A stretch of DNA of 34,953 bases from an uncultured Erysipelotrichaceae bacterium (GTDB lineage Bacteria > Bacillota_I > Bacilli_A > RF39 > UBA660), in contig CADBSF010000072.1 in NCBI GenBank assembly GCA_902797265.1, positions 1 to 34,953 of the forward strand, read 5' to 3'. A program made the translations under genes and the position numbers. The notes beneath the pieces are model-generated. The model was not told the DNA's origin and did not search any database. It saw nothing but the letters and a program-made list of their open reading frames with translations. The stretch's first letter is position 1. Every line of letters begins with the position of its first letter. Shown piece after piece: positions 1-34,953 of the stretch.

Positions 1-30
1 CAACTTAATGTTGTATTCACGTTTTTTCAT
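1..30 (-). CDS. N-terminus of an unidentified protein (partial)
   Basis: Only ten codons are inside the window, reading MKKREYNIKL from ATG at 28-30 and running off the left edge. The start is well supported: AGGAGGT (complement of 39-45) sits 8 bases upstream, and a strong promoter lies at 97-125. A short basic start of this kind is common in ribbon-helix-helix and MobC-type accessory proteins of mobile elements, but ten residues cannot prove a family, so that is only a guess. It is separated from the next minus-strand gene by about 350 bases and a terminator-like hairpin, so it is its own transcription unit. Confidence 0.6.
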   Translation of the reverse strand, partial: MKKREYNIKL

Positions 31-38
31 TCTCTCAA

Positions 39-65
39 ACCTCCTCTCTTTGTTGGATTGGAGGT
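39..65 (-). promoter_or_regulatory. hairpin that masks the Shine-Dalgarno of the left-edge gene
   Basis: In the leader RNA, ACCTCC (complement of 60-65) is perfectly complementary to GGAGGT (complement of 39-44), with a 15-base loop. The 3' arm is the Shine-Dalgarno of the partial gene at 1-30, so folding would hide the ribosome binding site. Whether a protein, a small RNA or nothing controls the fold cannot be seen. Confidence 0.5.
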
Positions 66-96
66 AGACACTCAACAACTAAATGTTTCTAAGCAC

Positions 97-125
97 AATC
101 TAGCATATATAGTTACATGTGTCAA
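97..125 (-). promoter_or_regulatory. promoter of the left-edge gene
   Basis: On the minus strand there is a perfect -35 TTGACA (120-125), a 17-base spacer, and a -10 TAGATT (97-102) preceded by TGC, so it is also an extended -10. The expected transcript start is near 90, giving a leader of about 60 bases before the ATG at 28-30. Confidence 0.75.
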
Positions 126-343
126 TCGAACATACATAGTTTTGTCATATTTTATAAACTTTTCTTTTCCTAAAAGGGACTTGAAAAAAAGTCCAGATAG
201 TTATGCAAGAATAATACAAGATAGTTTATATATTTTAGATATTTAATCAAATAATAAATAAGCAATATATAAACTGTTTTATGATAAATATGCTATTACT
301 TTAAGGCTTTAGATAATCCTTCTTATCCCCCAAGTGGAAATGA
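126..343. other. intergenic stretch without a recognised gene
   Basis: This AT-rich stretch lies between the promoter at 97-125 and the hairpin at 344-371. It has no frame with a plausible start and Shine-Dalgarno. The one structure seen is a six-pair hairpin GGACTT/AAGTCC near 176-193, which in the minus direction has T-rich sequence around it and could be a weak terminator. It may be decayed sequence, but no family could be recognised in it. Confidence 0.4.
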
Positions 344-371
344 AATAGAGTAACATTTTTGCTACTCTATT
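344..371. terminator. hairpin terminator between 377-616 and the left-edge unit
   Basis: A nine-pair stem, AATAGAGTA (344-352) and TACTCTATT (363-371), has a ten-base loop. The T-run is best on the plus strand (CTTTTTTA), but its position 6 bases after the stop codon of the DUF3781 gene suggests it also ends that minus-strand transcript. Confidence 0.55.
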
Positions 372-376
372 CTTTT

Positions 377-616
377 TTATATTACTTTATGTGCTGTAAT
401 TATTGTATAAGAGAAAGAATTAATAGTAATTATAATATTATCTATCTTACAATAATAATTTTTCCCTTTTTTTGTTATCTTACAATTATCTTGCATTATT
501 TTTTCTTTGCAATATTCTACAACCTCTTCTGTTGTTAAATTGAGATTATTTTTAATTCTTTGTATTCCCATTTGTGTAGTATGTAATTTATCAATATTAT
601 CTAAAAACTCCTTCAT
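377..616 (-). CDS. DUF3781 family protein
   Basis: This 79-residue soluble protein matches the DUF3781 pattern as I know it: an N-terminal DNIDKLHTT segment, then IQRIKNNL, a VVEYCKEKI helix, a GKNYYCKID strand and a closing SYTIITAHK. The family has no established biochemical role. The start ATG overlaps the TGA stop of the upstream MmcQ/YjbR-like gene in an ATGA arrangement, so the two are translationally coupled and probably act in one process. Small DUF3781 genes are accessory genes in Bacillota. Length is that of the whole family, with no truncation. The hairpin at 344-371 ends the unit. Confidence 0.75.
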   Translation of the reverse strand: MKEFLDNIDKLHTTQMGIQRIKNNLNLTTEEVVEYCKEKIMQDNCKITKKGKNYYCKIDNIIITINSFSYTIITAHKVI

Positions 617-1287
617 TGTATTCCTCTCTTATCAATTATTTCATAAGACTCTTCTATTCTTGTAATAATTTCCTGATCATTTAACGTATCATTTAAAATG
701 ATAGATATCCAGTCCTTCTTATTCATGTGATATGCACTATAATAACCATTTTTCTTTAATAGTGTTTCTATTTCATCTCTTTTTAATTTCACATTAATTA
801 TTTCTATCATTCCCGTTTTTTTAGATATTTTAGAAAAATCAATATTCATAATAATTCCATACCATTTCTTATTTCTTTTATTTCTAAAAACTCCATGATT
901 AGGAGATGTCTCCCATAAGAATTCAGGACTATCATCATATCTATCTTTTATATATTTTGTTATTCGATTTGCCTGCTGATACATAAAATATCTCCTATCA
1001 CAACAATAATTACAAATATCTAATAATATATTTTTATACTCTTCCCGTACTTTATTTACAAATTTTTTATTCATATTTGTTCTAATAGCAAGATATTCTT
1101 CTTGTGTTTCCAAATCTATTACTTTTCCGTTAATATGATTGTTTTGAACAATCAGTATTGCTTCAAATTCATTATTGAGAAATCTTCTTATATAATAATA
1201 AGTATCCTTATCTTTTATAAAACCATATTTGATTAATTTTTGATTTATAAAAATAGCATTCTTAAAAACATCATTTTCTATATTCAA
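613..1287 (-). CDS. MmcQ/YjbR family protein with extended N-terminal domain
   Basis: This is a 224-residue protein. The C-terminal half (about 100-220) carries the MmcQ/YjbR fold signatures: PEFLWE, a VFRNKRNKKWYGIIMNID strand pair, then AYHMNKKDWISIIL, typical of the YjbR DNA-binding-like (CyaY-like) fold. The N-terminal 90 residues form the extra alpha/beta domain seen in longer family members, with a KVIDLETQEEYLAIR strand. The exact role of the family is not settled. I chose the TTG at 1285-1287 because AGGAGG (complement of 1295-1300) lies 7 bases upstream; a longer frame reading upstream into the terminator palindrome has no ribosome site. The gene has no room for its own promoter after the upstream terminator and overlaps DUF3781 by 4 bases. 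Confidence 0.8.
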   Translation of the reverse strand: MNIENDVFKNAIFINQKLIKYGFIKDKDTYYYIRRFLNNEFEAILIVQNNHINGKVIDLETQEEYLAIRTNMNKKFVNKVREEYKNILLDICNYCCDRRYFMYQQANRITKYIKDRYDDSPEFLWETSPNHGVFRNKRNKKWYGIIMNIDFSKISKKTGMIEIINVKLKRDEIETLLKKNGYYSAYHMNKKDWISIILNDTLNDQEIITRIEESYEIIDKRGIQ

Positions 1288-1300
1288 AAAATAACCTCCT

Positions 1301-1331
1301 ATCAAAAAAGTTGAATGAATCATTCAACTTT
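1301..1331 (-). terminator. terminator of the VanY-like gene, abutting the next Shine-Dalgarno
   Basis: A 12-base perfect inverted repeat, AAAGTTGAATGA (1307-1318) and TCATTCAACTTT (1320-1331), is followed on the minus strand by a run of T. It begins at the stop codon of the VanY-like gene. Its T-run ends at the AGGAGG of the MmcQ/YjbR-like gene (1295-1300), so read-through across this terminator may feed the downstream pair. Confidence 0.8.
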
Positions 1332-2007
1332 ATTTTTTAGTACTATCTAAATATTCCTCTAATGTTATTCCTTTTTCAGCAATTTCTTTAGCAACTTTTA
1401 CACTACCAACATATCTTAAATGCCATGGTTCATAAGAATAACCTGTGAAATCATCTTTACCTTTAAGATATCTTAAAATAAATCCATAGTCTGCTAATTT
1501 TTCATGAATTTTAGCAAATATTTCTTCTTCTTTTAACATATCATCATTTTCATAAACTAATTCACCATCTATTTTTAAGCAAATATCAACAGCAAGACCG
1601 GTATGATGTTCAGAATATCCAGGAACTGCAACATAATTTGTTACATAGTCGATTCCTTTTTCAACTGACCATTCATCCCATAATTTTTGTTGTTCTTTTA
1701 CAGAACGATACACGCTATCTAATTCAATAGTAATACCTTCAGCTGCTAAAGCTTTTTTTAATTTTTTGTATTGTTCAAATGTCTCTGTTTCAATTTGGAT
1801 TTTTTCATTCCAAGCATTTTTAGTAGTTACTAATGAGACTTTTTCTTCCCAATCATCCGGTAACTTATTCTTTTTGTTTACTAGTACTAAATAATCATAT
1901 CCTCCCGTTTTTTTAGGTTTTTCTTCTTCTTTTTTCTTATCACAACCTGCTACAAAAAATAATGCAATTATCATAATACTGCTCAATAAAACAATTCTTT
2001 TTTTCAT
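1330..2007 (-). CDS. VanY/DdcY-type D-alanyl-D-alanine carboxypeptidase, lipoprotein (M15B)
   Basis: This 225-residue lipoprotein should trim the terminal D-Ala from peptidoglycan stem peptides outside the membrane. The signal peptide ends in the lipobox VAGC with the acylated cysteine at residue 22, followed by a Lys/Glu-rich tether. The M15B zinc peptidase core is complete: a VYRS motif near 99-102, SEHHTGLAVD with zinc ligands His134 and Asp141, and EPWH with catalytic Glu193 and zinc ligand His196. I chose the ATG at 2005-2007 because GGAGG is 5 bases upstream; the in-frame TTG further up overlaps that site. It should be processed by the LspA encoded at 11101-11592. It has its own promoter (2037-2066) and terminator. 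Without vanS/vanR or vanA-type neighbours, cell wall maturation is likelier than glycopeptide resistance. Confidence 0.9.
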   Translation of the reverse strand: MKKRIVLLSSIMIIALFFVAGCDKKKEEEKPKKTGGYDYLVLVNKKNKLPDDWEEKVSLVTTKNAWNEKIQIETETFEQYKKLKKALAAEGITIELDSVYRSVKEQQKLWDEWSVEKGIDYVTNYVAVPGYSEHHTGLAVDICLKIDGELVYENDDMLKEEEIFAKIHEKLADYGFILRYLKGKDDFTGYSYEPWHLRYVGSVKVAKEIAEKGITLEEYLDSTKK

Positions 2008-2036
2008 ATTTTCCTCCAAACATATCTATTACTATT

Positions 2037-2066
2037 ATTATACTATTACCATTCTTAAAAATACAA
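2037..2066 (-). promoter_or_regulatory. promoter of the VanY-like gene
   Basis: The -35 is TTGTAT (2061-2066), then an 18-base spacer and a perfect -10 TATAAT (2037-2042) on the minus strand, about 30 bases before the start codon. Confidence 0.6.
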
Positions 2067-2105
2067 TAGTATTTATGATTTTTTTCTTCTTCTTGTAAAT
2101 TCTTG

Positions 2106-3146
2106 TTAATTAATAATACTTCCTCCCCATTCTATTACTTGATATCCATTTCTTTCTTTTTTTTCAAGCATTTGCTCTTCTACTTCGATTTTTTCATTTA
2201 ATGGTTTATAATCCATTTGAATTCTTATTAATGTGTCTGGTACAGGAGTAATTGAAATAGGCATATATTCATTAATTTCTTCTAAAGTTTCAAATCTAAT
2301 ATAATTATAAGGACTCTCTGATAGTTTTGATAACCAGAAAATAATAAACTCATTGGCTTCTCTTTGATTTAGTCCTAAAATTTCTAATTTTTCTTCTAAA
2401 AATGATTCCGTATTCTCTCTTTTTACTACAAACCCATCTTTTTTCATGGAAACGTTATGATTTTTTCCTTCCCAAAATAAAGAATAATATTCTCTATCAT
2501 TTATCCTTAAAGTTCCATCTGGATTCGCCAAAACTTTCCAACTATTTTGATATTTTGGATAAGTAACAGTAAGATTTTCTTCTTTCAATAATTTTACTTC
2601 TACTTCCATTTCATCTGTTGGATAAATATAAATAATTGGCTTATAATCCATGTTTGGATCACAACTTAATTTATTTATTTGATTATATTTTATCTCAACT
2701 TCTTTTTCCGATTCTTCTTTACTTACTTTCATAGCAAAATAAATATTATCTGGTGCACAAACTCCACAAGAGGCTCGATAGCTTACTGTTACTATGATCT
2801 TATTTTTTTCTATTTTTTTATCTGTTGGAACAAAATCTCTTTCTCCACAAGTATCGTATGGTACTTTAAAAACATAAATATTGTTATTAATAAAATCTTC
2901 TTCTTTTATCGATTCGGTTTTTATTATTTTAGAAAAATCATCATAATCCGTATAGATATCTTTTACATTCTCTTCTTCATCATATTCAATATTTACTTGA
3001 TAGATATCTTCTAATGGAGTTATGACTACTTCTGGTGAATCAATAATTTCAGGATTATTATCTTTTTTGATAAGAATAAATCCTAATATCACGATTCCTA
3101 TTCCTACTAAGCCTAAACTGATTCCTATTATGATTCTTTTTTTCAA
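2106..3146 (-). CDS. membrane-anchored extracellular protein of unknown function
   Basis: This is a 346-residue protein with an N-terminal KKR stretch and one hydrophobic segment (about 5-25) acting as a signal anchor; the rest should be outside. Residues about 70-165 hold a cysteine-containing region with CGERD, SCGVCAPD and SCDPN. The region from about 170 opens with KPIIYIYPTDEMEVEVKL, then LTVTYPKY, WKVLANPDG and YYSLFWEGK, a pattern I recognise from uncharacterised Bacillota proteins but cannot tie to an activity. The TTG start at 3144-3146 is chosen because GAGGTGAT (complement of 3151-3158) is 4 bases upstream; the longer frame runs back through the terminator of the preceding gene. 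The cysteines may form disulfides or bind a ligand; that is inference. Confidence 0.7.
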   Translation of the reverse strand: MKKRIIIGISLGLVGIGIVILGFILIKKDNNPEIIDSPEVVITPLEDIYQVNIEYDEEENVKDIYTDYDDFSKIIKTESIKEEDFINNNIYVFKVPYDTCGERDFVPTDKKIEKNKIIVTVSYRASCGVCAPDNIYFAMKVSKEESEKEVEIKYNQINKLSCDPNMDYKPIIYIYPTDEMEVEVKLLKEENLTVTYPKYQNSWKVLANPDGTLRINDREYYSLFWEGKNHNVSMKKDGFVVKRENTESFLEEKLEILGLNQREANEFIIFWLSKLSESPYNYIRFETLEEINEYMPISITPVPDTLIRIQMDYKPLNEKIEVEEQMLEKKERNGYQVIEWGGSIIN

Positions 3147-3171
3147 CTCTATCACCTCTATATTTTCTATT

Positions 3172-3200
3172 AAAAGAAAAGGCAACCCTAAGGAAGCCTT
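3172..3200 (-). terminator. terminator after the small YjcZ-like gene
   Basis: AAGGC/GCCTT (3179-3183 with 3196-3200) with an inner CC/GG pairing is followed on the minus strand by TTCTTTT. The stem begins at the stop codon of the gene at 3199-3354. Confidence 0.6.
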
Positions 3201-3354
3201 ATCTATTATTTCCACAATTATTGTTATTATTTCCAAAACCCCAGAATAGGAAGAAAATAATAATAATTATGATAAAAATTGCCCACCAACTACCACCAAA
3301 TCCATCATTATTTGTTTGATAAGATGGGTAGACTGGATATCCATAACCGACCAT
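3199..3354 (-). CDS. 51-residue YjcZ-like small hydrophobic protein
   Basis: This short gene starts at ATG 3352-3354 with AGGAGA (complement of 3361-3366) upstream and a TATAAT hexamer about 20 bases before that. The product starts VGYGYPVYPSY, has a Gly-Trp-Trp turn, one very hydrophobic segment made mostly of isoleucine and phenylalanine (about 25-38), and an Asn/Gly-rich tail with one Cys. This resembles the YjcZ/YtzI-type tiny membrane proteins of spore formers (short Gly/Tyr head, one membrane helix). The resemblance is in composition and layout, not in a diagnostic motif, so the name is tentative. It lies between glmS and the unknown surface protein gene and ends in its own terminator. 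A nine-base inverted repeat (3355-3363 with 3384-3392) partly covers its ribosome site. Confidence 0.7.
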   Translation of the reverse strand: MVGYGYPVYPSYQTNNDGFGGSWWAIFIIIIIIFFLFWGFGNNNNNCGNNR

Positions 3355-3402
3355 AAATATTCTCCTTTCTTTTTATTATATTAAGAATATTTATTTTTGC
3401 CC

Positions 3403-5169
3403 CTACTCTACGGTTACGCTTTTTGCTAAATTCTTAGGCTTATCGATATCACAGCCTCTTAGTTTGGCAACTTCATAAGCAATTAATTGTAGTGTTGGCA
3501 CCACTAAGATAGGCTCTAAGTATTCACTAATTTTAGGAAGAGTAATGTTAATATCTCCACAATCCACTTTAGAATTTGAGATAGTAATTAAAAAAGCCCC
3601 TCTAGATTTAACTTCTTCCATATTAGAAATTGTTTTTTCTTTAATTTTTTCATTCGTAATGATACCTATTACTGGAGTATTTTCTTTTATTAAAGAAATG
3701 GTACCATGCTTTAATTCCCCAGCTTGATAAGCCTCACTATGAATATAAGATATTTCCTTTAATTTTAAACTTCCTTCTAAACAAATAGCATAATCCATTA
3801 ATCTTCCAATAAAGAAAACATTTTCTTCTTGATATATTTTTTTTGCTATTTTTAGATAAGTATCTCTCCTATTAATAATTTCTTCCACAAGTCGAGGTAA
3901 TTTTTTTAATTCATTTTCTATTCTCTTCTCTTCTTTATTTCTTACTAATGCTGATCGATAAGCTAGAAGAGATATCATAGCAACCTGTAAAATATAAGCT
4001 TTTGTTGTTGCGACTGCTATTTCAGGACCTGCTTCTATAAAAAGAGTTTTATCACTTTCTCTAGCAATTGTTGAAGTTTTAACATTGACTATAGCTAAAG
4101 TATCAATATGATTTTCTTTTGCTTTTCTTAAAGCAGCAATCGTATCAGCAGTTTCCCCTGATTGAGAAATAACAATTACAATAGTTTTTCTATCATACAA
4201 AACATCTTTATAACGATATTCACTGGCACATTCTACGGAACAAGGAATCTTAGCTTTCTCTTCAAATAATTGTTTTCCAATAAATCCTACATGCATAGCA
4301 CTTCCACAGGCTACAATATGAATTTGTTCATAACAAGTTAAATCTGGTATTAAATTCATATCATCAAGATAAGGTTTTATAGTATTTTCTAATACAATAG
4401 GTTCTTCCATGATTTCTTTTAACATAAAATGTTTATAATTTCCCTTTTCTTGAGCTTCTTTGGATACATCTGCTGTTAATACTTCCTTTAATACTTCTTT
4501 TTTATCTTTAATTATCTTATAAGAATGATTAGATAATTCAACTATTTCTTTCTCCCCTAATAAAATATATTGATTCGTTTCTTTAATAATTGCTTTTACA
4601 TCACTAGCTATATACATACCATCTTTTCCAACTCCTATAATTAAAGGAGAATCTTTTCTAACAGCATATAACTTGTTACTACCCTCTAACATTATTCCTA
4701 AAGCATAAGATCCTTTTAATCTTTCAACAGCTTTATCAATAGCAGTAATCATATCATCTTCATAATATTCATTGATTAACGCACAAGCAACTTCAGTATC
4801 AGTTTCCGATTGAAAAACAATTCCCTTTCTTTCTAATTCTTCTCTTAACTCTTTTGCATTTTCTATAATCCCATTATGAACAAGAACTATTTTTCCTACT
4901 CGATGAGGATGAGCATTTACTTCATTAGGTCCTCCATGAGTAGCCCATCTAGTATGGGCAATTCCCATGTTACAGTCAATTAATTTTGTTGCTTTTATTT
5001 TATCTTCTAGTTGAGATATTTTACCAACACTCTTTATAATCTGAATTTCTTTCTCATTTTTTAATGCTATTCCTGATGAATCATAACCCCGATATTCTAA
5101 AGATTTTAATCCTTCTAATAATATTTCTTCCGGATGTCTATTACCTACATATCCAATAATTCCACACAT
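3403..5169 (-). CDS. glmS: glutamine-fructose-6-phosphate aminotransferase (isomerizing)
   Basis: This 588-residue cytoplasmic enzyme makes glucosamine-6-phosphate from fructose-6-phosphate and glutamine, the first step toward UDP-GlcNAc and peptidoglycan. The N-terminus MCGIIGYVG exposes the nucleophile Cys2 of the Ntn glutaminase domain (about 1-220), with HTRWATHG and HNGIIEN motifs. Two SIS sugar-isomerase domains follow, with CGSAMHVG and SQSGETADT loops in the first. The C-terminus KNLAKSVTVE is the classic end that closes the active site. AAGGAGG lies just before the ATG. It follows the zinc-ribbon gene after 48 bases, so it is probably the last gene of the long dnaE-led series. That gap is too short for a glmS ribozyme, and none was seen. 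Confidence 0.97.
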   Translation of the reverse strand: MCGIIGYVGNRHPEEILLEGLKSLEYRGYDSSGIALKNEKEIQIIKSVGKISQLEDKIKATKLIDCNMGIAHTRWATHGGPNEVNAHPHRVGKIVLVHNGIIENAKELREELERKGIVFQSETDTEVACALINEYYEDDMITAIDKAVERLKGSYALGIMLEGSNKLYAVRKDSPLIIGVGKDGMYIASDVKAIIKETNQYILLGEKEIVELSNHSYKIIKDKKEVLKEVLTADVSKEAQEKGNYKHFMLKEIMEEPIVLENTIKPYLDDMNLIPDLTCYEQIHIVACGSAMHVGFIGKQLFEEKAKIPCSVECASEYRYKDVLYDRKTIVIVISQSGETADTIAALRKAKENHIDTLAIVNVKTSTIARESDKTLFIEAGPEIAVATTKAYILQVAMISLLAYRSALVRNKEEKRIENELKKLPRLVEEIINRRDTYLKIAKKIYQEENVFFIGRLMDYAICLEGSLKLKEISYIHSEAYQAGELKHGTISLIKENTPVIGIITNEKIKEKTISNMEEVKSRGAFLITISNSKVDCGDINITLPKISEYLEPILVVPTLQLIAYEVAKLRGCDIDKPKNLAKSVTVE

Positions 5170-5217
5170 ATAATCCTCCTTGAATATATTAAAAAAAAGA
5201 AGAAGAAAATTGATAAT

Positions 5218-6390
5218 CTATCTCATTATTTCTTCTTTTCCAAAAACAAAGTTTTTCTTTGCTTCTTTTTCTTCTTGTTTATTGATTAATTCATTCTCTT
5301 TCTTTGATTTTGATAAAATATCATCATATTCTTTTACAACTTCTTGAATTTTATATAACTTTGTTTGCTCTGCACTAGTTATATTTCCTGCTGTTTTCTT
5401 TTCTTCTAATGTTTCCTTCTCTTTTGTATCACTCTGATAAGATAATTTCTTACCATCTGCTAAATAGAAAGTATAATATATTTTTTTATTTGATGATACT
5501 TTTAAATAAATTCTAAATTGTTTAGGATTTCCTACTACAACTTTACAAGTAGCTTCTGTTACAATTCCACTAGTATTTGTTTTGTCAAAATCCTTATAAG
5601 ACTGCTTTGTAAATGACATACAATTAGCTTGATTTTCAGATGTTTCTTCCCAATATTTTGATTTTTCTACTGGTTTTTGCCTATTTACAACATAAGGAAT
5701 TAATAGTAAAAGTAAAAATACAAAATAAATAATTAATGCTTTTAAAACATTTACTCCACCATTTTGCTTACATATTTCTTTTAGATTAAATTCATCACTA
5801 CCTTCATATTTATTTAATAATCTTTTTACTCTACCTTTTATAATAAAAAGATAATATTTATTAAATAGAAGACCAATCATAATCATACTAATTCCTATAA
5901 AAAACAATAAATAATCAGGGAAAAATAAGGTAAGTATATATATAATAACTAATCCAATTATTCCTGTAATATAACATTTTCTATATAATACATACATCCA
6001 ATTTAAGATTAAAGCATAAACATTAATTGGACTTTTTTTGATAATCTTATAATCTTCTCCAATATAAGATTCAATATATTGTTCTAATTCATTATCAAAT
6101 TGTTCTTGCTCTTCTGGAACAATATCAAAACCCTTTAATTCAGCTTCTTTCTCCAATTTAGTTTCTTCTAAAGATGGTAAATCATCGTTTTCTTCATTAA
6201 GAGATGCTAAGTCATCATTATCTTCATTAAAAGATGATAAATCATCAACCTCTTCTTCAGAATCTGATTCATCAATTTCTTCAAATAAAGATGATTCCTC
6301 CTCTTCCTCTGTATCAGTATTAAAATAACCACATACTGTACAAAATTTTTCATTTTCCTGTAATCTTTTTCCACAACTTTTACAAACCAT
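5218..6390 (-). CDS. zinc-ribbon membrane protein with acidic repeats (DUF2628-like core)
   Basis: This is a 390-residue protein. Residues 1-23 form a zinc ribbon with Cys3, Cys6, Cys17 and Cys20. An acidic linker (about 25-80) follows, including three roughly ten-residue repeats beginning DDL. Around 120-185 there is a segment like DUF2628 (LNWMYVLYRKCYITG) with two or three membrane helices, then a cytoplasmic loop, another membrane helix near 215-235, and an outer region of about 150 residues. The ribbon and acidic stretch should be cytoplasmic. It starts 14 bases after the AAA+ ATPase gene, so the two are very likely co-expressed and may work together at the membrane, the acidic part being a possible docking site. 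Its function is unknown; the start has AGGGAT upstream. Confidence 0.75.
   Translation of the reverse strand: MVCKSCGKRLQENEKFCTVCGYFNTDTEEEEESSLFEEIDESDSEEEVDDLSSFNEDNDDLASLNEENDDLPSLEETKLEKEAELKGFDIVPEEQEQFDNELEQYIESYIGEDYKIIKKSPINVYALILNWMYVLYRKCYITGIIGLVIIYILTLFFPDYLLFFIGISMIMIGLLFNKYYLFIIKGRVKRLLNKYEGSDEFNLKEICKQNGGVNVLKALIIYFVFLLLLLIPYVVNRQKPVEKSKYWEETSENQANCMSFTKQSYKDFDKTNTSGIVTEATCKVVVGNPKQFRIYLKVSSNKKIYYTFYLADGKKLSYQSDTKEKETLEEKKTAGNITSAEQTKLYKIQEVVKEYDDILSKSKKENELINKQEEKEAKKNFVFGKEEIMR
6170..6250 (-). repeat. in-gene 30-base tandem repeats
   Basis: About 2.7 imperfect copies of a 30-base unit encode the DDLxSxxEENDDL-type acidic repeats of the zinc-ribbon protein. Such repeats can change copy number by slippage. 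Confidence 0.7.
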
Positions 6391-6404
6391 TTTATCCCTA
6401 CTTT

Positions 6405-7391
6405 CTAAATAGTATCTTCTGATAACTTTTCGTATTCTCCATTTGTAATACTCTTATTTTCATCAATTTGATCAGCAAATGTTTCATCAAATATTGGCAT
6501 TGATTTTGTAATAACATCAGGATAGATATTTTTACTATTCATAATTGCTTTTTTAATATCTATGATATTGACATCTCTTCTGTTATCAAATAAGGCATTC
6601 GAAAATGCTTGTTGTACAATCGTTAAAGAAACATCTGGATACCTAGAACCCACTTCATAAATTCGCTTATATTCACTTGTAATATCGGTAATAAATTCCA
6701 TAATTTTCTTTTGAATAAAAGGACTATACATTAATTTAGCACCAGTTCTATATTCTATCTTTGGTAAAGTTCCTAGTAATATTTGAACATTCTCATCTCT
6801 AGTAGGTTCAAATATTTCTACTTTTTGAAATCTTCTTACAAAAGCCTTATCTCTTAAGATATATCTTTCATATTCTTCTGTAGTAGTGGCACCTATTACT
6901 TTAATATCTCCTCTATCTAATGCAGGTTTAAACATATTAGCAAAATCTAAAGCTTCTCCTTTTGTTCCCATTAAAGTATGTATTTCATCGATAAATAATA
7001 TTAATTTTGTTTTATCTTTTAATTCATCAATTAATGTTTGTACTTTGGATTCTCCTGTAACAGGATCTACTCCTAGAATAGCAGCTGTATTTATTTTTAT
7101 AACTTGATAACCTTTTAATACATCTGGTACGGCATCTTTTTGTATTCGATAAGCAAGACCTTCTACGGTAGCTGTTTTACCAACACCAGGTTTTCCAATT
7201 AGTACTGCTGATTTATCAGGAGTTAACAAAATAAGAATTAGTTGTTTTATTTGTTCATCTCTTCCAATTGCTGGGTTTGTTATATAATTATTCTCTTGAA
7301 AGTTTTCTCCATAATTCTTTAAGATACTAATTCTTTTTGATTTGATATCAAATGTCTTATTTGTTTTTAAATCAAATTCTTCATTATTCAT
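6405..7391 (-). CDS. single-domain AAA+ ATPase, ClpA/ClpB NBD1-like
   Basis: This is a 328-residue cytoplasmic ATPase. After a 40-residue head comes NPAIGRDEQI, then Walker A GKPGVGKT (66-73), Walker B LILFIDE with Asp135 and Glu136, a GATTTEEY sensor-1 region (about 168-174), the FVRRF arginine pair (186-187), and a small alpha-helical lid (about 195-290) with a YPDVSL sensor-2-type segment. This matches the first ATPase module of Clp/Hsp100 proteins, but there is no Clp N-domain, no middle domain and no second ATPase module. The ATG at 7389-7391 is used because AGGAAGTGA precedes it by 5 bases. An internal promoter lies at 7418-7426. The tight link to the zinc-ribbon membrane protein downstream suggests a two-part machine; the substrate is unknown. 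Confidence 0.85.
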   Translation of the reverse strand: MNNEEFDLKTNKTFDIKSKRISILKNYGENFQENNYITNPAIGRDEQIKQLILILLTPDKSAVLIGKPGVGKTATVEGLAYRIQKDAVPDVLKGYQVIKINTAAILGVDPVTGESKVQTLIDELKDKTKLILFIDEIHTLMGTKGEALDFANMFKPALDRGDIKVIGATTTEEYERYILRDKAFVRRFQKVEIFEPTRDENVQILLGTLPKIEYRTGAKLMYSPFIQKKIMEFITDITSEYKRIYEVGSRYPDVSLTIVQQAFSNALFDNRRDVNIIDIKKAIMNSKNIYPDVITKSMPIFDETFADQIDENKSITNGEYEKLSEDTI

Positions 7392-7417
7392 TTTTGTCAC
7401 TTCCTAGTACTTCTTTT

Positions 7418-7426
7418 ATTATATCA
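7418..7426 (-). promoter_or_regulatory. internal extended -10 promoter for the AAA+ / zinc-ribbon / glmS genes
   Basis: TGATATAAT on the minus strand is a perfect extended -10 in the 51-base gap after the CDF exporter gene, about 27 bases before the AAA+ start. No good -35 is seen. Confidence 0.5.
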
Positions 7427-7442
7427 TATTTTTCTATCCTCT

Positions 7443-8321
7443 TTATTCTTGATTCTCTCTTTTCATTGGATTTACATGGATTACTGTTAAATATATATCT
7501 GGTATTTCTTTTTCGATTTCTCTTTCTAAAGAGTTAGCAATCTCATGACTTTCAAATGTCGTTAATAAACCATCTACAAAAATAGTAAATGATATCTGAT
7601 AACGATATCCTACAGGAGTAGCATTAAAATGATTTACTTTTAAAACTTCTTGATGTCTTCTGATAATTTCATATACTTTATCTTTTGTATCTTCATTCAT
7701 GGACTTATCCATTAAAACATCATAACTTTCTTTAAAAATTTTCCATCCTGTATAAAAAATCCATAATCCAATAATAATTCCAACTATTATATCAGCTTCA
7801 TAAAAACCGTTAATACCAAGAATAGAGGATACAACTGTTAATGTCGTAATAAAACAATCATTTCTATGATCTTTACAACTTGCTTCGATTAAAATATTGG
7901 GATGTTTTTTATTGACACTTTTTGTATAGAAATATAAAGATAATTTTACAATAATCGTTACGATAGCAGTTCCTAACAGAAGATAAGAAAAAGTTATTTT
8001 CTCTTTTCTTAAATAAGTATCAATAGAGCCTTTAACCACAGAATAACTAGTAAGTATCATAATAATACTTATTAGAAAAGCATATACATATTCTGCTTTT
8101 CCATGACCTAAATTATGATCTTCATCAGCTTCTTTTTTACTTATTTTATTTCCAATAAAAGTCATTAATGAAGAGAAAACATCTCCAAAACTATTAAAGA
8201 AATCAGCTATCATAGCTTGACTATTACTTAAAAATCCAACTATACCTTTTAGTAATAATAACAATATATTTCCTATAATTCCATAGATACTTACTTTATT
8301 TGTTTCTTGATATCGTTCCAT
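7443..8321 (-). CDS. cation diffusion facilitator metal exporter (manganese/iron type likely)
   Basis: This 292-residue inner membrane protein should export a divalent metal in exchange for protons. Six membrane helices cover about 10-190, and the cytoplasmic CDF dimerisation domain about 205-285. Site A reads NSFGD in helix 2 (Asn43, Asp47) and DHRND in helix 5 (Asp151, Asp155). Zinc exporters of this family usually use HxxxD, so the Asn-Asp/Asp-Asp set fits the manganese-type members such as MntE better; this is inference from the motif. The DEDHNLGHGKAEY loop is also typical. The gene follows the HipA-like kinase gene by 11 bases. Its metal specificity has no support from neighbours, and no metal regulator is seen. 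Confidence 0.9.
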   Translation of the reverse strand: MERYQETNKVSIYGIIGNILLLLLKGIVGFLSNSQAMIADFFNSFGDVFSSLMTFIGNKISKKEADEDHNLGHGKAEYVYAFLISIIMILTSYSVVKGSIDTYLRKEKITFSYLLLGTAIVTIIVKLSLYFYTKSVNKKHPNILIEASCKDHRNDCFITTLTVVSSILGINGFYEADIIVGIIIGLWIFYTGWKIFKESYDVLMDKSMNEDTKDKVYEIIRRHQEVLKVNHFNATPVGYRYQISFTIFVDGLLTTFESHEIANSLEREIEKEIPDIYLTVIHVNPMKRENQE

Positions 8322-8332
8322 ATTAACCTATC

Positions 8333-9151
8333 CTATTCTTTTTTATAAGTCTTTTGACATTCACTTTCAATATAATTCTTATTTACTTGAAATAATTGTA
8401 TAATTTGTCGTTTCGTATTTCCATCAATTTCTATCTCTTCTTCTATTTCCTCAAAAATATTTATTATTTCTTTTCTATCAATTGCTGGTAAAAACTTTTC
8501 TAATCTTTCTAAATATTCATAACTACTTCTTTCAAGAAATTTATATAAAATACTTATATTTTTAGAAGACATAAAATAGAAATTATAAACAAAATCATCT
8601 TCATCTACACCTAGAGCATAAAAACCATAGAGAAGAGATAATCGTGATAACATATTTTCATTATCAAATAAAGGAGCAAATTCTATGTTATCATTCGTTT
8701 TTACTAATCCATAATTATTACTATGACGATCACTATTTCCTATTATAACATCAAACAAAAAAATATTAACTAAATCATCCATTAATCTTTCTTGTATTTC
8801 TTTACCAAATTTTTGATAAAAGAAATTATCAATTGCTTCTAGATTATTATTTACTTCTGCTATTTGAGTTTTATAAAAATCTTTTAATAGATAATTCATA
8901 CTACTATAAGTAGTTGTATCAAATCTTTTTGATACTGCTCCATAACGATGATTCTTTTCTCCAATATAATATTCACAACAAGAAATATTCATTCTTTTTG
9001 CAATTTTAGAAGCAATTACTTCATATAGATAATTATATTTTCTCTTTTCTTTTTTAAAATAATAATCATCTCCTTGATAAGTAAATATCATACCTTTTTC
9101 ATTTGCTTCTTTTATTGATTCCTGTTCTAAATCATCTAACTGAAATATCAT
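8333..9151 (-). CDS. HipA-like protein kinase, second of a tandem pair
   Basis: This is a 272-residue protein. It has the HipA/phosphatidylinositol-kinase-like catalytic core: VIIGNSDRHSNNYG with catalytic Asp141 and metal-binding Asn146, then FAPLFDNENML with metal-binding Asp163. The region upstream has YYFKK (about 30-34), placing the ATP-binding lysine in the first strands. The N-terminal HipA subdomain that usually precedes the core is not recognisable, so it is a short HipA/CtkA-like form. No HipB-like helix-turn-helix gene is next to it. It lies 4 bases after its paralogue and before the metal exporter gene. It may phosphorylate a translation or cell-cycle target as HipA and HipT do, but the target cannot be read from the sequence. 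Confidence 0.8.
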   Translation of the reverse strand: MIFQLDDLEQESIKEANEKGMIFTYQGDDYYFKKEKRKYNYLYEVIASKIAKRMNISCCEYYIGEKNHRYGAVSKRFDTTTYSSMNYLLKDFYKTQIAEVNNNLEAIDNFFYQKFGKEIQERLMDDLVNIFLFDVIIGNSDRHSNNYGLVKTNDNIEFAPLFDNENMLSRLSLLYGFYALGVDEDDFVYNFYFMSSKNISILYKFLERSSYEYLERLEKFLPAIDRKEIINIFEEIEEEIEIDGNTKRQIIQLFQVNKNYIESECQKTYKKE

Positions 9152-9155
9152 ATAA

Positions 9156-10037
9156 TCACTTTCCTCGACTAATTTCTATATCTTTTAAATATGATTTAAT
9201 ATTTTGATAATTATTATGAAATCTCTCCTTTATAAATTCTTTTTGATATTCAGATATTTTTTCATTAATTTCATTTTCAATTTCTTTTAGCATTTGATCG
9301 ATATTATCATCTCTAATAACTTCTACCATTTCTTTTAATCTATCTTGATAAAATGAGGCACTATAATGAATAAATTTATGAAAAAGATTCATTGGATTGC
9401 CTTCTATTTGTGCTAAGATATCATTTCTTTCTATTCCAAAACTATACTTTCCATCTTCAATGGATGATTTTCTTAACATATTCTCATTATCAAATATAGG
9501 AGCTACTTCAATAGTATTATCCTTTCTAATAAATCCAATATTACCAGAATGGCGATCATTATTCGCAATAATAATATCATATAAAAAGATATTAACTAAG
9601 TCATCCATCACTTTTTCTACTGTTTTAGCATCATATTTTTCAGACAAGAAAAACCAAATATCTTCTAAATTATGAAAAGATTCTACATAAAGAATATTTT
9701 CCAATTCATGATAAGAATTAATCAGTTGAACATCACTTGGTTTTTCTTTCTTGACTTTTAATATTTCAGTAATAAAATCATAAAAAGAAATAAAGTTTTT
9801 CATATCAATTAATTCTGATAATACTCCTTGTTGACCATGATAAGTTCCTAAATAATAGGAAGCATGGGGAATTGCTAATCTTTCAGCTATTTTCGCAGCA
9901 ATTAATTCATTATAGGTTTCATCACTTATTTTAATTGTTTTAAAATAATAATATTTATTATGAATCTTTAAGAAACAATCATCATCCTCGATTGGCTCAA
10001 CTATTTCTAATTCCATTTGATCTAAATTAAATGTCAT
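9156..10037 (-). CDS. HipA-like protein kinase, first of a tandem pair
   Basis: This 293-residue paralogue of the next gene has the same order: YYYFK near 29-33, then IIIANNDRHSGNIGF with catalytic Asp161 and Asn166, and VAPIFDNENML with metal-binding Asp183. Both proteins share an MDDLVNIF helix just before the catalytic loop, showing they arose by duplication. They differ clearly in the middle region (about 80-140), so the copies are old and may have separate targets. The start lies 2 bases after the polyprenyl synthase stop, inside the dnaE-lspA series, so expression should follow housekeeping genes rather than a toxin-antitoxin promoter. No antitoxin candidate is adjacent. All catalytic residues are present. 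Confidence 0.8.
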   Translation of the reverse strand: MTFNLDQMELEIVEPIEDDDCFLKIHNKYYYFKTIKISDETYNELIAAKIAERLAIPHASYYLGTYHGQQGVLSELIDMKNFISFYDFITEILKVKKEKPSDVQLINSYHELENILYVESFHNLEDIWFFLSEKYDAKTVEKVMDDLVNIFLYDIIIANNDRHSGNIGFIRKDNTIEVAPIFDNENMLRKSSIEDGKYSFGIERNDILAQIEGNPMNLFHKFIHYSASFYQDRLKEMVEVIRDDNIDQMLKEIENEINEKISEYQKEFIKERFHNNYQNIKSYLKDIEISRGK

Positions 10038-10039
10038 AG

Positions 10040-11104
10040 TTACTGATTTCTCCCCCTCAAATAATCAACAAAACCTACTAGTATATCTTTATCTTCTTCA
10101 CTTATCCAATCTAACTGATAAATATCATGAATGGCTTCATCATATAAAGAGTTCATAAGATTAGTTGCTTTTTCTAAAGCTTTTGATTTTTTCATAATAT
10201 CTTGTACCTTTTGAATTATTGTATCATCTAACTTACTTGTTCCATAGACACTATCTAATTCTTCACTATAAGAAGAATTCTTAGCATAAGCATAAAGAAG
10301 AGTTTGCTTACATTCTTTAATATCAGAAGCTTTTGTTTTTCCTGTTTCGTTGGAAAAAATACCTAATATATCATCTTGAATTTGAAATGCTATTCCAATC
10401 TTTTCACCTATTTTATCGATACTATCTAATTCTTCTTTATTGGTTCCTGCTAGTATCATTCCAGATGAGATAGGTCCTATCATAGTATAATATGATGTCT
10501 TTAATCGATAAATATCTATTATTGTTTTTTCAAGAGTTGATAATTCTACTCCTATATTTTTACTTTCAAAGGGAAGAATAACATCTAATAGTTCTCCTTT
10601 AGCTGTCTTTAATACTGTATCATTAAAAAAAGTTAATACTTTGCCAAGATTTTTATCTTCTTGATAAGCCTCGGCAATCTTTTGATTAGCTAAGTAGAAG
10701 CCATAATCTCCTATGCATAAAGCAATAGAGTTAGATAAATGATTTACTTCTGTTTCTGAAGAAACCTCTTTATATTTTTCCTTATTATAATAATGAACAG
10801 TCGCAATTCCTCTTCTTTTTTCATCTTGATCAATAATATCATCATGGATTAAGATGGATGTTTGAAATAACTCATAAGCAAGAGCTAATGGATAACTATA
10901 GGTACTTCTTCCTTTTTTTAATTGATATCCTAAATTTACTAAAATCCCTCTAATTCTTTTTCCAGAGTGATTTAAATTAACAAATACTTTCAAATTATCT
11001 CTTAAATAAGAGTTTTCTTCCGTTAATAATGATTGATTATATTCATAAATCATTTTCTCCATCATTTCTTTTTCTTCTTGATAATATTTCATAAATGGAT
11101 TCAT
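10040..11104 (-). CDS. polyprenyl diphosphate synthase (trans-isoprenyl transferase)
   Basis: This 354-residue enzyme condenses isopentenyl diphosphate with an allylic diphosphate. The first aspartate-rich motif is HDDIIDQDEKRRG and the second is FQIQDDILG; SGKRIRG near 48-54 provides the conserved substrate lysine and arginine. The residues 4 and 5 places before the first Asp motif are Ile and Ser, not aromatic, which in this family goes with products longer than farnesyl; the exact chain length is inference. Products would feed quinones or other prenyl lipids. It overlaps lspA by 4 bases (ATGA), so translation is coupled. The C-terminal part after the second motif is somewhat longer than in typical farnesyl synthases. 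Confidence 0.9.
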   Translation of the reverse strand: MNPFMKYYQEEKEMMEKMIYEYNQSLLTEENSYLRDNLKVFVNLNHSGKRIRGILVNLGYQLKKGRSTYSYPLALAYELFQTSILIHDDIIDQDEKRRGIATVHYYNKEKYKEVSSETEVNHLSNSIALCIGDYGFYLANQKIAEAYQEDKNLGKVLTFFNDTVLKTAKGELLDVILPFESKNIGVELSTLEKTIIDIYRLKTSYYTMIGPISSGMILAGTNKEELDSIDKIGEKIGIAFQIQDDILGIFSNETGKTKASDIKECKQTLLYAYAKNSSYSEELDSVYGTSKLDDTIIQKVQDIMKKSKALEKATNLMNSLYDEAIHDIYQLDWISEEDKDILVGFVDYLRGRNQ

Positions 11105-11592
11105 ACTTCATTACTCCTTTTCTTATCATCTTTTTCTTTCTTATCAAATATCATTGTAATTAATAATAAAAATGTACCAACCGTTATTCCTATATCAGCT
11201 AGATTAAAGACTGGAAAATGATAATTAATGATGATAAATGATAAGTAATCAATAACACTATGATATAAAATTCTATCCATTAGATTACCAAATACTCCTC
11301 CTATAATCATCCCTAAAGAGAGAATCGATAATTTAGTAAAGTTCTTCTCTTTTTTTATCATTTTATCTAATACTAAGATAAATACGATACTAATAATGAT
11401 TAATAAAAGAGATTTATCTTCTAATATAGAAAAAGCTGCTCCTTTATTCTTTACATATTGAATGGAAAAGAAATTTGGTATTACTGTAATTTTATCATAT
11501 TCTTGCATCATATGAGAAATCATTAATTTTATCCATTGATCCAGTATGAATACGATAGTAGCAATTTTATAAATATTTTGTCTATTCTTCAT
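11101..11592 (-). CDS. lspA: lipoprotein signal peptidase (signal peptidase II)
   Basis: This 163-residue membrane aspartyl protease cuts the signal peptide of prolipoproteins before the acylated cysteine. Four membrane helices are visible. The catalytic dyad is intact: GNLMDR with Asp106 and FNLADI with Asp133; the NKGAAFSIL segment (49-57) is also typical. It overlaps dnaE by 11 bases upstream and the polyprenyl synthase by 4 bases downstream, and ends in TGA. The VanY-like lipoprotein at 1330-2007 is one evident substrate. Confidence 0.96.
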   Translation of the reverse strand: MKNRQNIYKIATIVFILDQWIKLMISHMMQEYDKITVIPNFFSIQYVKNKGAAFSILEDKSLLLIIISIVFILVLDKMIKKEKNFTKLSILSLGMIIGGVFGNLMDRILYHSVIDYLSFIIINYHFPVFNLADIGITVGTFLLLITMIFDKKEKDDKKRSNEV

Positions 11593-14536
11593 TTTTTTCT
11601 CCTTGTAATATTCTTATTTTTGATACAATGATTTGATATTCATTTAATCTTTTTTCAACTGTTCCCCTTACTTTTAAAATATTTCCTTTTTCTATATTAG
11701 AGTATAATTGATAGATTTTAGGAAATAAGGTAAATTCCATCGATATTGTTTCATCACTACCTGTAATAAAAGCCATTTGATCTCCTTTTTTCGTAGTAAT
11801 TGCTTTTATTTTTTCCACTAATATTAAACAATCTATTGTCTGATTAAAATGTTCTTCTACTGTATTTAAATAGATACAATTTGGATTATCTTTTTGATAT
11901 ATCGTAGTTGGATGATGAGATAAGTAAAATCCAAATACTTCTTTTTCTTTTTCTAATAAATAATCATTGGAGTACTCTAACTGTTCAATTAATTCTGGTT
12001 TCATGACTAAAGAAGGATCAATATCTTTTGTTAATTCCGCATAATTAAAGAGACTATCCAGATTATATATTAAAGTAGCACGTGTATAGGAAAAACATGC
12101 AAACACATTAGCAAATATCAATGTTTCAAAAGTTTTCTTTCCTACTCCTTCTAAATATAATCTACTAAAGCAATCATAGATATCTTGAAAAGGTCCTTGC
12201 TCTTTTGCTCTTTCAATTTGTTCAGAAACAACTACACCAATTCCTTTTATATTAGAGATTGGATAAATAATTTGATTTCCTTTTACAATATATTTTGATT
12301 CACTTTCATTAATAGATGGTTTTACAATTTCTATGTGATTTGATTTGGCTTCTTTGATATATTCACTAGTCTTTGTTTCACTTCCGATACTATTCGATAA
12401 TAGATTAGAAAAGAATATTGTTTTATAATGACATTTTAAATAAGCCATTTTGTAGGATACCACAGAATAAGCCACTGAATGGGATTTATTGAATCCATAA
12501 CCTGCAAATTTTAATATTAAATCAAATATTTTTTTAGCTTGTTCTTCAGAATGATGATTTTCTAAACTTTTTTTAATAAACTTTTCTTCTTCACTTTTTA
12601 ATAATTCTGATTTTTTCTTACTCATTGCTCTTCTTAATATATCTGCTTCCCCTAGCGTATATCCTGCATAAATATTGGCTAGTTTAATAATCTGTTCTTG
12701 GTAAATTAAGAAACCATAAGTTGATTTAGTAATTTCTTCTAAAGAAGGATCTAAATAAGTAATTTTTTCCTCTTTATGTTTTCTCTTAATATAAGATTCT
12801 ATATTTAAAGCAGCTCCTGGTCGATAAAGAGCAATAGCCGCAACAATATCTTCAAATGTATTTGGTTTTAATCTTTTTAAAAAAGCTTTCATTCCAGTAG
12901 ATTCAAATTGAAAAATACCAGAAGTATTCCCCTGTTCAAATAAGGATAATGTTTCCTTATCATCTAAAGGTATTTTAGAAAAATCAATCTCTATATTATT
13001 ATAATTCTTTATATCTTTTATTACATTATCAATTAATGTTAAATTCTTTAAGACTAAAAAGTCCATTTTTAATAATCCCAATTCCTCTAAATATTCCATA
13101 GAATAACTAGTTAGATAGAGATTATCTACTTTAATAAGAGGAATTACTTCATCTAAATCTACTCTACTCATAATAATTCCTGCTGCATGAGAAGATGTAT
13201 GTCTAGGAAAACCTTCTAATTTTACTGCTATTTTAAACATATTAGAAAGAATGGTATCACTTTCTATTCTTACTTTAAATGCTTCATTTTTATGATAAAT
13301 ATCCATTAATTTATCCTTTGACATAGCTGGAATAAATTTAGATAAGGAATCAACTTTATATAGAGGAATATTTAATACTCTAGAAACATCTCTTATTGCT
13401 TGCTTAGCAGCAAGTGTTCCAAATGTGATGATTCCACTTACTCTTTTTTCTCCATATTTTTCTTTTACATAATCAATTACCATATCTCTTTTATCATCTG
13501 GAAAATCAGTATCAATATCAGGCATTGTTTTTCTTTCTGGATTTAAGAATCTTTCAAATAATAAATCATATTTTAACGGATCAATATCTGTTATTCCTAA
13601 CGAATAAGCAACTAAAGAACCTGCAGCACTTCCTCTTCCAGGACCTACTAAAATTTGATTCTTTTTAGCGAATTTAATAAAATCATAAACGATTAAAAAA
13701 TAATTAGAAAATCCCATTTCTTCTATTACTTTACATTCATAGATTAATCTATTTTGATAATGAGAAGGAACATCTCCCTTTAATCTTTTCTTTAATCCAA
13801 CTTTACATAATTCTTCTAAATAGCTATCTGGATTTTCACAATCGTAGATAGGTAAATAATTCTCTTTCTCTGGAAATAGTAAATTACATTCTTCTACAAT
13901 CTTAAACGTATTATTAATACCTTCTTCACTACTAAGAGAATTGATATGATCAATATTTAATTCATGATGATCAATAGAATCACTATTCTCATCTAAAATA
14001 GTTTTTCCATCTCTTATTTTATATAAGATTTGTAATACTTCTTTTTCTTCTTTAGAAGGATATAAATTTTCTTGAAAAAAGACAACATTTTTGGCAATTA
14101 TCCTTGCTTCTTTTTCTTCTTGTTTATCTTGATATCCTAAGTAAGAATCTACAAAAAGAGAAGATATTTCTTCATATTTATTTCTTGATTCAAAAGGAGT
14201 AACAGATATTAAATGATTATGATATTTTTCTAAGTCTGAGAAAGTAATTTTTCTTTCATTTTGAATTGTAGATAATTTAATTATATTTTTATAACCTTCA
14301 TAGTTTTTTACAAATAAAACAGTTGAATAATCTTCCATAAGAACTTGAAGTCCAATAACGGGTTTTATCTTTTCTTGTTCACATTTTTTAATAAATTCCA
14401 TCGTTCCAAACATATTAGTATCAACAATAGAAATACTAGGAAGATGATTCTTTCTGGCATAGGAGATAATATCATCTATTTTTAACATACTAGATAATAA
14501 AGTATAATTACTTTTATTAAATAATGGTATAAACAT
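11582..14536 (-). CDS. dnaE: DNA polymerase III alpha subunit, DnaE type
   Basis: This 984-residue replicative polymerase is of the type that works beside PolC in low-GC Gram-positives, extending RNA primers. Order: N-terminal PHP-like domain (1-about 220), polymerase core with GPGRGSAAGS and the catalytic MPDIDTDF motif (Asp340, Asp342), a third Asp in LLKMDFLVLKN, helix-hairpin-helix region, and a C-terminal OB fold (about 890-975). The PHP metal ligands are lost: the usual HSxYS reads KSNYT and the GDVHY motif is absent, so no proofreading is expected from it. At 984 residues it is shorter than the Bacillus enzyme (about 1115), lacking the region after the OB fold. AGGAGGAG precedes the ATG. 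It heads the long minus-strand series down to glmS. Confidence 0.95.
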   Translation of the reverse strand: MFIPLFNKSNYTLLSSMLKIDDIISYARKNHLPSISIVDTNMFGTMEFIKKCEQEKIKPVIGLQVLMEDYSTVLFVKNYEGYKNIIKLSTIQNERKITFSDLEKYHNHLISVTPFESRNKYEEISSLFVDSYLGYQDKQEEKEARIIAKNVVFFQENLYPSKEEKEVLQILYKIRDGKTILDENSDSIDHHELNIDHINSLSSEEGINNTFKIVEECNLLFPEKENYLPIYDCENPDSYLEELCKVGLKKRLKGDVPSHYQNRLIYECKVIEEMGFSNYFLIVYDFIKFAKKNQILVGPGRGSAAGSLVAYSLGITDIDPLKYDLLFERFLNPERKTMPDIDTDFPDDKRDMVIDYVKEKYGEKRVSGIITFGTLAAKQAIRDVSRVLNIPLYKVDSLSKFIPAMSKDKLMDIYHKNEAFKVRIESDTILSNMFKIAVKLEGFPRHTSSHAAGIIMSRVDLDEVIPLIKVDNLYLTSYSMEYLEELGLLKMDFLVLKNLTLIDNVIKDIKNYNNIEIDFSKIPLDDKETLSLFEQGNTSGIFQFESTGMKAFLKRLKPNTFEDIVAAIALYRPGAALNIESYIKRKHKEEKITYLDPSLEEITKSTYGFLIYQEQIIKLANIYAGYTLGEADILRRAMSKKKSELLKSEEEKFIKKSLENHHSEEQAKKIFDLILKFAGYGFNKSHSVAYSVVSYKMAYLKCHYKTIFFSNLLSNSIGSETKTSEYIKEAKSNHIEIVKPSINESESKYIVKGNQIIYPISNIKGIGVVVSEQIERAKEQGPFQDIYDCFSRLYLEGVGKKTFETLIFANVFACFSYTRATLIYNLDSLFNYAELTKDIDPSLVMKPELIEQLEYSNDYLLEKEKEVFGFYLSHHPTTIYQKDNPNCIYLNTVEEHFNQTIDCLILVEKIKAITTKKGDQMAFITGSDETISMEFTLFPKIYQLYSNIEKGNILKVRGTVEKRLNEYQIIVSKIRILQGEKNEE

Positions 14537-14557
14537 AGCGACTCCTCCTTCTTTATT

Positions 14558-14566
14558 ATTTTACCA
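14558..14566 (-). promoter_or_regulatory. candidate dnaE promoter
   Basis: TGGTAAAAT on the minus strand is an extended -10 about 20 bases before the dnaE Shine-Dalgarno. The -35 region is weak. Confidence 0.4.
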
Positions 14567-14655
14567 TATTTTTAAGAAAAAGATTTCAGATAGAAAGAAT
14601 AATTACAAAAAAAGCCAATTTATAGGTCTTTTTTTAGGAAAGAAGCCTTTTTTAT

Positions 14656-14684
14656 TTGACTTTATTGGTAATTTATGTTAAAGT
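14656..14684 (+). promoter_or_regulatory. rpmB promoter
   Basis: TTGACT (14656-14661), a 17-base spacer, then TAAAGT (14679-14684) with TGT directly before it as an extended -10. It is about 30 bases ahead of the Shine-Dalgarno. Confidence 0.6.
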
Positions 14685-14726
14685 TATTAAGCAGTGAAGG
14701 AAATCATGTTTGTAAGGAGGGATAGC

Positions 14727-14906
14727 ATGGCAGTAAATGTAACTACAAGAAAAGGTAATGTAAAGAATATTCGTTCTCATGCTTTAAACGCTACGAAAAA
14801 GAGACAAAATTTAAATTTACAAGTATATAGACTTGAAGATGGTACAAAAGTTAGACTTTCTACTAAAGAATTAAGAACTTTGAAGAAGAATGAAAAAACT
14901 GCTTAA
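14727..14906 (+). CDS. rpmB: 50S ribosomal protein L28
   Basis: This is a 59-residue basic protein of the large ribosomal subunit. The L28 core is clear: RSHALNATKKR, then a LQVYRL strand, and a VRLSTKELRTLKK C-terminus matching the usual VSARALKS helix. It lacks the cysteines found near the N-terminus in some L28 proteins and so is the zinc-free form. I chose the ATG at 14727 because AAGGAGG lies 6 bases upstream; the longer frame begins before that site. It is a one-gene unit with its own promoter; its stop codon lies in the loop of a strong bidirectional terminator. Confidence 0.93.
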   Translation: MAVNVTTRKGNVKNIRSHALNATKKRQNLNLQVYRLEDGTKVRLSTKELRTLKKNEKTA

Positions 14907-14920
14907 TGCAGTTTTTTTTT
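14893..14920. terminator. bidirectional terminator between rpmB and the minus-strand gene
   Basis: AAAAAACTGC and GCAGTTTTTT flank a five-base loop that includes the rpmB stop codon. Runs of A and T on both sides let it end transcription from either side. Confidence 0.85.
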
Positions 14921-15608
14921 ATTCACAAGTATATCCTTTACTAATCATATCTTGTCTAATAGTTGATTCTTTTTCATATTTCATATAATCAACACTCGTT
15001 GAAAAATGTTCACTTTGTTTTGGAGATAATAATTGTAAATTTAATTTATCAAAATCTACATTGACTAATGTTACTAAACCTGTATTAGTAGTTGGTGTAA
15101 CACTAATTTGGTAACCATCAATTGGATTTAAAAAAGCTTGATAATCATTTAAGTAAGCATTTACCGTATCTGGTCCATTAGGAGCAGATGGTGTTGCGAC
15201 AAGAGTAAACTTCTTTGTAAATTCCATTAATTGTTCATTGATAAATCCATAATTAATTTCCATTAAATAGTCTGTTCCATTTGGATTATTTGGAACATAA
15301 TAACTACAATTTATATATTCTGTCATCACTACAGGTGCTTGAATTGATTTTTTCTTTTCTAATCTTCTTTGCTCAATCAATCTTTCTTCTTCTTTTTCAA
15401 GAGCTATTCTTCCTGCTACTTGATAAGAGATTCCTACTAGGATAGCAATAATTCCAAGAGTTGCGATAAAAAATGCTGGTTTCTTGCTGGTTCTTTTTTC
15501 CATTTGAATTACTTCTTTAAAAGAATCAAGATTTAATACGTGAGTTCTTTCTAATTCTTCTGTTGACATTTTTTTCTTTTGTTGATTTTGATTTTGTTCA
15601 TGATTCAT
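14919..15608 (-). CDS. single-pass membrane protein with extracellular domain, unknown
   Basis: This is a 229-residue protein. A Gln/Lys-rich cytoplasmic head (1-43) is followed by one membrane helix (about 44-65), a charged helix that may coil (about 68-90), and an extracellular domain (about 95-229) rich in beta strands. Cys101 and Cys228 are the only cysteines in that domain and could form a disulfide. I do not recognise the domain. The ATG at 15606-15608 fits AGAGGTGA eight bases upstream; the GTG further upstream is part of that site. A near-consensus promoter sits at 15636-15664 and the terminator is shared with rpmB, so it is a single-gene unit. Confidence 0.75.
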   Translation of the reverse strand: MNHEQNQNQQKKKMSTEELERTHVLNLDSFKEVIQMEKRTSKKPAFFIATLGIIAILVGISYQVAGRIALEKEEERLIEQRRLEKKKSIQAPVVMTEYINCSYYVPNNPNGTDYLMEINYGFINEQLMEFTKKFTLVATPSAPNGPDTVNAYLNDYQAFLNPIDGYQISVTPTTNTGLVTLVNVDFDKLNLQLLSPKQSEHFSTSVDYMKYEKESTIRQDMISKGYTCE

Positions 15609-15635
15609 CCTAATTCTCACCTCTATCCTAAATAC

Positions 15636-15664
15636 ATTATAGTAAAAACATTTTTATTGTGCAA
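15636..15664 (-). promoter_or_regulatory. promoter of the membrane protein gene 14919-15608
   Basis: TTGCAC (15659-15664), a 17-base spacer, and a perfect TATAAT (15636-15641) on the minus strand. Confidence 0.75.
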
Positions 15665-15682
15665 TAAAAATTGCATTTTTTT

Positions 15683-15711
15683 CAAAAAAAATAGTGATTT
15701 CTCACTATTTT
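15683..15711 (-). terminator. typA terminator
   Basis: A ten-pair stem, AAAATAGTGA (15688-15697) and TCACTATTTT (15702-15711), with a four-base loop, is followed on the minus strand by a T-run, 15 bases after the typA stop. Confidence 0.8.
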
Positions 15712-15725
15712 CTTATTATTTTATC

Positions 15726-17549
15726 CTACTTTTCAGCATTTTTCATTCTTGCATCAAATTTTTTTCTTTCTTCTGTATTTAATATTTTCTTTCTTAAACG
15801 AATAAAATTTGGTGTAACTTCTACTAATTCATCTGAATTAATATAGTCTAAAGCATATTCTAAAGAAATTGGTCTAGGTCTTTTTAATACAACTGTGTGG
15901 TCACTTCCTGCGGCACGAGTATTGGTTAATTGCTTTCCTTTTACAACATTAACAGCTAAGTCATTATCACGATTACATTCTCCAACAATCATTCCTTCAT
16001 ATACTTCTGTACCTGGTTCAATAAACATAATTCCACGATCTTCTAGGTTTCCAATGGAATAAGCAGTTGATTGACCATTTTCCATAGAAACAAGGACTCC
16101 AAGCTTTCTTTCTCCAACAACTACATTATCAAATGGTAAATATTCTTTAAAGGTATGATTCATAATTCCATAACCTTTTGTAAGAGTCATAAAGTCTGTT
16201 GAAAAACCAATTAATCCACGAGATGGAATCGTATAAATAAGACGTACTTGATTTTCAAAATTCGTCATAGATTCCATTTTTCCACCACGAAGGCCTAATT
16301 GTTCGATAATAGAACCTACAGTTTCTTCTGGTGTTTCTATTTGTAATTCTTCGAATGGTTCACATTTCACTCCGTTAATTTCTTTTATAATTACAGTTGG
16401 TTTTGATACTTCTAATTCAAAACCTTCTCTTCTCATATTTTCAATTAATATTCCTAAATGAAGTTCTCCACGTCCACTAACTAAAAATGATTCATTAGTA
16501 GCGGGTTCTACTCTTAAAGATACATCTCTTTGAGTTTCTTTCATTAATCGTTCTTCTATTTTTCTAGCTGTTACAATTTTTCCATCTCTTCCAACAAATG
16601 GAGAAGAATTTGTACCAAAAGTCATTTGTAAGGTTGGTTCATCAATATGAAGAAGTGGTAATGGTAAGATATTATTATTTTCACAAATAGTCTCTCCTAC
16701 TGAGATATCAGAAAGACCTGCAATCGCAATGATATCTCCTGCTTCAGCAGTTTCTATTTCAATACGATTATATCCATAGTAACCAAATAATTTTTGAATT
16801 CTAAATTGTTTCGTAGAACCATCTAATCTTGAACAAGTAACAACTTCTCCTGTTTTGATTTTTCCATTTTGTACTCTACCAATTCCAATACGTCCAACAA
16901 AGTCATTATAGTCAAGTAATGCTGGTTGAAATTGTAATGGTTTATTAGCATCTCCACTTGGTGCAGGAATTAATTCAATTATTTTATCTAATATTTCAGT
17001 AAAACCTTCTGTTTGTGTAGATAAATCATCACTTAAACTACAAGTATTATTAACAGCAGATGCATAAATAACTTGGAAATCTAATTGTTCTTCATCAGCT
17101 CCAAGTTCAATAAATAAATCTAGTACTTCATCAACTACTTGTTTGCATCTTGCACTTGGCTTATCTACTTTATTAATAATAACAATAGGTTTTACTCCTG
17201 CTTCAAAAGCTTTCTTTAAAACAAATCTTGTTTGTGGCATAGCTCCTTCATAAGCATCTACGACTAGTAATACACCATCTACCATATTCATGATACGTTC
17301 TACTTCTCCACCAAAATCAGCATGTCCTGGAGTATCTAAGATATTAATTCTTACTCCTTTATAATCAAGAGCTGTTGTTTTTGCTAGAATCGTAATTCCT
17401 CTTTCATGCTCCAAAGCATTTGAATCCATTGATAAATTTGATAAATCTTCATTTTCACGAAACATTCCTGAATGTTTTAATATACCATCTACTAATGTTG
17501 TTTTTCCATGATCGACATGCGCAATAATTGCAACATTTCTTTTTTCCAT
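15726..17549 (-). CDS. typA: ribosome-associated GTPase TypA/BipA
   Basis: This 607-residue translational GTPase of the EF-G family acts in ribosome assembly and stress adaptation. G1 is [10 protein letters not shown]2 RGITI, G3 [12 protein letters not shown], and G4 NKVDKP. The beta-barrel domain II and the two domains like EF-G III and V follow, then the TypA-specific C-terminal domain with [15 protein letters not shown] and a lysine-rich end. Length and domains are complete. It has an extended -10 promoter (17579-17587) and a terminator (15683-15711), so it is a single-gene unit. Confidence 0.97.
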
Positions 17550-17578
17550 ATACTACACCTCTTTTAGCAACGTTCAAC

Positions 17579-17587
17579 ATTATAACA
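17579..17587 (-). promoter_or_regulatory. typA promoter (extended -10)
   Basis: TGTTATAAT on the minus strand, about 17 bases before the Shine-Dalgarno region. No clear -35; the terminator stem at 17598-17635 occupies that place. Confidence 0.6.
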
Positions 17588-17597
17588 CAAAATAAAG

Positions 17598-17635
17598 AAA
17601 AATACTAGATGTTTTCTTGCATTTCTAGTATTTTT
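17598..17635. terminator. terminator upstream of typA
   Basis: A perfect 12-pair stem, AAAAATACTAGA (17598-17609) and TCTAGTATTTTT (17624-17635), with a 14-base loop. On the minus strand it ends the transcript carrying guaD and the transposase remnant; T-runs exist on both sides. Confidence 0.8.
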
Positions 17636-17667
17636 CGCCTTTACTATTTACCGTTGTTTATGAAAAA

Positions 17668-17893
17668 TTATTTCATTTGATTTATCTCTTCAATCGTTAA
17701 TCCAGTTGTTTTAGAAATTATTTCTATATCAATACCTTCTTTTAATAAGTTTAAAGCTATTTCTTTTGATTTTTCTTCTTGTCCTATTCCAATGTCTTTT
17801 TTCTCCCCAATAGATATTCCTTCATTTTTAGCTCTTTTTTTTCAAGTATTTATCAATCACCTCATTATCTTTGGATAATTTTAATAAATTGTT
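17668..17893 (-). pseudogene. C-terminal remnant of an Rpn/PD-(D/E)XK transposase-family gene
   Basis: About 75 codons remain. The first piece contains LSKDNEVIDKYLKKK and then meets TAA. Removing one base from the A8 run (T8 at 17835-17842 on plus) joins it to AKNEGISIGEKK, then IALNLLKEGIDIEIIS and TGLTIEEI, ending at TAA 17668-17670. The Lys/Glu/Gly-rich linker followed by a short helix-turn-helix-like tail is the usual end of Rpn family recombination-promoting nuclease/putative transposase proteins. The nuclease domain is missing: the fragment begins inside the 3' end of guaD, overlapping it by about 13 bases. No start codon or ribosome site is present. It is a decayed insertion; a sequencing error in the A-run could explain the frameshift but not the missing front. 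Confidence 0.65.
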
Positions 17894-18348
17894 TTATCTT
17901 CTTTTCCTTGATATTCTTGAAAAGATTTGATTGTTTCTTCTTGATCTATTTGTGTTAAATGAAGAGTATTCTTATAATCTTCGTTTTCTTTGATAAATTC
18001 ATAAATAGCGTTATCTCTAAATCCAATATTAGCGGAATCCTCCTTGGTATTTCCATAGTATACTGTTTTTATATTAGACCAGATAATTGCAGATAAACAC
18101 ATAGGACAAGGATAGCAATTTGTATATAAAATACAATCTGTTAAATCATATGTATTTAAATTCTTGCAAGCATCTCTTATTGCTTCTACTTCTGCATGAG
18201 CAGTGGGATCATTTTTATGTAATACACGATTTGCTCCCCTACCTACAATTTTGTCATCTTTTACAATGACTGCTCCGAAAGGTCCTCCTGCATTTGATGA
18301 TAAATTCTCATCTGCTAGTATTTTAGCTTCTTTCATAAATTGATTCAT
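17881..18348 (-). CDS. guaD: guanine deaminase (nucleoside deaminase family)
   Basis: This 155-residue zinc enzyme should convert guanine to xanthine. Zinc-site motifs: HAEVEAI (His51, proton-shuttle Glu53) and PCPMC (Cys81, Cys84). GGPFGAVIVKD near 21-31, NDPTAHAE and a TKEDSANIGFRDNAIYEFI C-terminal part match Bacillus guanine deaminase more closely than tRNA adenosine deaminase TadA, whose C-terminal part differs. The last residues KTIY end as expected for a domain-swapped GuaD. GAGGAGA precedes the ATG. It follows the DedA-family gene by 26 bases on the same strand. Confidence 0.85.
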   Translation of the reverse strand: MNQFMKEAKILADENLSSNAGGPFGAVIVKDDKIVGRGANRVLHKNDPTAHAEVEAIRDACKNLNTYDLTDCILYTNCYPCPMCLSAIIWSNIKTVYYGNTKEDSANIGFRDNAIYEFIKENEDYKNTLHLTQIDQEETIKSFQEYQGKEDKTIY

Positions 18349-18374
18349 TATTATCGTCTCCTCTACATCTTTTA

Positions 18375-18968
18375 TTATACACTATTTTTCTTTATTCTCT
18401 TATAAATAAATCGAATAATTAAAAATAATAAGAAGAATCTTATGGGAGTTTTTAATTTCGAAATATAGGCATTTATTACTACCCAGTTTTCTCCTAGAGC
18501 ATAACCAAAGAATACAAAAGCTAATGTCCAAGGAATAGAACCAATTGTTGTATAGATTAAAAACTTAGTAAAAGATAATCTCATAATACCAATAGGAAGA
18601 GAAATTAAGGTTCTAACTATAGGAAAGTTTCTACCAATAAGAGCACTCATTAAACCATATTTGTTAAACCAAGAATCTGATTTTTCTAAGTCTTCTTCTT
18701 TCATAAAAAAATATTTACCATATTTCTTGATAAAAGGTTTTCCTCCAAAATAACCCATGAAATAGATTACAATAGCGCAAAATACACTTCCTAATAACCC
18801 TGTTAAGAAAGCACCAAAAAAACTAAATATTTTTTTACTCGCAAGAATTCCTCCTGTTGCGAGGATTAATTCACTAGGTATAACAATAATTACTGCTTCT
18901 AAAACCATACCTAAAAACATTCCAAAATAACCATAATTACTGATTAATCGAATTACAAAGTCAGTCAT
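18375..18968 (-). CDS. DedA family membrane protein (VTT domain)
   Basis: This is a 197-residue protein with five or six membrane segments. Signature pieces: SELILATGG near 32-40 (the conserved acidic re-entrant region), and GRNFPIVRTLISLPIG with the paired arginines near 114-120. DedA proteins act in flipping or recycling of lipid carriers such as undecaprenyl phosphate or phosphatidylethanolamine; which one is not readable here. AGGTGA lies 4 bases before the ATG. A terminator after the HAD gene stands just upstream, and TATAAT overlaps its T-run, so it may have its own promoter there. It is complete and probably co-transcribed with guaD. Confidence 0.9.
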   Translation of the reverse strand: MTDFVIRLISNYGYFGMFLGMVLEAVIIVIPSELILATGGILASKKIFSFFGAFLTGLLGSVFCAIVIYFMGYFGGKPFIKKYGKYFFMKEEDLEKSDSWFNKYGLMSALIGRNFPIVRTLISLPIGIMRLSFTKFLIYTTIGSIPWTLAFVFFGYALGENWVVINAYISKLKTPIRFFLLFLIIRFIYKRIKKNSV

Positions 18969-18991
18969 TCAATCACCTAATAAATTATATG

Positions 18992-19021
18992 AAAAAAAGA
19001 ATTAATCTTTCATTAATTCTT
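18992..19021 (-). terminator. terminator at the end of the HAD gene
   Basis: A perfect ten-pair stem, AAGAATTAAT (18997-19006) and ATTAATTCTT (19012-19021), with loop CTTTC, is followed by a T-run on the minus strand. The HAD stop codon lies inside the stem. Confidence 0.75.
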
Positions 19022-19691
19022 CTATATAATCTTTTAATGTATCATATTCTTCTTTTTCTAACTCATCTAATTTCTTATGATGTTTGGAAATCACTGCTCC
19101 TTGAAATGCTTTTAACATCTCATAATCATTATCATTGTCTCCTATCACATATAAATGATTCAATGATAATTCTTCTAAATTAAATAATATTTTTAAGGCC
19201 TTTTCTTTATTGACAGCCTTATTAATAATATTAACATGAGTTCTACTAGCATAGATATGTACAGGGAATTCTTCTTTTAAATAAGAAACAATTTTTTCTT
19301 TTTCTTCTTGTATCTTACAGTTAATAACAATCTTTACACAATCTTTTCTATTCTCTGTTTTATTATATCCATCATCTAAATAATAATCTAATTGTTTTTC
19401 TTCTAACGCAGGAATTATTCTATTAATTAATTCTTCTTCTAATAATATTGTATGAAAACAATAATCCATATTATTAAATAGTTTTGCTCCATCTTCACAG
19501 ACTAAATAAGAATATGGGATATCTTCTTTAATTAAGAAATTCTTTAGATCTGTATAATTTCTTCCTGTTATAATGATAAAAATATTTCCTTGTTGCATAA
19601 ATTTCTTTATTCTTTGAACATTATCTTTTGTTTTTTCTAAATCATTTTCTAAGTAGATTGTATCATCAAAATCACTGGCTAGTATTTTCAT
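19002..19691 (-). CDS. HAD-superfamily hydrolase, subfamily IIB (Cof-like)
   Basis: This 229-residue cytoplasmic phosphatase of the Cof/YbdK group dephosphorylates small sugar phosphates or nucleotides; its substrate is unknown. Motif I is DFDDT with nucleophile Asp7 and acid Asp9, motif II IIITGR (about 39-44), motif III the Lys in VNKEKAL, and motif IV GDNDND near 194-199. The C2B-type cap lies between motifs II and III. It starts 17 bases after the serpin gene and ends in a strong terminator. Confidence 0.9.
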   Translation of the reverse strand: MKILASDFDDTIYLENDLEKTKDNVQRIKKFMQQGNIFIIITGRNYTDLKNFLIKEDIPYSYLVCEDGAKLFNNMDYCFHTILLEEELINRIIPALEEKQLDYYLDDGYNKTENRKDCVKIVINCKIQEEKEKIVSYLKEEFPVHIYASRTHVNIINKAVNKEKALKILFNLEELSLNHLYVIGDNDNDYEMLKAFQGAVISKHHKKLDELEKEEYDTLKDYIEELMKD

Positions 19692-19708
19692 AGTATACTC
19701 CTTTCTTA

Positions 19709-20974
19709 TTATGATTCTTTACAAGTTGTTTTCTTCCATTCATTTGGTTCTTTTACTACTCCAAAAAATAATAATTCTTTTGTTTTATAATCTCTTATCA
19801 TATAAATAAATGGTTGATTAAATTTAATTTTAATCTCTTTTGATTTTTCAATTATGCCAGTTGCATAATCTAATCCAAAATAAGTTACAGCTGCTGCTTT
19901 TGTTCCTTTTTCATTTAAGTCAATATGAGTTTTATGAATAGCTGTTGATACAAATAAATTATTGATATCTTGCTTATTCATTTCTTCTCTTGTTATGATG
20001 TTTGTAAAATCTGCTAAATCTTCATCAAAAGCATCTTTTATTCCCATAGTTCTTAAAACATTGGTGAAACCATTAAGAGTAAAATCATAAGTAAATCTAG
20101 GAAGAGATAGAATAATTTTTAAATCTTTTGTAGCATCTTCCTTATTCTGATCAATTGCTTCTAATTCCTCTATAGTTAATCCTTCTATAAAACTATTGAT
20201 ATCTTGATTAGGAAGAATTCCAATAAACTCTAGATGATTATCTTCTTCATAAGATTTGTATGGTAAAATGATTCCTTTGGCATTATCCGTTTCAAAATAA
20301 GAAGCATCATCTTTATAACTTTGATGCATCATTTCTACTTTCATTTCTTCTTGATTCTCTTTTGTAAATGTCTCTTCTGTTGTATTATTACATTCAAAAG
20401 AAGAAAGCCATTCTACATCGATAGCTAGGGCATTTGCAATTCCCAATACAAATTCTGATGACATTTCATCTAATATTTTATCAATCATCTTATGTGTTTT
20501 TTCTTTTACCCAATTATTAATTACATTGGGAGTAGTAAATTTATCATATAAAACTTCTGATTGATATTTATTTTTCATAGTTGTTTCAAAAGATTGATTA
20601 ATGGAATTCTTATAGTTATCTTTTACAAAGATAGCATTAGCAACTTCTATTCTGTCTTTTATACTAATATCTTTAATTTCTCTACTTGATATTACTTTTT
20701 CTATTTCTTCTTTCGTATGATTATTTGCTCCTTCTTTTAACATAGATAAAGCAATTTCTATAGAATAAGGACTTATTAAATAATTATCTTCTTGAGTGGA
20801 ATTTACTGTTTTTATTAAATTTAAATGATAATTACTTTCGTTATAGGAAGTTGGTTTCTTTGTTGGTTTTTGTGGAGTTACTTTCTTTTGATTGAGTATT
20901 ATTACTCCAACTATTGATAAAGTAATTGTAAGAATAATTACGATAACTACTCCTATTATTATTTTCTTTTTCAT
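19709..20974 (-). CDS. membrane-anchored serpin (serine protease inhibitor)
   Basis: This is a 421-residue protein. Residues 1-29 form a basic start and a long hydrophobic helix that anchors it, followed by a Lys/Pro/Thr-rich tether (about 30-45) and a full serpin fold (about 46-412). Serpin landmarks: NYLISPYSIEIALSML near 64-79, NAIFV near 113-117, the breach-type hinge NEKGTKAAAVT (354-364), and the closing FNQPFIYMIRD and FFGVVKEP strands. The hinge has Gly at P15, Thr at P14 and small residues at P12-P9, as in inhibitory serpins. Counting from Gly357, P1 falls at Ala371 (P1' Thr372), which would suit an elastase-like protease; the exact P1 is inference. It is likely shown at the cell surface against host or competitor proteases. 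The HAD gene is downstream. Confidence 0.9.
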   Translation of the reverse strand: MKKKIIIGVVIVIILTITLSIVGVIILNQKKVTPQKPTKKPTSYNESNYHLNLIKTVNSTQEDNYLISPYSIEIALSMLKEGANNHTKEEIEKVISSREIKDISIKDRIEVANAIFVKDNYKNSINQSFETTMKNKYQSEVLYDKFTTPNVINNWVKEKTHKMIDKILDEMSSEFVLGIANALAIDVEWLSSFECNNTTEETFTKENQEEMKVEMMHQSYKDDASYFETDNAKGIILPYKSYEEDNHLEFIGILPNQDINSFIEGLTIEELEAIDQNKEDATKDLKIILSLPRFTYDFTLNGFTNVLRTMGIKDAFDEDLADFTNIITREEMNKQDINNLFVSTAIHKTHIDLNEKGTKAAAVTYFGLDYATGIIEKSKEIKIKFNQPFIYMIRDYKTKELLFFGVVKEPNEWKKTTCKES

Positions 20975-21013
20975 TTTATCACTATCTTTCTTTATAACAT
21001 TTTATCACAATTG

Positions 21014-21043
21014 AAAAAAATGACAATATGACTTGTCATTTTT
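21014..21043 (-). terminator. terminator after the HerA-like gene
   Basis: A ten-pair stem, AAAAATGACA (21016-21025) and TGTCATTTTT (21034-21043), with an eight-base loop and a T-run on the minus strand. It begins at the stop codon of 21042-22595. Confidence 0.8.
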
Positions 21044-22595
21044 ATTTAAAGAAATTCTTGAAAAGAGAATTTAATCCCTTATTAATAAGTTTATCTGCTG
21101 TTTTATTCGCAACTTTCTTTCCTAATTTATATTGAATGCTGTTCTTCTTTGCTTTTTCTTCTTCTCGTTTTTGTTTTGCTTCTTCTCTTTCTTTTTCCTT
21201 TTGTTCCTTTTCTTCTAGTTTTCTTTGCTTTTCTGCATTCTTCTCGTCTTCTATTCTTTGCTTTTCTTCTTCTATTCTTTGTCTTTCTTCTTCTTCTCTT
21301 TCTAATTTTTCTTTTACTAATTTATCTAATTCTTCATAAGCAGAATCTCTTTCGATTGGTTCTTCATATTTTCCAACAAGGATAGAAGAATTAATGACCT
21401 TATTTCTTGTAATGTCATCAATCGTTCCCATTTTACTTTGAGGTGGTAGAATAGTTGCTTTTTCAACAATTTCTGGTTCACCTTTTTCATTTTGGAAAGA
21501 TACTAATGCTTCTCCTGTACCTAAAGCAAGGATTGCTTCTGCTGTATCAAATTCTGGATTGGTACGGAAAGCATCAGCCGCAACTTTTACGGTTCTTTGT
21601 TCACTTGGAGTATAAGCTCTTAACGTATGTTGAACTCTATTTCCTAATTGAGCAATTACTTCATTTGGAATATCCGTTGGACTTTGAGAAATGAAATATA
21701 ATCCAATTCCTCTAGAACGAATTAATTTTACAACTTGAACAATTTGTTTTAGACGATATCCTGGCATTCCATTAAATAGTAAATGTGCTTCATCAAAGAA
21801 GAATACTAATTTTGGTTTTTCCAAATCTCCAACCTCTGGCATTTTATTAAATAAATTAGTTAGTAACCATAACAAGAATGATGCATAAAGATCAGGTGAA
21901 TTAAATAATTTTACCGCATGTAAAACATTAATCATACCCTTTCCATTATTATCTACTGATATGAAATCATGAATATCTACTTCTGGTTGACCAAAGAATT
22001 TATCTGCTCCTTGACTTTCTAACGTTAGTAAACATCTTTGAATAACTCCTATGGTTTGCGTAGTAATATTTCCGTAACTAGTAATAAATTCATTTTTATT
22101 ATCTCCTACAAATTGAAGTAATAATCTTAAATCTTTGATATCATCTATTTTCCAATCATTATCTTTCGCTATTTTAAAAATAATGGTTAATACTCCTTCT
22201 TGTGCTTCAGAAAGACCTAACATCATTGATAATATTTCAGGTCCTACTGAATCAATTGATGTACGAATGGGATGACCATATTCTCCAAATATATCCCAAA
22301 ATCTTACAGGAAAACTCTTATATTCAAAATCATTAATTCCTAAAGAAGCTAATCTTTTCTCTAAACTTTCACTTGCTTCTCCTGGTAGTGCTGTTCCTCC
22401 TAAATCTCCTTTAACATCCGCAAGTAATACTGGTACACCAGCATCTGAAAATGATTCTGCCATAACCTTTAACGTAATTGTTTTTCCTGAACCACTTGCT
22501 CCTGTAATTAAACCATGACGATTTGCTTTATCTAATAAAATAGATAATTCTTTCTCTTTACTCTTTCCTATTAATACTTTATTATCTTTATACAT
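21042..22595 (-). CDS. HerA/FtsK-like ATPase, DUF853 (YjgR) family
   Basis: This is a 517-residue P-loop ATPase. Walker A is GASGSGKT (32-39), with LLADVKGDLGG just after; Walker B is LVFFFDEAHLL; downstream are an IRSRGIGLYFISQSP sensor strand and LGNRVQHTLRAYTP, the typical DUF853 core. The C-terminal part (about 425-490) is a long Glu/Lys/Arg coiled coil, and the very end is basic. HerA-type proteins pump DNA or act with nucleases, but DUF853 proteins are usually found alone and their role is not known. No NurA-like nuclease is adjacent. It has an extended -10 promoter divergent from the ABC exporter and its own terminator. Confidence 0.85.
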   Translation of the reverse strand: MYKDNKVLIGKSKEKELSILLDKANRHGLITGASGSGKTITLKVMAESFSDAGVPVLLADVKGDLGGTALPGEASESLEKRLASLGINDFEYKSFPVRFWDIFGEYGHPIRTSIDSVGPEILSMMLGLSEAQEGVLTIIFKIAKDNDWKIDDIKDLRLLLQFVGDNKNEFITSYGNITTQTIGVIQRCLLTLESQGADKFFGQPEVDIHDFISVDNNGKGMINVLHAVKLFNSPDLYASFLLWLLTNLFNKMPEVGDLEKPKLVFFFDEAHLLFNGMPGYRLKQIVQVVKLIRSRGIGLYFISQSPTDIPNEVIAQLGNRVQHTLRAYTPSEQRTVKVAADAFRTNPEFDTAEAILALGTGEALVSFQNEKGEPEIVEKATILPPQSKMGTIDDITRNKVINSSILVGKYEEPIERDSAYEELDKLVKEKLEREEEERQRIEEEKQRIEDEKNAEKQRKLEEKEQKEKEREEAKQKREEEKAKKNSIQYKLGKKVANKTADKLINKGLNSLFKNFFK

Positions 22596-22615
22596 AACAG
22601 TACCTCCGTAAACTT

Positions 22616-22624
22616 ATTATATCA
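22616..22624 (-). promoter_or_regulatory. promoter of the HerA-like gene
   Basis: TGATATAAT on the minus strand, a perfect extended -10, 20 bases before the start codon and back to back with the plus-strand promoter at 22631-22658. Confidence 0.6.
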
Positions 22625-22630
22625 TAATCT

Positions 22631-22658
22631 TTGTTATTTGTATTTTTCTTTTTATAAT
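22631..22658 (+). promoter_or_regulatory. promoter of the NatA/NatB-like exporter
   Basis: TTGTTA (22631-22636), a 16-base spacer, TATAAT (22653-22658), followed 16 bases later by the AAGGAGG of the ATPase gene. Confidence 0.6.
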
Positions 22659-22687
22659 GTGATATGATTATTATAAGGAGGATACCT

Positions 22688-23587
22688 ATGTTAAAAGTAG
22701 AACATGTTAGTAAAAAATATGATGATATTTTAGCTGTTAATGATTTATCCTTTACTGTAGAAGAACATGAAATCTTTGGACTATTAGGAGTTAATGGAGC
22801 AGGAAAGACTACGACATTTCGTATGATAGTCAATTTATTAGAAAAAGATTCGGGAGATATTACTTTAGATGGACATAAAATCGATTATTCAATTACTGAT
22901 AAAATAGGTTTTTTACCAGAAGAAAGATCATTACTATTAAAATTAACCGTAAAAGAACAATTGATGTACTATGCAACTTTAAAAGGAATGAGTCATAAAG
23001 ACATTCTTGAAAAAATAGATTATTGGTTAAAAAGACTTCATATATGGGAATTAAAAGATAAAAAATTAAAAGAGATATCAAAAGGAAATCAACAAAAAGT
23101 ACAATTCATTTCTTCTATTATTAATGAACCTAGATTATTAATATTAGATGAACCATTTACTTCATTAGATCCTTTTAATGTTAGTTTATTAGTAGATATT
23201 TTAAAAGAATTTAGTCGTAAAAATACGCTAGTCATCTTCTCTTCTCATCGAATGGAACAAGTAGAAATGTTTTGTGACAAATTACTAATCTTAGTAGAAG
23301 GAAAAACTGTATTAGAAGGAAAACTTCAAGAGATTAAGAATCAATATCGAAAGAAAAAAATTCATATTACAGGAGATATTACTATAGAAGATTTTCAAGG
23401 AATAGAAGGAATTCTATCGATTGAAAAAAGACCAGATGAATATTATCTTACAATTGCGGATGATTCTTATATTTCTTCTGTATTTCATGCAATTAAAGAT
23501 AAAAATAATATTACTCAATTTGTAGTAGAAAATCCTTCTTTAAATGAAATATTTGTATCTATTGTAGGTGATGTTTATGAAGACTAA
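22688..23587 (+). CDS. ABC exporter ATP-binding subunit, NatA/YhaQ-like
   Basis: This 299-residue ATPase powers the permease encoded next. Walker A is GVNGAGKTT; the Q-loop region reads IGFLPEERSL, with Glu where most have Gln, as in the NatA/YhaQ sodium-export group. The signature is ISKGNQQK, Walker B LLILDEP, and the H-loop SSH. The last 80 residues form the DUF4162-type accessory domain of that group. The ATG at 22688 fits AAGGAGG 7 bases before it. It overlaps the permease gene by 11 bases. Sodium or drug export is inferred from the family. Confidence 0.9.
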   Translation: MLKVEHVSKKYDDILAVNDLSFTVEEHEIFGLLGVNGAGKTTTFRMIVNLLEKDSGDITLDGHKIDYSITDKIGFLPEERSLLLKLTVKEQLMYYATLKGMSHKDILEKIDYWLKRLHIWELKDKKLKEISKGNQQKVQFISSIINEPRLLILDEPFTSLDPFNVSLLVDILKEFSRKNTLVIFSSHRMEQVEMFCDKLLILVEGKTVLEGKLQEIKNQYRKKKIHITGDITIEDFQGIEGILSIEKRPDEYYLTIADDSYISSVFHAIKDKNNITQFVVENPSLNEIFVSIVGDVYED

Positions 23588-24875
23588 AAGAAGATTTTTA
23601 ATCAAAGAAAGTTTAAAGAGAAAATTACTTTCTAGATGGTTTATCGGTATAAATATTGTTTTATTTCTTCTTATCTTTATTACTTTTAATATCAATACTA
23701 TTATTACTTTCTTTGGAGGAGATTTTAAAGATAAGAAAACTATTCTAATAACTAGTTCTTTAAATATCTATGAAGATTTAGAAAAAGAATTAGAAAAATT
23801 AGCTAAAGTATCGGTTATTGAATACGATATTCAAGAAGTATATTTAGATGATAATCAATTACAGGAAAAAGTATTAAATGATAGTAATACGATTGCGATT
23901 CATATAGAAAGTGATAAAGAAGAATATGTAAAAGCAAATATTTATACAAAAAATGGATTATCTTTTTTAAATCAAAATATTATTCAAACAGCAGTAAATC
24001 AAGTACGGAAAGATATTGCTTTAAAAGATTTAGGTATTACGAAGGAAATGATGGAAAAAGTTGAAAAAAGTGTTTCTCTAAATGAAATTGTCTTAGAGAA
24101 AAAAGGTCCTAGTACAAATAAGAATATTTCTGCTGCGATTACGGTTATGATTTTTTTAATACCTTGTTTTTTCCTAATTACTACTTTGGTTCAAATGATT
24201 GGTGCTGAAATCAATGAAGAGAAATCAACTAAGAGTATGGAAATTATTATTTCTAATGTAGATCCAAAGAGTCATTTACAAGCTAAGATTATTTCTTGCT
24301 TACTATTTACTTTTATTCAATTAATTCTTATTTTGTTATTTGGGCTTTTCTCTTCTTTCTTTGCTAATCATGGTTTAGGAATTCTAACAGGAGCTACTAC
24401 GGAAGGATTTGTTCAATCTATTTTTCATGATTTAATTACAAAAGAATTTTTAGAAATGGTTTTATCTGTATTACCAATTCTTATTCTTTCTCTATTATTT
24501 ACAATCTTTACTTATGCACTCCTTGCTGGTGTTCTTGCTTCTATGACAACGAATATTGATGACTTTCAACAATTACAAACTCCACTAATGTTTATTATCT
24601 CTATCGGTTTTTATTTATCATTACTTGCTGTATTCTTTGATGGGTCTATTTTTATTCAAATAATGAGTTATATTCCTCTTATTAGTTTTATGTTATCCCC
24701 TACTTTATATATATTAGGACAAATATCTCTTGTATCAGTAATTATTTCTGTTATTTTACAATTTATCTTTTTACTTCTAACTTACTATTATGGGATTCGT
24801 ATTTATAAAGAAGGCCTTCTTAATTATTCAGGAGATAAGTTATGGAATAAAATAGTAAAAGCAATTAAAAGATAG
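23577..24875 (+). CDS. ABC-2 permease, NatB/YhaP-like
   Basis: This is a 432-residue membrane subunit of the exporter. It has one helix near 17-40, a large outer region (about 45-175), then five or six helices (about 185-420) beginning with an ITVMIFLIPCFFLITTLVQM helix and the EINEEKSTKSMEIIIS loop, the hallmark of the NatB/YhaP permeases. The ATG at 23577 is used because AGGTGA lies 5 bases before it within the 3' end of the ATPase gene. A shared convergent terminator follows the stop. Confidence 0.9.
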   Translation: MKTKRRFLIKESLKRKLLSRWFIGINIVLFLLIFITFNINTIITFFGGDFKDKKTILITSSLNIYEDLEKELEKLAKVSVIEYDIQEVYLDDNQLQEKVLNDSNTIAIHIESDKEEYVKANIYTKNGLSFLNQNIIQTAVNQVRKDIALKDLGITKEMMEKVEKSVSLNEIVLEKKGPSTNKNISAAITVMIFLIPCFFLITTLVQMIGAEINEEKSTKSMEIIISNVDPKSHLQAKIISCLLFTFIQLILILLFGLFSSFFANHGLGILTGATTEGFVQSIFHDLITKEFLEMVLSVLPILILSLLFTIFTYALLAGVLASMTTNIDDFQQLQTPLMFIISIGFYLSLLAVFFDGSIFIQIMSYIPLISFMLSPTLYILGQISLVSVIISVILQFIFLLLTYYYGIRIYKEGLLNYSGDKLWNKIVKAIKR

Positions 24876-24894
24876 GATGTTCTCCTATCTTTTT
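24867..24894. terminator. bidirectional terminator between convergent ABC exporters
   Basis: AAAAGATAGGA and TCCTATCTTTT form an 11-pair stem with a five-base loop; it overlaps the permease stop on plus and reaches the stop of the minus-strand permease. Confidence 0.85.
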
Positions 24895-26515
24895 ACGTTA
24901 TAATGTTATTGAAACTTTTATCACAAGTTTTATATAAGAAGAAAGTAATTCCTATACATAGAACAGTATAAAAACTCATAAAGATTATAATAATTAGATG
25001 ATTTGACATGTTTTTTCCTAGTAACATAAAGAGTAAAATAATATTTAATAGAGATATTCCCATTCCCATAAAAGTCGCAATCATAGAACTCATACTTTGT
25101 TTTACTACTTCTGTATCATTTAATGCATCTAACTTTGGATATTTTAAGTTAATTAGTATTCCGAATGTTTCTGAAATAATAGGAAGAATAATACTTGCTA
25201 GTAAAATGAGAAGAATACTGATAATATCAAATTGAAATCTAATAAAGATGATAATATCACCTACTAAAATACAAGGAATCATGATAACTAAAGCCGATAA
25301 TATTTTTGCTTTCATAATTTGATATGGTTTTATTGGTAAACTTTTTAAGATATTAAATGTTTTTCCTTCTAAAGAAATTGTTGAACTAGTAATCGATGTC
25401 ATAAAAGAAGTAAAACATACAAAACCAAACATCAGTGTAGGAAGAACATCTTTTACATTTTCTATTGTAAGATCTTTACTATTCGCAAGCATAGAGGTTG
25501 CTAGAGAATCAAATTTTAAAGAGATGATAATACATCCTAGTAAAAATAATACTAAACCAAAACCTGCATTTACGATATATACAGATGAATTTACATATCT
25601 AGATATTTCTTTTTTTATAATAGCTCTAGTTGGAGAATGTTTCTTTATTTCATAATGAGAATTATGAGAAGTTTTCTTTTTTATTAATACTCTTTTATTA
25701 TTCGAATTAATTTTAAAATAAGTCTTTCCTAGTATGAATATAACTATTGTGAATAATAAAATATGAATTAGAATAAATAATAGAAATTCAGTTACTTTAA
25801 AATCAGTTACTAATTTGATATAAGATCCTGCTGGATAATATAATTTGGTTATTAAATCATTGATACTAGTTGCTTGTTTCGCAATGTTTTTTATTATATT
25901 ATCAAGATTATAGGAAAAGAATAAGATAGCTACTAAAAAGATGGTTGTTACTATGGTTTGTACGATACTTTTTCCTTTAAATCTAGATGAAAATGCAGTA
26001 ATAAGAAAGCCTATAATACAAGATAAAATAATCGGAATAATAGGAAGTAGAAAGATTGCTACTACGGAAGATAAATAATAAGTCCAACTAGGATGAATAT
26101 AATAAGCATATACAATAATGGCTGGTAATAAGAATAAAGAATTATATAGAAGTTCAAAGACATAAAACTTAAAGATTCTAATAAATAAAATGGTTCTTTT
26201 CTTAATCGGTAATGATAACAGTAAGTCATCATCTTTACAGTTAAATAGTAAACTACCTGATTTATAGATTCCTTCGATCAGAGTTAGAAAAGATACTATC
26301 ATAACAAACATCGTTAAGGCAAAGTATTCCATATGTACGGGAGTTAATTGTTTGATTAATTCATTCGAATAAACTCCAAATATAATCATAATATAAATCG
26401 TTATGATAATAGGTAATCCAATTTTAGAAAATTTACTCTGTTTTTTCGTATTAATCTTAAAGATATTCATATCATGATTAAGACTTACTTTTATAAGAGA
26501 TAGTAATGATTTCAT
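24893..26515 (-). CDS. ABC exporter permease (multi-helix, ABC-2-like)
   Basis: This is a 540-residue integral membrane protein with about a dozen hydrophobic segments in two halves, separated by a basic cytoplasmic stretch near 270-300. There is no ATPase motif. It starts 1 base after the stop of the ATPase gene; the ATG at 26513-26515 has GGAGGGAT upstream. Conserved local pieces include SGSLLFNCKDDDLLLSLPI in the first half and SSTISLEGKTFNILKSLPI in the second, the paired loops seen in Bacillota permeases encoded with EcsA/YtrB-like ATPases. Its substrate is unknown. Confidence 0.85.
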   Translation of the reverse strand: MKSLLSLIKVSLNHDMNIFKINTKKQSKFSKIGLPIIITIYIMIIFGVYSNELIKQLTPVHMEYFALTMFVMIVSFLTLIEGIYKSGSLLFNCKDDDLLLSLPIKKRTILFIRIFKFYVFELLYNSLFLLPAIIVYAYYIHPSWTYYLSSVVAIFLLPIIPIILSCIIGFLITAFSSRFKGKSIVQTIVTTIFLVAILFFSYNLDNIIKNIAKQATSINDLITKLYYPAGSYIKLVTDFKVTEFLLFILIHILLFTIVIFILGKTYFKINSNNKRVLIKKKTSHNSHYEIKKHSPTRAIIKKEISRYVNSSVYIVNAGFGLVLFLLGCIIISLKFDSLATSMLANSKDLTIENVKDVLPTLMFGFVCFTSFMTSITSSTISLEGKTFNILKSLPIKPYQIMKAKILSALVIMIPCILVGDIIIFIRFQFDIISILLILLASIILPIISETFGILINLKYPKLDALNDTEVVKQSMSSMIATFMGMGISLLNIILLFMLLGKNMSNHLIIIIFMSFYTVLCIGITFFLYKTCDKSFNNIIT

Positions 26516-26516
26516 A

Positions 26517-27221
26517 TTATCCCTCCAATTCAAGGAATACTTTTTCTAAGGATTTATCCCCTTTTATTTCTTTCATACTACCTGTTTTTACTAATTTACC
26601 ATTTTTTATAATCGCAACTTTAGAACATAACTTTTCCGCAACATCTAAAATATGCGTAGAGAAAAAAATGATTTTTCCTTCTTTTGTCATTTCATTCATA
26701 ATCTTTTTTACATCAAAGACAGCTTTTGGATCTAGTCCTACAAACGGTTCATCCATAATTAGTATTTTAGGGTTATGAGCTAAAGCAGATATTAAAACTA
26801 TTTTTTGTTTCATACCATGAGAAAAAGAATTAATTGGATCATTTAAGTTTTTATCGATTTCAAATATTTCTGCATATTTTTTTATCGATTTTTTTCTTTC
26901 CTCTTCCCCTACTTCATACATATCACAAATAAAATTAATAAAATCAATGGCTTTCATATTTTCATAAGTTTCTGGATTATCTGGTACAAAAGCCATTTCT
27001 CTTTTACAAGCAATTGGATCTTCTTTAATGGATTTTCCATTAATGATAATATCTCCTTCATCAAATTCATGAATACCAACAATAGACTTAATTAAGGTCG
27101 TTTTTCCTGCTCCATTATGTCCAATAAAAGCAAAAATTTCTCCATCATTTACATTAAATGTTATATCTGAAATAGCAACTTTATCACCATATTTCTTTGA
27201 TACATTCTTTATTTCTATCAT
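26517..27221 (-). CDS. ABC exporter ATP-binding subunit
   Basis: This is a 234-residue ATPase. Walker A is GHNGAGKTT, the signature FSHGMKQK, Walker B ILIMDEPF, the D-loop GLDPKA and the H-loop STHI. The size is the minimal ABC domain with no accessory domain. I chose the ATG at 27219-27221, the MIEIKNVSKKYG start, because AGAGGAA lies just upstream; longer readings run back into the promoter. It forms a two-gene unit with the permease, under a near-consensus promoter that carries an inverted repeat. Confidence 0.9.
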   Translation of the reverse strand: MIEIKNVSKKYGDKVAISDITFNVNDGEIFAFIGHNGAGKTTLIKSIVGIHEFDEGDIIINGKSIKEDPIACKREMAFVPDNPETYENMKAIDFINFICDMYEVGEEERKKSIKKYAEIFEIDKNLNDPINSFSHGMKQKIVLISALAHNPKILIMDEPFVGLDPKAVFDVKKIMNEMTKEGKIIFFSTHILDVAEKLCSKVAIIKNGKLVKTGSMKEIKGDKSLEKVFLELEG

Positions 27222-27252
27222 TTTGATTCCTCTTTCCTTATTTCTTATCTTT

Positions 27253-27297
27253 ATTGTATTCCTAGTAAAAATATCTGTCAACAAGAATTCTAGGAAT
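27253..27297 (-). promoter_or_regulatory. consensus promoter with inverted-repeat operator candidate
   Basis: On the minus strand TTGACA (27276-27281), a 17-base spacer and TACAAT (27253-27258). An 8-base inverted repeat, ATTCCTAG (27258-27265) and CTAGGAAT (27290-27297), brackets the -35 and spacer, a layout that suits a repressor site. No regulator gene is adjacent. Confidence 0.65.
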
Positions 27298-27325
27298 CAT
27301 TCAAATCATAATTTTTTTTATCTAT

Positions 27326-27355
27326 TTGCATGCTTCTTCCTTATCATGTTATAAT
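27326..27355 (+). promoter_or_regulatory. promoter of the YgjV-GNAT fusion gene
   Basis: TTGCAT (27326-27331), an 18-base spacer ending in TGT, and TATAAT (27350-27355), so it is also an extended -10. Confidence 0.6.
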
Positions 27356-27374
27356 CATAATAATGGAGGCTTTT

Positions 27375-28445
27375 ATGGAGACATCGTTTTTAATTATTGT
27401 AATTGCTCAAGTATTAGGATTAATTTCTTGGATACTTTTACTTATTAGTTATACAAAAGAAGATATTGATGAATTATTATTCTTACAAATATTTGTAGCT
27501 TTATTTGATGTATTATCTTATTTATTACTAGGAGCAGATGCTGGTATTCTTATTTGTTTTATTGAACTTGTGAAAACAATTCTTTATTATAAAACTGATA
27601 AAGATCGGATTATTTTTTGGATTGGAGTCATTGGATATTTTTTAATTGGACTTCTTACGATTGATCACTGGTTTGCTTGTCTTCCTGTACTTGGTAGTTT
27701 AATTGATTCTTATGGAACTTCAAGAGACTCAAAGTCAGCTAATATTTGTTCTATTCTATCAAACTTATTATGGGTCGCTTATGATTTAATTATCCTATCT
27801 TATATAGGAGCAATTACCGATTCTGTTGTTATTATCTGTAATATATCTGTTTTAGTATTAGGATATTCTAGATTACTTAGAATTTCTAAATTTCGAATTA
27901 TTAAATGTCATTATCTATCAAAAAAAACCGTAGATGATATTTATAACTTAGACTTAAAAAACTATGGAGAAGATAATATTTGGGATAAAAATTATCAAGT
28001 TAATGTCTATCAAAAAAATCCTGATTCCATGTTTGTGATTAAATATAAAAATGATTTCATTGGTTATATCAATTATTTAAATCTTATACCTGAAGAATAT
28101 GAAGCAATCAAAAGAAAAAGAGGAGTACCAAACTATTATCCATTAGAAAGTATTATTCCATTTAAGAAAAATAGAAAATCTTATCTATTAATTGAAAGTA
28201 TTAATATTAAACCACAATATGAAAAAGAAGAAACAATTACTTTAATTGATAAAAAATTAAAATCTTTTATTAAAATGAAACATAATCGTAAAATATATAT
28301 TCATAAAATATTAGCTTTTGGTTTTTCTAATTTTGAAAAAGATGTTTATGATACGATAGGATTTCAAAGAATAAAAGAATTTGATAATCAAGTCATTCTA
28401 TATGAATATGACTTAGATACAATCGATAATAATGTAATGAGGTGA
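27375..28445 (+). CDS. YgjV-family membrane domain fused to a GNAT-like domain
   Basis: This is a 356-residue protein. Residues about 1-165 match the YgjV inner membrane family: an AQVLGLISWILLLIS first helix, LLFLQIFVALFDVLSYLLLG, a LPVLGSLIDSYGTSRDS loop and ILSNLLWVAYDLI. Residues about 180-350 are soluble and look like a GNAT acetyltransferase-type fold: a VIKYKNDFIGYINYL strand pair, an IESINIKPQY strand, a helix, and a GFQRI ending. The acetyl-CoA loop (RxxGxG/A) is not recognisable, so catalytic ability is doubtful. The ATG at 27375 fits TGGAGG; a longer frame starts before the promoter's -10. It precedes the unknown membrane gene by 4 bases. Confidence 0.75.
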   Translation: METSFLIIVIAQVLGLISWILLLISYTKEDIDELLFLQIFVALFDVLSYLLLGADAGILICFIELVKTILYYKTDKDRIIFWIGVIGYFLIGLLTIDHWFACLPVLGSLIDSYGTSRDSKSANICSILSNLLWVAYDLIILSYIGAITDSVVIICNISVLVLGYSRLLRISKFRIIKCHYLSKKTVDDIYNLDLKNYGEDNIWDKNYQVNVYQKNPDSMFVIKYKNDFIGYINYLNLIPEEYEAIKRKRGVPNYYPLESIIPFKKNRKSYLLIESINIKPQYEKEETITLIDKKLKSFIKMKHNRKIYIHKILAFGFSNFEKDVYDTIGFQRIKEFDNQVILYEYDLDTIDNNVMR

Positions 28446-28449
28446 TTAT

Positions 28450-29448
28450 ATGTATGATGTTAATCTTTATGATATGAAGAAAAGAAAGAATCGATTTTTA
28501 ATTATTATAATAATTTTATCTTTATTAATGATTCTAATTTGGAAAACTCCTTATATTCATATTATTAATTATCTTTTTTATGGATCTTCTACTACTCCAG
28601 AAACAGTTGTTTTAGAAAATCAATATGATAATTTAGAAGAAAAAGATTATACTTATTCTTTTTCTTATAAAGGAAAACACTATTCTTGTTACTCGAATAC
28701 TTCTGCGAATGAATTGGATTTGAAAAAGAGAAAATTATTTTTCGATTCTCATAGACCAAATCGATGTCATATCGTAAAAGAAATAAGTGGATTTTTTCCT
28801 TTTCTATTTCTACTATCTATTATTTTTTCATTTTTTATTATTCTATCTATCCATTCATTTATTTCCCTTCGCAAAAAAATCAAGATAATATCCTATTTAA
28901 ATCAGAATGGAAAATTAGTAAAAAGAATTCCTTATTCTCTTACACCTTCCCAATTTATGATTAATGGGGATACTAGATTTAAACCTGTTGTTTCTTATCC
29001 TTTATCAAATGGTTTAGAAGTTTCATTATATGGAGATGCAAAACATTATAGTACTTATGAATATGGAGAAAATACCATTGATATGATTATTGATGAGAAT
29101 CATCCTGATATTTATTATATTAATTTTAATATTAATCGACTAACAGGTAATTTAGAACGAGATTTTTATCAAAATAAAACACTAAATGAACACACTACTC
29201 AATTTAATCCTATTCAGTCTAGTGATAAAAAAACATTTAACATTCCGATTCCTACTTCTCCTATTATGATTATTATTACTATTTTTATTGTATTATTTCT
29301 ATTAAAAACAATTCCTTATGTATTTCAATTAATGATGAAAGCAAATGAATTTCTAACACTTTTATTATCCTTTATATTTCTAATACTATTTATTATTATC
29401 GAAATATATGGATATATATCTTTTAAGAAAAAATTTATTGATTCATAA
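28450..29448 (+). CDS. membrane protein of unknown function
   Basis: This 332-residue protein is not recognised. Hydrophobic segments lie near 15-32, 113-137, 275-292 and 305-325. Between the first two is an outer region with two Cys that could pair (YSCYS near 80, NRCH near 106). Between the second and third is a cytoplasmic-looking domain of about 130 residues with many Tyr and Asn. GAGGTGAT lies 3 bases before the ATG and the gene starts 4 bases after the YgjV-GNAT stop, so the two form an operon. A perfect hairpin follows. Some DUF3592-type proteins have this layout, but I cannot confirm it. Confidence 0.7.
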   Translation: MYDVNLYDMKKRKNRFLIIIIILSLLMILIWKTPYIHIINYLFYGSSTTPETVVLENQYDNLEEKDYTYSFSYKGKHYSCYSNTSANELDLKKRKLFFDSHRPNRCHIVKEISGFFPFLFLLSIIFSFFIILSIHSFISLRKKIKIISYLNQNGKLVKRIPYSLTPSQFMINGDTRFKPVVSYPLSNGLEVSLYGDAKHYSTYEYGENTIDMIIDENHPDIYYINFNINRLTGNLERDFYQNKTLNEHTTQFNPIQSSDKKTFNIPIPTSPIMIIITIFIVLFLLKTIPYVFQLMMKANEFLTLLLSFIFLILFIIIEIYGYISFKKKFIDS

Positions 29449-29452
29449 AAAA

Positions 29453-29480
29453 AGATGACTTATAAAAAAATAAGTCATCT
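29453..29480. terminator. bidirectional terminator
   Basis: A perfect 11-pair stem, AGATGACTTAT (29453-29463) and ATAAGTCATCT (29470-29480), with a six-A loop. The minus strand has a seven-T run after it and the plus strand CTTATTTT, so it can end both converging transcripts. Confidence 0.8.
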
Positions 29481-29530
29481 CTTATTTTCCTTTCTTTTAC
29501 AAATAGTAATAACATATAAAAAATAATAAA

Positions 29531-30445
29531 TCAAGATTCTTTATTCTTTTGATTGTTCATGAAACCTGCTATAAAAGACTTAATTAATTCTTCAATATTT
29601 ACATTTGATTTTTCAGCAAGATAATTTAGAATATCTTTTGGTATTATAATAGTATTTTCATCTTCTATCTGACCCATCATAGAACCTAATCCATAGGCTT
29701 CTATTTTAGCTTCGATAGAATCAAAATTACCTTTCCAACATAAAAACATTTTTTCTTTTCTTCTTCTAGTTAAGCAATTTGAAATTGTTGCTACTAACCA
29801 GCTAACGATAAATCCAAATAGAATGATTAAAAAAAAGGCAAGAACAGGAGACAAATATTTTTGAACTTGGTATAAATCAAACCATCCCCCGTTTGCTTCA
29901 CCAATAATAACAACTTCAACATAATAAACAATAATATAAAGAAAAAACGGAATACAACCAATAAATCGATCTTTAATTGTATAAAGATAACCATTTTCTA
30001 TTTGAAAAAAAGATAGAAGAATGAAAGTAGGAGATACAACATGCATGATAAAATTGATACCACCAAAGGCATCATAAAAAGAGGACCAACTTACAAAAAC
30101 TAAAACAAATGTCATCATAATGGCAATTGAAGTTGAAGAAATATAATGAAACAAAATAACCCACTTCGGCAATACAAAGCATTTTGTTTTAATTCCTTCA
30201 ACAGCATATGGAATAATAAAAGCCACTGATAAGGCCGCTAAGGTATTGGCTATCATTGTAAAATAAGCAAAAGAGAAAAAGCCGTTTTTACCTACCAATC
30301 GAAAAGAACGAATAACACCAGCAAGAATTCCATAAAAAGAAAAAACAAGTGTACAGATTCCACTACAAAGAGCAACAAAACTACGATGCCCAAAAAGATT
30401 AGTCAAATAATCATGACCTTTTTTTACAGATGTATTCTCATTCAT
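29531..30445 (-). CDS. Pr6Pr/FAR-17a-like integral membrane protein
   Basis: This is a 304-residue protein with six or seven membrane helices (about 20-225) and an 80-residue cytoplasmic tail. The segments FHYISSTSIAIMM, INFIMHVVSPTFILLSFF and YTIKD place conserved histidines in helices as in the Pr6Pr (FAR-17a/AIG1-like) family, whose eukaryotic members hydrolyse fatty-acid esters; bacterial roles are unknown. I prefer the ATG at 30443-30445 with GGTGA 5 bases upstream; a longer reading lacks a ribosome site. Codon and base use look slightly less AT-rich than the neighbours, a weak hint of transfer. The tail has a predicted helix pair and ends in a Lys/Asn-rich stretch. Confidence 0.65.
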   Translation of the reverse strand: MNENTSVKKGHDYLTNLFGHRSFVALCSGICTLVFSFYGILAGVIRSFRLVGKNGFFSFAYFTMIANTLAALSVAFIIPYAVEGIKTKCFVLPKWVILFHYISSTSIAIMMTFVLVFVSWSSFYDAFGGINFIMHVVSPTFILLSFFQIENGYLYTIKDRFIGCIPFFLYIIVYYVEVVIIGEANGGWFDLYQVQKYLSPVLAFFLIILFGFIVSWLVATISNCLTRRRKEKMFLCWKGNFDSIEAKIEAYGLGSMMGQIEDENTIIIPKDILNYLAEKSNVNIEELIKSFIAGFMNNQKNKES

Positions 30446-30585
30446 TTTTTCACCACACTTTTTATTTTTCTTTTTTTCCAATCGCATAAATATAGACTTG
30501 AATTAAAAAAAAGATAAAACGATTGCTAAAAAAAAAATCAGTTACTCCCAAAGATAATTCTATATTACCTCCCTCAATATCATAA

Positions 30586-30613
30586 AAAGAAGTATCTTAA
30601 GTTTTTATACTTT
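30586..30613 (-). terminator. weak terminator after the RsbU-RsbW fusion gene
   Basis: A six-pair stem, AAGTAT/ATACTT, with an 11-base loop is followed by CTTTTTA on the minus strand and overlaps the stop codon of the gene at 30605-32356. Confidence 0.4.
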
Positions 30614-32356
30614 CTTTGAAACAGTAAGTATATTATGATTATCTTGATATTTATATTCAACATTATCCATAATCTTCTTTGTTAAGAATATTCCTAAGCC
30701 ACCTATCTTCCTTTCTTCTAAAGATAAAGAAATATCAGGTTCCTTTTCCTCTAATGGATTAAATGGAATACCCGAATCTTCAAATGTTAAATGAAATGTA
30801 TTATTATTATCAAATTCTATTTTTAAAAAACACTTTCCTTGCTTATCTGGATAACTATAATTTGCAATATTCACAAACACTTCTTCCACAGCTAAAAGAA
30901 TATTATTAATCGTTTTAGAATCACTTTTTTTATTTTCTAATTGTTTTCTAACAAAATCTTGAACATTAGATAATTCTTTTTTATCTGCTATAAACTCTTT
31001 CTTATTAAGACTATCTTCCTTACCATTATAAATAAATTCCAACATTGTAATATCATCAAACTGTTCTGCAACATCAACAAATTCATCAATATCTTTTTTT
31101 ACAATTTTAATTGTTTCTTCAGAATTTAATTCAGTATGAGAATTCAAAACCTGTAATAATCTTTCCTCACCATATAATTCATTATTAACATTGGTTGCTT
31201 CCGTAACACCATCCGTATATAGAAAAATCTTATCACCCGGTTCAATTGTAATCTCATTTTTCACATACTGAACATTATCAATTCCAGCTAACACAAAATT
31301 TGGCTTTGTCCTTAAATAAGTAAATTTATTAGTTTTCTTTGAATAAATAAGAGGTGAATTATGACCAGCATTAACAAATTCAATTTTTCCATTTTGCAAG
31401 TCAATGATTCCAAACCAACTGGTTATAAAAATTCCTGTAGTATTTCCATCACATAACATATTATTAATCCTTATAAATGCTTTATCTACATCAGAATTAA
31501 TCTTAGTAACATTTTTTATTAATATTTTTGTAATCATCATAACTAAGGATGCTGGTATTCCTTTACCAGAAACATCAGATACACATATTGCCAAGTGATT
31601 ATCATCAATTAAAAACATATCATAAAAATCTCCACCAACTTCCTTAGCGGGTATCATAGAGGCATAGATATCAATTTCTTTATGTTCTGGAAATGGAGGA
31701 AAAATAGATGGTAACATACTTTTTTGAATAGAGTTAGCCAAATTTAGTTCTGTCTCAATTCTAGCTCCTTTTTCTGATATCTCTTTTTGTTTTTCTATCA
31801 TGTTTTTACCAGATTGAGATATTTGAACACTGGCAAATACGACCACATAATAAAAAAGTATTGCGCCAATAATAGCTTGAAAATTAGAAATATAATTTAT
31901 TCCAGCAATAAATGAGGTAATAAAAAAAGAAAGAAAAGTAACGATTGATACTAAGATAGTAAAAGTCTTTTTATAATACCTTGCACTCAATATTACGGGA
32001 ATAGTCATTAAAAAAGCAACTGAAGAAGATAAGTTTTTATCAAAAGTTCCTAAAACTATAATAAAGAAACTAAAAAGCATATATTTTATCCAATTTCCTT
32101 CACCTTTTAATAAAAAGCAAATAATAGCAGGAATAAATAATCCTACAATACTATTTAAAACAGTATATGTCATATTAATATTCGTTGAATGTGATATATT
32201 AATATAATTCAATATCCATCCAATTAAGATAACAATAAATAAATTAAGCATTGTAGCAGCTGTTACAATATTTGCATGAATTTCATTTTCTTTTAAAACA
32301 TTATCTGTCTTAAAAATACTTTTAAATTCAGCAAATTGTCTATTAATAAATTTCAC
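30605..32356 (-). CDS. RsbU/SpoIIE-type serine phosphatase fused to an RsbW-type ATPase domain
   Basis: This is a 583-residue membrane protein. About 30-190 hold six membrane helices, then a short coiled linker (about 190-215). The PP2C-type phosphatase (about 220-430) has VGGDFYDMF, SDVSGKGIPASL, AGHNSPL, YTDGVTEA and FDDITML, which bring the metal-binding aspartates. The C-terminal domain (about 440-583) is a HATPase_c_2 of the RsbW type, with an LLAVEEVFVNIANYSYP N-box, DSGIPFNP and GGLGIFL. The pair suggests a partner-switching output in which one protein both dephosphorylates and binds or phosphorylates an anti-sigma-antagonist; no STAS protein or sigma factor is in the window. The GTG start at 32354-32356 follows AAGGAGGG. 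The extended -10 at 32425-32433 lies upstream. Confidence 0.9.
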   Translation of the reverse strand: MKFINRQFAEFKSIFKTDNVLKENEIHANIVTAATMLNLFIVILIGWILNYINISHSTNINMTYTVLNSIVGLFIPAIICFLLKGEGNWIKYMLFSFFIIVLGTFDKNLSSSVAFLMTIPVILSARYYKKTFTILVSIVTFLSFFITSFIAGINYISNFQAIIGAILFYYVVVFASVQISQSGKNMIEKQKEISEKGARIETELNLANSIQKSMLPSIFPPFPEHKEIDIYASMIPAKEVGGDFYDMFLIDDNHLAICVSDVSGKGIPASLVMMITKILIKNVTKINSDVDKAFIRINNMLCDGNTTGIFITSWFGIIDLQNGKIEFVNAGHNSPLIYSKKTNKFTYLRTKPNFVLAGIDNVQYVKNEITIEPGDKIFLYTDGVTEATNVNNELYGEERLLQVLNSHTELNSEETIKIVKKDIDEFVDVAEQFDDITMLEFIYNGKEDSLNKKEFIADKKELSNVQDFVRKQLENKKSDSKTINNILLAVEEVFVNIANYSYPDKQGKCFLKIEFDNNNTFHLTFEDSGIPFNPLEEKEPDISLSLEERKIGGLGIFLTKKIMDNVEYKYQDNHNILTVSKKV

Positions 32357-32424
32357 TAGTATCCCTCCTTATATCATTTTAATTTTTAAGTATAAACATT
32401 ATTTATTATCTTTCAATTAATATC

Positions 32425-32433
32425 ATTATATCA
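32425..32433 (-). promoter_or_regulatory. candidate promoter of the RsbU-RsbW fusion gene
   Basis: TGATATAAT on the minus strand, about 65 bases before the GTG start; no good -35. Confidence 0.5.
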
Positions 32434-32504
32434 TTTTTTTATTGATTTCTGATTATTATTTCAATTATTTTCAACTCGTAATCAAAATATAAAAAAAGAA
32501 TGGA

Positions 32505-33071
32505 TTAATATCCAAGAAATTTTTTCAATTCAGGAATAGCTACTAGTTCATTTTTTGTGAATCCAAATGAAGGTGGAACAAGTTCAATATATTTATCCAA
32601 AAATTGATCATAATCCAAATCAAAATAACTTGGAGGAATAAAGAATGTTCTAGACCCTCCAGTTACCCTATCACCAGCTTGGCAAAATACGGAATATCCT
32701 CCTAATTCATGACTTCTAAATTCATATCTTTCCAAATACCATCCCTGAAATTCTTTTCCATTTTGTCCAGGAACAACAAAAACATCTTTTACTTTATTAT
32801 AATCTTCTACATGATATTGTTGATGCCATACTATTTCATCAATAAATTTATCCCCATCTATATCTAACATTTCTCTTTTTTCTTCATCATCCCAATGATA
32901 GATATAAATAAATTGATATTTATTATTTACTTTCTCTATTAGATATTCATATCTTTTATCAAACAATTCTCTTTTAACCCAAGGATAAGTAAACTTCATT
33001 TTTTCAATCGCTTTTTCTATATATATTTCTACATCATATCCATAAGGAAATTTCTTACTCATTTTTATCAT
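32505..33071 (-). CDS. soluble protein of unknown function
   Basis: This is a 188-residue protein without membrane segments or signal peptide. It is rich in Tyr, Phe and Trp: an N-terminal helix with a TYPWVKRELFD segment, strands around YQFIYIYHWDDEEKREML, then a middle piece with GWYLERYEFRSHELGGYSVFC, and a VTGGSRTFFIPPSYF loop. I do not recognise the family. The ATG at 33069-33071 follows AGGTGA by 6 bases. It has a short GGAT/ATCC hairpin with seven T at its end, a weak terminator. The gene lies between the signalling genes and the broken unit at 33152-33407 and shares no operon with either, since a TATAAT lies just upstream. Confidence 0.65.
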   Translation of the reverse strand: MIKMSKKFPYGYDVEIYIEKAIEKMKFTYPWVKRELFDKRYEYLIEKVNNKYQFIYIYHWDDEEKREMLDIDGDKFIDEIVWHQQYHVEDYNKVKDVFVVPGQNGKEFQGWYLERYEFRSHELGGYSVFCQAGDRVTGGSRTFFIPPSYFDLDYDQFLDKYIELVPPSFGFTKNELVAIPELKKFLGY

Positions 33072-33151
33072 ATATATTCACCTAATATTATTATATATTC
33101 TTATTCTCTAAAAGTTAATTATTTTGTTCATAATCAACTATTTGACATAAA

Positions 33152-33180
33152 TTAACAACTATTATTTTTTCTATTATAAT
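33152..33180 (+). promoter_or_regulatory. promoter of the cryptic unit at 33181-33407
   Basis: TTAACA (33152-33157), a 17-base spacer and a perfect TATAAT (33175-33180). A second TTGACA lies at 33142-33147, too far from the -10. Confidence 0.7.
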
Positions 33181-33192
33181 ACTCCCTAAAAG

Positions 33193-33374
33193 AAAGGAGT
33201 TCTTTTAAAATAAACAATTCAAATATTTTTAAAGAAAAAGATATAAAATAATACACTGAAAATCAAAAAGCACAAATGACTTTTAAAGCAAAAGAAGTAT
33301 TTGAAGAATGGAAACAAATCTAATTTAATAAAACTCAAGATGTTACTGGTGATAGAACAACAAAAATTAAATAA
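33193..33374 (+). pseudogene. promoter-driven reading frame with ATA start and two internal TAA codons (pseudogene or small RNA)
   Basis: A Shine-Dalgarno AAAGGAG (33193-33199) is followed 11 bases later by ATA at 33210-33212, and a frame of 54 codons to TAA 33372-33374, interrupted by TAA at 33249-33251 and at 33321-33323. Between the stops the frame reads like a helical, Lys/Glu/Gln-rich protein with FKAKEVFEEWKQI. Each fault is one transition away from a normal codon (ATG to ATA, CAA to TAA). I do not know the family. The unit has a clean promoter and a strong terminator, so it is probably transcribed. It may be a dead gene or an RNA whose protein-coding role is lost. Confidence 0.5.
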
Positions 33375-33407
33375 AAAATGATTAAATTAACACTTTAATC
33401 ATTTTTT
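33373..33407. terminator. strong bidirectional terminator
   Basis: A perfect 14-pair stem, AAAAAATGATTAAA (33373-33386) and TTTAATCATTTTTT (33394-33407), with a seven-base loop. It ends the cryptic unit on plus and the GGDEF gene on minus. Confidence 0.85.
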
Positions 33408-33435
33408 GTTTTTTACTTTAACTTTATATTTCTTA

Positions 33436-34512
33436 CTAATAATTTCTATGTCTTCTATCATGTTTATTATAATACTCTTGTTTTTCTTTATACATCATTT
33501 CATCTGCTTTTTTATAAATATCATCCTTATCGTCATTTCTATCACACATTACATATCCACATGAAAAAGAATACTTCGTTTTCTTTAAATCATTCTTTAC
33601 ATTTTTAATTATACTTTTAACTCTATCTTCTTCTAAATCCAAACATAATCCAACAAATTCATCTCCACCAGTTCTATAAAAATTAACATTATATTTTTTA
33701 TTCTTTAATAATGCTTTAGCAAGTGTTTGAATGGCTTTATCTCCTTCTAAATGTCCATAAGTATCATTAATTGTCTTAAGTCCATTCATATCAAAAGATA
33801 TGATTGCTGTTATTCTAGAATCATATTTTTTAATATCATTAAAGAATGTATTTCTATTATATACGTCTGTTAATTCATCAACTTTATTGTGTTCCATATA
33901 TAAAAATAAATAATAAAACAAAATACAAATTAAAACAGTTTGATCAAATAAAGCAGAACCAACATAAAAATCTAAAAATGCTGCCGTAGTAGATGCAAAA
34001 GCTATAAACATAAGCATAAGTGTTCTTCCCCATGCATTTCTGTAATATTTTTTTATGATAAATACGATTAATAATAGTAAATAGATGATACAAACAATAT
34101 GTGCTGTATATCCTAAAGGTCCCCTCTGAAATGAATTATCCCTAGTAAATGAAAATACAATATCAGAAAAGAAACAAGAAGCATAAATAAATGTATTTAT
34201 GATTGAGAGTGAATAAAAATACTTAAGTATTTTGTTCTCGGTTAACAAAGAAATAAAAGTTATAATGATAAAGGGTCTTAAAGAGTAACATAGAAATGAA
34301 AATATCACTCTACCATAATTAAAATAATCTAATGTAGAACAGTAATATTCCAAAGTATCAAATAAAGTTATAGTAGCTACTTCTAAAAGAAGTATTGTTA
34401 GATTTTTATTTCTATTAATCTTTATCACTGTACTATTAAAACGTAGTGCTATAAAACCTAATACTATCACTATAATTAAAAAATCTTCAACAAGATATTC
34501 AATCACTTTCAT
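33436..34512 (-). CDS. membrane diguanylate cyclase (GGDEF domain)
   Basis: This is a 358-residue protein making cyclic di-GMP. About 1-205 form six or seven membrane helices, an uncharacterised sensor. The GGDEF domain (about 210-350) has DELTDVYNRNTF, SFDMNGLKTINDTYGH and RTGGDEFVG with the full active-site motif. The inhibitory RxxD I-site, expected just before it, is missing (NVNFYRT instead). There is no EAL or HD-GYP domain. The start is ATG 34510-34512 or GTG 34504-34506; AAGGAG (complement of 34516-34521) suits the GTG spacing better. The frame can be read further up, but the promoter at 34529-34537 excludes that. Confidence 0.88.
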   Translation of the reverse strand: MKVIEYLVEDFLIIVIVLGFIALRFNSTVIKINRNKNLTILLLEVATITLFDTLEYYCSTLDYFNYGRVIFSFLCYSLRPFIIITFISLLTENKILKYFYSLSIINTFIYASCFFSDIVFSFTRDNSFQRGPLGYTAHIVCIIYLLLLIVFIIKKYYRNAWGRTLMLMFIAFASTTAAFLDFYVGSALFDQTVLICILFYYLFLYMEHNKVDELTDVYNRNTFFNDIKKYDSRITAIISFDMNGLKTINDTYGHLEGDKAIQTLAKALLKNKKYNVNFYRTGGDEFVGLCLDLEEDRVKSIIKNVKNDLKKTKYSFSCGYVMCDRNDDKDDIYKKADEMMYKEKQEYYNKHDRRHRNY

Positions 34513-34528
34513 CAACTCCTTTTTTCTA

Positions 34529-34537
34529 ATTATAACA
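34529..34537 (-). promoter_or_regulatory. promoter of the GGDEF gene (extended -10)
   Basis: TGTTATAAT on the minus strand. A start of transcription about 7 bases downstream falls next to the Shine-Dalgarno, so the leader would be almost absent. Confidence 0.5.
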
Positions 34538-34600
34538 TAATAAGTAACAATATTTATATGGATCTTTTTTACTTTAAATTGCATGAGATTCCACGTAATT

Positions 34601-34616
34601 AATAATTCGAATTATT
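34601..34616. other. 16-base perfect palindrome
   Basis: AATAATTCGAATTATT is a perfect dyad about 70 bases upstream of the GGDEF -10, and would pair further with one bulged base. It could be an operator or simply a product of AT-rich sequence. Confidence 0.35.
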
Positions 34617-34698
34617 TAATTCTTCTCGTCTTCTCTATTTTTTATTACTCCAATTGTATATCCAAATGTCTTATGAATTAATTCTTTCTGATTTTCAT
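34616..34698 (-). pseudogene. possible tiny frameshifted gene
   Basis: An ATG (34696-34698) with AAGGAA about 8 bases upstream reads only MKIRKN before TAA. Adding one A to the AAAA run after the ATG would open a 27-residue frame (KELIHKTFGYTIGVIKN) to TAA at 34616-34618. It may be a decayed gene, a sequencing slip, or chance. I do not recognise it. Confidence 0.25.
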
Positions 34699-34712
34699 AA
34701 CACACTTTCCTT

Positions 34713-34742
34713 ATAAATAAAAAAACTAGTCTTAGACTAGTT
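34713..34742 (-). terminator. strong terminator
   Basis: AACTAGTC (34724-34731) and GACTAGTT (34735-34742) form an eight-pair stem with a three-base loop, followed on the minus strand by seven T. It ends the candidate RNA described at 34713-34829. Confidence 0.8.
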
Positions 34743-34829
34743 GATTATAAATGGAGCAATTGTGTGTCTCGTTTGAGAAACAATTACATACAAATGTAAC
34801 GAGATAAAACTCAATTACATACTAAATAT
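34713..34829 (-). ncRNA. candidate structured small RNA or attenuator leader
   Basis: A minus-strand transcript of about 115 bases is framed by a TATAAT at 34835-34840 and the terminator at 34713-34742. It has no credible reading frame. It contains an 11-base direct repeat GTATGTAATTG (complement of 34781-34791 and 34812-34822) and helices that cannot all form together: TCTCGTT/AACGAGA (34798-34804 with 34767-34773), TTACAT/ATGTAA (34794-34799 with 34784-34789) and AATTGT/ACAATT (34780-34785 with 34758-34763). This is the layout of a switch or a small regulatory RNA. No known riboswitch class or Cas9 tracrRNA core was recognised. Confidence 0.45.
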
Positions 34830-34834
34830 ATCAC

Positions 34835-34840
34835 ATTATA
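34835..34840 (-). promoter_or_regulatory. -10 element for the candidate RNA
   Basis: Perfect TATAAT on the minus strand; the -35 about 17 bases upstream (TTTCAA) is weak. Confidence 0.45.
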
Positions 34841-34953
34841 GGGAAAGAGTAAATAACTTGAAAATGATAGATAGTGTTTCCAAAGTGGGGAGATTTATAA
34901 ATAATCTCTTTTTAAATCAATAAAAAAGGTTAAAACCTAAAAAATGCTTTATA
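34841..34953. other. right-edge intergenic stretch with two hairpins
   Basis: There is no gene in it. GAGATT (34890-34895) and AATCTC (34903-34908) with five T after it is a plus-strand terminator-like hairpin. AGGTT/AACCT (34927-34938) followed by T on the minus strand could be a short terminator for a gene beyond the edge. Confidence 0.4.

Follow-up and report, generated by a model that had tools for sequence, protein, structure and literature searches.

A putative element-end RNA of gut and rumen Bacilli, proposed as one half of a split attenuator for a large serine recombinase

What does a compact transcription unit near the end of a bacterial contig control, if it controls any neighbouring gene at all? 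The question is raised by the window analysed here, a stretch of 34,953 nucleotides from an uncultured Erysipelotrichaceae bacterium, in which a first-pass annotation had seen a candidate small RNA or attenuator with mutually exclusive helices. All pieces of that observation read on the minus strand, which carries the RNA from about 34818 to 34717 as a unit comprising an extended -10 element, a conserved 72-nt core and an intrinsic terminator. The promoter (34825-34853, minus strand), recognized by sequence and by conservation in 38 copies, consists of TTTACT at 34853-34848, a 17-nt spacer and the extended -10 TGaTATATT with its hexamer at 34830-34825, from which an RNA start near 34818 would be expected. 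The TATAAT that had been singled out is present at 34840-34835 on this strand, but homologues instead conserve TGaTATATT about ten bases further downstream. The core spans 34751-34822 (minus strand; 82% mean column identity in a 37-copy alignment, with copies from the R1 searches described below). The strong terminator is indeed there, as AACTAGTCTAAGACTAGTT-TTTTT at 34742-34724 (shuffle mean 0.0); its hairpin (34724-34742, minus strand, with the U tract running to about 34717) is a foreign intrinsic terminator of the AACTAGTC type, which also occurs after tRNA-Gly in locus L100. From the positions of promoter and terminator we infer the ends of the small RNA predicted for the integrated state (right-end RNA, class 1; 34717-34818, minus strand, ~100 nt). 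Its fold beats 200 of 200 dinucleotide shuffles (z -3.8), whereas that of the plus strand is weaker (z -2.35). The 11-base direct repeat GTATGTAATTG is exact at 34822-34812 and 34791-34781, 31 nt apart, and its last 10 bases would be expected by chance to find ~0.2 exact matches across the whole window.

A DNA search of relatives, followed by a sequence-only covariance model (R1) run on the genus and on 386 family genomes, yields 38 alignable copies and one palindromic variant in related rumen and gut Bacilli. The distribution is patchy, with strong R1 matches in 23 of the 386 family genomes. An exact 29-nt pattern from the 3' part occurs in 34 stretches among 84,980 species genomes; the sources are essentially all uncultured and mostly metagenome-assembled, labelled as Bacilli, Erysipelotrichaceae, Mollicutes or other Firmicutes, and many of the genomes are of ruminant origin. 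As for a phage origin, the same pattern has no exact match in 2.9 million viral contigs. Two signals flank the core in every copy: a TGnTATAAT-like extended -10 at a fixed distance before it (38/38), and a hairpin of terminator type in the 75 nt that follow it (38/38; shuffled mean 8, maximum 13), the hairpin sequences varying between copies. With its own promoter and terminator kept throughout in unrelated gene contexts, the window's integrated copy fits the stand-alone RNA that the first-pass annotation had offered as one option.

The core itself is conserved mainly as sequence. Internal pairs are kept at 91-93%, with covariation hardly above shuffles. All three competing helices described for the segment are present, but AATTGT/ACAATT is unsupported by covariation, and TCTCGTT/AACGAGA, with two compensatory cells, is 92.5% paired mostly because its sequence barely varies. 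The middle segment of the core is variable, with covariation no better than shuffled, and the 11-base repeat is specific to the window. The impression that the RNA belongs to no known class is upheld by Rfam, which gives no match in the window at or above gathering score, only chance-level ones, and on this ground a riboswitch or any other Rfam class is ruled out. A tRNA-like reading is attractive because the core ends U-CCA; we rejected it, as inspection of the alignment shows many copies with a disrupted 7-bp acceptor stem (GUAAUUG/CAAUUGC) and ARAGORN makes no call at the RNA. A CRISPR tracrRNA or repeat mimic was also set aside, the window having no CRISPR-like array and the sampled neighbouring proteins no Cas family match.

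In the window, the orientation and position of the unit would suit an attenuator or leader for the genes beyond it, a small broken frame and a GGDEF gene, and the first-pass annotation had proposed that it controls read-through to them. The relatives speak against this: neighbours differ from copy to copy, no GGDEF gene stands at this position in the other contexts listed, none of 38 congeners carries a close homologue of the window's GGDEF gene, and the competing helices on which the idea was built are not conserved as such. We find this explanation hardly credible. A leader of some other fixed downstream gene is rejected because the downstream genes vary and several are convergent. The broken frame (MKIRKN*, 34678-34698, minus strand, with AAGGAAAGTGTGTT before it), when compared with the left ends described below, probably derives by decay from the start of the small gene of another element. 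Beside it, at 34699-34725 of the window, is an ACTAGTC/GACTAGT terminator hairpin that recurs elsewhere in the genome and in relatives, often near contig ends.

The genomic context of the copies points elsewhere. A tRNA-Gly gene (UCC or GCC) lies upstream on the same strand as the RNA in 16 contigs, mostly at a distance of 0.4-10 kb and in one case about 32 kb, and a 17th contig has a truncated tRNA-Gly. The sole exception is the palindromic variant (L099, 6701-6769), in which an inverted copy of the 3' end, 22 nt long, stands in place of the 5' part and a tRNA-Gly of opposite orientation lies nearby; the sequences trailing that tRNA-Gly and the inverted site agree over ~40 nt. Between tRNA-Gly and RNA we observe a small gene of ~90 aa, a large serine recombinase (LSR; Resolvase and Recombinase domains, distant CcrB/XisF similarity), MobV/MobP-like relaxases and cargo, or just one reversed gene. 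Two or more RNAs stand in tandem in some arrays (L032, L081, L083, L087 and L096). Among the neighbours of the RNA are also a repeatedly seen, divergently oriented gene for a ~900-aa protein with no Pfam or NCBIfam match (L087 3470-6172; also L035 and L090) and, as adjoining cargo, genes for Fic-type proteins (L079 6480-7559 and, by similarity of its start, L100 5205-6284).

The tRNA-Gly genes and the RNA core both end in GCTCCA, the attachment core seen at element junctions (34752-34757 in the window, minus strand). A family-B left end follows tRNA-Gly in L179, while a near-identical copy follows a class-1 RNA in L191, with GCTCCA at the junction. Family-A left ends likewise follow either tRNA-Gly or one of four other unrelated right ends, each of which has its own TATAAT-like promoter and GCTCCA end. 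Since the same left ends follow tRNA-Gly or an RNA, we take the RNA gene to be an element's right end, and the RNA 3' end to be a putative attachment site that corresponds to the 3' end of the tRNA. The copies in relatives thus lie at the right ends of LSR elements and of small cassettes, stacked behind tRNA-Gly, that is, at a mobile-element end, an outcome that the first-pass annotation had named as counting against its proposal. From this context it is nearly certain that the segment is an element-end RNA and not a host attenuator. More specifically, and as part of the whole reading developed below, LSR elements and cassettes derived from them probably insert at the 3' end of tRNA-Gly in a family of gut and rumen Bacilli and have this RNA family as their right (distal) end.

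Each left end has the same order of a terminator, a small gene and the LSR gene. Close family-A LSRs (at least 85% identity) are found in 7 of the 386 genomes, 6 of these being RNA-positive. The small gene encodes a ~90-aa protein family that is always located between the leader terminator and the LSR gene (L028 9399-9671, with homologues in L031, L081, L084 and L085); it has no Pfam or NCBIfam match, and a fold model with pLDDT 88 has no PDB match better than E 0.7. The protein is a candidate directionality factor. In some elements, a leader segment between the terminator and the small gene is antisense to the anticodon arm of tRNA-Gly(UCC) and is accompanied by a recurring CTTGGAAG (L087 3197-3217, L081 5405-5437, L085 10776-10810, and contig C34 of the window's genome, G000, at locus L152). 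Related elements have other targets, namely tRNA-Cys, tRNA-Leu and tRNA-His (L174, L185, L205 and L208).

To compare the two ends of an element, left and right ends were paired by their position in assembled arrays. In family A, the left end contains GAGATAAArCTyAATT as the 5' arm of an intrinsic terminator directly before the small gene, and a segment near the 5' end of the RNA, AATTrAGnTTTATCTC, is complementary to this arm. The window's version, AATTGAGTTTTATCTC (34801-34816, minus strand), is our proposed antiterminator. In all 10 family-A elements for which both ends are known, the RNA/leader duplex is energetically more favourable than at least 498 of 500 shuffles. Terminator probabilities, which come from equilibrium folds only, drop in the joint fold to at most 0.10 in 7 of these 10 elements, while the other three stay at 0.54 because of a G.A mismatch. 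When preceded by tRNA-Gly, as in six family-A elements, the leader keeps its terminator at ~0.92-0.95. Joined to the window RNA, a family-A leader forms its terminator with a probability of at most 0.01, and the window's own terminator is undisturbed by the RNA (0.96 alone, 0.95 joined). A further contact appears in the predicted joint fold of L031, where TTACATTTGT (34790-34799 in the window, minus strand) pairs with UUUGUAAAA directly 3' of the leader attachment core. A leader C always meets an RNA G and a leader T meets A or G, the forbidden C/A combination being absent in 11 pairs; taken alone this is weak, with a calculated chance of about 12%. Homology among the pairs of any one family also keeps the number of independent cases small.

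The leader of family A2 is related, but its terminator arm, TGATTAAATCAAC, differs. In a blind scan with this arm, the top rank among 176 candidate right ends went to a site in the same array, where GTTGATTTAATCA is located shortly after TATATAAT and 50 nt before the end of GCTCCA, and further A2 loci, fetched via LSR homology, have the same segment at the expected place. The A2 terminator probability falls from 0.70-0.75 to at most 0.01 in 10 of 10 cases, compared to ~0.7 with shuffled right ends. Because the A2 RNA is otherwise unlike the window RNA, we conclude that arm and counter-arm have changed together. Family A3, inserted at tRNA-His, is a weak case: the match is shorter, the terminator probability is 0.30 joined versus 0.61 alone, and 44 and 19 of 300 shuffles do as well. 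Like the tRNA that it targets, its right end finishes in GGCCCCA. No cognate right end for leader types B3, B4, D, E and F turned up in the available contigs.

The remaining families bring in a different explanation, in which everything happens at the level of DNA: the core would be an attachment site with arms that bind the recombinase or an accessory protein, the promoter would simply read over the joined ends to drive the LSR gene, and the complementarity would reflect an inverted repeat to which protein binds. Left/right complementarity does occur in families B, B2 and C, and its arms lie symmetrically about GC^TCCA (14-15 and 6-7 nt), the arrangement that recombinase-binding arms should have. 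The terminator survives in most B joint folds, whereas B2 and C lose it. The conservation of the core by sequence more than by covariation would also suit protein binding. Because the arms of B, B2 and C are symmetric about the core, we count only A, A2 and, weakly, A3 for an RNA mechanism. In A and A2, however, the arms are asymmetric, at about 46-51 and 30 nt from the core, which places them beyond a usual LSR site of ~50 bp, and family A has a separate symmetric pair, ACGAGATACACAATTGC and the mirrored ACGATTTTTACAAATGG, at the core. In the window, the corresponding right-hand attachment arm is ACGAGACACACAATTGC (34756-34772, minus strand), with 11 of 17 positions mirrored by the left end (ACGATTTTTACAAATGG) about GC^TCCA. 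Moreover, it is in every case the 5' strand of the terminator that forms the complementary arm, and between A and A2 this arm has changed jointly with the right end. We therefore regard a purely DNA-level account as rather unlikely, and RNA-level antitermination in the circle as likely.

The reading we favour, and consider probable, is that the RNA is half of a split attenuator that switches on the LSR only when the two ends join in the excised circle. The right end would contribute the promoter and a short RNA, on DNA that ends in GCTCCA, and the left end a leader with its intrinsic terminator, the small gene and the LSR gene. The anatomy of the ends, the common attachment core, the conservation of promoter and terminator and the left/right complementarity can be read from the DNA; transcription, the joining of both ends in a circle and antitermination are what we infer from them. 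In the integrated state, a transcript through tRNA-Gly and leader would stop at the leader terminator, such that the tRNA transcript ends normally and the LSR is off, while the right-end RNA would run into a foreign terminator and become a dead-end small RNA. Upon excision, right-end RNA and leader would form one transcript, in which AAUUrAGnUUUAUCUC pairs with GAGAUAAArCUyAAUU and the leader terminator cannot form; thus disarmed, it would let the LSR be made for re-integration. The competing helices that matter would then probably be those of the RNA with its remote leader, rather than the three initially listed. The idea of an attenuator survives in spirit, but the genes it would govern are a remote small gene and serine recombinase at the element's other end, joined to it only in the circle.

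The window would represent the integrated, dead-end state, with the right-end RNA before a foreign terminator. The cargo and tRNA of this copy are out of view because the contig ends 131 nt upstream of the RNA core. The last 87 bases of the contig (34867-34953) match, at 93% identity, a sequence on contig C45 in this genome, where it lies upstream of an ABC transporter gene. The pattern search located a single tRNA-Gly in the genome, on contig C34, where another element's left end follows it, and no family-A LSR was found in the genome, which is 77% complete.

An RNA that is free, has a promoter and terminator of its own, exposes a complement to family-A leaders and occurs in several copies per array could also be imagined to act in trans, for example on leaders of family-A elements, whether resident or incoming, or, via the UGCUCCAU segment, on host mRNAs. 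The RNA is patchily distributed among the family genomes and always tied to element ends, and action in cis is enough because the pairing partner adjoins the RNA in the circle. We consider a trans-acting small RNA quite improbable as the main explanation.

State-dependent transcription of an integrase is known from ICEKp1 (NAR 2026, PMC13023037), as well as from ICEclc and ICEEc1, in which a promoter at the far end is used after excision. In ICEKp1, stem-loops in the integrase 5'-UTR attenuate tRNA-driven transcription, and the authors suggest, as an untested idea, that 15 bp of the far end may pair with one stem-loop (PMC13023037). The elements described here resemble ICEKp1 in their insertion at a tRNA 3' end, the recombinase gene adjoining the tRNA, the 5'-UTR stem-loops and the far-end promoter: tRNA-Gly, leader, small gene and LSR follow in order in relatives; an outward far-end promoter is recognizable by sequence in 38 copies, with TATAAT-like boxes at unrelated right ends; and sequence and fold place a terminator-like stem-loop between tRNA and recombinase gene. 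They differ in host phylum and element group, ICEKp1 using a tyrosine integrase. Here, furthermore, the predicted pairing involves an intrinsic terminator, each family has its own matching arms, and the unit at the far end survives in arrays as small RNA genes in several copies. In Tn916, terminator T1 insulates the integrated element, and the cis antiterminator canT overcomes terminators after excision (PMC11658703). The likeness lies in an insulating terminator in the integrated state and a cis-acting RNA element that would overcome termination after excision; unlike the short segment proposed here, which fits one terminator arm, canT is described as processive and acts on heterologous terminators. 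The ssrA islands of Dehalococcoides are serine-recombinase islands in tandem behind an RNA gene, with a repeat of its 3' end at each boundary, but the target is tmRNA, the repeat is 20 bp, and the parts of the report consulted describe no boundary promoter or RNA (PMC3146451). For TnpX of Tn4451/Tn4453, the title of the report indicates that the promoter itself is formed in the circle. Judged from the open part of the literature, novelty appears to lie in the group of elements, in the comparative support for matched arms and in the dead-end RNA genes that remain in arrays; because only this part was searched, absence from it is not proof of novelty. We know of no split terminator/antiterminator in Tn4451/Tn4453.

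How an integrating element senses whether it is chromosomal or free is a regulatory question to which these ends offer a concrete and testable answer, with the natural sequence swaps between A and A2 serving as ready-made compensatory changes. The pairing rule helps to match right ends to left ends in fragmented metagenome assemblies, and the split-end reading would account for a class of small RNAs that look like orphans downstream of tRNA genes. More tentatively, split attenuators may be a general device of mobile elements, with a terminator at one end and an antiterminator at the other such that only the correct circle expresses the recombinase, and the RNAs left in arrays may also wake same-family neighbours in trans.
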